In this document: positions 1-64,000 of the stretch, one piece after another | How the letters are laid out: each line of letters starts with the position of its first letter | Numbering within the stretch: position 1 is the first letter of the stretch | Assembly: GCA_027484605.1 (NCBI GenBank) | Contig: JAIXSR010000035.1 | Span: 39,089 to 103,088 of the forward strand | Reading direction: 5' to 3' | Origin: Hyphomicrobiales bacterium | GTDB lineage: Bacteria > Pseudomonadota > Alphaproteobacteria > Rhizobiales > Beijerinckiaceae | DNA length: 64,000 nt | Notes under the pieces: generated by a model | What the model was told of the DNA's origin: nothing | Databases searched by the model: none | What the model saw: the letters and a program-made list of their open reading frames with translations, nothing else | Program-made: the position numbers and the translations under genes

Positions 1-1
1 C

Positions 2-265
2 AAGGCCGCCTCGGCCAAGACCTCGGCAGAATCGTCGGCTGCCATCGTCAGCCATTGGGTTGCCGATTCCATCCAATCCGTCGAGACCTGGAAGGAGAAG
101 TTCGATCTCGACATGCTCGCGGCACGCGCAGAACGCGCCGACAAGCAGGCCAAGGCTGCTTCGGACATGGCCATGGAAGCTTTCTTTGCCGCCGAACGGG
201 CTGCCCTCCATGCCCGGCTTGCCCATGCGGATATGGAGAGCGCCAAGGCGGCTAAACCCTCCTGA
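2..265 (+). CDS. Phasin-like protein, C-terminal part (5' truncated by window)
   Basis: Open frame 2 from window edge: KAASAKTSAESSAAIVSHWVADSIQSVETWKEKFDLDMLAARAERADKQAKAASDMAMEAFF..., Ala-rich helical, phasin-like; stop TGA at 263-265. Confidence 0.45.
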   Translation, partial: KAASAKTSAESSAAIVSHWVADSIQSVETWKEKFDLDMLAARAERADKQAKAASDMAMEAFFAAERAALHARLAHADMESAKAAKPS

Positions 266-364
266 GCGTTACCGGCTTTCAAGCCTGACGGGCTGGACCT
301 CTCTCCGGCCGCGGCGCTTTTCCTGCCTCACGGTGCTGACAATGTTCAAGATAGCCGGCTTGCC

Positions 365-562
365 ATGCTTCCCAGGGGCAGGCCGGGCCCGATCAAGAGG
401 AATCCCTTCGTGACACTGAGCCGAACCACCCTGATCGTCATCATCATCGTGATTTCCGCCATAGCTGCGGCGAGCCTCGGCGGGCTTCTTTACCAGCGCA
501 ACAAGGCCGGAACCGTCGAAATCCGGCTCGACAAGGGTGGAATCCGGATTGAAGGGAACTGA
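365..562 (+). CDS. Small single-TM protein (start may be GTG at 410)
   Basis: ORF with hydrophobic stretch TLIVIIIVISAIAAASLGGLLY; GTG at 410 preceded by AGAGG. Confidence 0.45.
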   Translation: MLPRGRPGPIKRNPFVTLSRTTLIVIIIVISAIAAASLGGLLYQRNKAGTVEIRLDKGGIRIEGN

Positions 563-1658
563 GCCTCCGGCAGGCGTGATCTCTGTAATCGATCCCGGCC
601 TCCCGCATCCCGACACTGCAAGGCTGATCCGATACTTCTTCGGGTTGGCCAACGGGTTCTGGTCGGGCCCCCAATCCCGACAGGCATGGGGCCTGAGCGC
701 CGGGTTCGTGCTGAGTCTCGTCGCAAACATGGCCATCGCCCTGGCGATCAATCTCTGGAACAAGTTCTTTTTCGATGCGCTCCAGAACCGAGACGAGGGC
801 GCGCTCCTCTGGAGCATCGCCTACATGGTTATGCTGGCCATCGGCGCCGCTTTGGCCGCCATCGCGCTGCTTCAGGTCCGGATGCGCCTCCAGCTTCGAT
901 GGCGCGAATGGCTGACCACCGCCCTGATTGCCCTCTGGCTTGGCGGGCGCAAGCCGGTATGCCCCGAAACGCCAGAGCCGCTCGACAATCCCGAAGCCCG
1001 CATTGCCGAAGACGGCCGGCTTTCAATCGAGATCCTGGTCGATCTTGCCGGAGGCGTCATCAATACGCTGCTGGCGCTGTGCTCCTTCAGCCTGGTGCTC
1101 TGGTATGTCGGCGGCGCGATTGTGGTGAACGGCATCACCATCCCGGGGTATCTGGTCATCGTCGTTGTCATCTATACGGGGCTGACCTCGGTCGGCATGT
1201 ATCTGCTCGGCTGGCCGCTCGTTGCGCGCGTCGAGGACAAGGCGCAGGCCGAAGGCAATCTTCGCTACGAACTCACCAAGGCGCGCCAGAATGCCGGATC
1301 GACCTCGGGCTTCGGCAAGGACAGGGCGATCCTGAGCCGGTCATTCGATGCTCTCGCCTTGCTCTGGATGGAACTGATCGGCCGGCAATCCAAGATGGCC
1401 TGTTTCTCGAGCGGAAGTTCGGTCCTCTCGGCCGGCATCCCGCTCCTGCTCTGCGCGCCGAAATTCCTTTCCGGCGAGATGAGCCTCGGCGATCTTATCC
1501 AGGCTTCCGCGGCCTTCGTGCAGGTCCATGCGGCATTGAACTGGCCGGCGGACAATGCCATGGGGCTGGCCCATTGGGCGGCCTCTGCCCGCCGCGTGGC
1601 CGCGCTCGATCGCGCCTGCCGGCAGGATGCAGCTTGCCAGGAGCCGATCAAGGGCTAG
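537..1658 (+). CDS. SbmA/BacA/YddA-type ABC transporter transmembrane domain protein without nucleotide-binding domain
   Basis: 373 aa, multiple TM segments, NPEARIAEDGRLSIE motif typical of ABC_membrane_2/SbmA-like; no Walker A or LSGGQ; GTG start. Confidence 0.65.
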   Translation: MESGLKGTEPPAGVISVIDPGLPHPDTARLIRYFFGLANGFWSGPQSRQAWGLSAGFVLSLVANMAIALAINLWNKFFFDALQNRDEGALLWSIAYMVMLAIGAALAAIALLQVRMRLQLRWREWLTTALIALWLGGRKPVCPETPEPLDNPEARIAEDGRLSIEILVDLAGGVINTLLALCSFSLVLWYVGGAIVVNGITIPGYLVIVVVIYTGLTSVGMYLLGWPLVARVEDKAQAEGNLRYELTKARQNAGSTSGFGKDRAILSRSFDALALLWMELIGRQSKMACFSSGSSVLSAGIPLLLCAPKFLSGEMSLGDLIQASAAFVQVHAALNWPADNAMGLAHWAASARRVAALDRACRQDAACQEPIKG

Positions 1659-1678
1659 GCAGGCATCACGCCCTTGTA

Positions 1679-2410
1679 TCAGGCGACGGCCGGCAGCAGC
1701 GGCGTGTTGGTCCCCGTGGAAATCCGGCCATCGACCACCTCGATGATCCTGTCGGTCTGTCTTGCCAGTTCCATGTTGTGGGTGACGATCAGAAAGGTCG
1801 TCCTGTTCGCCAGATTGACCTCCCGCATCAGCGCCAGAACGCTTTCGGCCGATTTCGTATCGAGATTGCCGGTGGGTTCATCGGCAAGGATCAGCGCGGG
1901 GTTCATGGCAAGCGCCCGCGCAATGGCGACACGCTGTTGCTGGCCTCCGGACATCGCATTGGCGAGATTGTCCTTCCGGGCCGCAAGGCCCACGCGCCCG
2001 AGCAGGCTCTCGGCATTCCGGCGCATCGCCTCGTCAGGCCAGCCCCGATCCACGAGCTGGGGCATCATCACGTTCTCGAGGGCCGTGAAGGCCGGGATCA
2101 GCAGCGCGTTCTGGAACACGAACCCGATCCTGCGGCTGCGCAGGCGGGTCAGCTCTGCATCGGCCAGGCTGTCTGTATCGGCGCCCATGATGAAGACCTT
2201 TCCCGCCGTCGCGCGGTCGAGCAGGCCGATGATGTTCAGCAGCGTGCTCTTGCCGGAGCCGGATGGGCCGATCAGCGCGCAGAACTCGCCCTGCTCGATG
2301 ACGAGGTCAATACCATGGAGGATCTCGATCTCGACATCCGTCCCGATGCCGAAGGACCGGCGAACCCCTTCGAGCCTGAGCACGGGCGGCGTTGCGGGGA
2401 TGTCAGCCAC
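1679..2410 (-). CDS. ABC transporter ATP-binding protein (MacB/LolD type)
   Basis: [15 protein letters not shown] Walker [15 protein letters not shown] signature, [12 protein letters not shown] Walker B. Confidence 0.92.
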
Positions 2411-3629
2411 GGATGGCCTCGACAGGGTTGAGGCGCGAGGCGCTGATGGCCGGCATCAGTGCTGCCAGCAGCCCCGTCAGGGTTGCGACAAGGCCGGCAA
2501 TGAGAAACAGCCCCGGCGCCAGCGTGATCACGAAGAACGGCGTTCCATCCGGATTGCGCGCGAAGATGCGCCAGAGCTGCACGAAGCCGGCCCCGAGCGC
2601 GGAACCGACGATCGAACCCAGCAAGCCGACAATCGCACCCTGCAACAGGAAAATCCGCAGGATCTGGCCGCGCGAAGCCCCCATGGCCCGGAGAATGCCG
2701 ATCTCCTTCGAGCGCTGGACGACGGACACGACCAGAACGCTGGCTATGCCGAGCGCGACCGCGAGGCCAACAAAGAACTGGATGGCGCGGTTTGCCGCCG
2801 TCTGGGTCCTGAGAGACGTGAAGAGCTGGTCGAAAGTCTTGATCCAGCTATCCGCCTGCAAGCCGGTTTCCGCAGCCATCCGGAGAGCCATGCTCTCCGC
2901 GGTCATCGGGTCCGCCACGTTGATGTCGAGCGCATTGGCCCCGCCTTGCAGGCCGAGCAGGTTCTGCGCGGCGCGGAGCGGCACGAAGACGCTCCGCTCG
3001 TTGGCGCCCCGGTTCCCCAGATCGAAAATCCCGGAAATCGTATAGATCTCGTCGATCCCCGTGGCGCTCCGGATATGGATCTTCTCGCCAAGGCCAACGC
3101 CGAGATTGATCGCCAGCTGGCTGCCCACGAGCATGTCATTCGCCGCGAGCCGGGCCGAGCCCGAGATGATCTTCTCGGGGAGATTGACGATCTTGTAGAA
3201 AGGCTCGCTCTCGATCCCGCTGAGGGTGATGGCCTTGCTGGCATCGCCGCGCACCGCGAAGGCGGCGCCGGAGACCGAGGGCGAGACGACGGTGACATCC
3301 GGGATGGATTGCAGCAATGCCCGGATCTTCTGCCATTGATCGATGGAGCGCAGCTTCTGGGCCGGGGCCTGGATGGTGGCGATCTCTCCGGCAATCCTTG
3401 GGTCCCGCAACGGGCGCGCCTCGTCTTTCGGCGGCGAGATGGCGATATGGGGCTGCGTGCTCAGGATCCGGGTGAAGATATTGGCCTGCACAGCCAGAAG
3501 CAGCGCGGACATGAAGACCACCACGGCGACACCGACCGATGCGCCGACCACGGTGAGCAGGGTCTGTGCGCGCCCCTCCTTCAGGAAGCGGACAGCGGCG
3601 ATCCATTCGAACGGCAGGAGCGGGTTCAT
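2403..3629 (-). CDS. ABC transporter permease (FtsX/MacB type)
   Basis: [40 protein letters not shown]..., C-terminal FtsX-like TM block ending LNPVEAIRG. Confidence 0.9.
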
Positions 3630-4834
3630 ATCAGCCTGACCCGGACCCGCTGGCCCGATTTCGTCCCGACATCCATCGCCGGCACAACGGCCTCGCCCTC
3701 CACCACGCCTTCCCGGATCTCGATGAGGGCTGCGCCGCGCGCCCCGAGCTTCACCGGCTTGCGGATGGTCCGGTTGCCGGCAACGGCAAGGACCCATGGC
3801 GCAGCCGACAGGCTGTCCCGGACGGCATTGGCGGGCAGGACCAGCACAAGGGACCGGCGCGCGACCTCGATATCGACCGAGACGGTCATGTCCTCGCGGA
3901 GATAACGCGGCGGTTCCGGCACGGAGAGCTTGACCTCGACCGAGCCGCGCGCCGGATCCACGGCGGGATTGATGAAGACAAGGATCGCCTTGAAATGCTC
4001 GGCCGGATAGGCATCGGCCGAGGCAAGCGCTGGCTGGTCCTGCGCAATGAGCCCCAGATTGCGCTCGTCGATCTGGACGACAAGGCGGGTCTCTCGGGCC
4101 GGCGAGACGACAAGCAGGGCCTTGCCCGGCTGGGCCACGGCACCCGGCTCGACATTGCGCGTGATGACAAGCCCGTCGGCCGGTGCCCGGATCGTCATAT
4201 AGGCGAGCCGCGCTTCGGCGAGTTGCAATGTCGCACGGGCCTGATCGAGGGCTGCCTCGGCCAGCTTCACTTCGGAGCCGCCGGGTGCTGTCGCGACCAC
4301 CTGCAATCGCGCCACCAGAACCTGCGCCGTTCCGACATCGAGCGCCCGCCGGGCCTCGTCCAGCTGGACCGGCGTCGCATAGCCACGCCCTGCCAGCTGG
4401 CTGACCCGGTCGAACTGGTTATGGGCATTGATCTCGTTGGCCTTGGCCTGTTCCAGAACCTGCTGGGCGTTCGGCGCCTTGATCTCGGCCATTTGCAGCA
4501 ACTGGGCTTCGGCCTGATGGATCCCTGCGCGGGCAAGCGTGACATTCGCCCGGACTTCCGCATCCTGAAGCTGGATCAACACGTCGTTTGCCCTGACGCG
4601 CTGGCCTTCGATGACGGGAATTTCGGCCACGACGCCGGCAATCTGCGTGCTGATCTCGACGCGGGACGGGGTTTCGACCCGTCCTGTGGCGACAATGGTC
4701 TGCACGATATCCCGCCGTTCGACCCGCGAGACCGCGACCACATCGCCGAAAACCTGCTTCCAGCCAAAGGCCGCGGCCAGGCTGCCCGAGGCAAGGACGA
4801 GCGACGTCCAGAGGAGAATGCGGAGCGGGCTCAT
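3626..4834 (-). CDS. HlyD/RND-type periplasmic adaptor (membrane fusion) protein
   Basis: VATGRVETPSRVEISTQIAGVVAEIPVIEGQRVRANDVLIQLQDAEVRANV biotinyl/lipoyl-like and coiled-coil; overlaps permease start. Confidence 0.88.
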   Translation of the reverse strand: MSPLRILLWTSLVLASGSLAAAFGWKQVFGDVVAVSRVERRDIVQTIVATGRVETPSRVEISTQIAGVVAEIPVIEGQRVRANDVLIQLQDAEVRANVTLARAGIHQAEAQLLQMAEIKAPNAQQVLEQAKANEINAHNQFDRVSQLAGRGYATPVQLDEARRALDVGTAQVLVARLQVVATAPGGSEVKLAEAALDQARATLQLAEARLAYMTIRAPADGLVITRNVEPGAVAQPGKALLVVSPARETRLVVQIDERNLGLIAQDQPALASADAYPAEHFKAILVFINPAVDPARGSVEVKLSVPEPPRYLREDMTVSVDIEVARRSLVLVLPANAVRDSLSAAPWVLAVAGNRTIRKPVKLGARGAALIEIREGVVEGEAVVPAMDVGTKSGQRVRVRLI

Positions 4835-5046
4835 TGGTCGGGTCTGCCGAACGGGCCAGGTCGGGTCAGCATGAATCCTCCGGTACGCGCGGGATGGTTG
4901 CGGGCACACGGCCATCTGCGCGCCTCTTCGGAAGAGAAACGCGACTGCGCAAAGTTGGTTCCGGATCCCGGAACGGAATTTGCCATTCCCGGGGGAACGT
5001 TTGGCGGGGCCCGGCGTTTCATCTCCCGAAAAGCCGGGAGAAAGCC

Positions 5047-6531
5047 ATGTCCGTCGTTGAGATCAGCACCGCAAGCCCTGTAACCCGGCGCGCCGAAGAG
5101 GCGCGAACCCTGGGCAAGGGCCTTCTCACCGCCCTTGTGATCGGTTCGATGATCGGGGCTGGCGTGTTCTCGCTGCCCCAGAACATGGCGGCCAGGGCGG
5201 GGCCCCTCGCGATTCTCATCGGCTGGGCGATTACCGGCATCGGGATGCTGGCCCTGGCGCTGGTCTATCAGTCGCTGTCGCGCCGGATGCCGCGGCTGAA
5301 TTCAGGCCCTTACGCCTATGCGCGGGCAGGTTTCGGCGACTTTGTCGGCTTCAACAGCGCATGGGGCTATTGGCTGAGCGCATGGCTGGGCAATGTATCC
5401 TATGCCGTCGTGCTGTTCGGGGCGCTGTCCTACTTCTGGCCGGCCTTCGGCGAGGGCAATACCTGGCAAGCCATTCTCGGCGCCTCCGCCGTGCTCTGGG
5501 CGATCCATTTCCTGATCCTCGGGGGCATCCGGACGGCGGCGATCACCAATCTGGTGACAACCATCGCCAAGATCGCGCCGATCGTCCTTTTCCTTGCGCT
5601 GATCCTGCTGGCCTTCCGGATCGACGTGTTCACGGCGGATTTCTCCGGCCTCGCGAAACCGGAGCTCGGCGGCATCCTCACCCAGGTCAAGAGCACGATG
5701 CTGGTCACGCTCTGGGTCTTCATCGGTGTCGAGGGGGCCAGCGTTGTCTCGGGCCGGGCCACCCATCGGCGGGATATCGGATTTGCCACCCTTGTCGGAT
5801 TTCTGGTCTGCCTTGCGCTCTATGCCGGCGTTTCCCTGCTCTCGCTGGGCATTCTTTCGCAAGGTGAACTGGCGGGGATGAAGAACCCCTCCATGGCCGG
5901 GGTCATGGCGGCGGTTGTCGGGCCCTGGGGCGCCATCGTGATCAACCTCGCCCTTGTCGTGTCGGTCCTCGGCGCCTTTCTGAGCTGGACCCTCCTGGCG
6001 GCGGAGATCCCGTTCGTGGTGGCGCGGGACGGGCTAATGCCGAAGGTCTTTGCGCAGGAAAATGCTTCGGGCTCACCGTCCGGTTCACTCTGGATCACCA
6101 ATGGACTGGTCCAGCTCGTGCTGATCGTCGCCTATTTCGCGAACTCGACGTACCAGGCGCTGTTCTCCATCGCCTCGGTGGCCATCCTGGTGCCCTATGT
6201 CCTGTCCGGTGCCTATGCGCTGAAACTGGCCGTCGCGCGGCAAGGCTATGGTCCGCAGGAGGAATCGGGCCGCGACATCGCCATCGGTGGCCTTGCCACG
6301 CTGTATGGCGCCTGGCTCGTCTATGCGGCCGATACCAAATATCTTTTCCTCTGCGCGATGCTCTATGCCGCCGGTGTCATCGTGTTCACCTGGGCCCGCA
6401 TTGAACGCGGATCCCTGACGCGCAGGGTCCGCGTCTTCACCTTCATCGAATTTGTTCTCGCCGTTGCCCTGGTTCTGACCGGGCTCGCTGCGGCCTGGTT
6501 CAGCTTCAACGGCACCCTTTCGCTTGCCTGA
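5047..6531 (+). CDS. arcD: Arginine:ornithine antiporter / basic amino acid APC permease
   Basis: GKGLLTALVIGSMIGAGVFSLPQNMAARAGPLAILIGW; heads arcA-argF-arcC cluster; RBS GGGAGAAAG. Confidence 0.88.
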   Translation: MSVVEISTASPVTRRAEEARTLGKGLLTALVIGSMIGAGVFSLPQNMAARAGPLAILIGWAITGIGMLALALVYQSLSRRMPRLNSGPYAYARAGFGDFVGFNSAWGYWLSAWLGNVSYAVVLFGALSYFWPAFGEGNTWQAILGASAVLWAIHFLILGGIRTAAITNLVTTIAKIAPIVLFLALILLAFRIDVFTADFSGLAKPELGGILTQVKSTMLVTLWVFIGVEGASVVSGRATHRRDIGFATLVGFLVCLALYAGVSLLSLGILSQGELAGMKNPSMAGVMAAVVGPWGAIVINLALVVSVLGAFLSWTLLAAEIPFVVARDGLMPKVFAQENASGSPSGSLWITNGLVQLVLIVAYFANSTYQALFSIASVAILVPYVLSGAYALKLAVARQGYGPQEESGRDIAIGGLATLYGAWLVYAADTKYLFLCAMLYAAGVIVFTWARIERGSLTRRVRVFTFIEFVLAVALVLTGLAAAWFSFNGTLSLA

Positions 6532-6558
6532 GGCAGGCCCCGGCCCGAGGAGGCTCCC

Positions 6559-7842
6559 ATGGAACTGACGACAATGCCCAATCGTTCTGTCGAACCCGCG
6601 AAGGGCCGAAGCCTGATGGCAGCCGGGCTGGGGGTTCACTCCGAAATCGGCCGGCTCCGGCGCGTCCTCGTCAACAAGCCGGATCTGGCGATGAAGCGGC
6701 TGACGCCGTCCAATTGCCATGACCTGCTGTTCGACGACGTTCTGTGGGTCAGGAAGGCCCGGGAAGAACATGATGCCTTCACGGACATGATGCGGGAGCG
6801 CGGCATCGAGGTGCTCGAGGTTCTCGATCTGCTGGCCGAGACACTCGAACAGGACGAGGCCCGCAAATGGCTGATGGAAAAACGTCTGCCCGCCCATGAC
6901 CTCGATGTCGTGCTTCAGGGAGAACTTCTCGCCTGGCTTTCCGAAAAGTCGGCCCGGGAACTCGCCACCCTTCTGATCGGCGGCGTGACGAAAGCGGAAA
7001 CGCCCTTCAACGGCGGCAGTCTGGTCCTCGCGGCCATGCAGGGCAGCGATTTCCTGCTGGCCCCGCTGCCCAACCAGCTGTTCACGCGCGATTCCTCCTG
7101 CTGGATCTACGACCAGCTTGCCATCAACCCGATGTATTGGCCGGCGCGGCGGCCGGAGGCGCTCAACATGGCCGCCATCTACCGGTTTCACCCGGTCTTT
7201 CCGGATATCGGCTTCGGATTGTTCGGCGAGCCCACGGGAGACGGGTCGGGGAAGACCTCGCTTGAAGGCGGCGACGTGATGCCGATCGGCAAGCGCGTGG
7301 TTCTGATCGGCATGGGCGAGCGGACAACCCCGCAGGCCGTCATGCGGCTGGCAACAGCCTTGTTCGAAGCCGGGGCGGTCGACCGTGTCATCGCCGCGTT
7401 GATGCCGCGCGATCGCAGCTTCATGCATCTCGATACCGTCTTCACGTTCTGCGATCATGATCTCGTGACGGTCTATCCCCCCGTCATTGACCGGATCCAG
7501 GCCTTTTCCATCATGCCGGGCAAGGACAAGGCCCATCCCGATGTGATCGAGGAAGGCGCCTCCTTTCTCGAAGTCGTCAAGGATGCCCTCGGCCTTCGCA
7601 GCCTGAGGATCATCCCGACCGGAGGTGATGCATTCGAGGCCGAAAGGGAACAATGGGATGACGGCAACAATGTCGTCGCGCTCGAACCCGGCGTGGTGGT
7701 CGGCTATGCCCGGAACGACGATACCAATACGCGGCTGCGGCATGCCGGCATCGAGGTGATCACCATTTCCGGCAGCGAACTCGGGCGCGGGCGTGGCGGC
7801 AGTCACTGCATGACCTGCCCGATCTCGCGCGACCCGGTCTGA
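6559..7842 (+). CDS. arcA: Arginine deiminase
   Basis: [41 protein letters not shown] active-site Cys motif. Confidence 0.96.
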
Positions 7843-7855
7843 GAGGGGTCGAGCC

Positions 7856-8857
7856 ATGCCGATGAACCTCAAGGGCCGCAGCCTCATCAGTCTCGATGAC
7901 ATCTCTGCCACAGAAATCCGGCATCTCCTCACGCTTGCCGCCGAACTGAAGGCGGCCAAGCATGCGGGAACCGAAGTGCCGCGCCTCGCGCGGAAGAACA
8001 TCGCCCTGATCTTCGAGAAGGATTCCACCCGTACCCGCACGGGCTTCGAGGTGGCTGCCTATGACCAAGGCGCGCATGTGACCTATCTCGGCCCGACGGG
8101 GAGCCAGATCGGCCACAAGGAGTCGATGAAGGATACCGCACGGGTTCTCGGTCGCATGTACGACGCCATCGAGTATCGGGGCTTCAGCCAGGACCTCGTC
8201 AAACAGCTGGCCCTCCATGCCGGCGTGCCCGTCTATAACGGCCTCACGGACGAGGCGCATCCGACGCAGATCATCGCCGATATGCTGACGATGCGGGAAT
8301 ATACTCACAAGCATCTCTCGGATATGGCCGTGACCTTCCTCGGCGATATCCGGAACAATGTGGCCCGCTCCCTCAGCGTCGGGGCGATGAAGGTCGGTCT
8401 CGACCTGAGGCTCTGCGGGCCGGCCGAATTCCGGCCGGATGACGCGTTCGTCGATCATCTTAAGGCGCTGGCTGGCGCAAGCGGAGCGAAGCTGACGATC
8501 ACGGACACCATCGCAAAGGCCGTCGCCGGAGCCGACTTCATCTACACCGATGTCTGGCTGTCGATGGGGGAAGCGAAGGCCCTCTGGGCAGAGCGCATCG
8601 AACGGCTCGGCCCCTATCGCGTGACGGCCGATGTCATGCGGGCAAGCGGAAACCCGCATGCGAAATTCATGCATTGCCTGCCCGCCTTCCATAATGCCGA
8701 CACGGAGATCGGAGCCAGCCTCGAGAAGGAGTTCGGCATTGTCGGGCTCGAGGTCACGGAGGAGGTCTTCGAAAGCCGGGCCTCGATCGTCTTCGATCAG
8801 GCCGAGAACCGGATGCATGCCATCAAGGCGATCCTTCTTGCCACCATCGGCAACTGA
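7856..8857 (+). CDS. arcB: Ornithine carbamoyltransferase (catabolic context)
   Basis: [13 protein letters not shown] carbamoyl-phosphate motif, [25 protein letters not shown]. Confidence 0.95.
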
Positions 8858-8874
8858 TTGTCCGGAGCCACCCG

Positions 8875-9819
8875 ATGCTGCCGCCCCGATCCACCCTCGA
8901 AAGCCGGAAGATGCGCATTGTCGTTGCGCTCGGGGGCAATGCACTCCTGCGGCGGGATGAATCGCCCACGGCAGAGAACCAGTCGCGCAACCTCGCCCTC
9001 GCGACGGAAGCGCTCGCGCCGCTCTTTGCCGCGGGCCACCAGATCATTCTCACGCATGGAAACGGGCCGCAGGTCGGTCATCTCGCAGCAAGGGCCGAGC
9101 GATGGCAGGAAGAGCCCGCGCCGTTGGATGTGCTCGATGCGGAGACAGCGGGCATGATCGGCTATGGCCTGGCCCAGAGCCTCCGGAATGCGATCGGGGC
9201 CACGTCCGAGATCGTCACGCTGCTCAGCGAGGTGGTGGTCGATGGCCATGATCCCGCCTTCGAGCATCCCGCCAAGCCGATCGGTCAGATCTATTCGGAC
9301 ACCGAGATGACGGCCGTGACCGCCAGGCACGCCTGGGTCATGGCCAGGGAAAGCAAGGGCTGGCGGCGCGTCGTGCCATCACCGATGCCAATCGAGATTC
9401 TCGGGCTGGGCGGCATCCGGCTTCTTGTGGAGCATGGATGCGTGGTCATCTGCCTTGGCGGAGGCGGCATTCCGGTCATCCGCGATAGCAACGGCCGGAT
9501 GCGCGGCGTCGAGGCGGTGATCGACAAGGATCTGGCGAGTTCGTTGCTGGCGAGGGAACTGAATGCCGACTGGCTGCTGATGCTGACGGATGTGGACGCC
9601 GTCTATGCCGACTGGGGCACAAAGCAGGCCAGCGCCATTCGAAACATCTCCGTGCCGGAACTGGCCAACCATCGCTTCGAGGCCGGCTCGATGGGCCCGA
9701 AGATCGCTGCCGCCGAGGCCTTCGTCCTGACAACACGCGGCAAGGCGGGTATCGGGCGCCTGCAGGATGCCTCCCTGATCATCGAAGGTCATGCCGGAAG
9801 CCGGATCCTCCCGACATGA
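8875..9819 (+). CDS. arcC: Carbamate kinase
   Basis: MRIVVALGGNALLRRDE, THGNGPQVG, DKDLASSLLARELNADWLLMLTDVDAVY, FEAGSMGPKIAAA. Confidence 0.95.
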   Translation: MLPPRSTLESRKMRIVVALGGNALLRRDESPTAENQSRNLALATEALAPLFAAGHQIILTHGNGPQVGHLAARAERWQEEPAPLDVLDAETAGMIGYGLAQSLRNAIGATSEIVTLLSEVVVDGHDPAFEHPAKPIGQIYSDTEMTAVTARHAWVMARESKGWRRVVPSPMPIEILGLGGIRLLVEHGCVVICLGGGGIPVIRDSNGRMRGVEAVIDKDLASSLLARELNADWLLMLTDVDAVYADWGTKQASAIRNISVPELANHRFEAGSMGPKIAAAEAFVLTTRGKAGIGRLQDASLIIEGHAGSRILPT

Positions 9820-9924
9820 CAAACGATGCCCATCCGGATGATGATGGACCCCTGCGCGAAAAATCTAATTTTATCAATATATTTCAATAATTTATGGCAC
9901 GCCTCATACGCCAGCATCCTGTCC

Positions 9925-11724
9925 CTACCCCGCCTTGTCGCCCTTCGCCTTGATGCCGAGCACGGCAACCCGGCCGGCTTCCTGCGCGGCGCTCTGGATC
10001 TCGTGGCGGAATTCATCGCGCTTCTCGTGGATCGAGGCGATGACCTTGCCCGTGGGCACGCCAAGCCAGGTCAGCGAGGCTTCCGAGAGCTGCAGGCTGG
10101 CCTCGATCGTTTCAGGCACGGCATCCGTCACGCCGATGCTGTAGAGATGCCGCGCATGGGCCGCATCCCGCGCGCGGGAGACGATCGGGATATCGGGGCG
10201 GACCGCCCTCACCCGCTGGACGACGAGATCGATCGTCGCTTGCGTATGGATGGTGATGATCACCCCCGTGGCCTCGCGGATGCCGCAGCTGTCGAGGAAG
10301 GCCGGGCTCGAGGCATCGCCGTAATAGACATCGAGGCCCGAGCGCCGGTCGCGCCCCACAGCGCCGGCATCGCTGTCGGTAACGATGAACGGCACCTTGT
10401 GCCGGCGCAGCAGGGCGCAGACGACCCGCCCCACCCGGCCATGGCCGACCACGATGGCATGACTGCCGCTGGCTGCCGGGCGAACCGCCAGCTCCGGATC
10501 GAGGGGCTTGCGCGCATCGGCCCATTGGTCGATCCGCCGGCCGATTCCCGCCAGGCCGGGCAGCAGCGCCATGGTGAGGGCCGTGACCGCCAGCCAGAAA
10601 CTGGCGACCGCCTGCGGCATGACCTGCCCGCTCACCGCGGTATCGATCACCACGAAGGCGAATTCGCCACCGGCGCTGAGTAGCAGCGCGGCCTCGAGCG
10701 AAACCGGCCAGGACAGGGAAAAAAGCCGGCACAGGAGGAGGAGGATGACCGTCTTGATCGCGAGAAGCCCGATCACGGCCACCAGCAGCATCAGTGGCTC
10801 GCGCACGATCTCGCGGATATCGATGGTCATGCCCACCGTGAAGAAGAAGATGCCGAGCAGCAGTCCCTTGAACGGCGCCACGATGCCCTCGATGGCGCGG
10901 CGATACTCGGTTTCCGACAGGAGCAAACCGGCGACAAAGGCCCCCAGCGCCATGGACAGGCCAGCCGAGGCGGCGACGACACCTGTCGCCACGATGACGA
11001 ACAGGATCGCCGCCACGAACAGCTCGTTCGATTGCTGGCTGGCGACCATCCGGAAGAGCGGCCGCAGGAAAAGCCGCCCCAGCACGACAATGGCGGCAAG
11101 GGCGATCGCCGTCTGCAGCAAGGCGAGCCCGATCTTGCTCGACAGGCTGCCGCTGCCATCGCCCCCCGTGGCCATCGAGACAAAGAGCAGGATCGGCACC
11201 ACGGCGAGATCCTGCGCGAGCAGCACCGAGAAGGTGGCGCGGCCGAGGCTGGTATTGAGCCGCCCCTGCCCGGACAGGAGCTCGATGACGATGGCGGTGG
11301 AGGACAGGGCGAGCGCCATGCCGATCACCAGGGCCGGCGTCGGCCCCGCCCCGAGCAGATGCGCCAGCCAGGCGAAGATCGTCGTGGTCAGCAGCACCTG
11401 CGAAAGGCCGAGCCCGAGGACGAGCCGGCGCATCTTGGTCAGGCGCTGGAACGACATTTCCAGCCCGATCAGGAACAGCAGGAAGACGATGCCGAGATCG
11501 GCGATGGCCGAGACGTTTTTCGCATCCACCACCGTCAGCCAGTAGAGGATGGGCAGGTCCTTGACGAAGGTGCCGAGCCCGAGCGGGCCGAGCAGGGCCC
11601 CGGCGCCGAGATAGCCGAGAATCGGCGACACGCCGGACCGGCGCACCAGCGGCACGACGATGCCGGCCGTGCCGAGCACGACCAGCGCATCGCTATAGGC
11701 TGCAATATTGATGCTGCCGGCCAC
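9925..11724 (-). CDS. CPA2 monovalent cation:proton antiporter (KefB/YbaL-like)
   Basis: GYLGAGALLGPLGLG, many TMs, C-terminal TrkA-N-like VVGHGRVGRVVCALLRRHKVPFIVTDSD. Confidence 0.9.
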   Translation of the reverse strand: MAGSINIAAYSDALVVLGTAGIVVPLVRRSGVSPILGYLGAGALLGPLGLGTFVKDLPILYWLTVVDAKNVSAIADLGIVFLLFLIGLEMSFQRLTKMRRLVLGLGLSQVLLTTTIFAWLAHLLGAGPTPALVIGMALALSSTAIVIELLSGQGRLNTSLGRATFSVLLAQDLAVVPILLFVSMATGGDGSGSLSSKIGLALLQTAIALAAIVVLGRLFLRPLFRMVASQQSNELFVAAILFVIVATGVVAASAGLSMALGAFVAGLLLSETEYRRAIEGIVAPFKGLLLGIFFFTVGMTIDIREIVREPLMLLVAVIGLLAIKTVILLLLCRLFSLSWPVSLEAALLLSAGGEFAFVVIDTAVSGQVMPQAVASFWLAVTALTMALLPGLAGIGRRIDQWADARKPLDPELAVRPAASGSHAIVVGHGRVGRVVCALLRRHKVPFIVTDSDAGAVGRDRRSGLDVYYGDASSPAFLDSCGIREATGVIITIHTQATIDLVVQRVRAVRPDIPIVSRARDAAHARHLYSIGVTDAVPETIEASLQLSEASLTWLGVPTGKVIASIHEKRDEFRHEIQSAAQEAGRVAVLGIKAKGDKAG

Positions 11725-11795
11725 CCTGCCCCGCCATGTCTCCTGGTTGACGGGGCTATCCTAGAGATTCGCGCCGTCGCCGATACCCTTGCCAG

Positions 11796-12683
11796 TCAGC
11801 TTTCGCGCCGGACCGCGCTTTCATGCCAGCGATGCAGCAGCCGGTGCGAAATATAGCTGGTCGCCAGGAAGATCGCGATGCCGGAGACCGAGATCATCAG
11901 CAAGGCCGCGAACATCCGCGGGATCTTCAGCTGGTAGCCGCTTTCGAGGATCCGGTAGGCCAGGCCCGAGGCGGAGCCGCCGGTTCCGGCCACGAATTCC
12001 GCCACCACGGCACCGATCAGCGCAAGGCCGCCGGAAATTTTCAGCCCGCCGAGGAAATAGGGCAAGGAGGCCGGCAGGCGCAGGTAACGCATGGTCTGCC
12101 AGCGATTGGCGCCATAGAGCTGGAACAGCGCGACGAGGTTGTGATCGGCCGAATTCAGCCCGAGGATCGTGTTCGACAGGATCGGGAAGAAGGCCACAAG
12201 CCAGGCGCAGATCAGCAGGGAGAGATTCACATCCCCCACCCAGATGATGATCAGCGGCGCGATGGCAACAACCGGAGTCACCTGCAGGATGACGGCGTAG
12301 GGCAGCAGCGAGCGCTCGAGCCATTTCGACTGCGTGAACAGGATGGCGAGCGACACGCCCACCGAGACCGCCGCGATCAGCGCGGCGAAAGTGATGCGCA
12401 GGGTCACCCAGAGCGCGCCAGACAGGGTCGGCCAGTCGGTGCCGAGCGTCTTGAGGATCTCCATCGGCCCCGGCAGGATATAGGCTGGGATGCCGCGATA
12501 CCGGACGATGCCTTCCCACAGGCCGAGGAAGATCGCGCCCATGACCAGCGGCGCGATGATGCCGGGCCAGCGGCTCTTCGGAATGCCGAGGATGCGCTCC
12601 TCGACCGCGAAAACCGGCGTGGCATCCTGGTCGGTGCCTCGGGCGGAGGCCGGATTGGGCTCGCTCATGGTTTCTCCCGTCAT
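11796..12683 (-). CDS. ABC transporter permease (NitT/TauT/SsuC family)
   Basis: TM protein with EFVAGTGGSASGLAYRILESG EAA-like loop. Confidence 0.88.
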   Translation of the reverse strand: MTGETMSEPNPASARGTDQDATPVFAVEERILGIPKSRWPGIIAPLVMGAIFLGLWEGIVRYRGIPAYILPGPMEILKTLGTDWPTLSGALWVTLRITFAALIAAVSVGVSLAILFTQSKWLERSLLPYAVILQVTPVVAIAPLIIIWVGDVNLSLLICAWLVAFFPILSNTILGLNSADHNLVALFQLYGANRWQTMRYLRLPASLPYFLGGLKISGGLALIGAVVAEFVAGTGGSASGLAYRILESGYQLKIPRMFAALLMISVSGIAIFLATSYISHRLLHRWHESAVRRES

Positions 12684-13498
12684 GCCTCGATGGCAGCCTT
12701 GAGCGCCTCGGAACCGAGGCGGCAGAGATGGGCATATTCGGCCGAGGTGCGGAACAGGTTGTCGCGCGGGAACGGCGCATCCACCTGCAATTCGCTCATC
12801 ACCCGGCCCGGCCGGGCCGCCATCACGACGATGCGCTGCGAGAGATAGACGCTCTCGAAGACCGAATGCGTCACGAACACGGCCGTGAAGCGGTTGCGCT
12901 CCCAGACAGCCAGCAGGTCGTCATTGAGCTTGTGCCGCGTGATCTCGTCGAGCGCGGCGAAGGGCTCGTCCATCAGCAGGACCTTGGGTTCCGTCACCAG
13001 CGCGCGGGCGATGGAAACGCGCATCTTCATCCCGCCCGACAATTCGCGCGGATAGGCCTTCTCGAACCCCTTCAGCCCTACCAGAGCCAGCATGGCCTCG
13101 GCACGGGCATTGGCCTCGCTTGTCGCCATGCGCCTGAGGCGCAGCGGCAACGTCACATTGTCCAGCGTCTGCGCCCAGGGCATGAGCGTCGGCTCCTGGA
13201 AGACGAAGCCGAGGCTGTGCTCGGCCTTGCCATAGGCATCCGCCCGGTCCGCGCCCGGCCATTCGATCGTCCCGGCACTCGGCTGGGACAGGTCGGAGAT
13301 GATGCGCAGCAGGGTCGACTTGCCGCAGCCGGAAGGACCCAGCAGGCTGACGAACTCGCCCGGGAACAGGTCGAGATCGACATCCCGCAGGGCGAGCGTC
13401 CCGTTGGAGAACTTCTTCGAGAGCTTCCGGATCGAGACGAGCGGGCGTTGGCCCGCCCGCCCCTGCGGAGGCGCTTCAGTCACGCCGGATACGCTCAA
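12680..13498 (-). CDS. ABC transporter ATP-binding protein (NitT/TauT family)
   Basis: LGPSGCGKSTLLRIISDL, LSGGMKMRVSIARAL, LLMDEPFAALDEITR. Confidence 0.93.
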   Translation of the reverse strand: MSVSGVTEAPPQGRAGQRPLVSIRKLSKKFSNGTLALRDVDLDLFPGEFVSLLGPSGCGKSTLLRIISDLSQPSAGTIEWPGADRADAYGKAEHSLGFVFQEPTLMPWAQTLDNVTLPLRLRRMATSEANARAEAMLALVGLKGFEKAYPRELSGGMKMRVSIARALVTEPKVLLMDEPFAALDEITRHKLNDDLLAVWERNRFTAVFVTHSVFESVYLSQRIVVMAARPGRVMSELQVDAPFPRDNLFRTSAEYAHLCRLGSEALKAAIEA

Positions 13499-14514
13499 AC
13501 GCCGATGCCCTTGTTGATGAAGTCAAGGCTATAGGCCTTCTTGAAGTCGATCCCGGCCGGGAAGACGCCCGCGCCGTTCATGTCCTTGTAGAAGGTTTCC
13601 CAGCGGGCATCGGTCATGGCGCCGACGCCGAGCTTCAGCGCATCGCCCGACATGACGATGCCACGCTCGGTCATGACCTTGATCGCATAGGCGATCTTGT
13701 CGTCGGTCATGTCCGGGTTGTCCTTCTTGATCAGCGCATTGGCCGCCGCATTTTCCGGGCCGTTCTTCATATAGGCCGCCCAGCCTTCGAGGCTGGCCGT
13801 CACGAAGCGCTGCACGAGATCCTTCTTCTCCCGGACCATTTTCTCGGAGATGTTGATCGTCGTGTTGTAATTGGCGAAGCCCGCATCGGCGATGAGATGG
13901 ACCAGCGGCGTCACGCCGCCTTCTTTCTGGATCGCGAAGGGTTCCGAGGAAAGGAAGCCCTGCTGGCAGACCTTCTTGTCGGCCAGGAACGGCGCCATGT
14001 TGAAGGTATAGGGGCGGATCTGCTCGTCCGAATAGCCGAACTTCGCCTTCAGGAACGGCCAGTACGAGGTGCGGCCGGCAGCGCCGACCAGGATCGGCTT
14101 GCCCTTGAGCTGCGTGAAATCATCATTGCCCTGCCCGGGATGGCAGATGATGACCTGCGGATCCTTCTGGAAGATCGAGGCGATGCAGAGGAAGGGCAGC
14201 TTCTGCTCGACATAGCGGATCGCCTCGAACGAGTTCGACATGATCATGTCGACGGCACCGCCGAGCATCAGCTGCGACGGGTTCTGCTGCGGGCCGCCCA
14301 TGCGGATATCCGCATCGATGCCGTATTTCTTGTAGATGCCGTTGGCGACGGCGTAATAGAAGCCGCCATGTTCGGCCTGCGCACGCCAGTTCGTCTGGTA
14401 GCTCACCTTGTCGAGGGTCTGGGCATTGACGCGCCCGCCGACAACCGGCGTCAGCATGGACCCGCCGATGAGGCCAAGGGCCGCCCTGCGATCGATCCGG
14501 AATTTCGACATCAT
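13495..14514 (-). CDS. ABC transporter substrate-binding protein (NMT1/THI5-like)
   Basis: Tat/Sec-like N-terminus, VSYQTNWRAQAEHGGFYYAVANGIYKKYGIDADIRMGGPQQNP. Confidence 0.88.
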   Translation of the reverse strand: MMSKFRIDRRAALGLIGGSMLTPVVGGRVNAQTLDKVSYQTNWRAQAEHGGFYYAVANGIYKKYGIDADIRMGGPQQNPSQLMLGGAVDMIMSNSFEAIRYVEQKLPFLCIASIFQKDPQVIICHPGQGNDDFTQLKGKPILVGAAGRTSYWPFLKAKFGYSDEQIRPYTFNMAPFLADKKVCQQGFLSSEPFAIQKEGGVTPLVHLIADAGFANYNTTINISEKMVREKKDLVQRFVTASLEGWAAYMKNGPENAAANALIKKDNPDMTDDKIAYAIKVMTERGIVMSGDALKLGVGAMTDARWETFYKDMNGAGVFPAGIDFKKAYSLDFINKGIGV

Positions 14515-14767
14515 GGAATTCGCCTCCGCTTGTGATTATCCGTGCCCTCGGCACGCTCCCCGCCGACCAAGCAACGCATATGCCGTTTCTCGGCGACATA
14601 CTGAATGCGCAGCCTGCCTTCTTCTTCGGCATTATGCCGTCAAGCCGTCACGCTGCCTAGGCGGTCGGCAGGGCTATTTCGCTTTGTCACCAGCCCGTGC
14701 AGCCGGTGATTGCGGGCTGGTCTGGCGATTGCTAGCGTGAGGGCACATCCTGATCCGGGGAACTTTC

Positions 14768-16156
14768 ATGACAGCCGCTCTCGCCAAGGCCGATACACCG
14801 GCCGCGCCCGACCTTCCGCCCGCCATCCTGGCCATCCTGGCCGAGATCGACGGCATTCCCGTCGAGACCGAGGAGAAGGTGGTCCGCAAGCGGAGCCGCG
14901 ACTTCTTCTGGTACTCCCCGATCCTCAACGAGGAACTCACCGGCAAGAGCGCCGATATCGTCGTCACGCCCCGGTCGGAAGCGGATGTGATCCGCGTCGC
15001 CGCGGCCTGCGCCCGGCATCGCGTGCCGCTCACGCCGCGTGCCGGCGCCACCGGCAATTACGGCCAGGCGGTCCCGCTCCAGCGCGGCGTCCTCATGGAC
15101 ATGCAGGCGCTGACAGCCATCGAATGGGTCAAGCCCGGACATGTCCGCGTCGGCGCCGGCGCGAATATGGGCAAGCTTGACGCCGAATTGCGCCCGCAGG
15201 GCTGGGAATTGCGCATGCATCCCTCGACAAAGCGGACAGCCACGATCGGCGGCTTTGTCGCCGGCGGCTCGGGCGGCGTCGGCTCCGTCACCTATGGCGG
15301 CCTGCGCGAGCCCGGCAACATCCTCGCAGCCCGCATCGTCACCGTCGAGGAGACACCACGCGTCATCGAATTGCGGGGCGATGCCGCCCAGAAAATCAAC
15401 CGCGCCTACGGCACGACGGGCATCATCACCGCGCTCGAGATGCCCCTCGCCCCGGCCTATCCATGGATCGATGTGCTCGTCGCCGCGCCGGATTACGCCA
15501 CCCTGCTCGCCATCGGGCAGGATGTGGCGCGCGCCGATGGCGTGATCAAGAAGCTGCTCTCGCCGATCGCCTGGCCCCTGCCCGACTATTTCGGCCAGCT
15601 GAAGCCCTATTGCCCGGAAGGCCAGCCGGTCATGGCCTGCATGATCGCCGAAGCGTCGCTCGAGAGCTTCCGCGACATTGTCGGCACGCGCGGCACGATC
15701 ACGCTCGAAACGCCGACCCGGGAGGAAGCGGGCAGCACCCCGCTCTACGAATACACCTGGAACCACACCACGCTGCAGATGCTGAAGGCGGATCGCTCCG
15801 TCACCTATCTGCAATGCCTGTTCCCGCAGGCGCGCTTCGTCGAGAGCATTCTCGAGATGGCGGCCCTCTTCCCGGAGGAAATGATCCCGCATTGCGAGTT
15901 CATCCGGTTCGGCGGCCATCTCACCTGCTCGGCCCTGCCGGTGATCCGCTACACCACGAAGGAACGCCTCTACGAGATCATCGCCGCGCATGAAGCCCGC
16001 GGGGTGATGATCGCCAATCCGCATGTCGTCAGCCTGGAGGATGGCTCGCGCCACAAGCGTGCCGATGCGGATCAGCTTGGTTTCAAGGCCGAGATCGACC
16101 CGCACGGCCTGCTCAATCCGGGCAAGATGCGGTCCTATGTGCCGGTGAAGGCGTGA
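14768..16156 (+). CDS. FAD-linked oxidase (GlcD-related, paralog of 18501-19913)
   Basis: TPRAGATGNYGQAVPL and LRMHPSTKRTATIGGFVAGGSGGVGS FAD-binding motifs. Confidence 0.88.
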   Translation: MTAALAKADTPAAPDLPPAILAILAEIDGIPVETEEKVVRKRSRDFFWYSPILNEELTGKSADIVVTPRSEADVIRVAAACARHRVPLTPRAGATGNYGQAVPLQRGVLMDMQALTAIEWVKPGHVRVGAGANMGKLDAELRPQGWELRMHPSTKRTATIGGFVAGGSGGVGSVTYGGLREPGNILAARIVTVEETPRVIELRGDAAQKINRAYGTTGIITALEMPLAPAYPWIDVLVAAPDYATLLAIGQDVARADGVIKKLLSPIAWPLPDYFGQLKPYCPEGQPVMACMIAEASLESFRDIVGTRGTITLETPTREEAGSTPLYEYTWNHTTLQMLKADRSVTYLQCLFPQARFVESILEMAALFPEEMIPHCEFIRFGGHLTCSALPVIRYTTKERLYEIIAAHEARGVMIANPHVVSLEDGSRHKRADADQLGFKAEIDPHGLLNPGKMRSYVPVKA

Positions 16157-16740
16157 GAATTCTCTATCTCTACTGCCACCCGCTGGCCGAGAGCTTCCAC
16201 GCCGCCATCCGCGATTCCGCCCTGGCCAGCCTTCGGGCGGCCGGGCACGAGGTCGATCTCTGCGACCTCTATGCCGAGGGGTTCGAGCCGATCCTGACCG
16301 CCGGGATGCGGCGGGATTATCACGACACCACGCTCAACCGGAAAGGCATCGAGAGCTATGTCGAGCGCCTGCACAGGGCGGAGGCTCTTGTCGTGCAATT
16401 CCCGACCTGGTGCTTCGGCTTCCCGGCCATGCTCAAGGGCTTCTTCGACCGCCTCTTCTCGCCCGGGATCACCTTCGACCTGTCCGACCCCGCCCATGTG
16501 AAGCCCATGCTCGGCCATATCCGGCAGGTCGTCGGCATCTCCACCTATGGCCGTGACCGCTGGCGGGCCTTCGTCGTGGGCGATCCGCCGCGCAAGATGA
16601 TCACCCGCTACCTGCGCTGGTTTGTTTCGCGCCGCGCGCGGATCCGCTATCTCGCGCTCTATCACATGAATGTCGCCACCGAGGCGCAAAGGCGGGGCTT
16701 CATCGCCCGCGTTTCGGCCGAACTCGGCAAGATCTCCTGA
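16153..16740 (+). CDS. NAD(P)H quinone reductase, flavodoxin-like fold (paralog of 17902-18492)
   Basis: MRILYLYCHPLAESFHAAIRDSALASLRAAGHEVDLCDLYAEGFEP; GTG start overlapping upstream stop. Confidence 0.88.
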   Translation: MRILYLYCHPLAESFHAAIRDSALASLRAAGHEVDLCDLYAEGFEPILTAGMRRDYHDTTLNRKGIESYVERLHRAEALVVQFPTWCFGFPAMLKGFFDRLFSPGITFDLSDPAHVKPMLGHIRQVVGISTYGRDRWRAFVVGDPPRKMITRYLRWFVSRRARIRYLALYHMNVATEAQRRGFIARVSAELGKIS

Positions 16741-16747
16741 GGTTGTC

Positions 16748-17551
16748 ATGAACGCCCGACCTGCCCGCAAGACCCATTGGTTTGATCTCACCGCGCGGGA
16801 TTTCGCCGCCCTCGACAAGGATCGCACCATCGCCGTCCTGCCGATCGCGGCCGTGGAGCAGCACGGACCGCATCTCTCCGTCGGCACGGATTCCCTGATC
16901 GCCCAGGGCATGTGCGATACCGTGGCGGCACGTCTGCCCGAAGCGCTCGACGTCCTGTTCCTGCCGGTGCAATGCGTCGGCAAGTCGAATGAGCATTTGC
17001 GCTCGCCGGGCACCATCACCATGAGCGCGGAAACGCTGATCCGGGCCTGGACAGAGATCGGCGAAAGCGTGGCCCGGGCCGGCATCCGCAAGCTCGTCAT
17101 CGTCAATTCGCATGGCGGCAATGTCGAGATCCAGGGCATCGTCGCCCGCGAGCTCCGGGTCCGCTGCCAGATGCTGGTGGCCCAGACCGCCTGGCGCCGA
17201 CTCGGCGTGCCCGAAGGCCTCTTTTCCGAGACCGAAAATGCCTATGGCATCCATGGCGGCGATTTCGAAACCTCGGTCATGCTGCATTTCGCCGCCGCCC
17301 GCGTCCGCATGGACAAGGCGCAGGACTTCGTGCCGAATTCGATCCGATACGCCAGGGAATACAAGCAGTTGCGTGTCACAGGTTTCACCTCGATGGCCTG
17401 GATCGCCGAGGATAACCACCCCGAAGGCGTGGCCGGCGAGGCCCATCTCGCCACGGCCGAAAAGGGCGCCCGTGCCGTCGATTTCCAGGTCACCCGCTTC
17501 ATCGAGCTGCTGGAGGATATCGCGAGGTTCCCGCTGGAGCAGCTTGCGTGA
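16748..17551 (+). CDS. Creatininase family protein
   Basis: VLPIAAVEQHGPHLSVGTDSLIAQGM, VNSHGGNVEIQ, GIHGGDFETSVML metal-binding motifs. Confidence 0.9.
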   Translation: MNARPARKTHWFDLTARDFAALDKDRTIAVLPIAAVEQHGPHLSVGTDSLIAQGMCDTVAARLPEALDVLFLPVQCVGKSNEHLRSPGTITMSAETLIRAWTEIGESVARAGIRKLVIVNSHGGNVEIQGIVARELRVRCQMLVAQTAWRRLGVPEGLFSETENAYGIHGGDFETSVMLHFAAARVRMDKAQDFVPNSIRYAREYKQLRVTGFTSMAWIAEDNHPEGVAGEAHLATAEKGARAVDFQVTRFIELLEDIARFPLEQLA

Positions 17552-17874
17552 TGAACCTGCTCTTTGTCTGTTCTGCCAACAGGTTGCGAAGCCCGACGGC
17601 GGAACAAGTCTTTGCGGACCGGCCCGGCATCGAACCGGATTCTGCCGGGCTTCTGAACACGGCAGACATCGTGCTTTCAGCAGAGCAGGTGGAATGGGCA
17701 GACATCATTTTCGTGATGGAGAAGCGCCACCGCACCAAACTGTCCCAGAAATTCGGAAGGCATCTCAAGGGAACACGGGTGATCTGCCTCGATATCCCGG
17801 ACATCTATACCTTCATGCAGCCGGAACTGGTTGCCTTGCTGGAGCGCAAGGTCTCCCCGTTCCTGAAGCGTTGA
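17548..17874 (+). CDS. Short low-molecular-weight protein tyrosine phosphatase family protein
   Basis: NLLFVCSANRLRSPTAEQVF: C-X5-R P-loop; GTG/ATG start overlaps creatininase stop. Confidence 0.72.
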   Translation: MMNLLFVCSANRLRSPTAEQVFADRPGIEPDSAGLLNTADIVLSAEQVEWADIIFVMEKRHRTKLSQKFGRHLKGTRVICLDIPDIYTFMQPELVALLERKVSPFLKR

Positions 17875-17901
17875 GCGGTGGACCCGTGTCGCAGCCTCCG
17901 C

Positions 17902-18492
17902 TCAGCGCAAGGCCCCAAGCACCGCCCGCACCCGCTCGAGATGCGCCTTCCGCGCTTCCTCGCCGACCACGTCGATCCGGTGCAGGGCCAGCCAGATCGT
18001 CCGGCATTTCGGATGGCACAGCACGCGGATGCCGCTGAGCAGGATGCGCTGGCCGGGCCGCCCCACCATCCACCACCACCATTTCGGAGATCCGAGGCTC
18101 GTCACCACGGCCAGCATCCGGATATTCTGCATCAGACCCCGGATCGGCTGGTTGCCTTCCGGCATGGTGAAGGTCTCGTGCGGGATCAGCACCCGCTCGA
18201 GCCAGCCCTTGAGCATGGCCGGCTGGGCATACCACCAGGTCGGATAGACAAAGACCAGCCCCTCCGCCGTTTTCACCCGGTCGAGATGATCCGCAACCGG
18301 CACGCGGTTCTCGCCGCGCGTGTGGTAGCCGGCCCGCTCGGCATCGCTCATCACCGGGTTGAACCCCTCGGCATAGAGATCGAGAAGGTCGACCTCATGC
18401 CCGGCGCCCTGCAAAGCGGCAATGGCTGTGTCACGCGCCGCCTCGGTGAAACTCCCCGCCCGGGGATGACAATAAACCAGCAAAATCCTCAT
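17902..18492 (-). CDS. NAD(P)H quinone reductase, flavodoxin-like fold (paralog of 16153-16740)
   Basis: MRILLVYCHPRAGSFTEAARDTAIAALQGAGHEVDLLDLYAEGFNPVMS. Confidence 0.88.
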   Translation of the reverse strand: MRILLVYCHPRAGSFTEAARDTAIAALQGAGHEVDLLDLYAEGFNPVMSDAERAGYHTRGENRVPVADHLDRVKTAEGLVFVYPTWWYAQPAMLKGWLERVLIPHETFTMPEGNQPIRGLMQNIRMLAVVTSLGSPKWWWWMVGRPGQRILLSGIRVLCHPKCRTIWLALHRIDVVGEEARKAHLERVRAVLGALR

Positions 18493-18500
18493 ATTTCACT

Positions 18501-19913
18501 TCAGATTCCAGCCTCAAGGCCTTTGAAAAGAAAAGTCTTCCCGCTATCGAAATCATAGCTGGGATCTTCCCAGGCGATCATTTTCCCGGGATTGAGCAGA
18601 CCCTGGGGATCCGCCTCTCGCTTGAAGGCGAGCTGCGTCTCGTCCGTCTGCTTCATGCCCCCCTCTTCCAGCGTATAGCGGTGCGGGTTGAAGATCGGCG
18701 CTCCCATCTCTTCATGGATCGCCATGATCTCCTCCAGGCGCTCTTCCGTGGTGAACCGCACCAGCGGCAGGCCGAAGCAAGTGACCTTGCCGTCGAACCG
18801 GACGAATTCGAGATGGCACGGTACCTCGTCTCCGAACCGGGCGTGGATCTTCTCGACAAGCTCGACCTGGCCGGGGAAAGGATAGAGAACCTGGAGATAG
18901 GTCCAAGCAGGATCGACGCGCAAGGCGCGCAACGTCGTATGGTTCCAGGATAGTTCGAAGACCGGCGGGAGGCCCTTCTTCTCCTCCTCACCGAGGACGT
19001 CGGATTGCATCAGCAGTTCCGCCCCCTTGAATCGGCGGAGGAAGGCCAACATCGGCTGCAATGCAAAATTCGCGACCATCACCATCACGAGGTGTTTGTC
19101 CCGCGGCAGGAACTTCCGATGCCGCATGAAGGTATCATGCGGAATGGGTGCCGCCACCACGCCGAGCTCCTTCAGCAGCAGCCCATCCTGCTCTCCGAGC
19201 AGGTTCGCGAACTCCGTGGCCCGCCGAAGATCATCGAAGCCGATCAGCACATCCACCCAGGGATAGGCCGTGGCCAGGGGCACTTCGCATTCCGTGATGA
19301 TACCATTGGTGCCATAGGCATGGGCCACCTTGAGGAGATCGTCACCCGACAAGTCGAGAACCCGAGGACTGGCCTCCATCGTAACCACCTTGAGGCGGAT
19401 GATGTTGCCGTAATCCCGAAGCCCGCCCCAGCGGATCGACCCGACGCCGCCCGAACCGCCGGCAATGAAGCCACCCAGTGTTGCCGTGTGGTAGGTCGAG
19501 GGATGAAGCCTTAACTCTTGCCCGGATTTAGCCCGCGTTTCGTGATCGATCTCGGAAAGGATCGCTCCGGGCTCGGTGACAACTCGACCCGGCGAGATCG
19601 ACTTCACCGCCTTCATGGCGGAAAGATCCAGCACAACGCCACCGGATAGCGGCATGGCCTGGCCGTAATTGCCGGTGCCCGTGCCCCGCGGCGTTACCGG
19701 AATGCCGAGGCGATGGCATTCCGACAGAACGACAATCAATTCGTCCTGGTTGGCAGGCTGGACAATGATATCCCCAACGACCCCCTCCAGCTGCCGCTTG
19801 AGCGTCGGCGAGTACCAGTAGAAATCGCGGCTTTTCTGCTTGAGTATGGCCGCATTCTCATCGATCCGGATAGCGCCCAGCCGGGCCTTGAGAGCGGGGA
19901 TATCGTAACGCAT
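18501..19913 (-). CDS. FAD-linked oxidase (GlcD-related, paralog of 14768-16156)
   Basis: TPRGTGTGNYGQAMPL, LRLHPSTYHTATLGGFIAGGSGGVGSIRWGGLRDYGN. Confidence 0.88.
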   Translation of the reverse strand: MRYDIPALKARLGAIRIDENAAILKQKSRDFYWYSPTLKRQLEGVVGDIIVQPANQDELIVVLSECHRLGIPVTPRGTGTGNYGQAMPLSGGVVLDLSAMKAVKSISPGRVVTEPGAILSEIDHETRAKSGQELRLHPSTYHTATLGGFIAGGSGGVGSIRWGGLRDYGNIIRLKVVTMEASPRVLDLSGDDLLKVAHAYGTNGIITECEVPLATAYPWVDVLIGFDDLRRATEFANLLGEQDGLLLKELGVVAAPIPHDTFMRHRKFLPRDKHLVMVMVANFALQPMLAFLRRFKGAELLMQSDVLGEEEKKGLPPVFELSWNHTTLRALRVDPAWTYLQVLYPFPGQVELVEKIHARFGDEVPCHLEFVRFDGKVTCFGLPLVRFTTEERLEEIMAIHEEMGAPIFNPHRYTLEEGGMKQTDETQLAFKREADPQGLLNPGKMIAWEDPSYDFDSGKTFLFKGLEAGI

Positions 19914-19934
19914 GGGAGGTCCTTTGCCGGTCGA

Positions 19935-21263
19935 TCAGGCCAGAAGGGGATCAAGTTCGGAATAGGCCGGCGGCCTCTCGGCAATCTGCCTGCCCTTCCG
20001 GATGACGCGTCTGTCAGGCTGGGGCCGGCAGAGCCATTCATTCAATGTTCGTGCCTCGAACAGGACGAGATCCGCCGGCTGCCCGGCCGCCAGGAAGCCC
20101 CTGTCGTCGAGCCGCATCTGCCCGGCTGGCCGCGTGGTGACGGATTCCAGCCATGGCCGCGCGGAATGATCGAAATGCAGGATCCGGGTGGCCTCGCGGA
20201 ACACCTCCACGGCATCGAGATCGCCATAGGCATAGAAAGGATCGCGCGTATTGTCAGACGAAACCATCGTTGACAGGCCAGCTGCATCCAGCTCATGCAG
20301 CGGCGCGACACCGCGCCAGCGCGGCGTGCGCCCGGAGCGCCTGTCCTGAAGGTAGAGGTTGCACATGGGCAAGGAGACCACGTTCAGGCCGGCCTGCGCC
20401 AGCTTTGCGATGACCCGGGCGCGATCCTCATCATCCATCAGGGCGAGTGAACAGCAATGCCCCGCCAATGCTTTGCCGGTGAAGCGATGACGGATCAATG
20501 CATCCGCGATCCGCTCCAGGCTACGTGCATCAGGGGAATCGCTTTCATCGACGTGGAAATCGAGATCGAAGCCCTCGATCTTCGCTACCTCGATCATGCG
20601 ATCGAGCGCAGCATCAAGCTTCGCATCCGGCTTTTCGCCAAGGAAGGTTACGGCCCCGAGCAGACCGTCATGGCGACGGACCTGCCCGATGATTCTCTCG
20701 AATTCCTCCGGCGCATCCAGAACGGAAACGACCGGCATGAGACACACCGCCTGAAGCGAGATCCGGTCACGCCATTCAGCACGGATCTCATCGAAGACAG
20801 GCCAGGAAATCCCAGTCTGCTTGCCAATGGAATCAAGATGCGTCCGGAGGGCACCTGTCCCATGGGCGTAGGCAGCCCGGAGCGCAAAAGTCATTCGCGC
20901 CCGGACGTCCTCGGCACTCCATCGGGCCTCCCGGTCCCGACCGACCGCCTCGCGCGCGCCGAAAAACGTGCCATCGGGATTCGGCGACCGGGCATGGATA
21001 TGCCCCTTGTCGAGGTGGGTGTGGATATCGACAAAGAGCGGCATTGCCAGACGTCGCCCGGCATCGACCCGAGGCAGATCGTCCCGGGGCGCAGGCCCCT
21101 GGACGATCTGCGCGATGCGACCAGCCTCGATCCGCAATGCAAAAAGCCCGAGGCGATCATCTTCGGGAAGCGTGCCCGCATTGCCGAGGCGCACCAGACG
21201 CTCCGGAAGGGAAAGATTATCGAGCCAGAATCCACCCGCCTCCTGCGGCCAATGAAACGTCAC
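19935..21263 (-). CDS. Amidohydrolase, cytosine-deaminase-like (COG0402 type)
   Basis: DIHTHLDKGHIHARSPNPDG, DFHVDESDSPDARSLERIADALI, GHCCSLALM, MVSSDNTRDPFYAYGDLD. Confidence 0.82.
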   Translation of the reverse strand: MTFHWPQEAGGFWLDNLSLPERLVRLGNAGTLPEDDRLGLFALRIEAGRIAQIVQGPAPRDDLPRVDAGRRLAMPLFVDIHTHLDKGHIHARSPNPDGTFFGAREAVGRDREARWSAEDVRARMTFALRAAYAHGTGALRTHLDSIGKQTGISWPVFDEIRAEWRDRISLQAVCLMPVVSVLDAPEEFERIIGQVRRHDGLLGAVTFLGEKPDAKLDAALDRMIEVAKIEGFDLDFHVDESDSPDARSLERIADALIRHRFTGKALAGHCCSLALMDDEDRARVIAKLAQAGLNVVSLPMCNLYLQDRRSGRTPRWRGVAPLHELDAAGLSTMVSSDNTRDPFYAYGDLDAVEVFREATRILHFDHSARPWLESVTTRPAGQMRLDDRGFLAAGQPADLVLFEARTLNEWLCRPQPDRRVIRKGRQIAERPPAYSELDPLLA

Positions 21264-21777
21264 GTCAGCACCCCAGCCCTTTGTTTATCCAGCCTTGTCT
21301 AGCAAGCCTGATTCCAGAACCCGTGCATATAGCGCAGGCCCCGATCCGGGGAACCGGCCCTACAGGGATCGGCCATCCCGATGCCCGCTTCTCCAGTGGG
21401 ATTGTCAAACAACAGCAGGCAGCTTCGGGCTTGCATCGGCGGCAGGCCATCCGAGCTCCTGGCGCGCCCCGTCACTTAGCGGTGCCAAGGAGCAGTTGGC
21501 AGACCACATGAAAAACGGGGCAATGCAGGAATGTCCGCTCGAGAACCCAGCCGGCTGACCAGGCTCCCAATCCGGAGCATGCCCATTCAATGCCACAGGA
21601 CCGTCACAGCATCAAGGACAAAATTCCGTTGACAGGTTTTTTTTCTTATCATGCACTTTCCGGGAGACGAAAGCCGCAAGCAACTCGCCATCGAGACGGC
21701 ATCATGCCATGAGCGTACCAAGGCATGTGCCCCGCTTTTTCCAACACGCCTGTTCGGGCCAGAGACCGGATGGAACA

Positions 21778-22164
21778 ATGACCCGCAGACCCATCAACCC
21801 CTCGGCAATTCGCGCGCCCTTCGCCAACTACAGCCATGGTCTAGTGGTGGAATCGCCCCGACGGATGCTTTTTGCGTCCGGTCAGCTCGGGATCAGCCCC
21901 GATGATGCGGTTCCCGAGGATGCGGAGGCTCAGGCCATACTCTGCTTCGAGAATATCCGCGCGATTCTCGCCGAAGCCGGGATGAATTTCTCGCATGTCG
22001 TCCGCTTCACGGGATTTGTCACCGACAGGGCCTATTTTCCCGTTTATGGCGCGGTCAGAAGCCGCTATGTCAGCGGCAACGCCTATGCATCGACGCTTGT
22101 CATCGTCTCCGGCTTCACGCGGCCTGAATTCAAGGTCGAAGTCGAGGTGACGGCCGTCGCCTGA
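21778..22164 (+). CDS. RidA (YjgF/YER057c/UK114) family protein
   Basis: [54 protein letters not shown]. Confidence 0.88.
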
Positions 22165-22178
22165 TTGTCCGGATCCCG

Positions 22179-23501
22179 ATGCCCGAAACCGCTGCCCCCA
22201 AGATCTCCTTCGTCTCGCTCGGCTGCCCGAAAGCGCTGGTCGACAGCGAGCGCATCATCACCAAACTGCGTGCCGAAGGCTACGAGCTGACCAAGACGCA
22301 TGCCGGGGCGGATCTCGTCATCGTCAATACCTGCGGCTTCCTCGACAGTGCCAAGGCCGAAAGCCTGGAGGCAATCGGAAAGGGCCTTTCCGAGAACGGC
22401 AAGGTGATCGTCACCGGCTGCATGGGTGCCGAGCCGGAGCAGATTCGCGAAAAATTTCCGGGTGTTGCGGCCATTACCGGGCCCCAGGCCTATGAGAGCG
22501 TCATGCAGGCCGTGCATGACGTCGCGCCACCGCAGCACAACCCGTTCCTCGATCTGGTGCCGGAACAAGGCGTCCGGCTGACGCCGCGCCATTTCGCCTA
22601 TCTCAAGATTTCGGAAGGCTGCAACAATCGCTGCACCTTCTGCATCATTCCCAAGCTGCGCGGCGACCTTGTGTCGCGACCGCTCGGTGACGTGATGCGG
22701 GAAGCCGAGAAGCTGGTAAAGGCCGGGGTCAAGGAGATCCTCGTTATCAGCCAGGATACCAGCGCCTACGGCATCGATATCAAATACGCGCCAAGCCTCT
22801 GGCAGGACACGGAATATCGCACGCGCTTCCTCGACCTCGCCAAGGCTTTGGCCACCTTGGGCGTCTGGGTACGCATGCATTATGTCTACCCCTACCCGCA
22901 TGTCGACGAGGTCATCCCGCTCATGGCGGAGGGACTGATCCTCCCCTATCTCGACATTCCCTTCCAGCATGCAGCGCCCAACGTTCTCAAGGCGATGCGG
23001 CGGCCTGCCCATCAGGAAAAGACGCTGGCGCGCATCGAGAAATGGCGGGAGATCTGCCCTGACCTGGCCATCCGCTCCACCTTCATCGTCGGGTTCCCTG
23101 GCGAGACCGAGGCGGATTTCGAGGAATTGCTCGCCTTCCTGACCCGCGCGAAGCTCGAGCGCGTCGGAGCGTTCAAATACGAGCCGGTCCGCGGGGCGAC
23201 GGCAAATGATCTCGGCCTCGAGCCGGTCCCGCCGGAGGTGCAGCAACGTCGCTATGATCGCTTCATGGCGCATCAGCAGCCGATTTCGGGGAAGCTGCTC
23301 CAGCGGCGGATCGGCAAGCGGATCAAGGTGATCATCGACGAGGTCGGCCCGAGCGTGGCGCGGGGCCGGTCGCAATGGGATGCACCGGAAATCGACGGCG
23401 CGGTCTATGTCTCCTCGCGGCGGCCGTTGCGGGCGGGCGAGATCGTGACGGTGAAGATCGAACGCGCCGATGCCTACGACCTGCACGGGGCCGCCGCGTG
23501 A
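22179..23501 (+). CDS. rimO: Ribosomal protein S12 methylthiotransferase RimO
   Basis: [27 protein letters not shown], radical [26 protein letters not shown]. Confidence 0.96.
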
Positions 23502-24415
23502 AGTCCGGTCTCGGGGCGGGCGATGCGGCCCGCCTGCGCCCGGAATGGGTGCTGCTGGCCCTGCTGACCGCAGGGTTCTTCTGGGGCCTCGGCTTCCCGC
23601 TGATGAAGATGGTCAGCGCGGATTTCCCGGCCGTGGCCCTGGCCTCGCTGCGCGGACTGCTCGGGGGTTCCACCCTCGTGCTCTGGTTCCTGCTGATGCA
23701 GCAGGATTGCCGCCCCCGGACCCGGCAGGAAACAATGGACTGGCTGGTCCTCGGGGCCCTGAACGGATGGATTCCGAATGTCCTGACGGCCTTTGCCACC
23801 CAATCCCTGCCCGGCGGGCAGGCCGCGATGATCCAGGCCTGCGGCCCGCTCATCACCGCCCTCATGGCAAGCCGGATGTTCTCGGACGAGCGGCTGACGC
23901 CGGTAAGGCTCACGGGAATCCTGATCGGCTTTGCCGGCGTCGGCCTGCTGATCGGGCCGCGACTCAGCGGGTCCGGCGGCACGCCGGCTGCCGCCCTTGC
24001 CATGCTCGGCGTGGCCTGTTGCTACGCGTCCGGCAATGTCTATGTGCGGCGGATGCCGGTGGCGGATCCGCGCCGGCTGGCCCTCGGCCAGCAGGTGATT
24101 TCCGGCCTTGCCGCCACCCTGATCGCGCTCGCCCTGGTCGGCCCGTCCGGCTATGCGCCCTTCACGCGCCATGCTGTCCCGGTTCTCGCGCTGGGCGTGC
24201 TCTGCACGGCCCTGCCGATCGTGATCTTCATGTATATCCTCCGCGCCGCCGGCCCGACAAAGGCAGCGCTGACCGGCTACATCATGCCGGTCTGGGCGGT
24301 CACGCTCTCGGCCCTGCTGCTCGGCGAGGCGATCGGCCTGCGCGAGGCGGCCGCCGGGCTGATCATCCTGGCCGGCGTGGCGATCGTCACGCGGGCACGC
24401 GCCGCCGGCCGCTAG
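23498..24415 (+). CDS. EamA/DMT family transporter
   Basis: Ten-TM-like two-repeat protein; GTG start overlapping rimO stop. Confidence 0.88.
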
Positions 24416-24480
24416 AGGCCACGCGACGGAAAGGCCCGCAGGCGGCAAGCCGGCGGGCCCGATCCGGTCTTGCCGGCCGG

Positions 24481-24903
24481 TCAGACGACGCTGAGGCGCA
24501 CGTCGAGGCTGCCCTTGGTGGCGTGGCTGTAGGGGCAGACAATATGCGCCTTGGCAACAAGGGCTTCTGCCACGGCCCGCTCGACACCCGGCACGGAAAC
24601 CGCCAGCGCGACATCGATGCCGAAGCCCTGCCCGTCATCCCGCGGGCCGATTCCGACCGTTGCGGTGACATGCGTCTCAGGCGAGATCGCCACCTTTTCC
24701 TTGCCGGCGACAAATTTCAGCGCGCCGAGAAAGCAGGCGGAATAGCCGGCGGCGAAAAGCTGCTCCGGATTGGTGCCCGGCGCGCCATCGCCGCCCAGCG
24801 CCTTCGGGGTGGCAAGGGTAACGGCCAGCACGCCATCGTCGCTTCGGGCGGAACCGGAACGACCGCCCGTGGCGGTGGCGCGGGTGGTGTAGAGGATGTT
24901 CAT
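24481..24903 (-). CDS. ohr: Organic hydroperoxide resistance protein (Ohr, OsmC family)
   Basis: GTNPEQLFAAGYSACFLGALKFVAG and IVCPYSHATKGSLDVRL, two redox Cys. Confidence 0.93.
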   Translation of the reverse strand: MNILYTTRATATGGRSGSARSDDGVLAVTLATPKALGGDGAPGTNPEQLFAAGYSACFLGALKFVAGKEKVAISPETHVTATVGIGPRDDGQGFGIDVALAVSVPGVERAVAEALVAKAHIVCPYSHATKGSLDVRLSVV

Positions 24904-24961
24904 GGATGCTCTCCTAGGTTGGTGGTCCGGATGTAGCGGAAATTTAGATTGTGCGCAATTT

Positions 24962-24987
24962 GTTTGCGAACTATTTGTTTCGCAAAC
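24962..24987. promoter_or_regulatory. Inverted repeat, candidate OhrR operator between divergent ohr and ohrR
   Basis: GTTTGCGAA-N8-TTCGCAAAC perfect 9-bp arms in the 24904-25045 divergent intergenic region. Confidence 0.6.
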
Positions 24988-25045
24988 CTGTGAAGAAAGC
25001 ATCCGGCGTTTGACAAGCGCCATGCCAGACAGAAAGGGTAGACCC

Positions 25046-25498
25046 ATGACGGCTTCCGATGATCCCCTTTCGCTCGACAACCAGCTCTGCTTCGCGGTCT
25101 ATGCCACGGCGCATGCCTTCAACCGCCTGTACCGGAAGCCGCTGGCCGCCCTCGGGCTGACCTATCCGCAATATCTCGTCCTGCTTGTGCTCTGGGAGAA
25201 GGCGCCGCTGCCGGTCCGAGCCATCGGCGACCGGCTGATGCTGGATTCCGGCACGCTGACCCCCCTGCTCAAGCGCATGGAAAGCCTTGGACTGGTCACC
25301 CGACAGCGCGCCCAGGAGGACGAGCGCCAGGTGCTGGTCGCTCCCAGCCCCGCCGGGCTGGCCCTGAAGGATCGGGCGAAGGCCCTGCCCCCGGCCGTGG
25401 CCTGCGCCAGCGGGCTTGATCTCGACGGGCTGAAAACGCTGGTCGGCCAGCTCGGCACGCTGCGCGCACAGCTGGTCACGAACAGCCGGCCGGAATGA
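25046..25498 (+). CDS. ohrR: MarR family regulator, OhrR-like
   Basis: LDNQLCFAVYATAHAFNRLYRKPLAALGLTYPQYLVLLVLWE with sensor Cys; divergent from ohr. Confidence 0.88.
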   Translation: MTASDDPLSLDNQLCFAVYATAHAFNRLYRKPLAALGLTYPQYLVLLVLWEKAPLPVRAIGDRLMLDSGTLTPLLKRMESLGLVTRQRAQEDERQVLVAPSPAGLALKDRAKALPPAVACASGLDLDGLKTLVGQLGTLRAQLVTNSRPE

Positions 25499-25499
25499 A

Positions 25500-25524
25500 A
25501 AAGCCGGCGCGAGGCGCCGGCTTT
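25500..25524. terminator. Bidirectional hairpin terminator between convergent ohrR and BMP gene
   Basis: AAAGCCGGCGC-GAG-GCGCCGGCTTT. Confidence 0.8.
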
Positions 25525-25552
25525 CCATATTCAACCTGATGGTCCGAAACAC

Positions 25553-26620
25553 TTATTTCGGAATCGTGCCTTCGACGCCCTGCACGTAGAAATTCATGCT
25601 GACCACCTGCTCGTCGGTGAGCCGGTCACCGCCCTTGCATTCAACCGTCTTGCCGTCCTGCGTCACGACGGGGCACATGAAGGCGTCGATCTTGCCCGAT
25701 TTCAGCCCCGCCTCGGTTTCCTCGGCGAGCGTCTTCACATCCTCGGGCATGTTGACATAGGGGCCCATCTTCACCTTGCCCTTGGCGAGGCCGTCGAACA
25801 CGTCCTGGCTCTGCCACTTGCCCTCGAGCACGGCGCGGGTGCGCTCGACATAATAGGGCGCCCAGTCATCGATGATCGAGGTCATGATGTGGTTCGGCGC
25901 GAAACGCGTCATGTCGGAGGCCTGGCCGAAAGCCAGCTTGCCCCGGGCCGAGGCCTGCTGCAGTGGCGCCGGGCTGTCGGTATGCTGGGTGATGATATCC
26001 GCCCCCTGGTCCAGCAGCGCCTTCGCGGCATCACCTTCCTTGCCCGGATCGAACCAGGCATTCGCCCAGGCGATCTTGATCTTGACGTTGGGATTGACCG
26101 ACTTCGCACCGAGATAGAAGGCATTGATCCCGGCAATGACTTCCGGAATCGGCATGGCGCCGACATAGCCGAGCGTATTGGTCTTCGTCATCTTGCCGGC
26201 GATCTTGCCGATGATGAAGCGGCCTTCATGGAATTTGGCCGAATAGGTCGCGACATTCTTGTCCCGCTTGAAGCCGGTGGCATGCTCGAACATCACGTTC
26301 GGATATTTCTTCGCCACCTTGAGCGTCGGCTCCATATAGCCGAACGAGGTGGTGAAGATCAGCTTGTGGCCGGTCCGGGCCAGTTGCTCGATCGAGCGCT
26401 CGCTGTCGGCTTCCGGAACATTCTCGATGAAAGTGGTCTCGACCCGGCCCGGAAAGGCCTTCTCGATGGCCTTGCGCCCCTCATCATGCTGGTAGGACCA
26501 GCCGAAATCGCCCACCGGGCCGACATAGATGAAGCCGACCTTCAGCTTTTCCTGCGCGATCGCCGGCGCGGCAACGCCCAACGACAGCGCAAAAGCCGCC
26601 AAAATCCCTGTTCTCGACAT
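25553..26620 (-). CDS. BMP family ABC transporter substrate-binding protein (nucleoside-like)
   Basis: Signal peptide then EKLKVGFIYVGPVGDFGWSYQHDEGRKAIEKAFPGRVETTFIENVPE. Confidence 0.92.
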   Translation of the reverse strand: MSRTGILAAFALSLGVAAPAIAQEKLKVGFIYVGPVGDFGWSYQHDEGRKAIEKAFPGRVETTFIENVPEADSERSIEQLARTGHKLIFTTSFGYMEPTLKVAKKYPNVMFEHATGFKRDKNVATYSAKFHEGRFIIGKIAGKMTKTNTLGYVGAMPIPEVIAGINAFYLGAKSVNPNVKIKIAWANAWFDPGKEGDAAKALLDQGADIITQHTDSPAPLQQASARGKLAFGQASDMTRFAPNHIMTSIIDDWAPYYVERTRAVLEGKWQSQDVFDGLAKGKVKMGPYVNMPEDVKTLAEETEAGLKSGKIDAFMCPVVTQDGKTVECKGGDRLTDEQVVSMNFYVQGVEGTIPK

Positions 26621-26684
26621 GACTACCCCCAAAACGCGATGCCCAACATCGTCCACCCGGCCGGCATCGCCACGGCCAGTAAAC

Positions 26685-27602
26685 CTATCGTTCCGGAACA
26701 AAGGGCTGGCCGAGCGATCCTGCCGCGCCGGCGCCCTTGCGCCCCGAGATCGAGAGAAAGAGTAGCGCAGCGATGGTCATCAGGTAAGGCAGCGCCGAAA
26801 GGAATTGCGACGGCAAACCGATGGCACCGGCCTGGGCATGCAACTGCGCAACAGTGATGCCGCCGAAGAGATAGGCGCCGAGCACCAGCCGCCAGACATG
26901 CCCGCCCGCGAAGACCACGAGCGCCAGCGCGATCCAGCCGCGGCCGGCGCTCATCCCGGGCGACCAGAACCGCGTGTAGATCAGCGAGAGATAGGCGCCG
27001 GCCAAACCGGCCAGCAAGCCGCCGAACAGGATCGCCACCAGCCGGATCCGCTTGACCGGCAGCCCGAGGGCATGGGCCGAGCCATGGCTCTCGCCCACCG
27101 CCCGCAGCAGCAGGCCGAACCGGGTCCGGTTCAGCCCCCAGGCCACGAAGCCGATCAGGACGAGCGAGAGAAAGAACACGAAATCGCCGGTGAAGATCGC
27201 CTTGCCGAGCACCGGGATCTCGCTGAGCAGCGGGATACTCACGGGCGGAATGGCGGCGCGCGGCTGCCCGACAAAGCCCTGGCCGATCAGCCCGGCCAGC
27301 CCGAGCCCCATGATTGTCAGGGCAAGCCCGGTCGCGACCTGGTTGGTCGCGAAGACCAGCACCATCAGCGCGAACACCGCCGAGAGCGCCATCCCGGCCA
27401 AGGCGCCGGCGAAGATGCCGAAGACGCTCGAATCCGTCAGCACCGCCGCCGCGAAACCGGTCGCCGCACCGACGATCATCATGCCCTCGACGCCGAGATT
27501 CAGCACGCCGGCCCGCTCGGTGACATGCTCGCCGAGCGCGGCGATGAGCAGCGGCGTCGCCGCCGTGAACACCGTGGCGAGGATGAAAGGCAGCATCTCC
27601 AT
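26685..27602 (-). CDS. ABC transporter permease (simple sugar/nucleoside type)
   Basis: GEHVTERAGVLNLGVEGMMIVGAATGF motif. Confidence 0.92.
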   Translation of the reverse strand: MEMLPFILATVFTAATPLLIAALGEHVTERAGVLNLGVEGMMIVGAATGFAAAVLTDSSVFGIFAGALAGMALSAVFALMVLVFATNQVATGLALTIMGLGLAGLIGQGFVGQPRAAIPPVSIPLLSEIPVLGKAIFTGDFVFFLSLVLIGFVAWGLNRTRFGLLLRAVGESHGSAHALGLPVKRIRLVAILFGGLLAGLAGAYLSLIYTRFWSPGMSAGRGWIALALVVFAGGHVWRLVLGAYLFGGITVAQLHAQAGAIGLPSQFLSALPYLMTIAALLFLSISGRKGAGAAGSLGQPFVPER

Positions 27603-28675
27603 CAGGCGGGTTCCTTCCGGAATTCAAGGCGATAGCGGTTGAGGCTCTCGCCCGCCAGCACCGCGATGAGCAGCAGGCCCATGAAGAAGCGGGTGAGGTC
27701 GAAGGGCAGTTTCAGCGAGACCTGCGCGCTCTCGGCCCCGATCAGCAGCACCGCGATGACAAGCGAGGACAGCATGGCGCCGAAGGGCGAGAGACGGCCG
27801 AGAAACGCGACGATGATCGCCGTGAAGCCGAGCCCCTGCCCGAAGCCGGGCCTGAGCTGGCCGACCTGCCCCGACACCTCGATGATCCCGGCCAGACCGG
27901 CCAGCCCGCCCGAGATCAGGAAGACCACCAGGGTGATCCGCTTCTCGTTGAACCCGGCGAAATTGGCCGCACGCGGCGCCTCGCCGCTCGCCTTGACGGC
28001 GAAGCCGAACAGCGAACGCTTGAAGACGAGGATGGCGACGATCACCGCCAGCAGCGCCAGCACGAAGCCGGAATGGAGCCGGCCGCCCTCGAAGAGCGGC
28101 TGGAGCTGCGCCGCATCCGTGAAGGGCACGCTTTGCGGGAAATTGAACCCTTTCGGGTCGCGCCAGGGGCCGCGGACGAGGTAATCCAGCAGCAATTCGG
28201 CCACATAGACCAGCATCAGGCTGGTCAGGATCTCGCTGATGCCGAAGCGGTTCCGCAAGGCGGCGGGAATGGCGGCATAGAGCATCCCGCCTGCCACGCC
28301 GGCCAGCATCATCAGCGGCAGGATCCACGGCCCGGAAAGGCCATGCGTGGCAATGGCGACACCCCCGCCGAAAATGCCGCCCAGCAGGAACTGCCCTTCC
28401 GCGCCGATATTCCAGCGATTGGCGCGGAAACAGAAGATCAACCCGATCGAGATCAGCATCAGCGGGGTGGATTTGAGCAGGACCTCCTGCAGGGCCCAGG
28501 GGTCGGTCAGCGGCTCGCGCAGGAAGACATCGAAGGCCTTGGCCGGCGAGCGGCCCATCAGCCAGACGATGAGCCCGCCGATCAGCAGGGCCACGACAAG
28601 CGCGATCACCGGCGTCAGCACCTGCCGGAACAGCGAGATCTCCCGCCTTGGCACGAGGGCGAGGTTGAAGCTCAT
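27602..28675 (-). CDS. ABC transporter permease (simple sugar/nucleoside type)
   Basis: FCFRANRWNIGAEGQFLLGGIFG motif; overlaps neighbours. Confidence 0.92.
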   Translation of the reverse strand: MSFNLALVPRREISLFRQVLTPVIALVVALLIGGLIVWLMGRSPAKAFDVFLREPLTDPWALQEVLLKSTPLMLISIGLIFCFRANRWNIGAEGQFLLGGIFGGGVAIATHGLSGPWILPLMMLAGVAGGMLYAAIPAALRNRFGISEILTSLMLVYVAELLLDYLVRGPWRDPKGFNFPQSVPFTDAAQLQPLFEGGRLHSGFVLALLAVIVAILVFKRSLFGFAVKASGEAPRAANFAGFNEKRITLVVFLISGGLAGLAGIIEVSGQVGQLRPGFGQGLGFTAIIVAFLGRLSPFGAMLSSLVIAVLLIGAESAQVSLKLPFDLTRFFMGLLLIAVLAGESLNRYRLEFRKEPA

Positions 28676-30192
28676 GCCGCCCCTCTCGCCGGGCTCTCGC
28701 CCTGCGTCATCAGCAGGCCGATCTCGGCGCGGCTCAGCGCGGAAACCGGCCGCGCCGCGCTGAGATGCCCGCCATGCATCACGGCGAGCCGGTCAGCCAT
28801 GGCCATGGCCTCGTCGAGATCCTGCGAGATCACCAGCACCGCTGCGCCCTTGGCGGCAAGGTCCAGCAGCGTCTGGCGGATATGCGTGGCGGCCCGCGCA
28901 TCGACGCCCCAGCTCGGCTGGTCGACGATCATCAGCTGCGGCTTCCGCTCGATCTCGCGGCCGACCACATATTTCTGCAGGTTGCCGCCCGAAAGCTGCG
29001 CCGCCAGCGGATCCGGCGAGGGTGTGCGCACATCGAACCGCTCGATCACGTTCCGGGCCACCGTGCCGATCCGCACCGTGTCGAGCAGCCACCGGCCGAG
29101 GGATTCCGTGGCATGCCAGGAGAGGATCACATTCTCGGAGAGCGGCCCCTGCGGCAGGGTCGCCTGGCCGAGCCGCGCCTCGGGCACGAAGGCGGCGCCC
29201 AGCGCCCGCCTCGCATTGATGTCGCGCCTTGTCACATCCTGCCCGGCCATCCGCACCTGGCCGGAGGTGACGCGCCCGCCCTCGCCGGAAAGGGCGGCGT
29301 AGAGCTCGCTCTGTCCGTTCCCGGCCACGCCGGCAATGGCCACGACCTCGCCGGCCTGCACGGTGAGATGGATGGCCTGGAGGGCCACGCCATGCACGCC
29401 GTCCGGCGCGACGGAAAGCCCGTCGAGCTGGAGCATCGGCGCGCCGAGCGCATGCTCGCCCGCCGGGCGGAGTTCGAGCACGCCCTCGCCCACCATGAGC
29501 GCGGCGAGTTCAGCCGCCGAGACGGCGCGCGGATCGGTTTCGGCAACGACCTTGCCGCCGCGCAGGATCGTCGCGCGCGAGCAGAGCCGCCGCACCTCCT
29601 CCAGCTTGTGGCTGATGAAGAGGATGCCCGCGCCTTCCGAGGCCAGCGTGTCCAGGGTGGCGAACAAGGCCTCCGCCTCGTCCGGCGTGAGCACCGAGGT
29701 CGGCTCGTCGAGGATGATCACCTGCGGCTCCTGCATCAGCGCGCGCAGGATCTCGATCCTCTGCCGCTCTCCGGCGGAAAGCGTATGGACCGGCCGGTCA
29801 AGTTCGATCGCCAGCCCGAAATGCCGGGCCTTGGCCTCGACCTGCGCCCGCAGGCCGGCATCGGCGATGCGCCCTTCGAGCGGGATGGCGATGTTCTCCA
29901 GCGCGGTGAAATCCTCGAACAGCGAGAAATGCTGGAACACCATGCCGATGCCCTGCGCCCGTGCCGCCTGCGGCGAAGGCAGGCTGACCCGCCGCCCGTT
30001 GATCCGGATCTCGCCGGAATCGGGGCGGAGCAGCCCGTAGAGGATTTTCATCAGCGTCGACTTGCCGGCACCGTTCTCGCCCAGAAGCGCGTGGATCTCG
30101 CCGGCATGCAGCGTGAGATCGACGTGATCATTGGCCTTCAGCGCGCCGAAGGCCTTGGTGATCCCGCTGAGGCGAATGCGCTCCGGACCCAT
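28672..30192 (-). CDS. Tandem-domain ABC ATPase (sugar/nucleoside type)
   Basis: LGENGAGKSTLMKILYGLL, LSAGERQRIEILRAL, second degenerate domain with LSGGNLQKYVVGREI. Confidence 0.93.
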   Translation of the reverse strand: MGPERIRLSGITKAFGALKANDHVDLTLHAGEIHALLGENGAGKSTLMKILYGLLRPDSGEIRINGRRVSLPSPQAARAQGIGMVFQHFSLFEDFTALENIAIPLEGRIADAGLRAQVEAKARHFGLAIELDRPVHTLSAGERQRIEILRALMQEPQVIILDEPTSVLTPDEAEALFATLDTLASEGAGILFISHKLEEVRRLCSRATILRGGKVVAETDPRAVSAAELAALMVGEGVLELRPAGEHALGAPMLQLDGLSVAPDGVHGVALQAIHLTVQAGEVVAIAGVAGNGQSELYAALSGEGGRVTSGQVRMAGQDVTRRDINARRALGAAFVPEARLGQATLPQGPLSENVILSWHATESLGRWLLDTVRIGTVARNVIERFDVRTPSPDPLAAQLSGGNLQKYVVGREIERKPQLMIVDQPSWGVDARAATHIRQTLLDLAAKGAAVLVISQDLDEAMAMADRLAVMHGGHLSAARPVSALSRAEIGLLMTQGESPARGAA

Positions 30193-31166
30193 CAGGGGAT
30201 GAGGACGGTCGAGCCGGTGGTCTTGCGGCCCTCGAGCGCCCGATGCGCATCGGCAACCTTGGCCAGCGGGAAACGCTGGTCGATCGGCACGGTCAGCGTG
30301 CCCTTCGCCACCGCGCCGAACAGCCGCCGCGCCATGGCGGCATAGGTCTGCGGATTGCCGATATGGGTGAAGAGCGTCGGCCGCGTGGCAAAGAGGCTGC
30401 CCTTCTTGGCCAGCAGCCCGATATCGAAGGCCTCGACCGAGCCCGAGGCATTGCCGAAGCTGACGAAGGTGCCGAACGGCTTCAGGCAATCCAGCGAGGC
30501 CGGGAACGTGGCCTTGCCGACGCCGTCATAGACGACATCGCAGAGCCCGCCCTTGGTGATCTCCTTCACACGGGCAGCAAAATCCTCGGAATTGTAGTTG
30601 ATGACGTGATGCGCGCCGTATTTCTTGGCCAGTTTCGCCTTTTCCGGCGAGCCGACCGTGCCGATCACCGTGGCGCCGAGGGATTTCGCCCATTGCACCA
30701 GCAAGGTGCCGGTGCCGCCGGCGGCAGCATGGATCAGCACCGTATGGCCCTTCTTCACCTTGAAGGTGCGGAACAGCAGATATTCCGCCGTCAGGCCCTT
30801 CAGCATCATCGCGGCGGCGGTCTCGAAACTCACCTTGGCCGGGATCTTCACCAGCGCGCTGGCGGGAATGTTGCGGCTCTCGGCATAGGCGCCGAGCGTG
30901 CCGACATAGGCCACCCGGTCGCCCGGCTTCAGCCCCGTCACGGCGCTGCCGACGGCCCGGACGATGCCCGCGCCCTCGTTGCCCGGCGTGAAGGGCATGG
31001 ACGGCGCCGGATAGAGGCCCGTCCGGAAATAGGTGTCGATATAATTGAGGCCGATCGCCTTTTGCTCGATCGTCACTTCATGAGCGCCCGGTGCCGGCAC
31101 TGCGACATCTTCGAGCTTCAGAACTTCCGGTCCGCCATGGGCGGCAATGCGTACAACCTTGGCCAT
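30192..31166 (-). CDS. NADPH:quinone oxidoreductase (zeta-crystallin-like MDR)
   Basis: EQKAIGLNYIDTYFRTGLYP, HAAAGGTGTLLVQWAKSLGATVIGTVGS. Confidence 0.92.
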   Translation of the reverse strand: MAKVVRIAAHGGPEVLKLEDVAVPAPGAHEVTIEQKAIGLNYIDTYFRTGLYPAPSMPFTPGNEGAGIVRAVGSAVTGLKPGDRVAYVGTLGAYAESRNIPASALVKIPAKVSFETAAAMMLKGLTAEYLLFRTFKVKKGHTVLIHAAAGGTGTLLVQWAKSLGATVIGTVGSPEKAKLAKKYGAHHVINYNSEDFAARVKEITKGGLCDVVYDGVGKATFPASLDCLKPFGTFVSFGNASGSVEAFDIGLLAKKGSLFATRPTLFTHIGNPQTYAAMARRLFGAVAKGTLTVPIDQRFPLAKVADAHRALEGRKTTGSTVLIP

Positions 31167-31378
31167 CGAACTCCCCGATCTGGTGCGGCAGCCCTCCGGC
31201 CGCCTTGTCATGCCCCATCCGTGCATCAAACGGGAATGATTTCAAGCACCAACAGGGGATGGGGAATGCGAAGGCTGCGGACAAGGCCGATGGTCGAATC
31301 CACGCGGCACCCATGCCGCTTGAAGGGCTGGCCAAGGCGGCGCATGGTGCGCCGGGATCTGGAATGAAGGCGGGAGAC

Positions 31379-32563
31379 ATGTCGGGAAGCGATGTCACGA
31401 TTGTCGGCGGGGGCGCGGCCGGGCTCGGCGCCGCGCTCGGCCTGGCACAGGCCGGCCTGAGCGTTCATCTGCTCGGCGCGCCGACCGCGATCCGCGATGA
31501 TGGCCGTTCGGCCGCGCTCTTCCAGACCAGCCTCGATTTCCTCGCCGGCCTCGGCGTTGGCCCGGCCCTCCAGGCCAGGGCCGCGATCATGCGCGCCATC
31601 CGCATCATCGACCTGACCGGCGGGCTCGTCCGCGCGCCCACCACGACCTTCCGGGCCATCGAGATCGGCCAGGAGGCTTTCGGCTGGAACATCGCCAATG
31701 CGGATATTCTCGCGGTGCTGATGGAAGCCGCCCGGCAGATGCCCGGCCTCACGCTCTCCGATGCGCAGTTCCGCGGCTTCCGCAACGCCCCCGAAGGTAT
31801 CGTCGTCGAGATGGCGGATGGGGCCCGGCACGAGAGCCGCCTGCTTGTCGGCGCGGATGGCCAGAATTCGAAGACGCGCGAGGCGGCGGGCATTTCCTTC
31901 CGCACCAAGGATTACCCGCAGACCGCGCTGACCTGCCGGCTGCGGCATCCGAAGGATCACGAGGATATCTCCACCGAGTTCCACACCCGCGAGGGACCCT
32001 TCACCTTCGTGCCCTCGGGCGAAGGCATCTCGTCGCTCGTCTGGGTCATGCGGCCGGACAGGGCCGAGAACATGCTGGCTTTGCCGCGCGAGCGGCTGGC
32101 CGAGATCATCACCCGCCGGGCCTCGTCCTTCCTCGGCCCCGTCGAGATCATCAGCGCCTTCGGCGCGGTGCCGATGCGCAAGCGCGTGGCGGACAGGCTG
32201 GTTTCGGGCCGCGTCGCGCTGATCGGCGAGGCCGCCCATGCCTTCCCGCCCATCGGCGCACAGGGGCTCAATCTCGGCCTGAAGGATGTGGAATCGCTCG
32301 TCCGGCGGCTCACGGCGGCCCATCAGGCCGGCGCTGACCTCGCTTCGGCGCTGCCGCTTTATGCGCAGGATCGCAAGCTCGACATGGAGATGCGTGCCAG
32401 CGGGGTCGACCTGATGAACAGCGCCCTGATCGCCGATTTCCTGCCGCTGGATATCACGCGGGCGCTGGCCCTGACCGCATTGAAGCAGATCGCGCCGCTG
32501 CGCCAGCTGGCCATGCGCATCGGCAGCTGGACGGCGCCGTTCGGCCAGGGCCGCAACGCCTGA
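31379..32563 (+). CDS. FAD-dependent monooxygenase, UbiH/UbiF family
   Basis: VTIVGGGAAGLGAALGLAQAG, RVALIGEAAHAFPPIGAQGLNLGLKDVESL. Confidence 0.9.
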   Translation: MSGSDVTIVGGGAAGLGAALGLAQAGLSVHLLGAPTAIRDDGRSAALFQTSLDFLAGLGVGPALQARAAIMRAIRIIDLTGGLVRAPTTTFRAIEIGQEAFGWNIANADILAVLMEAARQMPGLTLSDAQFRGFRNAPEGIVVEMADGARHESRLLVGADGQNSKTREAAGISFRTKDYPQTALTCRLRHPKDHEDISTEFHTREGPFTFVPSGEGISSLVWVMRPDRAENMLALPRERLAEIITRRASSFLGPVEIISAFGAVPMRKRVADRLVSGRVALIGEAAHAFPPIGAQGLNLGLKDVESLVRRLTAAHQAGADLASALPLYAQDRKLDMEMRASGVDLMNSALIADFLPLDITRALALTALKQIAPLRQLAMRIGSWTAPFGQGRNA

Positions 32564-32566
32564 GGT

Positions 32567-33520
32567 TCAGAAAGCCGGAAGGCGGTTCCCGGCGATGAGC
32601 CAGAGCAGCCCCGTCACCGTGACGATCGAGACGAGCGTGCCGACCAGCACGCCGGACGAGGCCCGCTCGACATAGGTGTCATATTGCCGCGCCATGATGA
32701 AGACATTGAGCGCCGGCGGCAGCGCGGCCATCAGGGTGGCGGTGAGGATCCAGACGCGGTCGAACCCGCCGATCAGGCTCAGCGCCATGAAGACCAAGGC
32801 CGGATGCACGACCAGCTTCACCAGGAGATGGGCCGGCATTTCCCGCGGGATGGTCGTCAGCGGGCGCAGGGCCACCGTCACGCCGAGCGCGAAGAGCGCG
32901 ACCGGCGCCGCCGCGCCCTTGAGCAGGACCAGCATCGTGTCGATCGCCTGCGGCGGCTGCCACTTGAAATAGGCGGCGATCACGCCGGCAAAGGTGGCGA
33001 CATTGAACGGATGCGTGAAGATCCGGATCGCGATCAGCCGCGTCGTCGCCCAGAAGCGGATCTTCTCGCCGCCGCCCAGGGCCATCAGGAACGGCACGAT
33101 GGTGAAGAGCAGCATCGAGTCGAAGACGAAGATCAGCGCCGTCGGCACCGAAGAGCCCGGCCCGAGCGCGGCCAGGGTCAGGCCCGGCCCCATATAGCCG
33201 ACATTCGAATAGGCGCCGAACACGCCCTGGATGGTCGATTCGCGGATATTCCCGCGGGAGGCGAGAATGCCGATGCCGAAGGACAGGAAGAACGCGAGAT
33301 AGGTGCAGAACGTCGTCGTGGCGATGAAGCGCCAGTTCGTCAGCTGCTCGAACGGCGTCGCGCCGATCAGCTTGAAGAAAAGCGGCGGCAGCGCGATGTA
33401 GACGATGAAGAAATTCATCCAGGCCAGCCCGCTTTCCGCGATCTTCATGAACCGGCCGCAGGCAAAGCCGAGCAGGATCAGGCCGAAGAACGGGAAGGCG
33501 AGGGAAACGACGGGGCTCAT
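32567..33520 (-). CDS. AEC (auxin efflux carrier) family transporter
   Basis: MSPVVSLAFPFFGLILLGFACGRFMKI..., ten-TM-like pattern. Confidence 0.88.
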   Translation of the reverse strand: MSPVVSLAFPFFGLILLGFACGRFMKIAESGLAWMNFFIVYIALPPLFFKLIGATPFEQLTNWRFIATTTFCTYLAFFLSFGIGILASRGNIRESTIQGVFGAYSNVGYMGPGLTLAALGPGSSVPTALIFVFDSMLLFTIVPFLMALGGGEKIRFWATTRLIAIRIFTHPFNVATFAGVIAAYFKWQPPQAIDTMLVLLKGAAAPVALFALGVTVALRPLTTIPREMPAHLLVKLVVHPALVFMALSLIGGFDRVWILTATLMAALPPALNVFIMARQYDTYVERASSGVLVGTLVSIVTVTGLLWLIAGNRLPAF

Positions 33521-33618
33521 GCGGGAAGCAGGGGACACCTTGAGGTCCTTGACGATCAAGGACGGTTCCGGGATGAAACCCTCGATAGCACCTTCATCCC
33601 CGCTGTCCAATCCTCCGG

Positions 33619-34542
33619 ATGGCGACCTCTTCCCCTGATTCAGGAGCCCTGGTGACAACTCCCCCGCTCCCCCCCGCCCGCATCCTGCGGTTCCGGCTCG
33701 AGGCCCTTGGCTTCGGCGCCATGGCCGGGCTGATCCACGCGCTCGGGCCGGACCGGGCCAGCGCGCTGTCGGGGGCGCTGTGGCGGAAGGTCGCGCCGTT
33801 CAACAAGCGCCATGCCCGGGCGCGCGAGCAGATGGCGGCCAGCCTGCCGGAGATCGATGCCGCCACGCGGGAACGCCATCTCGATGCGATGTGGGACAAT
33901 CTCGGGCGGACGACGGCGGAGGCCTTCCATATCGGCGCCTTGATCGGGGATCTGGACCGGTTCCGCATCGGCGGGGAAACCCGCACCGCCGTGGCGGACG
34001 CGAAGGCGCGCGGCGCCGTCTTCGTGTCGCTCCACCAGGGCAACTGGGAACTCGCCGCGCCCCTGCTCCACCGGCTTGGCCTGCCGGTGGCCGGCGTCTA
34101 CCAGCGGCTGCAGAACCCTTTCGTCGAGGCCGAGGCGTCAAGGCTCCGCCTGCCCTTCTACCAGCTCGGCCTGCATTCCAAGGGCCATGACACGGCCCGC
34201 CACCTGCTGCGCATGGTCGGACAGGGCGGAACCGTGACGATCATGGCTGACCTGCGCGACCTGACCGGGCTGGGCGTGCCCTTTTTCGGCCGGCCGGCAC
34301 CCTCGACGCTCTTCCCGGCCCTGCTGGCGCGGGGACGCGATGTCCCGCTTTTCGCCGGCATGGTCCTGCGCGAGACGGGCGCGACTTTCCGCGTCCGGAC
34401 GATCGAGATCCCGGTCGCACGCACGCGTGACCGCGAGGCTGATCTCCTCGAGACGACAGCGCGCATCCAGGCCTGTTTCGAGCAATCGATCCGCGAACAG
34501 CCGGAGCAATGGATGTGGGGCCATCGCCGCTGGGCGAAGTGA
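33619..34542 (+). CDS. LpxL/HtrB-like lauroyl/lysophospholipid acyltransferase
   Basis: AMWDNLGRTTAEAFHIG, FVSLHQGNWELAAPLL, PEQWMWGHRRW. Confidence 0.88.
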   Translation: MATSSPDSGALVTTPPLPPARILRFRLEALGFGAMAGLIHALGPDRASALSGALWRKVAPFNKRHARAREQMAASLPEIDAATRERHLDAMWDNLGRTTAEAFHIGALIGDLDRFRIGGETRTAVADAKARGAVFVSLHQGNWELAAPLLHRLGLPVAGVYQRLQNPFVEAEASRLRLPFYQLGLHSKGHDTARHLLRMVGQGGTVTIMADLRDLTGLGVPFFGRPAPSTLFPALLARGRDVPLFAGMVLRETGATFRVRTIEIPVARTRDREADLLETTARIQACFEQSIREQPEQWMWGHRRWAK

Positions 34543-34569
34543 GCGCCCGGCCGGCCGCGCCCGCTTCGG

Positions 34570-34998
34570 TCAGTTCAGCAGCAGGAAGCCAGGGGCCGCC
34601 TCGCCCTTGAAGACGGCGCTGGCGCCGAGCACCGGCAGGTTGACACCGGTCTTGTCCTTGCCGGTCGCGGCTTCCGGCTCATCGCCCGCGCCCGCTGCTG
34701 CCGAAGCCCGGGCCGTCAGCGGCTGGGTATTGCGGAAGGCCGGCGGCGGCCCGGAATTGGCCGGGTCGATTGCCGGGCTCTTCGTCGGCACGGAAACGAT
34801 AATGACGGTGCTGCCGGAAGCCGGCGCCTTGGCCGCTTGCGGATTGGCGGGTGTCGCAGGCGTTGACGATTTCGTGCTGCTGCTGAACAATCCCTTGCCG
34901 CGGCGTGCCTCGGCCGACTGCACGCCGACGAACAGCACAAGCATGGCGATGGAAATCATCCCCAGCGACTGGGATTTTCTTTGAACAAGCCAGATCAT
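34570..34998 (-). CDS. Hypothetical secreted/membrane-anchored protein
   Basis: MIWLVQRKSQSLGMISIAMLVLFVGVQSAEARRGKGLFSS... signal-like N-terminus, Ala/Pro-rich body. Confidence 0.5.
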   Translation of the reverse strand: MIWLVQRKSQSLGMISIAMLVLFVGVQSAEARRGKGLFSSSTKSSTPATPANPQAAKAPASGSTVIIVSVPTKSPAIDPANSGPPPAFRNTQPLTARASAAAGAGDEPEAATGKDKTGVNLPVLGASAVFKGEAAPGFLLLN

Positions 34999-35232
34999 CT
35001 GACACCTCAACTTAAATCGCGAAGTGATGATACATACAATTTGCTGAAATTCTGCTTGGCAGTTAGAGAGAATTCTCGGCGTGAGCTTCAGTCGCCATTA
35101 ACGTTCCTGCAGGCGCATGCGGCGCACTGGCTTCGAAAGCCGCGTCTGCGCCGCATCAGACCATGCCTCGCAGGGCGCATCTTGAGGCGGCCGGAAAATG
35201 CATTACCTTAGGCGCCAGAGGATACGCTTGTG

Positions 35233-35565
35233 ATGAAGTCGCGTCAGGCCAAGTTCACGATCGGGCAGGTCGTCAAGCACCGGATCTTTCCGTTCCGGGG
35301 CGTGATTTTCGATGTCGATCCCGAATTCGCCAATACCGAGGAATGGTGGCTCGCCATTCCCGAGGACATGCGGCCGCGCAAGGACCAGCCCTTCTATCAT
35401 CTCTTCGCCGAGAACGAGGAGAACGAATACATCGCCTATGTCTCGGAGCAGAACCTGCTGCCGGATGAATCCGGCCGGCCGCTGCGCCACCCGCAGATCG
35501 AGGAAATGTTCGAGCCGGGCATGGACGGGCAATTCGCCGTCAGGCGCAACGCGATGATGAACTGA
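35233..35565 (+). CDS. hspQ: Heat shock protein HspQ / hemimethylated DNA-binding YccV-like
   Basis: KFTIGQVVKHRIFPFRGVIFDVDPEFANTEEWW...RPLRHPQIEEMF. Confidence 0.92.
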   Translation: MKSRQAKFTIGQVVKHRIFPFRGVIFDVDPEFANTEEWWLAIPEDMRPRKDQPFYHLFAENEENEYIAYVSEQNLLPDESGRPLRHPQIEEMFEPGMDGQFAVRRNAMMN

Positions 35566-35586
35566 TCCCGGCCTGCCAACAAAAAA

Positions 35587-35603
35587 CCCCGGCCTGGCCG
35601 GGG
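35587..35603. terminator. Bidirectional hairpin terminator between convergent hspQ and ialB
   Basis: AAAAAACCCCGGCC-T-GGCCGGGGTCTTT. Confidence 0.75.
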
Positions 35604-35631
35604 TCTTTCATCTCTGGACGGCGCAGGCCGC

Positions 35632-36372
35632 TTACTGCTTCGGCGCCTGCTGGCGCTGGCGAAGCAGCTCCTCGCCCCGGCGCTTGAGGTCATCCGCATT
35701 GCCACCGGCCGGCGCCTGCTGCGGCTGGGCGCCCTGCACCTGCTGCTGCTGCATGCGCTGCAGGGTTTCCTGGTCGATGCCGGCGCTGTCATAGGCCTTG
35801 CCGAAACCGGCGAGCGGCACTTCGAAATTCACTTCCTGGCCGATCTGGTTCTGCATGTCGATGCGCAGGGTCGCGGCCTTCTTCAGGCCGTTGATCGTGG
35901 CCTCGTTCAGCTCGCCCTCGACGAAGCAGCCCTGCGGCAGGCAGATCTGGAACCGCGCATTGACCGGCTGCGTGCCTTCCGCCGAGAAGCGGATGCCCGG
36001 CTGGATCAGGAAGGTCAGCGGCACGAGGATGCGGACGAAGCGGCGCGGCTCTTCCTTGATCGAATAGATCGCCACCGCCATGACCGGCTGGTTGTTCTCG
36101 GCAACGAAATCGCGCGTCGTGTAGCAGATCGTCTTGTTGACGGAGGGGTCCAGCCCGCAGACCTTGAGCCAGTCCGCCTGGTCCGGCGCGGCCTTCAGCG
36201 GCACCTTGACCGCCTGCGGCGCGGCGGGAGCTGCCGGAGCCGGTGCCGGCGCGGCCGGAGCCGGCTGGGCCGGACGCGGAGCCTGGGCCGATGCCGGCAG
36301 GCTGGCGAGCCCCGCCAGGGCCATCGCCGCGAGGCTGGCAGACCGGGCCATGTTGCTCATCTTCACCATCAT
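35632..36372 (-). CDS. Invasion-associated locus B (IalB) family protein
   Basis: Pro/Ala-rich linker then WLKVCGLDPSVNKTICYTTRDFVAENNQPVMAVAIY..., QPVNARFQICLPQGCFVEGEL. Confidence 0.85.
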   Translation of the reverse strand: MMVKMSNMARSASLAAMALAGLASLPASAQAPRPAQPAPAAPAPAPAAPAAPQAVKVPLKAAPDQADWLKVCGLDPSVNKTICYTTRDFVAENNQPVMAVAIYSIKEEPRRFVRILVPLTFLIQPGIRFSAEGTQPVNARFQICLPQGCFVEGELNEATINGLKKAATLRIDMQNQIGQEVNFEVPLAGFGKAYDSAGIDQETLQRMQQQQVQGAQPQQAPAGGNADDLKRRGEELLRQRQQAPKQ

Positions 36373-36626
36373 TGTCCCATCCTTATCCGGGCTCGAAATC
36401 TCTTGCGCTCTCTAAGCGCCTTTCGGGCCTTTCCGCAAGTGCGTGTGTCACGCAAACGCCGTCCGGGCGCTGGCGGAAAAGCCCTTCCGGCTGATCGGCC
36501 CGGATTGCGGCTGAAGATGGGCAATTCCCGCCGCAAAGCCTGATCCCCCGGGGTTTGCCGCCGCCGGACATCAATTTCCCCCGGCAACCCATGGCGGAGC
36601 GCGCGCAGGCTGCTATTTTCCAGCGC

Positions 36627-38459
36627 ATGGAGACGAGGCGAATCATTCCCCGGCGGGCCTGGCCCTCCGCGACGATCGGCATCCTGCTGGCCGCTCTGGC
36701 CATGGCATTGCCGGCCAGGAGCGAGGAGGCGCCGCATCGCCACGGGCTGGCCATGCATGGCGAGCCGGCCCTGCCGGAGGGTTTCGCGCATCTGCCCTAC
36801 GCCAATCCGGCCGCACCCAAGGGCGGCGCGCTCCGCCTCGGCCTTGCCGGCTCGTTTGACTCGCTCAACACCATGGCGATCAAGGGCAATGCGCCGCAGG
36901 CCATGGTCCCCTACATCGTCCAGCCGCTGATGATGCGCTCGGCCGACGAGCCCTTCACCCTCTACGGCCTGCTGGCGGAAACCGTGGCGGTCCCGCCCGA
37001 CCGCCGCTTCGTCGAGTTCCGCCTGAACCCGGCAGCGCGCTTTTCCGATGGCCGGCCGGTCACCTCGGCCGATGTCCTCTTCTCCTGGGACCTCTTCACC
37101 ACGCGCGGCCGGCCGAACTACCGCACCAACAAGGCCAAGGTCGCGAAGGTGGAGACGCCGGATGCCCGCACCATCCGCTTCACCTTCCATTCCTCGGGCG
37201 ACCAGGAATTGCCGCTGATCCTCGCGATGATGCCGGTTCTCGCTGCCCATGCGACCGATCCCGAAAAATTCGAGAATATGGGCTTCACGCCCTTTCTCGG
37301 TTCCGGCCCCTATCGGCTCGACGAGGTCGATCCCGGCACGCGCCTCAGCCTGAAACGGCGGCCGGATTACTGGGCGAAGGACCTGCCCGTCCATCGCGGG
37401 CTCTATAACTTCGACACGATCAACCTGGAATTCTTCCGCGATTCCAATACCTTGTTCGAAGCTTTCAAGACCGGGCTGCTCGATCTGCGCATCGAGACCG
37501 ATCCGACCAAATGGCGGGAGGGCTATGCTATCCCCGCGGTGGAGGATGGCCGGATCCTGCGGGAGACGGTTCCGATCCGCGCGCCCAAGGGGATGACGGG
37601 CTTCATCTTCAACACGCGGCGGCCCGTTTTCGCGGACCGGCGCATCCGCGAGGGACTGTTCCATCTCTTTGATTTCGAATGGCTGAACCGCAACCTTTTC
37701 GCCGGAATCTATCGCCGCACCGGCAGCTTCTTCGACGAAAGCGAATTGTCCTTCCGCACGGGGCCGGTCGATGCCCGCGAGGCGGCGATCCTCGGCGCGG
37801 CGCTGGAAGGGCTCCCGGCGGAGATCCGCGACGGCACCTGGCGCCCGCCGGCCATGGATGGGACCGGCCGTGACCGGCAGGTCATGCGCAAGGCCGTCGA
37901 ACAGCTGCAGCAGGCCGGCTATGGCATCCGCGACGGGCGGATGGTCCAGCGCGAGACAGGGCAGCCGCTGGCCTTCGAGATCATGGTGACCACGCGCGAG
38001 AAGGAGCGGATCGCCCTCGCCTTCGCCGACACGCTGAAGCAGGTCGGCATCTTCCCGACCATCCGGCTGGTCGATTCCAGCCAGTACTGGGCGCGTGTCA
38101 GGCAATTCCAGTTCGACATGATCATCGAGGGCTATGTGGTCGGCCCCTCGCCCGGGCAGGAGCAGGGCAACCGCTGGTCGAGCCGCGCCGCCGAGACGCC
38201 GGGCACGCTGAACTGGGCCGGCGTCCGCTCGCCCGATATCGACCGCGTCATTGCCAGCCTGCTGGCCGCCCGCAGCCGCGAGGATTTCGTCGCCTCGGTC
38301 CGGGCGCTCGACCGGCTCCTCGTCGCCGGTCACTATGTCCTGCCGCTCTACCATGTCTCGGATCGCTGGGTGGCCCGGTGGAAGCACATTTCCCGGCCAG
38401 CCACCACGGCGGCCTATGATTTCCTGCACGACAGTTTTTGGTTAACGCCGAATCACTAG
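36627..38459 (+). CDS. ABC transporter substrate-binding protein family 5 (YejA-like, peptide/oligo)
   Basis: HGLAMHGEPALPEGFAHLPYANPAAPKGGALRLGLAGSFDSLNTM... Confidence 0.92.
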   Translation: METRRIIPRRAWPSATIGILLAALAMALPARSEEAPHRHGLAMHGEPALPEGFAHLPYANPAAPKGGALRLGLAGSFDSLNTMAIKGNAPQAMVPYIVQPLMMRSADEPFTLYGLLAETVAVPPDRRFVEFRLNPAARFSDGRPVTSADVLFSWDLFTTRGRPNYRTNKAKVAKVETPDARTIRFTFHSSGDQELPLILAMMPVLAAHATDPEKFENMGFTPFLGSGPYRLDEVDPGTRLSLKRRPDYWAKDLPVHRGLYNFDTINLEFFRDSNTLFEAFKTGLLDLRIETDPTKWREGYAIPAVEDGRILRETVPIRAPKGMTGFIFNTRRPVFADRRIREGLFHLFDFEWLNRNLFAGIYRRTGSFFDESELSFRTGPVDAREAAILGAALEGLPAEIRDGTWRPPAMDGTGRDRQVMRKAVEQLQQAGYGIRDGRMVQRETGQPLAFEIMVTTREKERIALAFADTLKQVGIFPTIRLVDSSQYWARVRQFQFDMIIEGYVVGPSPGQEQGNRWSSRAAETPGTLNWAGVRSPDIDRVIASLLAARSREDFVASVRALDRLLVAGHYVLPLYHVSDRWVARWKHISRPATTAAYDFLHDSFWLTPNH

Positions 38460-38518
38460 ACTGTTCCGGCATCACTTTCGAATGGGGCCCCGCGCCCCCG
38501 GACGACCGGAGCCTCGGC

Positions 38519-39706
38519 ATGGACCGCACGACAGAAACCGCGCTGCTGCCGCCCTGGAACGCGACCACCCTGCCCGCCCTTCTGGTCCGGCAGGCGGTGG
38601 AAACCCCCGACACCGTTCTCTGGAGCGATTGCCCCGCGCGCGACGCCTGGAACGGCGTCGAGCCCCGGCATCTCACGGCGGTCAATGCTCTCGCCTGCAC
38701 GCGTTTCCTCGCCTTGCAGCTCACGACTCTCGGCGTGGCGCGCGGCGACCATGTGCTGATCCTTCTCGCCAACATGGTCGAGTTCCCGATGGCCGTCATC
38801 GCCTGTGCGATGGCCGGTGCGGTTCCGCTGGTCATGCCGGTCGACGAGAAGCCCGAGACGATCCGCGCGGCGGCCGAGAAACTGGGCGTCACCACCATTC
38901 TCACCACGGCAAGGGTCGGCGATGTCGCGATCGGCGACAAGGCCCGGCAGGTCGCGGCGAAGGTGCTCACCATCCGCTGCGTGGCCGGGTTCGGGCTGGA
39001 TCTGCCCGATGGCGTTGTCACGCTCGAAGGCTGGTCGGAGGAAGATATCCTCCCGGCCGAGCCGCTTGATCCCGAGGCCGGGGATATCGCCCTTGTCACC
39101 ATCATGCGCATGGATGGCGTGCTGGTGCCGGCCCGCCGCAGCCATGCCCAGCTTGTCGCCGAGGCTCTCTCGGTGCAGGCCAGCCTCGGCGGCGCCGATT
39201 TCGGCAGCCTTGTCAGCCTGCTCCATCCGGGCAGCGCGGGAAGTTTCGCCGGCAGCCACGGCCTGGCGCTGGTGGCCGGGCGCCCGGTCCGCCTTGTCGG
39301 CCCCTATGCCCGCGAGGCCCTGCGCGGCCAGTTGGCCAAGGCCGAGGCACCACTTCTGCTGGTTCCCGGGCATTTCTTCACGCGGAACGAGGCCTCCGCC
39401 TTCGAGGCCCTGGAAGAAGCCTCGATGATCGCCTTCTCGCGCCGGGGCGATACCGAGGCCCTCTCCCCCCTGCCCGGCAAGGCGCTGGCGCGGATCATCG
39501 CAGTCGACGAACGCGCGGTCCTGGCCCTTCCGGCCACGGCAAATGCCGCCGAGGCCCTGGCCACCGGCCAGCCGGCCCATCCGCACAAGGGCCTGCTCCC
39601 GGCTGATGCGCTCTGGATCGGAGCCACGGAGGCGGGAACCTGGCTTGGCTTCGGTGCGGCGCGGATCGGCGATGCCGGCAACGGAGCCGCCAGCCAGGCC
39701 GCCTGA
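38519..39706 (+). CDS. Divergent AMP-binding (acyl-CoA synthetase-like) N-terminal domain protein
   Basis: VARGDHVLILLANMVEFPMAVIACAMAGAVPLVMP resembles AMP-binding fold; P-loop replaced by IMRMDGVLVPARRSHAQL; no C-terminal domain. Confidence 0.6.
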   Translation: MDRTTETALLPPWNATTLPALLVRQAVETPDTVLWSDCPARDAWNGVEPRHLTAVNALACTRFLALQLTTLGVARGDHVLILLANMVEFPMAVIACAMAGAVPLVMPVDEKPETIRAAAEKLGVTTILTTARVGDVAIGDKARQVAAKVLTIRCVAGFGLDLPDGVVTLEGWSEEDILPAEPLDPEAGDIALVTIMRMDGVLVPARRSHAQLVAEALSVQASLGGADFGSLVSLLHPGSAGSFAGSHGLALVAGRPVRLVGPYAREALRGQLAKAEAPLLLVPGHFFTRNEASAFEALEEASMIAFSRRGDTEALSPLPGKALARIIAVDERAVLALPATANAAEALATGQPAHPHKGLLPADALWIGATEAGTWLGFGAARIGDAGNGAASQAA

Positions 39707-39766
39707 AATCTTCAGGCCGCCTGAACCCTTCAGGCCGCCTGAACCCTTCAGGCCGCCTGAAATCTA
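39695..39766. repeat. Four tandem 18-bp units, each carrying the TTCAGGC-C-GCCTGAA palindrome (junction of units), between convergent genes
   Basis: CAGGCCGCCTGAAATCTT / CAGGCCGCCTGAACCCTT / CAGGCCGCCTGAACCCTT / CAGGCCGCCTGAAATCTA. Confidence 0.95.
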
Positions 39767-42700
39767 TTTCCGCTTTTCGGCGATGCGGGCAATGTCCTGC
39801 ATCAGCTTGCGCGTCGCCTCCAACCGGACGACCGGATCCTCGAAGGCGCCGGCAAAGACGATCTTCATGTCCGGCCGGACCTTCGCCGTCGTGCCCTTTT
39901 CCGAGACATACTGGACGAGCCCGTTCGGATTGGCGAAGGCATTGTCCCTGAAGGCGATGATGATGCCCTTGGGCCCGGCATCGACCTTCTCGACATGGGC
40001 GCGGCGGCAGAGCAGCTTGATCGCGACGATCTTCATCAACTGGCCGATTTCCGGCGGCAGCGGGCCGAACCGGTCGATCAGCTCCGCCGCAAAGCCCTCG
40101 ATATCGCCGTCATTCTCCACCTGTGAGAGCCGCCGGTAGAGCGCCATGCGCAGATCGAGATCGGCGATGTAATCCTCGGGGATCAGCACCGGCGTGCCGA
40201 TGGCAATGGTCGGCGACCAGGCCTCCTCCTCGGGCAGCTCGATCCCCGCCTTGAGGGCGGCCACCGCCTCTTCCAGCATCTGCTGGTAGAGTTCGTAGCC
40301 GACTTCCTTGATATGCCCGGATTGCTCGTCGCCCAGCAGGTTGCCGGCACCGCGTATGTCGAGATCGTGGCTGGCGAGCTGGAAGCCGGCGCCGAGCGTG
40401 TCGAGCGAATGCAGGACCTTGAGCCGACGCTCGGCATTGGCGGTCAAGGTGCGGTTGACCGGCAGCGTGAAGAGCGCATAGGCGCGCGTCTTGGATCGGC
40501 CAACCCGTCCCCGCAGCTGGTAAAGCTGCGAGAGCCCGAACATATCGGCGCGATGCACGATCAGCGTGTTGGCGGCGGGAATGTCGAGGCCCGATTCGAC
40601 GATCGTGGTCGAGAGCAGCACATCGAACTTGCCGTCATAGAAGTCGCTCATCACGGATTCGAGGTCCGTGGCCGACATCTGGCCATGGCCGATTCCGACC
40701 CGTACTTCCGGAACGTCCTTCTCGAGGAAGGCCTTCACCTCGGCGAGATCGTCGATCCGCGGCACGACATAGAAGGATTGCCCGCCGCGATAGCGCTCGC
40801 GCAGCAGGGCCTCGCGCACGACCAGCGGATCGAACGGCGTGACAAAGCTGCGCACGGCCAGCCGGTCTACCGGCGGGGTGGCGATGATCGAGAGTTCGCG
40901 CACCCCGGTCATGGCCAGCTGCAGCGTCCGCGGAATCGGCGTTGCCGAGAGGGTCAGCACATGGACCTCCGCGCGCAGTTCCTTCAGCCGCTCCTTGTGA
41001 GCCACGCCGAAATGCTGCTCCTCGTCGATGATGACCAGGCTGAGATCCTTGAAATGGTTGCCCTTTCCGAGCAAGGCATGGGTACCGACCACGATATCCA
41101 CCGTGCCGTTGGCCATTTCCTCGCGTGTCTTCTTGAGGTCGGCAGGGGTGACCAGCCGCGAGGCCTGCGCAATGCGCAAAGGCAGGCCGGAAAAGCGGCT
41201 CTGGAACGTGCGGAAATGCTGCCGCGCCAGCAGGGTCGTCGGCACGATCACCGCCACCTGCTTGCCGGACATCGCCACCACGAAGGCGGCGCGCAACGCG
41301 ACTTCCGTCTTGCCGAACCCGACATCGCCGCAGACCAGCCGGTCCATCGGCCGGCCCGAGCCGAGATCGTCGATCACCGCATCGATGGCATTCTGCTGGT
41401 CCTCGGTCTCGTCGAAAGGAAACCGCGCGACGAATTCCTCGTAGAGCCCTTCCGGCGGCACCAGCCGCGGCGCCTCGCGCGTCAACCGCTGGGCCGCGAT
41501 CTTGATGAGCCCCCGCGCCATGTCGCGGATGCGTTGCTTCAGCTTCGCCTTGCGGGCCTGCCAGGCCCCGCCGCCGAGCCGGTCCAGCGTGGCATCGGTA
41601 TCCTCCGAGCCATAGCGCGTCAGCAGCTCGATATTCTCGACCGGCAGGAACAGCTTGTCGCCGCCTGCATAATGGATCTCGAGGCAATCATGCGGCGCGC
41701 CGGCCGCGGTGATCGTTTTCAGCCCGATGAAGCGCCCGATGCCGTGATCGACATGGACCACCACATCGCCGGCCTTGAGGCTGGTCAGCTCGGTGATGAA
41801 ATCCTTCGCACGCTTCTTGCTGCGCTTCGGGCGCGTCAGCCTTTCGCCGAGCAGGTCCTCCTCGGAGAGCAGGACGAAATCCAGCGTCTCGAAGCCTTCC
41901 TGCAAAGCCACGGTCAGCAGGCCCGCCTCGCCCTCCGGCAGCTCCTTGAGATCGTTCAGCGATCTGAGCACCCGTTGCTTCGCGAGGCCATGATCGGCCA
42001 GCACGCCGCCGAGCCGGTCCCGCGCGCCGTCGCTGCCGGCCGCGAAGACGATCCGGCGGCCATCCCGGGCCCGGGCCTGGGCATGGTCGACCGCCGCCTG
42101 GAAGACATTCGCCTCCGGATTGGTGCGTTCGGGCGCGAAATCACGCCCGCGATGCGTCCGGGCGGAGAAGATCGTTTTGCCCCCGGCCGATTCCATCGTG
42201 AAAGGCGAGACTTCGATCGCCGCGCCGCGCAGCTTCTGCCATTCCTCGCGGCTGCGATAGAGCAGGCCCGGCGGCAGCGGGCGATAGGGCACGGAATGTC
42301 CGTCTTCCTGCGTCGAGCGGCGCGCCTCGAAATAATCCTCGATCTGGCTGAGCCGCTCCTGCGCCGCGCCATCGGCCTGGGAATCCAGCACGAAAACCGT
42401 GTCCGGCACATAGGCCTCGAGTGCGTCGAGCCCGGCATGGAAGAGCGGCAGCCAATGCTCCATGCCGATATGCTTGCGGCCCTCGCTGATATGCTCGTAG
42501 AGCGTGTCGCCACGCAGATTGGCGCCGAATTGCGTCAGGTATCCCTGCCGGAACCGCTTGATCGCCTCGGAGGTGAGCTGGAACTCGCTCATCGGCACCA
42601 TTTCCAGCGCGCGGAGCTGCGCCGAGGAACGCTGCGTCTCCGGGTCGAAGCTGCGGATCGATTCCAGCGTGTCGCCGAAGAAATCGAGGCGCACGGGCTC

Positions 42701-43288
42701 GGCAAAGCCCGGTGGGAACAGATCGACGATACCGCCGCGCAAGGCATACTCGCCGACATCGCGCACGGTTGAGCTGCGCTGGTAGCCATTCGCCTCCAGC
42801 CAGGCGGAAATCTCGGCCAGATCCTGCGCATTGCCCGGCGCGGCGGAAAAGCTCTGCCGGGACACGAAATCGGCCGGCGGCAGCTTCTGCAGCGCGGCAT
42901 TGACCGTGGTGATCAGAACGCGCGGCCGCGCCCCCCCGCGCGAGCGGACGAGCCGTGCGAGACATTCCATCCGCCGAGCGACCAGGCTCGCATTCGGCGA
43001 GGCGCGGTCATAGGGCTGGCAATCCCAGGCGGGCAGCGAGAGCACCTCGATTTCCGGCGCGAAGGCCTGGATCGCGGCCTGAACCTCGGCCTGCCGCAAC
43101 CCGTCGCGGGCGACGAAGGTCAGCAGGGCGGGAACCTCGACGCCGCGCGCGAAGCGCAGGCGCGCCAGCTCGGCAAGCACCAGCCCGGTCGCGCCATCGG
43201 CCACATCCGAAAGCAGGACGGGCGAGGCCTTCTGGAGGGCATGGTCGAGACCAGCCTGGACGAGCGGCGGAAACAGCATGGAATTCAA
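39764..43288 (-). CDS. mfd: Transcription-repair coupling factor
   Basis: LVCGDVGFGKTEVALRAAFVVAMSGKQVAVIVPTTLLARQH, HVDHGIGRFIGLK, LRGRVGRSKTRAYAL. Confidence 0.97.
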   Translation of the reverse strand: MNSMLFPPLVQAGLDHALQKASPVLLSDVADGATGLVLAELARLRFARGVEVPALLTFVARDGLRQAEVQAAIQAFAPEIEVLSLPAWDCQPYDRASPNASLVARRMECLARLVRSRGGARPRVLITTVNAALQKLPPADFVSRQSFSAAPGNAQDLAEISAWLEANGYQRSSTVRDVGEYALRGGIVDLFPPGFAEPVRLDFFGDTLESIRSFDPETQRSSAQLRALEMVPMSEFQLTSEAIKRFRQGYLTQFGANLRGDTLYEHISEGRKHIGMEHWLPLFHAGLDALEAYVPDTVFVLDSQADGAAQERLSQIEDYFEARRSTQEDGHSVPYRPLPPGLLYRSREEWQKLRGAAIEVSPFTMESAGGKTIFSARTHRGRDFAPERTNPEANVFQAAVDHAQARARDGRRIVFAAGSDGARDRLGGVLADHGLAKQRVLRSLNDLKELPEGEAGLLTVALQEGFETLDFVLLSEEDLLGERLTRPKRSKKRAKDFITELTSLKAGDVVVHVDHGIGRFIGLKTITAAGAPHDCLEIHYAGGDKLFLPVENIELLTRYGSEDTDATLDRLGGGAWQARKAKLKQRIRDMARGLIKIAAQRLTREAPRLVPPEGLYEEFVARFPFDETEDQQNAIDAVIDDLGSGRPMDRLVCGDVGFGKTEVALRAAFVVAMSGKQVAVIVPTTLLARQHFRTFQSRFSGLPLRIAQASRLVTPADLKKTREEMANGTVDIVVGTHALLGKGNHFKDLSLVIIDEEQHFGVAHKERLKELRAEVHVLTLSATPIPRTLQLAMTGVRELSIIATPPVDRLAVRSFVTPFDPLVVREALLRERYRGGQSFYVVPRIDDLAEVKAFLEKDVPEVRVGIGHGQMSATDLESVMSDFYDGKFDVLLSTTIVESGLDIPAANTLIVHRADMFGLSQLYQLRGRVGRSKTRAYALFTLPVNRTLTANAERRLKVLHSLDTLGAGFQLASHDLDIRGAGNLLGDEQSGHIKEVGYELYQQMLEEAVAALKAGIELPEEEAWSPTIAIGTPVLIPEDYIADLDLRMALYRRLSQVENDGDIEGFAAELIDRFGPLPPEIGQLMKIVAIKLLCRRAHVEKVDAGPKGIIIAFRDNAFANPNGLVQYVSEKGTTAKVRPDMKIVFAGAFEDPVVRLEATRKLMQDIARIAEKRK

Positions 43289-43331
43289 CTCGATGGGCGT
43301 GGTGGCCGACAGGCCTTGCCCTTAAGGCCGG

Positions 43332-43628
43332 TCAGAGATCGATCGGCTTGTCATGGGTGTGATACGCTTTCAGGCCCCGGAAGACCGGCGTATCGTAATT
43401 CTCCGGCGCCTCCTCGCCCTGGGCGATCCAGGAGAAGAGATCGCGGTCCGGCACCTCGATCAGCGCCTCGAACACGGTCATTTCATCCTCGGTCAGCGTC
43501 TCGATGACGGATTCGGCATAGCGGCCCATCAACAGGTCCATCTCGCGCGTGCCCCGGTGCCAGGCCCGGAACAGCAGACGCTTGCGGCGCGGATCGAGGC
43601 CCGCGGTGGAACGGGAAAGGCCGGTCAT
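43332..43628 (-). CDS. sdhE: Succinate dehydrogenase assembly factor SdhE
   Basis: RRKRLLFRAWHRGTREMDLLMGRYAE. Confidence 0.92.
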   Translation of the reverse strand: MTGLSRSTAGLDPRRKRLLFRAWHRGTREMDLLMGRYAESVIETLTEDEMTVFEALIEVPDRDLFSWIAQGEEAPENYDTPVFRGLKAYHTHDKPIDL

Positions 43629-43785
43629 GGCGGCTCCGGAAGGGTTCGGTCGGAAAACACCGTCCGAATGAAGGGGGAAGCCCCGTGAAGTCAAGCCGAT
43701 TTCGCGGCCCTGCGACGGCATGGGCGGGGGCGGGCCCTGCGCACCGGTCCTTGGCCCCGGCACCGCCTTGGGCTATCGGAAAGGG

Positions 43786-45888
43786 ATGCGGCCGAAGGAA
43801 CTCGATCCCTATTTCAGCCTGGTGACGCGCCTTCCGGGGATCGGCCCGAAACTGGCGCCGCTTTACGATACGCTCCTGGCCCGGAACAGCCAGCCGGCGC
43901 GGCTGCTGGACCTTGCCCTGCACCTGCCGGTCGATCTCATCGACCGCTCGCTCTCGCCCTCGATCCGCGCCATGCCGAACGAGGGCATCGTCACCTTCCA
44001 GGCCGTCGTGGAGGCGCACAGGCCGCCGCCGCCCGGCCGCGCCCGTGCGCCCTACCGCGTGATCGTCGGCGACGAGACCGGCGATGTCACGCTCGTCTTC
44101 TTCCGGCTGCCGAAGGCGCAGGTCGAGCAGATGCTGCCCGTCGGCGCCAGCCGGGTGATTTCCGGCCGGGTCGAGCTGTTCGATGGCCTGCGCCAGATCG
44201 CCCATCCCGACCGGATCCTCCCGCCGGACCGGTTCTCGCCCGAAGCCGCCTTTGAGCCGGTCTACCCGCTGACCGAGGGCCTGTCGTCGAAACGGGTGCA
44301 GAATGCCGCCCTCGCCGCCCTGGAACGCCTGCCGGCCCTGCCGGAATGGCAGGACCCGTCCTTGGCCGAACGCTACGGCTGGCCCGGCTTCCGCGATGCC
44401 GTGCAGAAGCTGCATCAGCCGCGCCAGCCGGCCGATCTCGACCCGCAGAGCCTCGCCTACCGGCGCCTCGCCTATGACGAATTCCTCGCCGGCCAGCTCG
44501 CCCTGCAGATGGTGCGTGCCCGCCAGCGGGGCCCGCGCGGCCGCGCCCTCCGGGGCGATGGCCGCATCCGCCGGCGCATCCTCGCGGCCCTGCCCTATGC
44601 GCTGACCGGGGCGCAGAGCCGCGCCCTCACCGAGATCGAGGACGATCTCGCCGAGCCCGAGCGCATGCTTCGCCTGCTCCAGGGCGATGTCGGGGCCGGC
44701 AAGACCGTCGTCGCCCTCCTCGCCATGGCCATGGCAGTCGAGGCCGGCGCCCAGGCCGCGATGATGGCCCCGACCGAAATCCTCGCCCGCCAGCATGCCG
44801 AACGGCTCGCACCGCTGGCAGCGGCAGCCGGGCTGCGCCTCGCCCTCCTGACAGGCCGGGCCGGCAGCGCCGAGCGGCAGGCCGTGCTCGCCGGCCTCGC
44901 TTCCGGCGAGATCCAGATGGTCATCGGCACCCATGCCCTCTTCCAGGACGATGTGGCCTTTGCCGATCTCGGCCTCGCCATTGTGGACGAGCAGCACCGC
45001 TTCGGCGTGCATCAGCGCCTCGCTCTGGCCCGCAAGGGTGAGGCGGTCGATCTCCTCGTGATGACCGCCACCCCGATTCCGCGGACGCTGGTGCTCGGCT
45101 ATTTCGGCGATCTCGACGTCTCCGTGCTCGACGAGAAGCCGCCCGGCCGCAAGCCGATCGACACGCGGCTCGTCAGCCAGGATCGCCTCGACGAGATGAT
45201 CGGCGGCATCGGCCGCGCCATTGCCGGCGGCGCGCGGGTCTATTGGGTCTGCCCGCTGGTCGGCGAGAGCGAGAAGCTCGATCTCGCCGCCGCCGAGGAG
45301 CGCTTCGGGGATCTCGACCGCCATTTCCCCGGCAAGGTCGGGCTGGTCCATGGCAAGATGCCCGGCGCCGCCAAGGACGAGACCATCGCCCGCTTCGCCC
45401 GGGGCGATCTTTCCGTCCTTGTCGCCACCACGGTGATCGAGGTCGGCGTCGACGTGCCCGAGGCCACGATCATGGTCATCGAGGAGGCGCAGCGCTTCGG
45501 CCTCGCCCAGTTGCACCAGCTGCGCGGGCGCGTCGGGCGCGGGGCCGGGAAATCGACGGCGATCCTGCTCTATCGCGGGCCACTCTCCGAAACCGCCCGT
45601 GCGCGGCTGGAAATCCTGCGCCAGACCGAGGACGGGTTCCGCATCGCCGAGGAAGACCTCCGGCTGCGCGGCGAGGGCGATGTCCTCGGCACGCGGCAAT
45701 CCGGCATGCCCGGCTTCCGGATCGGCCGGCTCGATCTGCATCAGGACCTGCTGAAAATGGCCCGCGACGATGCGATCCTCGCGCTCAGCCGCGATCCCGG
45801 GCTGGCCTCACCCCGGGGCGAGGCCTTGCGGATGCTGCTTTACCTGTTCGAGCGCGACGAGGCGATCCGCCTCATGAAGGCAGGATGA
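43786..45888 (+). CDS. recG: ATP-dependent DNA helicase RecG
   Basis: LLQGDVGAGKTVVALLAMAMAVEAGAQAAMMAPTEILARQH, DEQHRFGVHQRLAL, LHQLRGRVGRGAGKS. Confidence 0.96.
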   Translation: MRPKELDPYFSLVTRLPGIGPKLAPLYDTLLARNSQPARLLDLALHLPVDLIDRSLSPSIRAMPNEGIVTFQAVVEAHRPPPPGRARAPYRVIVGDETGDVTLVFFRLPKAQVEQMLPVGASRVISGRVELFDGLRQIAHPDRILPPDRFSPEAAFEPVYPLTEGLSSKRVQNAALAALERLPALPEWQDPSLAERYGWPGFRDAVQKLHQPRQPADLDPQSLAYRRLAYDEFLAGQLALQMVRARQRGPRGRALRGDGRIRRRILAALPYALTGAQSRALTEIEDDLAEPERMLRLLQGDVGAGKTVVALLAMAMAVEAGAQAAMMAPTEILARQHAERLAPLAAAAGLRLALLTGRAGSAERQAVLAGLASGEIQMVIGTHALFQDDVAFADLGLAIVDEQHRFGVHQRLALARKGEAVDLLVMTATPIPRTLVLGYFGDLDVSVLDEKPPGRKPIDTRLVSQDRLDEMIGGIGRAIAGGARVYWVCPLVGESEKLDLAAAEERFGDLDRHFPGKVGLVHGKMPGAAKDETIARFARGDLSVLVATTVIEVGVDVPEATIMVIEEAQRFGLAQLHQLRGRVGRGAGKSTAILLYRGPLSETARARLEILRQTEDGFRIAEEDLRLRGEGDVLGTRQSGMPGFRIGRLDLHQDLLKMARDDAILALSRDPGLASPRGEALRMLLYLFERDEAIRLMKAG

Positions 45889-45894
45889 GCCGGC

Positions 45895-46662
45895 TCAGGA
45901 AGGATCCGGCGGCGGCAAGACGGGCGTTTTCTTCCGGCGACCGGAGGATTTCAGCCGCTCGACCGCCTCGATCGCGGCATTGCGCGGTTCCTCTTCGCCC
46001 GGACGCAGCAGGCCGAGCGACATGACAATCTTGGCCGCATCATCGACCGAAATCGGCACCTCGATCACCCGGCTCTTCGCGACATAGAAGAAGAAGCCGG
46101 TTGTCGGGTTCGGCGCGCAGGGCAGGAAGACGGAGATGAACTCCTCGTCCTTCGGCAGCCCCCCCTCGATATCGGGAATGGGCGGGGTGGAGAGGAAGAC
46201 GATCGACCAGCATCCCGGCGCGGGATATTCGACAATCCCGACCGTGCGGAACGACGTGCCGCTCTGCGAGAAGATCGTCTCGAAGATCTGCTTGGTGGAG
46301 CGGTAGAGCCCCCGCACCACCGGCATCCGCGCCAGCAGGGTTTCGCCGAAATCCAGCAGGGTCCGGCCCACGAGATTGGCGGTCAGGAACCCGAGCATCG
46401 TCAGCCCGAAGACCAGCACGAGGATTCCGAAACCGGGAATCGCGAAGGGCAGATAGGTTTCCGGCAGGTAGATCTGCGGGATGATGGGCTTCACCCAGCC
46501 ATCGACCCAGTTGATGATCCAGAGCGAGAGATAGATCGTGATGACAACCGGCCCGCTGACGACAATCCCCGTCAGGAAATAGTTCCGCAGGCGCTGGCCG
46601 GCAGTCAGTCGCTTGGCGCTGCTCGGCACCGACGCTTCGTGATCAGGTATCAATCCGCTCAT
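45895..46662 (-). CDS. DUF502 family membrane protein
   Basis: LRNYFLTGIVVSGPVVITIYLSLWIINWVDGWV...FVPTP-like VFLPCAPNPTTGFFFYV. Confidence 0.88.
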   Translation of the reverse strand: MSGLIPDHEASVPSSAKRLTAGQRLRNYFLTGIVVSGPVVITIYLSLWIINWVDGWVKPIIPQIYLPETYLPFAIPGFGILVLVFGLTMLGFLTANLVGRTLLDFGETLLARMPVVRGLYRSTKQIFETIFSQSGTSFRTVGIVEYPAPGCWSIVFLSTPPIPDIEGGLPKDEEFISVFLPCAPNPTTGFFFYVAKSRVIEVPISVDDAAKIVMSLGLLRPGEEEPRNAAIEAVERLKSSGRRKKTPVLPPPDPS

Positions 46663-46665
46663 GGC

Positions 46666-47844
46666 TCATGTCTCGCGACGTTTCGCGATCACGTCAAGCA
46701 CAAGCCGTGCCGCTTTCTCGCTCGGGCTCGACGCATCGCCGCGCATGCGGGCTTCCAGCCGGGTAAAGGCCTCGATCTGTGCCTTCCGGGCCGGTGAATC
46801 GTCCAGAAGGTCGAGAACGGCCGGGGCCAGCCGGTCCATGACCGCCGCCTCCTGGAGGAATTCCGGGACTGCCCGCTCCTCGAGGATCAGGTTGGGCAGG
46901 ATCACCGACGGCACCTTGATCAGGCGCCTGGCGATGAAGGCCTCCCACGGCGCCACGCAATAGGCGGCCACGGTGGGAATGCCGGCCAGCGCCAGTTCGA
47001 GCGTGACCGTCCCGGAAGCCGCCAGCGCCAGCCGCGCCTGCCGGAAGGCCGCGCGCTTGGCGCCCTCGTCGGCCACGACCTCGATCGGCAGGTTGGCCGC
47101 CTCGACCCGGCTCCGCACGTCGGGCTCCAGCCGCTTCAAGGTCGGCAGCACCCAGTGCAGGCCGGGCCGCTGCCGCAGGCTCTCCCGCACTGTCTCCAGG
47201 AAGACCGGCAACAGATGGTGCAGTTCCGCATGGCGCGAGCCCGGCAGAAGCAGGGCCAGGGCCCGCCCGGCATCATTCCGGCGGGCCGTTTCGGCCGCGT
47301 CGCGCGGGCGGTATTCCGCCAGCGTCTCGATCAGCGGATGGCCGACGAAATGCCCGCGCGGCCCCCCGAGCCGCGCCAGCGCGTCCGGCTCGAACGGCAG
47401 AAGGCAGAGGATATCGTCGATATAGGGCTTCATGGCCGGCGCCCGGCCGGGGCGCCACGCCCAGACGCTGGGGCAGACCCAGTGCACGGTCGGGATGCCC
47501 GGCGCCGCAGCCCGGATCCGGCGGGCCACCCGCTTGCAGAAATCCGGGGCATCGATCGTCAGCACAAGATCAGGCTGCCAGGCGACAAGCCCATCTGCCG
47601 TCTCGCGGATCCGCCGCATCAGCAGCGGCAGCCGCCGGATGACCGGGCCGAAGCCCATCACGGCGATATCGCTCTGGTCGAAAAGGCTTTCCAGCCCGGC
47701 GGCCTTCAGCACCGGGCCGCCGACGCCGCGGGCCTCGACCGGAACATCCCGGCTGGCCAGCGCGCGCAACAGGCTGGCGCCAAGCTCATCCCCCGAAGCC
47801 TCGCCGGCGACGATGGCGATGCGCAACGGCGCCATCGGGCTCAA
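46666..47844 (-). CDS. lpxB: Lipid-A-disaccharide synthase
   Basis: IVAGEASGDELGASLLRAL, VWAWRPGRAPAMKPYIDDILCLLPFEP. Confidence 0.95.
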   Translation of the reverse strand: MSPMAPLRIAIVAGEASGDELGASLLRALASRDVPVEARGVGGPVLKAAGLESLFDQSDIAVMGFGPVIRRLPLLMRRIRETADGLVAWQPDLVLTIDAPDFCKRVARRIRAAAPGIPTVHWVCPSVWAWRPGRAPAMKPYIDDILCLLPFEPDALARLGGPRGHFVGHPLIETLAEYRPRDAAETARRNDAGRALALLLPGSRHAELHHLLPVFLETVRESLRQRPGLHWVLPTLKRLEPDVRSRVEAANLPIEVVADEGAKRAAFRQARLALAASGTVTLELALAGIPTVAAYCVAPWEAFIARRLIKVPSVILPNLILEERAVPEFLQEAAVMDRLAPAVLDLLDDSPARKAQIEAFTRLEARMRGDASSPSEKAARLVLDVIAKRRET

Positions 47845-48656
47845 CTGGCCGGCTCGCTCGACCGGACCTCGCGCGGCGTGCAGATCGAGCGATCGCCCCC
47901 CTCGCGGATGAAATCGAGAATCTCGTGCACGAGCGGATGAGCGTCGAACTCGCTCGCCACATCCTCGACGCGCTCCTTCAACGTGCCTTCCGGTGCGAAA
48001 AGCAGCCGATAGGCACGCCGGAGTTCATGGACCTGCTCCAGCGAGAAGCCGCGGCGCTTCAGGCCGACAATGTTCAGCCCCGAAAGCTGGGCCGCACGGC
48101 TCTCGCCCACCGCCATGCCATAGGGGATGACGTCATTGCCGACGCCGGACATCGCGCCAACAAAGGCATGGTCGCCCAGGCGGACGAACTGGTGCACGCC
48201 GGCCCCGCCGCCGATGATCACGTAATCCCCCACCCGGCAATGCCCGGCCAGCATCACATTGTTGGAGAAAATGACATGGTTGCCCACGATGCAATCATGG
48301 GCGACATGGCTGTAGGCCAGGAAGGTGCAGTCATCACCGACCTTGGTCAGCGAGCCGCCGCCGCCCGTGCCGGGATTCATCGTCACGCCCTCGCGGATCG
48401 TGCAGCGCGCCCCGATCTCGAGCCGCGTGATCTCGCCCTTGAATTTCAGGTCCTGCGGCTCGTGGCCCAGCGAGGCAAAGGGGAAGACGCGCGTCCCCGC
48501 CCCGATTGTCGTGTGCCCGGCAACGGCCACATGGCTCTTCAGCTCGACACCATCGCCGAGTTCGACATCCGGCCCGACAACGCAGAAGGGGCCGATCTTC
48601 ACATCGGCGCCCAGCTTCGCAGCGGGATCGACAATCGCGGAAGGATGAATGCTCAC
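47841..48656 (-). CDS. lpxA: UDP-N-acetylglucosamine acyltransferase
   Basis: Hexapeptide repeats, IHPSAIVDPAAKLGADVKIGPFCVVGPDVELGDGVELKSHVAVAGHTTIG. Confidence 0.96.
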   Translation of the reverse strand: MSIHPSAIVDPAAKLGADVKIGPFCVVGPDVELGDGVELKSHVAVAGHTTIGAGTRVFPFASLGHEPQDLKFKGEITRLEIGARCTIREGVTMNPGTGGGGSLTKVGDDCTFLAYSHVAHDCIVGNHVIFSNNVMLAGHCRVGDYVIIGGGAGVHQFVRLGDHAFVGAMSGVGNDVIPYGMAVGESRAAQLSGLNIVGLKRRGFSLEQVHELRRAYRLLFAPEGTLKERVEDVASEFDAHPLVHEILDFIREGGDRSICTPREVRSSEPAS

Positions 48657-48671
48657 GAAGCCCGGTACTCC

Positions 48672-49157
48672 TCAGTCAATCACGATCATGGCGCCGAGCT
48701 CGGCCTCGGCCACGAGTTGGCCGTCCACCTTGGCCTCGCCCTTGAACCACCACATATTGCGCCGGCGGTTGAGGCGCGTCATGTGATATTCGAGCCGGTC
48801 GCCGGGAACCACCGGCTTGCGGAACTTGCATTTGTCGACGGTCATGAAATAGACGACCTTCGCCCGGCCGCCCGCCTCGCCGGAGGCGACACAGGCCGCG
48901 CCGGCCGTCTGGGCCATGCCCTCGACGATCAGCACGCCCGGCATGACCGGCTGCCCAGGAAAATGGCCGAGGAAATGCGGTTCGTTGAACGTCACGTTCT
49001 TCACGCCGATAATCTTGGCCGTCCCTTCCATATGGGTGATCTTGTCCACCATGAGGAATGGATAGCGGTGCGGCAGGCATTCCATCAGCTTGAGGATGTC
49101 CAGCGTCTGGATCTCGCGCGGTGGGGCCCCATCGGCAGGCACGGCGATGTCGCTCAT
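48672..49157 (-). CDS. fabZ: 3-hydroxyacyl-[ACP] dehydratase
   Basis: [39 protein letters not shown]. Confidence 0.96.
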
Positions 49158-49216
49158 CTATCAAGGTCTCCGGTCATCAAACCGCAGCCGCCCCGTCGCG
49201 CCGGGCGAGCCACGTC

Positions 49217-50281
49217 CTAGTCCTGACCGGACTTCTGTCCCGTATCGTGGCGGGATGCAAGCTTGCCGAGCGTGGCAACCTCACGAAAATGCTGTTTCGC
49301 CGGCTTGGCCGGGATCCCGGCATATTTCTGCCCGGCCGGAATATCCGTCATTACGCCGGATTTCGCCCCGACCTGCGCCGCCATCCCGATCCTGAGATGG
49401 CCCGCCACGCCGACCTGCCCCGCCAGCACGACATAATCCTGCAGCACGGTGGAGCCGGAAATGCCGACCTGCCCGACAATCACGCAATGCCGGCCGATCT
49501 GGACGTTATGACCGATCTGGACCAGGTTATCGATCTTCGTGCCCTCGCCGATGATCGTATCGCGATTGGCGCCGCGATCGATCGTCGTGTTCGCCCCGAT
49601 ATCAACATCATCCTGCAGGATCACGCGGCCGATCTGCGGCACCTTGAGATGGCCCTGCGGCCCCATGGCGAAACCGAACCCGTCCTGGCCGATCCGCGCG
49701 CCGGCATGGATGATCACGCGGTTGCCGACCAGCGTATGGACGATGGTGGCCGACGGGCCGATCGCACAATCCCGCCCGATCCGGACACCCGGCCCGATCA
49801 CGGCATTGGCCGCGATGATCGTGCCGCGGCCGATCTCCGCGCCCGCGCCGATCACCACGCCGGGATCGATGATGACACCCGATTCGAGCCGTGCATCGGG
49901 ATGCACGAAACTGCCGGGCGCGACGCCGCGCATGGTGAAGATGGGCTGTGGCCGCTGCGCCGCCGGGAACATCAAGGCCGCCGCCTTGGCAAAGGCGCGG
50001 TAGGGTTCCGGCGTGACAAGGGCCACGCAACCGGCCGCCAGCGTCTCGGCGAAACGCGGGGAGATCAGGCAGGCCGAGGCCCGCGTCTCGACCGCGAAGC
50101 GCGCATAGGAGGGATTGTCGAGAAAGGCCAGGGCACCGGGCTCGGCATTTTCCAGCGGAGCAATCCCGGTCAGGACAGAGTCAGGATCGCCGCCACCCGC
50201 GACCTTGGCGCCGGTCGCTTCCGCGAGCTGGCGCGGCGTGACCGGCGAAGGAGTGGAAAAGAACTGGACGCTGGTCATCAT
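49217..50281 (-). CDS. lpxD: UDP-3-O-(3-hydroxymyristoyl)glucosamine N-acyltransferase
   Basis: Hexapeptide repeats, [37 protein letters not shown]. Confidence 0.95.
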
Positions 50282-50285
50282 GAAA

Positions 50286-50305
50286 AGGCGGGCCGGAGCC
50301 CGCCT
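50286..50305 (-). terminator. Hairpin between bamA stop and lpxD start
   Basis: AGGCGGGC-loop-GCCCGCCT followed by TTTC in minus orientation, 4 nt before lpxD ATG. Confidence 0.55.
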
Positions 50306-50311
50306 GTTTCC

Positions 50312-52780
50312 TTAGAACCGGGCGCCGCCGGAGAAGCGGAAGGCCTGGAGGCGGTCGCCGCCGGCACCGCGAACCCGGGTGAGCGCATAGGCATAGTCGA
50401 TCCGGATCGGACCGAGCGGCGAGGCCCAGAGCAGGCCGGCACCGACCGAGGAGCGGATCTTCGATTCATCCCGCACGCTCAGGCATTCCGATTGGAACCG
50501 GGTATTGCCGGGATCCACGCAATCCGACACGCCATTGCCGTTCAGGTCGAAATTGCGCCGACCCTTGTAGCCGAACAGGGTACCCGCATCGGCGAAGACT
50601 GCACCCCGCAGGCCGAATTCCTTGGGAATGCCGAAGATCGGGAAGGTGACTTCCGCCGTCGCGCCGAAATAGGTCGTGCCACCGACCGAGTTGGCCGAGG
50701 AATCGCTGTTCCGGTCACGCGGGCCAATCCCCGACGGCGCGAAACCGCGGACAAGGTCCGGACCCATGTAGAAATGGTCGAGCACACGCAGCTTCTGGTC
50801 GCCGTAGGCGAACATATGGCCGCCCTGCAGCTTGACCATGCCGATCACATCATCCCAGAGCGTCTGGTAGTAGCGGGCCGAGGCCACGGCACGGACGAAG
50901 CGGGAATCGCCGCCGAGGCCGGCAACTTCCGGCTTCAGTTCGGCAAAGGCGCCCTGGGTCGGGTTCGAGTTGCTGTCGAGCGTGTTGTAGGCGAGCGTGA
51001 GCCCGACCAGCGACGTGATCGTGCTGCCACGCGCTTCCTTGATGGCGACGGAGGCTTCGCCATCGGAGACGCAGGTATTGGTCAGGGCCGGCGCGAAGGG
51101 CAAGCCATCGCAGTTATTGTAGGGATAGCTGGCCGAATTCGGCACGCGGATCTTCTGCTGGTAGAGCGAATAGCGCGTACCGATCGAGATTTCCTCGGTC
51201 AGCGGGATGCCCGCACGAAGCGTGAAGCCGGTATTCCGCGACTGGTAGCGCGAATAGCTCGTGACATCGGTGAACTTCGTGAAGATGTCGAAGCCCGCGG
51301 CGATGCGGCGGCCCAGGAAGAACGGCTCTGTGAAGGAGAATTCACCACCGCGCGACTTCTGGCCGTTCGAGGCCGAGACGCGGACGAACTGGCCGCGACC
51401 CTGGAAGTTGGTTTCCTGCAGCGACGCTTCAGCCAGGAACCCTTCCGAGGTCGAGTAGCCGCCGGCGATCGAGAAGCTGCCGGTTGCCTGATCCTCGACA
51501 TCGACATTGATGATGACGCGATCCGGCGCGGAACCCGGCTCGTTGCTGATCCGGACGGTCTTGAAGAAGCCGAGATTGCGCAGGCGGCGCTCGGCGCGGT
51601 CGACAGCGGCCTTGTTGAAGGCATCGCCCTCGCCGATATCGAATTCGCGGCGGACCACATGGTCCCGCGTGCGGGTGTTGCCGCGCACGACGATCCGCTC
51701 GACATAGACGCGCGGGCCCTGCTCGACGGAGTAGACGATCTTCACGGTCCGCGAGGCCGGGTCACGGTCGCCGCGCGGGCGGACCTGGGCGAAGGCATAG
51801 CCCCGCTGGGCCACTTCGCGGCTGATCGCGTCGACGGATTTCTCGACATCCTCGGCATTGTAGGTCTGGCCCGAACGGGTGCGGATCGCGCTGCGCAGGC
51901 GCTGCGTGTCGACATCGGCGATCTGCGATTCGACCTCGGCGCCGGCGACGGTATAGCGCTGGCCTTCTTCGAGATTGATCGTGATGACATAGCCCTTGCG
52001 TGCCGCATCGAGCTGGGCATCGGAGGAGATGATCCGGAAATCGGCATAGCCGTTCTTCAGGTAGAAGCGACGGATCGCCTCGAGATCGGCCGCGATACGG
52101 TCCGGATCATAGATGTCGGTGCTCTTGAGGAAGCTGAGGAAATTCGATTCGGTCGTCTGCATGACGCCCTTGAGCTTCCAGTTCGAGAAGGCCTGGTTGC
52201 CCTGGAAGACGATGGCGGAAACACCGGTCTTGTCTCCCTCGCGAATCGAGAAGGTCACGTCGATGCGGCCATCCGGCTGCGTCGTGACCTGCGCGTTCAC
52301 ATCGGCCGCGGCGCGGCCCGAACGGGCATAGATCTCGCGGATGCGCGCCACGTCCTGGTCGACCATGGACTGGCTGAAGGGCCCGCGGGAGCGCGTCTGG
52401 ACTTCCCCGATCAGGATCTCGGTCTTGACCTTGGAATTGCCGACAAAGGTGACGCGGTTGATCAGCGAGTTCTCGACGACCTGAACCACGATCCCGTTTC
52501 CGGCGCGGCGGATGCGGACATCCGAGAAGAGGCCCGTTGCGAAGAGATCCTTGATGCCCTGGTCGATTCGGGCGGGCGTGTAGCTCTCGCCGGGCGCCAG
52601 GGTCAGGAAGGAGCGAATCGTCTCCGTCTCGACACGCTTGTTGCCCTGCACCGAGATCGACTGCGCCGCAGCGGGGGAAACCGCCGAGAATGCAATGAAC
52701 AAGGCTGCGATGGCGACAAGGACACGCCGAACGACCGCATTCATGCTGCTGCCAACAGAAAAACCAGACATCCCGTCCAT
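50312..52780 (-). CDS. bamA: Outer membrane protein assembly factor BamA (start codon uncertain)
   Basis: Signal peptide, POTRA repeats (ISVQGNKRVETETIRSFLTLAPGESYTPARIDQGIKDLFATGLFSDVRI), C-terminal barrel ending aromatic RF. Confidence 0.95.
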   Translation of the reverse strand: MDGMSGFSVGSSMNAVVRRVLVAIAALFIAFSAVSPAAAQSISVQGNKRVETETIRSFLTLAPGESYTPARIDQGIKDLFATGLFSDVRIRRAGNGIVVQVVENSLINRVTFVGNSKVKTEILIGEVQTRSRGPFSQSMVDQDVARIREIYARSGRAAADVNAQVTTQPDGRIDVTFSIREGDKTGVSAIVFQGNQAFSNWKLKGVMQTTESNFLSFLKSTDIYDPDRIAADLEAIRRFYLKNGYADFRIISSDAQLDAARKGYVITINLEEGQRYTVAGAEVESQIADVDTQRLRSAIRTRSGQTYNAEDVEKSVDAISREVAQRGYAFAQVRPRGDRDPASRTVKIVYSVEQGPRVYVERIVVRGNTRTRDHVVRREFDIGEGDAFNKAAVDRAERRLRNLGFFKTVRISNEPGSAPDRVIINVDVEDQATGSFSIAGGYSTSEGFLAEASLQETNFQGRGQFVRVSASNGQKSRGGEFSFTEPFFLGRRIAAGFDIFTKFTDVTSYSRYQSRNTGFTLRAGIPLTEEISIGTRYSLYQQKIRVPNSASYPYNNCDGLPFAPALTNTCVSDGEASVAIKEARGSTITSLVGLTLAYNTLDSNSNPTQGAFAELKPEVAGLGGDSRFVRAVASARYYQTLWDDVIGMVKLQGGHMFAYGDQKLRVLDHFYMGPDLVRGFAPSGIGPRDRNSDSSANSVGGTTYFGATAEVTFPIFGIPKEFGLRGAVFADAGTLFGYKGRRNFDLNGNGVSDCVDPGNTRFQSECLSVRDESKIRSSVGAGLLWASPLGPIRIDYAYALTRVRGAGGDRLQAFRFSGGARF

Positions 52781-53003
52781 TACCCCAATTCTTTGCCAAT
52801 CCCCGCGGAAGCGCCCGAAAACGCCCGCGAAAAGAACAGCATGTATCGCAGGATACATCACCACCGGTCTCTGCTTCTAGCCAATCATCCCGGCAATGCA
52901 ACCGAGAAGACCAGCTTGGTTACGAATTCCTAACCGGCGTGATCGCGGCGCAACGCTTTCGCGCCGCGCCGTGATTCGTTCCGGAAAGGGGCCGCGTCTC
53001 ACG

Positions 53004-54155
53004 TCATAAAGCAAGGCCCGTCAGATGGATAATGTCGTTCCATGTCGAGAACAGCATCAGCATGATGACCAGCGCGAACCCGACACGGAAGCTGATTTCC
53101 TGGGCCCGCGGGCTGACCGGCCGGCCGAAGATCGCCTCGATCGCGTAGAACACGAGATGGCCGCCATCGAGCATCGGCACCGGCAGGAGGTTGATCAGGC
53201 CGATCGAGATCGACAGGATTCCCGCCAGCATGAAGAGCGGCCCGAGCCCTGATTCTGCGACCTTGCCCGAGATATAGGCGATCCGGGTCGGCCCGCTGAG
53301 CTGGTCCGCCTTCTCGCGTCCCGCAAAGAGCCCGGCCACATAGGCGCCGGTGCGGTCGATCACGAAGGCGATCTCCTGCACGGCAGTCTGGGCGGCCTCC
53401 ACCGGGCCGAACTTCTTCAGGAAATGGTGATCCGCCTCGCGCGAGCCGACAAAGCCCATGATCGGCCGGCGATCCGTGCCAAGAATGGTCTTGCGGGAAT
53501 AGATGGTCGGCGTGCCGATCAGCTCGATTTCCCGCGAATCGCGCAGGATGAGGAATTTCAACGTATCCCCCTCGCTCACCGAGACGCGGCGGGCCACGTC
53601 ATCGAAGCTCTGCACCTTGCGGCCATTGATCGAGACGACCCGGTCGCCGGGCTTGAAGCCGGCTGCGGCTGCGGGGGAATTCTCGTTCACGCCGGCAATG
53701 ATCGGCTCGACCAGGGTCCGGCCCAGCAGCATGAAGCAGGTGGTGAAGATCACGAAGGCGAGCAGGAAATTCGCCAGCGGGCCGGCCGCGACAATCGCCG
53801 CGCGGGCCGCGACCGACTTGTGCGGGAAGGCATCCTGCCGGTCTGCCTCGCTCATGGCTTCCGCCGCGGCATGATCCGGCGCGGAAGCGGCATTCGCATC
53901 GCCCTTGAACCGGACATAGCCGCCCAGGGGAATTGCCGAAAGCGCCCATTCGGTGCCCTTGCGGTCGTAGAACCGGGCAATCCTCGGCCCGAAGCCGAGG
54001 GAGAAGGTCTCGACCTTCACCCCGAGCCAGCGGCCGACAAGGAAATGCCCCATCTCATGCACGAAGACCACGAGGGCGAGCACGAACAGGAACGGCAGCA
54101 GATAGCCGAGGAAGGCGGAAAACCAGGTCAGACCAACACCGAAGACTTCAGGCAA
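53004..54155 (-). CDS. rseP: RIP metalloprotease RseP (TTG start inferred)
   Basis: VFVHEMGHFLVGRWLGVKVETFSLGFGP, PDZ NSPAAAAGFKPGDRVVSINGRKV, NLLPVPMLDGGHLVF. Confidence 0.93.
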   Translation of the reverse strand: MPEVFGVGLTWFSAFLGYLLPFLFVLALVVFVHEMGHFLVGRWLGVKVETFSLGFGPRIARFYDRKGTEWALSAIPLGGYVRFKGDANAASAPDHAAAEAMSEADRQDAFPHKSVAARAAIVAAGPLANFLLAFVIFTTCFMLLGRTLVEPIIAGVNENSPAAAAGFKPGDRVVSINGRKVQSFDDVARRVSVSEGDTLKFLILRDSREIELIGTPTIYSRKTILGTDRRPIMGFVGSREADHHFLKKFGPVEAAQTAVQEIAFVIDRTGAYVAGLFAGREKADQLSGPTRIAYISGKVAESGLGPLFMLAGILSISIGLINLLPVPMLDGGHLVFYAIEAIFGRPVSPRAQEISFRVGFALVIMLMLFSTWNDIIHLTGLAL

Positions 54156-54283
54156 AGGGCACCTCTGAACACCTGGCGACAGGCCAGGAACGCTTAACAA
54201 TCCGTTAACAGGGGTGCCATCCCGTTGCGGCAAACACAAGGCAAGGCCGCCACCTTTCGCGCGCAATGGTTAAGCGCGCCGCC

Positions 54284-54961
54284 CTACCATTCCAGAAGCC
54301 CGGATGCCGCGGCGGAAAATCCGGCATGCAGGATTCCGATCAGCGCCGCGACGGCCGCCGCGACCAGAAACCCGTCCAGCCGATCCATGAACCCGCCATG
54401 CCCGGGAATCAGCTGCCCCGAATCCTTGACCGCGAAATGACGCTTGAAAGCGGATTCGAACAGGTCACCAAAGACCGAGGCCACCGAAAGCAGCGCTGCC
54501 AGCGCCGCATGGATCCAGCGCAGCTCGAGGCCGGCCACCGAAAGCAGCAGGAGCCCCGCCCCTGTCCCGCCGATCACGCCGCCGATCATGCCCGACCAGG
54601 TCTTTTTCGGCGAGATCCGCGGCGCCAGCTTCGGCCCGCCAAAGGTCCGCCCGGTGAAATAGGCGAGAACATCCGTGGCCCAGACGACGGCAAAGAGGAA
54701 CAATACCGCGACGAAGCCGAGGCGTGGGTCGCTCCGGAGCAGCCACATCGACAGGAAAAGGGCAAGCGCATAGGCCAGTCCGGAAACCGCCCAGACCACC
54801 CGGCCCGGCTTGTTCCAGACGATCTTCAGCCATTCCACAAGGACCAGCCCGGCCAGCGCCCCCCAGACAATCAGGAAGACGGCGCCGCCCCACCAGGCAC
54901 TGGCGATGGCCATGCCGGCGAGAACGATGGCCGAGATGACCCTCAGTCCCAGTTCACCCAT
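54284..54961 (-). CDS. cdsA: Phosphatidate cytidylyltransferase
   Basis: FGGPKLAPRISPKKTWSGMIGGVIGG, SVFGDLFESAFKRHFAVKDSGQLIPGHGGFMDRLDG. Confidence 0.95.
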   Translation of the reverse strand: MGELGLRVISAIVLAGMAIASAWWGGAVFLIVWGALAGLVLVEWLKIVWNKPGRVVWAVSGLAYALALFLSMWLLRSDPRLGFVAVLFLFAVVWATDVLAYFTGRTFGGPKLAPRISPKKTWSGMIGGVIGGTGAGLLLLSVAGLELRWIHAALAALLSVASVFGDLFESAFKRHFAVKDSGQLIPGHGGFMDRLDGFLVAAAVAALIGILHAGFSAAASGLLEW

Positions 54962-55009
54962 ATGCCGCCCCGCCTCCCCTCGCAGCGACCGAACCCTACC
55001 CACGGCGCC

Positions 55010-55771
55010 CTAGATCCCGCCGAAACGCCGCTGCCGCTGCCCGAATTCGCGCAGGGCGGCATCCAGCGCCGTCGCGTCGAAATCGGGCCAGAGGACCGGC
55101 GTGAAGACCAGTTCGGTATAGGCGCTCTGCCAGAGCAGGAAATTCGAGATACGCTGTTCCCCGCTGGTCCGGATCAGGAGATCGGGATCGGGAATGTCCC
55201 GCGTGTCGAGCGAAGCGGAAATCGCCGCCTCGCTGATCGCGGAAGCCGGCATGCGGCCAGCAGCCACTTCGGCAGCCAGATACCGCACCGCGCGGGTGAG
55301 CTCGGCGCGCGCGCCGTAATTGAAGGCGATGACCAGTATGAGCCCGGTATTGGCGGCGGTCGTGGTCTGGGCCTCGTCGAGAATCCGCAGGATGTCCGGC
55401 GCCAGCCCCTCGCGTTCGCCGATCACGCGGATCCGGACATTCTGGCGATTGAGGGTGGCCAGGTCGCTCCGGACGAAGAAGCGGAGCAGCCGCATGAGTT
55501 CGCCCACCTCTTCGGCAGGCCGGGTCCAGTTCTCGGTCGAGAACGAATAAAGCGTCAGATAGCCGATATTCCGCTCGATACAGGCCCGGACCAGCCGACG
55601 GACCGCCTCGAGGCCGGCCCGGTGGCCGGCCAGGCGCGGCAGGCCCTGCCGCGTGGCCCAGCGCCCGTTCCCGTCCATGATCATGGCGAGATGCGAGACG
55701 CCGAAATGGCTCGGGGCGCCTTCCTCCGGCTGGCCGGATTCCGTGGCCAATGAGTGGGGCGACCCCGGCAT
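55010..55771 (-). CDS. uppS: Isoprenyl (undecaprenyl diphosphate) synthase
   Basis: LAMIMDGNGRWATRQGLPRLAGHRAG, YSFSTENWTRPAEEV, PDLLIRTSGEQRISNFLLWQSAYTE. Confidence 0.96.
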   Translation of the reverse strand: MPGSPHSLATESGQPEEGAPSHFGVSHLAMIMDGNGRWATRQGLPRLAGHRAGLEAVRRLVRACIERNIGYLTLYSFSTENWTRPAEEVGELMRLLRFFVRSDLATLNRQNVRIRVIGEREGLAPDILRILDEAQTTTAANTGLILVIAFNYGARAELTRAVRYLAAEVAAGRMPASAISEAAISASLDTRDIPDPDLLIRTSGEQRISNFLLWQSAYTELVFTPVLWPDFDATALDAALREFGQRQRRFGGI

Positions 55772-55891
55772 GGCGCAGATATCCTCCTGAGGATCCGAGC
55801 AGGGAGGCGGGCTCATGACCCGGCCTGTTGGGCGAAGACAGAATACGAAGCGCAGCGGGAATGCAACCCGGATGCAGGGCGCCGCGCAGGC

Positions 55892-56449
55892 TTACACCTG
55901 CATGATTTCCTTTTCCTTCTGGACCAGCAGCGCGTCGATTTCCTGGATGGTCTGGTCGGTCGCCTTCTGGACCTGCTCGGCATGGCGGGCGGAATCGTCC
56001 TCGCTCATCTTGCCGTCCTTCTCGAGCTTCTTGAGCACGTCGAGCGCGTCGCGGCGCACATGGCGGGCGGCAATCCGGGCATTCTCGGTGTATTTATGCG
56101 CGACCTTGACCATTTCCTTGCGGCGCTGCTCGTTGAGCTCGGGGATGCGCAGCCGGATCGTCTGCCCCTCGGTCTGCGGGCTCAGCCCGAGCGACGATTC
56201 GCGGATCGCCTTCTCGACGGCCTGCACCATGCCGCGATCCCAGACGGCAACCGAGAGGAGGCGCGGTTCCGGCACGCTGACCGTGGCCACCTGCGACAGC
56301 GGCATCTTGGCGCCATAGGCCTCCACTTCCACCGGATCGAGGATATTGGACGAGGCGCGGCCCGTCCGCAGCGAGGCCAGGTCATTCTTCAACGCCTGAA
56401 CGGATCCCGTCATGCGCCGTTTCACATCCTGAAGATCAAATCCGCTCAT
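55892..56449 (-). CDS. frr: Ribosome recycling factor
   Basis: [43 protein letters not shown]. Confidence 0.96.
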
Positions 56450-56553
56450 GGGAGGCTCCTCCTGGGATTGACGCGGCACCCGCCGCGTGGCCCGTTTGTT
56501 GTGCCGTTTCCTTGTCGGAACCGGGGATAAAGATCAAGCCGGTCAGACCGGAT

Positions 56554-57282
56554 TCAGAAAGTGACAAGCGTGAAACGCCCCTCGCCCTTCAGCACCGAGG
56601 CGATCGAACCGCGCTCCTGTATGGCGAAGACGGCGATCGGCAGCCGTGCATCGCGGGCCAGCGCAAAGGCTGCGGTATCCATCACCTTGAGGTCGTTGCG
56701 GATCACCTCGTCAAAACTGACCTTCTCGTAGCGCCGGGCCGCGGGATCCTTGCGCGGATCCGCGGTGTAGACGCCGTCGACCTGGGTCGCCTTCAGCAGC
56801 ACGTCGCATTCAAGCTCCGCCGCCCGCAACGCGCCACCGGTATCGGTGGTGAAGAACGGATTGCCCGTGCCGCCGGCCAGCAGCACGATCCGCCCCTTGG
56901 TCAGGTGGTCCATGGCCTGCTGGCGGGTATAGGTCTCGACGACGGAAGGCATCGCCACCCCGGACATGGCCCGCGCCGGCGCCCCGAGCGCCGTCAGCTG
57001 CGCCTCGAGTGCGATGACGTTCATCACCGTTCCGAGCATTCCCATCGAATCCGCTGCCGGCCGCGACAGGCCCATCCCATGCATCTGCGCACCGCGGAAG
57101 ATGTTGCCGCCGCCGACGACAACCGCGATCTCGACACCGAGCTCGACGGCCTCGATCAGGTCCTCTGCGATCTGGCGCACCGTCGGCTGATGGATGCCGA
57201 ACGCCTCGGAGCCCATCATCGCCTCGCCCGACAACTTCACCAAGGCCCGTTTGAAAACCGGCACGCCGCCTCGTTCCGTCAT
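56554..57282 (-). CDS. pyrH: UMP kinase
   Basis: FKRALVKLSGEAMMG, VVVGGGNIFRG, LKATQVDGVYTADPRKDPAARRYEKVSFDEVI. Confidence 0.96.
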   Translation of the reverse strand: MTERGGVPVFKRALVKLSGEAMMGSEAFGIHQPTVRQIAEDLIEAVELGVEIAVVVGGGNIFRGAQMHGMGLSRPAADSMGMLGTVMNVIALEAQLTALGAPARAMSGVAMPSVVETYTRQQAMDHLTKGRIVLLAGGTGNPFFTTDTGGALRAAELECDVLLKATQVDGVYTADPRKDPAARRYEKVSFDEVIRNDLKVMDTAAFALARDARLPIAVFAIQERGSIASVLKGEGRFTLVTF

Positions 57283-57349
57283 CGTCTGCTCCTTCACTAT
57301 CGGCACGTTGGGTTGCGCCCGGGACTGCTCCACGGCACGCTCTCATGAA

Positions 57350-57371
57350 AAAGGCGGCTCGCGCCGCCTTT
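57350..57371 (-). terminator. Hairpin terminator between tsf and pyrH
   Basis: AAAGGCGGC-TCGC-GCCGCCTTT. Confidence 0.7.
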
Positions 57372-57410
57372 GATCTTCACTCGCTTCGGCAAGCCTGCGC
57401 TGCCAGCAGC

Positions 57411-58340
57411 TTACGCGTTTCCGCCAGCTGCCGCAGCCACCTCGGCCGCGAAATCAGAGGTTTCTTTCTCGATCCCCTCGCCGAGCCCGAAGCGGAGATA
57501 GCCCTTAAGGGCGATCGGCGCGCCGGCGGCCTTGGCGGCCTCGTTGACGGCCTGGGCCACGGTCTTCGAGGAATCATGCACGAAGGGCTGATCGACCAGC
57601 GTGACTTCCTTGAAGAAGGTCTTGATGCCCGATTCGACGATCTTCTCGATCACCGCTTCCGGCTTGCCGCTCGCCCGGGCCTTGTCGGCCAGGACCGCGC
57701 GCTCGCGCTCGACGATGGCGGGATCGATCGAGTTGCCGTCGAGACCCTGCGGATTGGTCGCGGCGATATGCATCGCAACCTGCCGGCCGATGGCCTGCAG
57801 CGCTTCGGCATTGCCCGACGATTCAAGCGCGACGAGCACGCCGATCTTGCCGAGGCCATCGCCGACCGAGTTGTGCATGTAGGAGGCCACGACGCCCTGC
57901 GGAACGCTGAGCAGGCCCACGCGGCGGAGCGTCATGTTCTCGCCGACCGTGGCCACGGCATTGGCCACCGCTTCCTGTACCGTGCCACCGCCCGGATAGG
58001 CCGCAACCTTCAGCGCCTCGACATCGCCATCGCCAGCAAGGGCAACGCCGGCAACCGAGCGGACGAGATCCTGGAACTGGTCGTTCCGGGCCACGAAGTC
58101 GGTTTCCGAATTGACTTCGACCACAACACCGCGCGTGCCCGAGATGGCCAGGCCGACAAGGCCTTCCGCCGCGACACGGCCGGCCTTCTTGGCCGCCTTG
58201 GCGAGGCCCTTCTTGCGCAGCCAGTCGACTGCAGCCTCGATATCGCCGCCGGTTTCCGTCAGCGCGGCCTTGCAATCCATCATGCCCGCGCCTGTCGACT
58301 GACGCAGTTCACTCACCATACTCGCGGTAATCGCCGCCAT
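57411..58340 (-). CDS. tsf: Translation elongation factor Ts
   Basis: [46 protein letters not shown]. Confidence 0.97.
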
Positions 58341-58502
58341 GGCTGATCCCTTTCCTGTTCTGGAATTCTCAGCAAGAGGCCGCAACCCAAGGCTGCGGCC
58401 CACGAAGTCGAAGCCACCCTGCCCGGCTTGTGCCACGGCCCGGTGACAAAACACCATCCGGGCGGCCGGCCCCGCGAGGCGGGAACCGGCTCCCGGTCCG
58501 CC

Positions 58503-59495
58503 TTACGCCGCGAGGGCGCGCGCCGTATCGAGCCAGCCTTCGCGACCGGCACGGCCATTGAGCTTCAGCGCGGCATCGAGCGCGGCCAGATCGGCTTCCG
58601 ACATGGCAGCCAGCTGCCAGAAATGGAAGATTCCGTATTCGTTGAGCTTGGTCGAAAGCTGCGGGCCGACGCCGCCCAGCTTGGACAGGTCATCCGGCGC
58701 GCCCTGCGGCGCCGACAGCTTCACGAAGCCTTCGCCCGAAGCAGCAACCGGCAGTTCTTCCGTCGCCGGGGCCTCGGAGGCGCCGAGATCGATGCCGAGC
58801 GAGGACTGGCTGCGCGAGATGCCATCGACAGCCGCACGGGCCACGAGTTCGCAATAGAGCGCGAGGGCGCGGCCGGCATCGTCATTGGCCGGGATCGGGA
58901 AGGTCACGCCGTCCGGATCGCAATTCGTGTCGACAATGGCCACGACCGGAATGTTGAGCCGGTTGGCTTCCTGGATGGCGAGCTGTTCCTTGTTCGTGTC
59001 GATCACGAACAGCAGGTCCGGCGTGCCGCCCATATCCTTGATGCCGCCGAGCGCGCGCGTCAGCTTTTCCTGCTCGCGGCTGAGCATCAGGCGCTCTTTC
59101 TTGGTCAGGCCGGCAGCGCCGCCCGCCAGGATCTCGTCGACCTTGCGCAGGCGCTGGATCGAGTTCGAGATCGTCTTCCAGTTGGTCAGCATGCCGCCGA
59201 GCCAGCGCGAGTTGACATAATACTGCGCCGAGGCCTTGGCTGCCTGGGCAATCGGCTCCTGCGCCTGGCGCTTGGTGCCGACCAGCAGGATGCGGCCGCC
59301 GCGGGCCACCGTGTCCGAAATCGCATCGAGCGCGCGAAAGAGCATCGGCACGGTCTGGGCGAGATCGATGATGTGGATGTTGTTGCGGGTGCCGAAAATG
59401 TAAGGGGCCATTTTCGGGTTCCAGCGATGCGACTGGTGACCAAAATGCGCGCCAGCTTCAAGCAGCTGACGCATAGAGAAATCGGGTAGCGCCAT
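58503..59495 (-). CDS. rpsB: 30S ribosomal protein S2 with C-terminal helix-hairpin-helix-like extension
   Basis: [43 protein letters not shown]; extension [43 protein letters not shown]. Confidence 0.96.
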
Positions 59496-59661
59496 GGTTC
59501 TTCTCCGGTTGGGCCGCCGCAGGGGTAAGAGCCGCCAGCCGGCGACACCGGATCGATCGAAATCGACAGCCCTGCGTGAGGAATAGTGCGCGCCTAATCG
59601 ATATCCCGGGAAAATGCAAGCGCCTTCCCGCAACGCGCCGCACCGGAAGCAGCCAGCCCGC

Positions 59662-62600
59662 TCAATAGGGCTTGATGTCGAGAACGCCCGGAATGGTCGA
59701 AAGCTGGGCCATATGCTCGCCCGCAAGGTCGAAACGGCCCTTCAGGCGCAGATCCACCTCGCCGCCATCCGACAGCATGACGGTGAGAGAAACCTCGCCA
59801 TCGCCGCCCCGGCGCAACACCCTGTCCAGCGCCGAGAGCGTCGCCTCGCCCCGCTCGCGCGCCGCTTGCGGATCGGCGAGGAAGACCCGGATGCCTTTCT
59901 GCGTCCGTTGCAGGGCGCGCTCCAGCGGCTCCATGTCGAGCACCCGCAGGCGCAGATCCTCGCCATCCACCGAGCCGGCCAGGGTGAGGAACAGGGCCGT
60001 GCCCGCCTCAAGCATCGTCCGGTATTTCGCAAGTCCCTCCGAAAAGACCATGGCCTCGAACTGGCCCGTGCGGTCGGAGAATTGCGCAATCCCGATCTTG
60101 TTGCCGTTCCGCGTGCGGCGGATATCGACATCGAGCAGCGTCGCCGCCATCCGGGCATGGGTGGCCCCGTTCTTCACCGCCTGCTGGAACCGCGCGAAAT
60201 CGGTCAGGCTGGCCTTGTCCAGCAGGGTCTCGAACTGGTCGAGCGGATGGCCGCTCAGGAAGAACCCGACGGCGGAATGCTCCCGTCGCAGCCTTTCCGT
60301 CAGCGAGAGCGGCTGGGCCTCGGGCAGGACAAGGCCGGCATCGGAATCGCCGCCGAACAGCCCGCCCTGCCCGCTTGCCAGTTCGGCCTGATGCGCCTGG
60401 GATTCAGCGACGATCGCCTCCAGCCCCGCCAGCAAACGCCCGCGATTGGGCTCAAGCGAGTCGAAGGCGCCGGCCGCGATAAGCTGCTCCAGGGTGCGCT
60501 TGTTGACCAGCTTCGGATCGACCCGCCGCGCGAAATCGGTCACCGAGCGGAACGGCCGGTCGCCCCTGAGCGCGACCAGCGCGCGCGCCGCCTCGACCCC
60601 GACGCCCTTGATCGCCGCCAGCGCATAGAGAATCGCCCCGTTGCGCACGCCGAATTTCACCCCGGAACGGTTGATATCCGGCGGCTCCACCCGGATGCCG
60701 AGACGCTGCGCCTCCCGCCGGAATTCAGCCAGCTTGTCGGTATTCGACAGGTCGAGGCTCATCGAGGCGGCGAGGAACTCGACCGGGTGATTGGCCTTGA
60801 GATAGGCCGTCTGGTAAGCGACCACCGCATAGGCAGCGGCATGGCTCTTGTTGAAGCCGTAATCGGCGAACCGGGCGAGCAGGTCGAAGATCGAATCCGC
60901 ATCCGCCTCGGCGACACCGTTCTTCACCGCCCCCTCGACGAAGCGCGCGCGCTGCGCATCCATCTCCGCCTTGATCTTCTTGCCCATCGCGCGGCGGAGC
61001 ATGTCGGCCTCGCCCAGCGAATAGCCGGACATGACCTTGGCGATCTGCATCACCTGTTCCTGATAGACGATGACGCCGCAGGTCTCCGCAAGGATGGGTT
61101 CGAGCAGCGGATGGGCATAATCGGCGGCGCGCCGTCCATGCTTCACATCGCAATAGACCGGGATATTCGCCATCGGCCCGGGCCGGTAGAGCGCCACCAG
61201 CGCGATGATATCCTCGATCCGGTCCGGCTTCATGTCGACAAGCGCGCGGCGCATCCCGCCCGATTCCACCTGGAACACGCCGACCGTTTCCCCGCGCGAG
61301 AGCATGGCATAGCTCCTCGCATCGTCGAGAGGGATCTGGAGCAGGTCGACCGGGATGCCCTGTTCCGCCAGCAGGTCGACCGCGCCCTGCAGGATCGTCA
61401 GCGTCTTGAGGCCGAGAAAGTCGAACTTCACCAGCCCCGCCGGCTCGACCCATTTCATGTTGAACTGGGTGACAGGCATATCCGATTTCGGATCGCGGTA
61501 GAGCGGCACAAGCTCCTCGAGCGGCCGGTCACCGATCACGATGCCGGCGGCATGGGTCGAGGCATGCCGGAAAAGGCCCTCGAGCCGTTGCGCGATATTG
61601 AGCATGCGGCCGACCGCCTCGTTCTCCTCGGCAGCCGCCCGCAATTGCGGCTCCTCGGCGATCGCCTTCTCGAGCGTGATCGGATTGGCCGGGTTCTGCG
61701 GCACCAGCTTGGTCAGCCGGTCCACCTCGCCATAGCGCAGGCCAAGGACGCGCCCGACATCGCGCATCACCCCGCGCGCCAGCAGCGTCCCGAACGTGAT
61801 GATCTGCGCGACGCGCCCCTCGCCATAGCGCTCCACGACATAGCGGATCACCTCGTCCCGCCGGTCCTGGCAGAAATCGATGTCGAAATCCGGCATCGAC
61901 ACGCGTTCCGGGTTGAGGAAGCGCTCGAAGAACAGGCCGTAGCGAAGCGGGTCCAGATCGGTGATGGTCAGCGAATAGGCCACCAGCGAGCCCGCCCCGG
62001 AACCGCGCCCCGGCCCGACCGGAATGCCCTGCGCCTTGGCCCATTTGATGAAGTCGGCCACGATCAGGAAATAGCCGGGATATTGCATCCGCTCGATCAC
62101 GCCGAGTTCGAAGGCCAGCCGCTCCTCGTAATCGGTCACCGAAAGGCCCGCCGCCGGGCCATGCGCTGCGAGCCGGACGCGAAGCCCCTCCTCGGCCTGG
62201 CGCCGCAATTCCAGCGCCTCCGCCCCCTCCTCAGAGCCGGAGGTGAAACGCGGCAGGATCGGCTTGCGTGTCCGCGGCCGGACATGGCAGCGCTGCGCAA
62301 TCTCGACGCTGGCTTCCAGGGCCGCCGGCAGATCGGCGAACAGGGCCATCATCTCGGCGCGCGTCTTGAAGCGATGCTCCGGCGTCAGCCGCGGGCGCTC
62401 GGCCTCGTCGACCGAATGCCCGCCGGCAATGCAGAGCAGCGCATCATGCGACTCGAAATCCTCGGCCTTGCCGAAATGCACATTGTTGGCCGCGACGACG
62501 GGCAGCTTCCCGCTCTCGGCGAAATCGAGCAGCCTTTCCTCGATACCGGCCGTCTCGCGCAGGCCGAACCGCTCGATCTCGAGGTACAGGCGGTCCCGGA

Positions 62601-63114
62601 AGAGCCCCGTCAGGGCCGCGAGCCGCGCCGCCGCCAGATCGACCCCGCCGAGCCCGAAAGCCCGGTTGACCGGGCCGGCCGCCCCGCCGGTCAGGGCGAT
62701 CAGCCCGCCGGTCCGGCCGCGCAGCCGGTCAAGCGGCAGATGCACGCCCTCATGGGCGGGGGAATCAAGGAAGGCCCGGCTCGAAAGGGCCATCAGGTTG
62801 GCATAGCCCTCTTCCGAGGAAGCCAGCAGCACGAGGACACCGCGCGCCTCGTCATGGAAGTTGGGCCGGTTCCGGGCCGGCGGCCGGTCGCCGAAATCGA
62901 CCAGCATCTCGATCCCGACAATCGGCTGGATCCCCAGCCCGACCATCTTCTCGGAGAATTCCAGCGCCCCGAACAGGTTGTTCGTATCCGTCAATGCGAG
63001 GGCGGGCATCTTGTCCGCGGCCGCCAGCTTGCCGAGATCGGCGATCCGCAGCGCCCCCTGCAGGAGCGAATAGGAGGAATGCACATGCAGGTGGATAAAG
63101 CCCGGGCCCGACAC
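59662..63114 (-). CDS. dnaE: DNA polymerase III alpha subunit (DnaE1 type)
   Basis: [20 protein letters not shown] domain, [56 protein letters not shown] start with AGGGGAGG SD. Confidence 0.97.
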
Positions 63115-63130
63115 GGCAACCTCCCCTTGA

Positions 63131-63232
63131 TCAGATCAGCGGCCAGTTCGTCCCCACGCCCGACCAGACCACCACCATAGCGAAGAATGCGCCAATCGAC
63201 GCCAGTTCGATCAGGTCTTCCACAGCTCGCAT
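63131..63232 (-). CDS. 33-aa single-TM peptide upstream of dnaE (MRAVEDLIELASIGAFFAMVVVWSGVGTNWPLI)
   Basis: SD AGGGGG 5 nt before ATG; hydrophobic core; stop 16 nt before dnaE start. Confidence 0.55.
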   Translation of the reverse strand: MRAVEDLIELASIGAFFAMVVVWSGVGTNWPLI

Positions 63233-63254
63233 CACAGCCCCCTGCTCTCTTGCG

Positions 63255-63269
63255 TTCTGTTTCTGTTCT
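63255..63269. promoter_or_regulatory. Candidate LexA (SOS) box, GTTC-N7-GTTC, over a putative -10
   Basis: GTTCTGTTTCTGTTC; minus-strand TTGACA (63295-63290) and TAGAAC (63271-63266) with 18-bp spacer. Confidence 0.45.
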
Positions 63270-63381
63270 AATTCATGATTTGTTCTCATGTCAAGCGGTG
63301 CCCCAACAGGGTGGTGTCTCAGTTTCAAATTCCGCAAAAAAGACCCAGCCACATAACGGCATAAAGATTTCTTTATGACTC

Positions 63382-63412
63382 TTGACGAGCCGAGAATGTC
63401 AGCTATGCTGAC
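63382..63412 (+). promoter_or_regulatory. Candidate sigma70-like promoter with overlapping operator-like palindrome
   Basis: TTGACG-N16-TATGCT; GTCAGC-TAT-GCTGAC overlaps the -10. Confidence 0.35.
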
Positions 63413-63413
63413 G

Positions 63414-63445
63414 CAAACAAAAAGGGCCCCACCGAAGCGGGGCCC
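63414..63445 (-). terminator. Intrinsic terminator of the YegP-like gene
   Basis: Minus orientation GGGCCCC-GCTTCGGT-GGGGCCC-TTTTTGTTTGC. Confidence 0.85.
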
Positions 63446-63468
63446 AAGTCAAGGCAAACCGGTTGAGT

Positions 63469-63639
63469 TTACCGCTCGGTAACGGACGCGTTGTAGCATC
63501 CCTTAACGAGACCGATCGCGTGCAGGCAGTCGGACTTATTGAAGTACCCCTCGCCGGAATTGGCGATCTTGAGATGGTTGGCCGCGAAGAGCGTCCAACG
63601 CCAGTAGGACGCAGTGTCCTTATACAGCACGAAATACAT
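63469..63639 (-). CDS. YegP/DUF1508-like small protein
   Basis: MYFVLYKDTASYWRWTLFAANHLKIANSGEGYFNKSDCLHAIGLVKGCYNASVTER; SD GGAGG; followed by strong terminator. Confidence 0.75.
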   Translation of the reverse strand: MYFVLYKDTASYWRWTLFAANHLKIANSGEGYFNKSDCLHAIGLVKGCYNASVTER

Positions 63640-63649
63640 GGAGACCTCC

Positions 63650-63862
63650 ATGAGTGGTGAGTTCAAGCGATACCTGTTTGAATATCGCCACGACAATGCG
63701 GAATGGGCTCTTGAGGTGTTGGCCACCTCGCCAGAAGACGCCAAACAACGTCTAAAGGCCCTAACCTGGGCTCGCTATGAGGGCGAGATCAGCGCTAAGG
63801 TTTCCATTCCGGGCGGCGGGATCATCTCGCGAGTTCTCCGCGCCATCGGTCTGAATACCTGA
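63650..63862 (+). CDS. Small hypothetical protein, accessory/phage-like context
   Basis: MSGEFKRYLFEYRHDNAEWALEVLATSPEDAKQRLKALTWARYEGEISAKVSIPGGG...; SD GGAG 6 nt before ATG. Confidence 0.65.
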   Translation: MSGEFKRYLFEYRHDNAEWALEVLATSPEDAKQRLKALTWARYEGEISAKVSIPGGGIISRVLRAIGLNT

Positions 63863-63887
63863 TTCGCGACTTTAGTATAAGAGCCGG

Positions 63888-64000
63888 TCAAGCGGCCGCC
63901 CGCTTCTTGTACGGCCCGCGCTTTTTCGGCTGCACGTCCGCATCCATCGCCGCAAGCAAGTCTTCCCACGACATAAGCCGATCAGAAACGCCCGCTGCCA
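63888..64000 (-). CDS. Basic-tailed hypothetical protein, probably truncated by window end
   Basis: Open frame ...AAGVSDRLMSWEDLLAAMDADVQPKKRGPYKKRAAA*; not in supplied ORF list. Confidence 0.4.
   Translation of the reverse strand, partial: AAGVSDRLMSWEDLLAAMDADVQPKKRGPYKKRAAA

Follow-up and report, generated by a model that had tools for sequence, protein, structure and literature searches.

A LexA-boxed 33-residue peptide gene upstream of dnaE in a Hyphomicrobiales genome is probably a divergent orthologue of the Caulobacter division inhibitor SidA

In a contig of a Hyphomicrobiales bacterium, directly upstream of dnaE, lies a gene for a 33-residue peptide whose promoter carries a perfect LexA motif. 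Considered as a whole, the locus is best explained as a divergent orthologue of sidA, repressed by LexA, whose product would block cell division by way of FtsW; we put the probability of this reading at roughly 0.8. The 64,000-nucleotide stretch of DNA that was analysed, referred to below as the window, holds the following elements of the locus.

59662-63114, minus strand: dnaE, DNA polymerase III alpha subunit, full-length at 1150 aa with a GTG start at 63114 (Pfam PHP, DNA_pol3_alpha, DNA_pol3_finger and HHH_6)
63131-63232, minus strand: 33-aa single-TM SidA-like ORF MRAVEDLIELASIGAFFAMVVVWSGVGTNWPLI, recognised by coding constraint and by profile homology to Caulobacter SidA-locus peptides
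63238-63243, minus strand: Shine-Dalgarno sequence AGGGGG, 5 nt 5' of the ATG
63254-63268, minus strand: LexA box GAACAGAAACAGAAC, a perfect GAACN7GAAC that overlaps the -10 element
63265-63270, minus strand: -10 element TAGAAC, four bases of which lie within the LexA box; TAGAAC is kept in the genus sequences
63271-63285, minus strand: second, degenerate LexA box GAACAAATCATGAAT with one mismatch, 17 nt upstream of the first
63289-63294, minus strand: -35 element TTGACA; TTGAC(A) upstream of the box is kept across the genus

Read along the minus strand, the order is thus TTGACATGAGAACAAATCATGAATTAGAACAGAAACAGAACGCAAGAGAGCAGGGGGCTGTGATG, the 33 codons, the stop, 16 nt and the dnaE GTG. A first-pass annotation of the same DNA had described a promoter TTGACA-N18-TAGAAC, that is, with an 18-nt spacer, a GAACN7GAAC motif over its -10 element, the AGGGGG, a 33-aa ORF with a single hydrophobic segment, and dnaE beginning 16 nt past the stop; every one of these elements is present where it was placed. 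The hydrophobic segment is LASIGAFFAMVVVWSGV, predicted to span the membrane. The second LexA box was absent from that annotation, and its spacing is that seen in Caulobacter and Brevundimonas, where the boxes come in pairs phased by 17-18 nt.

A bare motif with eight fixed bases carries little weight by itself. There are 2 matches to GAACN7GAAC in the window against 1.15 expected by chance, so that the earlier estimate of about one per 64 kb was correct, as was the accompanying caution that the argument must rest on placement. We nonetheless reject a chance motif, since placement and conservation together remove the doubt that the count leaves: in 15/15 genus members an exact box lies in the 130 nt that precede the peptide, whereas 0.12% of background 130-nt stretches contain one. 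Across the whole genome the pattern has 77 matches, compared with 47 for a reversed control pattern. The genome encodes one LexA, with two overlapping GAACN7GAAC boxes directly upstream of lexA, and in other stretches of the genome the same motif precedes recA, uvrA, rmuC and imuAB-dnaE2 (recA, uvrA, rmuC and imuA-imuB-dnaE2 were recognised by us from their translations). Therefore GAACN7GAAC is this genome's own LexA box, and the copy at 63254-63268 is a putative operator of the host LexA.

Two of these other sites are of some interest in their own right. The imuA-imuB-dnaE2 mutagenesis cassette has its own LexA box, GAACATAACAGGAAC, at L121:3204-3218 (contig C37 of the window genome, G000). 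A LexA-type box, GAACAAAAAATGAAC, lies between def/fmt and an rmuC-like gene (L123, G000 C66:23902), which suggests that RmuC belongs to the SOS regulon in this genome.

The peptide gene is, judged by its pattern of substitution, a genuine coding sequence. Among 14 genus members pN/pS is 0.48 in the annotated frame, versus values of 1.03 and 0.98 for the two alternative frames, and this constraint, along with conservation across families, rules out a spurious ORF. The window peptide matched nothing in Pfam or NCBIfam, and the window matched no RNA family in Rfam. The first-pass annotation had proposed conservation in relatives as a check, and in the genus peptide and box both prove to be conserved: each of the 15 members open to examination retains the peptide together with the exact box. 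Peptides at the same place before dnaE were found at 11 loci in the family, 11 in the order and 7 elsewhere in the class (Brevundimonas halotolerans is one of the class-level genomes with the locus), and many genomes of the family and order, as well as members of several other groups within the class, have comparable short hydrophobic ORFs with LexA boxes upstream of dnaE. Several relatives are without the gene before dnaE, as are most of the sampled class-level genomes at their dnaE.

At some of the order- and class-level loci, proximity to a box guided the choice among short hydrophobic ORFs, and the box counts at those levels are therefore partly conditioned on the selection. The genus counts, the survey of the family Caulobacteraceae and a genome-wide profile search are less affected by it. 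In that search, a profile built from 29 such peptides was run against 61 whole genomes and returned 36 matches, 32 of them before dnaE; the matches include genomes outside the profile (G055, G049, G027 and G016). One match, in a genome of the same family (G031), lies away from dnaE:

L251 from position 783, C1 around 992682-992783: SidA-like peptide of G031, found by the genome-wide profile search

This copy is about 159 kb from dnaE and has two one-mismatch LexA boxes, and there is none at the dnaE of that genome. The peptide is therefore separable from dnaE.

SidA of Caulobacter is a 29-aa inner-membrane SOS protein that acts on FtsW (PMC4211646). In the Caulobacteraceae, a peptide of 29-31 aa stands behind LexA boxes at the same place upstream of dnaE. 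The NCBIfam model for SidA, NF033228, was tested on the loci L138, L197, L233 and L235. Its cut-off is 35 bits, and the Caulobacter peptides before dnaE score 72.3, 72.0 and 59.7; the 29-aa LexA-boxed peptide before dnaE in Caulobacter is SidA itself. Published locus tags agree with this placement: sidA is CCNA_02004 (PMC10769358), dnaE is CC1926 and lexA is CC1902 (PMC1839093), and lexA is also CCNA_01979 (PMC11535069), so that, with the offset of 77 between the two lexA tags applied to CC1926, dnaE would be CCNA_02003 and stand next to sidA. A Brevundimonas peptide at the same locus reaches 20.5 bits, below the 35-bit cut-off, and the equivalog model thus covers little beyond Caulobacter.

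By this narrow standard the window peptide falls outside the SidA model: it gives no match to NF033228 even at E 5, whereas membership takes 35 bits, and none of the 61 genomes of its order passes the cut-off. Comparison of profiles gives a different result. When the profile of the window's order is applied to the Caulobacteraceae peptides, 16/17 outscore all 1000 shuffles made of each, and a profile-profile alignment of the two groups with hhalign yields 95.4% and E 1.7e-8. The reverse search, of a Caulobacter profile against individual peptides of the family and order, is weak for several members, and the direct identity between the window peptide and SidA is about 20%, in hydrophobic peptides of 29-33 aa. 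Since the order profile finds the Caulobacteraceae peptides while NF033228 is blind to the order, we read the window gene as a divergent orthologue that fails a narrow equivalog model.

In a wider sense the window gene resembles sidA in several respects. Both genes stand directly upstream of dnaE, both have GAACN7GAAC-type LexA boxes at the promoter, both products have a single hydrophobic segment in a length of about 30 aa, and the peptides align over 29 columns with a shared core pattern, [ED]..(L)AS..xF..M. The window peptide differs in its length of 33 aa, its low identity, its longer C-terminal tail (..TNWPLI) and its being missed by NF033228. Because gene neighbourhood and regulation, as far as the DNA tells, are the same and homology is detectable, the window ORF is probably a divergent SidA orthologue and more than a mere analogue. 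The comparison with SidA made in the first-pass annotation, which had gone as far as an analogous peptide, is accordingly strengthened by the shared synteny, the LexA box and the profile alignment. No SidA-like peptide strings occur in the paper texts searched, a set without the primary 2011 description of SidA. At the level of the order and class the relationship rests on short hydrophobic sequences and a partly box-guided choice of ORFs; with that reading of the counts, a SidA-type damage brake is probably common to many Alphaproteobacteria.

By analogy with SidA, we infer the following sequence of events for the window peptide. LexA, seated on the box over the -10 element, would repress the promoter; DNA damage would activate RecA, LexA would be cleaved, and the promoter would be freed. 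The 33-aa single-pass peptide would then be made, enter the inner membrane and bind FtsW (and its partners FtsI and FtsN), and septal constriction would be blocked until LexA returns. A candidate target is present, as the genome encodes an FtsW-family protein (5e-99, 331.9 bits, just under the cut-off of 337.5). Caulobacter also has DidA, another small damage-induced peptide with one TM segment, which inhibits the FtsW/FtsI/FtsN complex as is proposed for the window peptide, but DidA is 71 aa long, SOS-independent and activated by DriD, with no LexA control and at another locus. Conceivably the gene instead encodes a different sort of SOS-induced membrane peptide, for example one that is membrane-active in the manner of TisB or DinQ, and no division inhibitor; E. 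coli does have short SOS peptides with a single TM segment that act in other ways (DinQ, PMC3567139). We consider this unlikely, since synteny, LexA control as read from the promoter, length and profile homology all indicate SidA.

The position of the ORF raises a different alternative, namely that it is a leader peptide or uORF that tunes dnaE expression through translation, with an amino-acid sequence that matters little. In the window 16 nt separate the ORF from dnaE, and in the genus the two lie close together; in Sinorhizobium meliloti a translated ORF, sORF25, has been found by ribosome profiling in the 5'-UTR of dnaE1, and the authors consider uORF functions for sORFs in 5'-UTRs, the one before dnaE1 among them (PMC10117765). 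Yet the amino-acid sequence is constrained and conserved across families, the distance from stop to dnaE ranges from tens to more than 300 nt, and the G031 peptide sits with its two near-LexA boxes 159 kb away, all of which makes a leader function very unlikely. Under the SidA reading, sORF25 may instead be the same gene as the window peptide, by its position: like the latter, it is an alphaproteobacterial ORF ahead of the gene for the replicative polymerase, with Ribo-seq indicating its translation, although the text consulted gives no sequence, LexA control or link to SidA (PMC10117765).

The region between dnaE and its upstream neighbours contains two further features that bear on how dnaE is transcribed.

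63301-63320, minus strand: 20-bp repeat GAGACACCACCCTGTTGGGG, a 95% match to L249:824-843, just past lolD on contig C74
63424-63445, minus strand: intrinsic terminator upstream of the promoter, with a 9-bp stem and a T-run

Between the upstream terminator and dnaE, the promoter with the LexA box gives the best match and is the only good candidate, and no terminator was found between peptide and dnaE. SOS control of dnaE from this promoter is therefore structurally plausible, given the 16-nt gap, the lack of a terminator within it and the terminator upstream. In close relatives within the genus lolC and lolD lie directly upstream of the locus, and lolCD transcription could read through to dnaE. 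The window genome has its lolD on a separate contig (C74); past it come the 20 bp GAGACACGACCCTGTTGGGG and then foreign or hypothetical genes and an IS1-type transposase (L249:824-3328, G000 contig C74), and on the window side a DUF1508 gene and a strong terminator lie upstream of 63301-63320. This looks like a mobile island (window 63301-64000; L249:824-3328) inserted between lolD and the sidA-dnaE promoter and flanked by the 20-bp repeat. That the box chiefly targets dnaE, inducing the replicative polymerase in SOS while the peptide rides along, would fit the short gap, the arrangement of terminators and the displacement of lolCD by the island, but it is the least probable of the alternatives, as the peptide is conserved, the gaps are longer elsewhere, the relocated G031 copy has near-boxes of its own and dnaE goes unmentioned in the main text of two Caulobacter SOS papers.

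A broader proposal, which we offer tentatively and hold to be doubtful as it stands, joins the SidA reading to the organisation of the locus. The SidA-type checkpoint, annotated only in Caulobacter, may be ancestral to much of the Alphaproteobacteria, and the peptide gene may be the leading cistron of a sidA-dnaE unit with a LexA box, in which one damage-controlled promoter couples the division brake with the supply of replicative polymerase. In the window genome, the island having removed lolCD read-through, dnaE may depend on that promoter entirely.

To our knowledge, SOS division inhibitors have been thought unrelated from group to group. If relatives of SidA sit at this one locus beside dnaE across the Alphaproteobacteria, the class would share a damage checkpoint that can be tested, and small ORFs that have stood unassigned, such as sORF25 of S. 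meliloti, would be explained as well. It raises the question, moreover, of why the gene for a brake on division stays beside the gene for the replicative polymerase.
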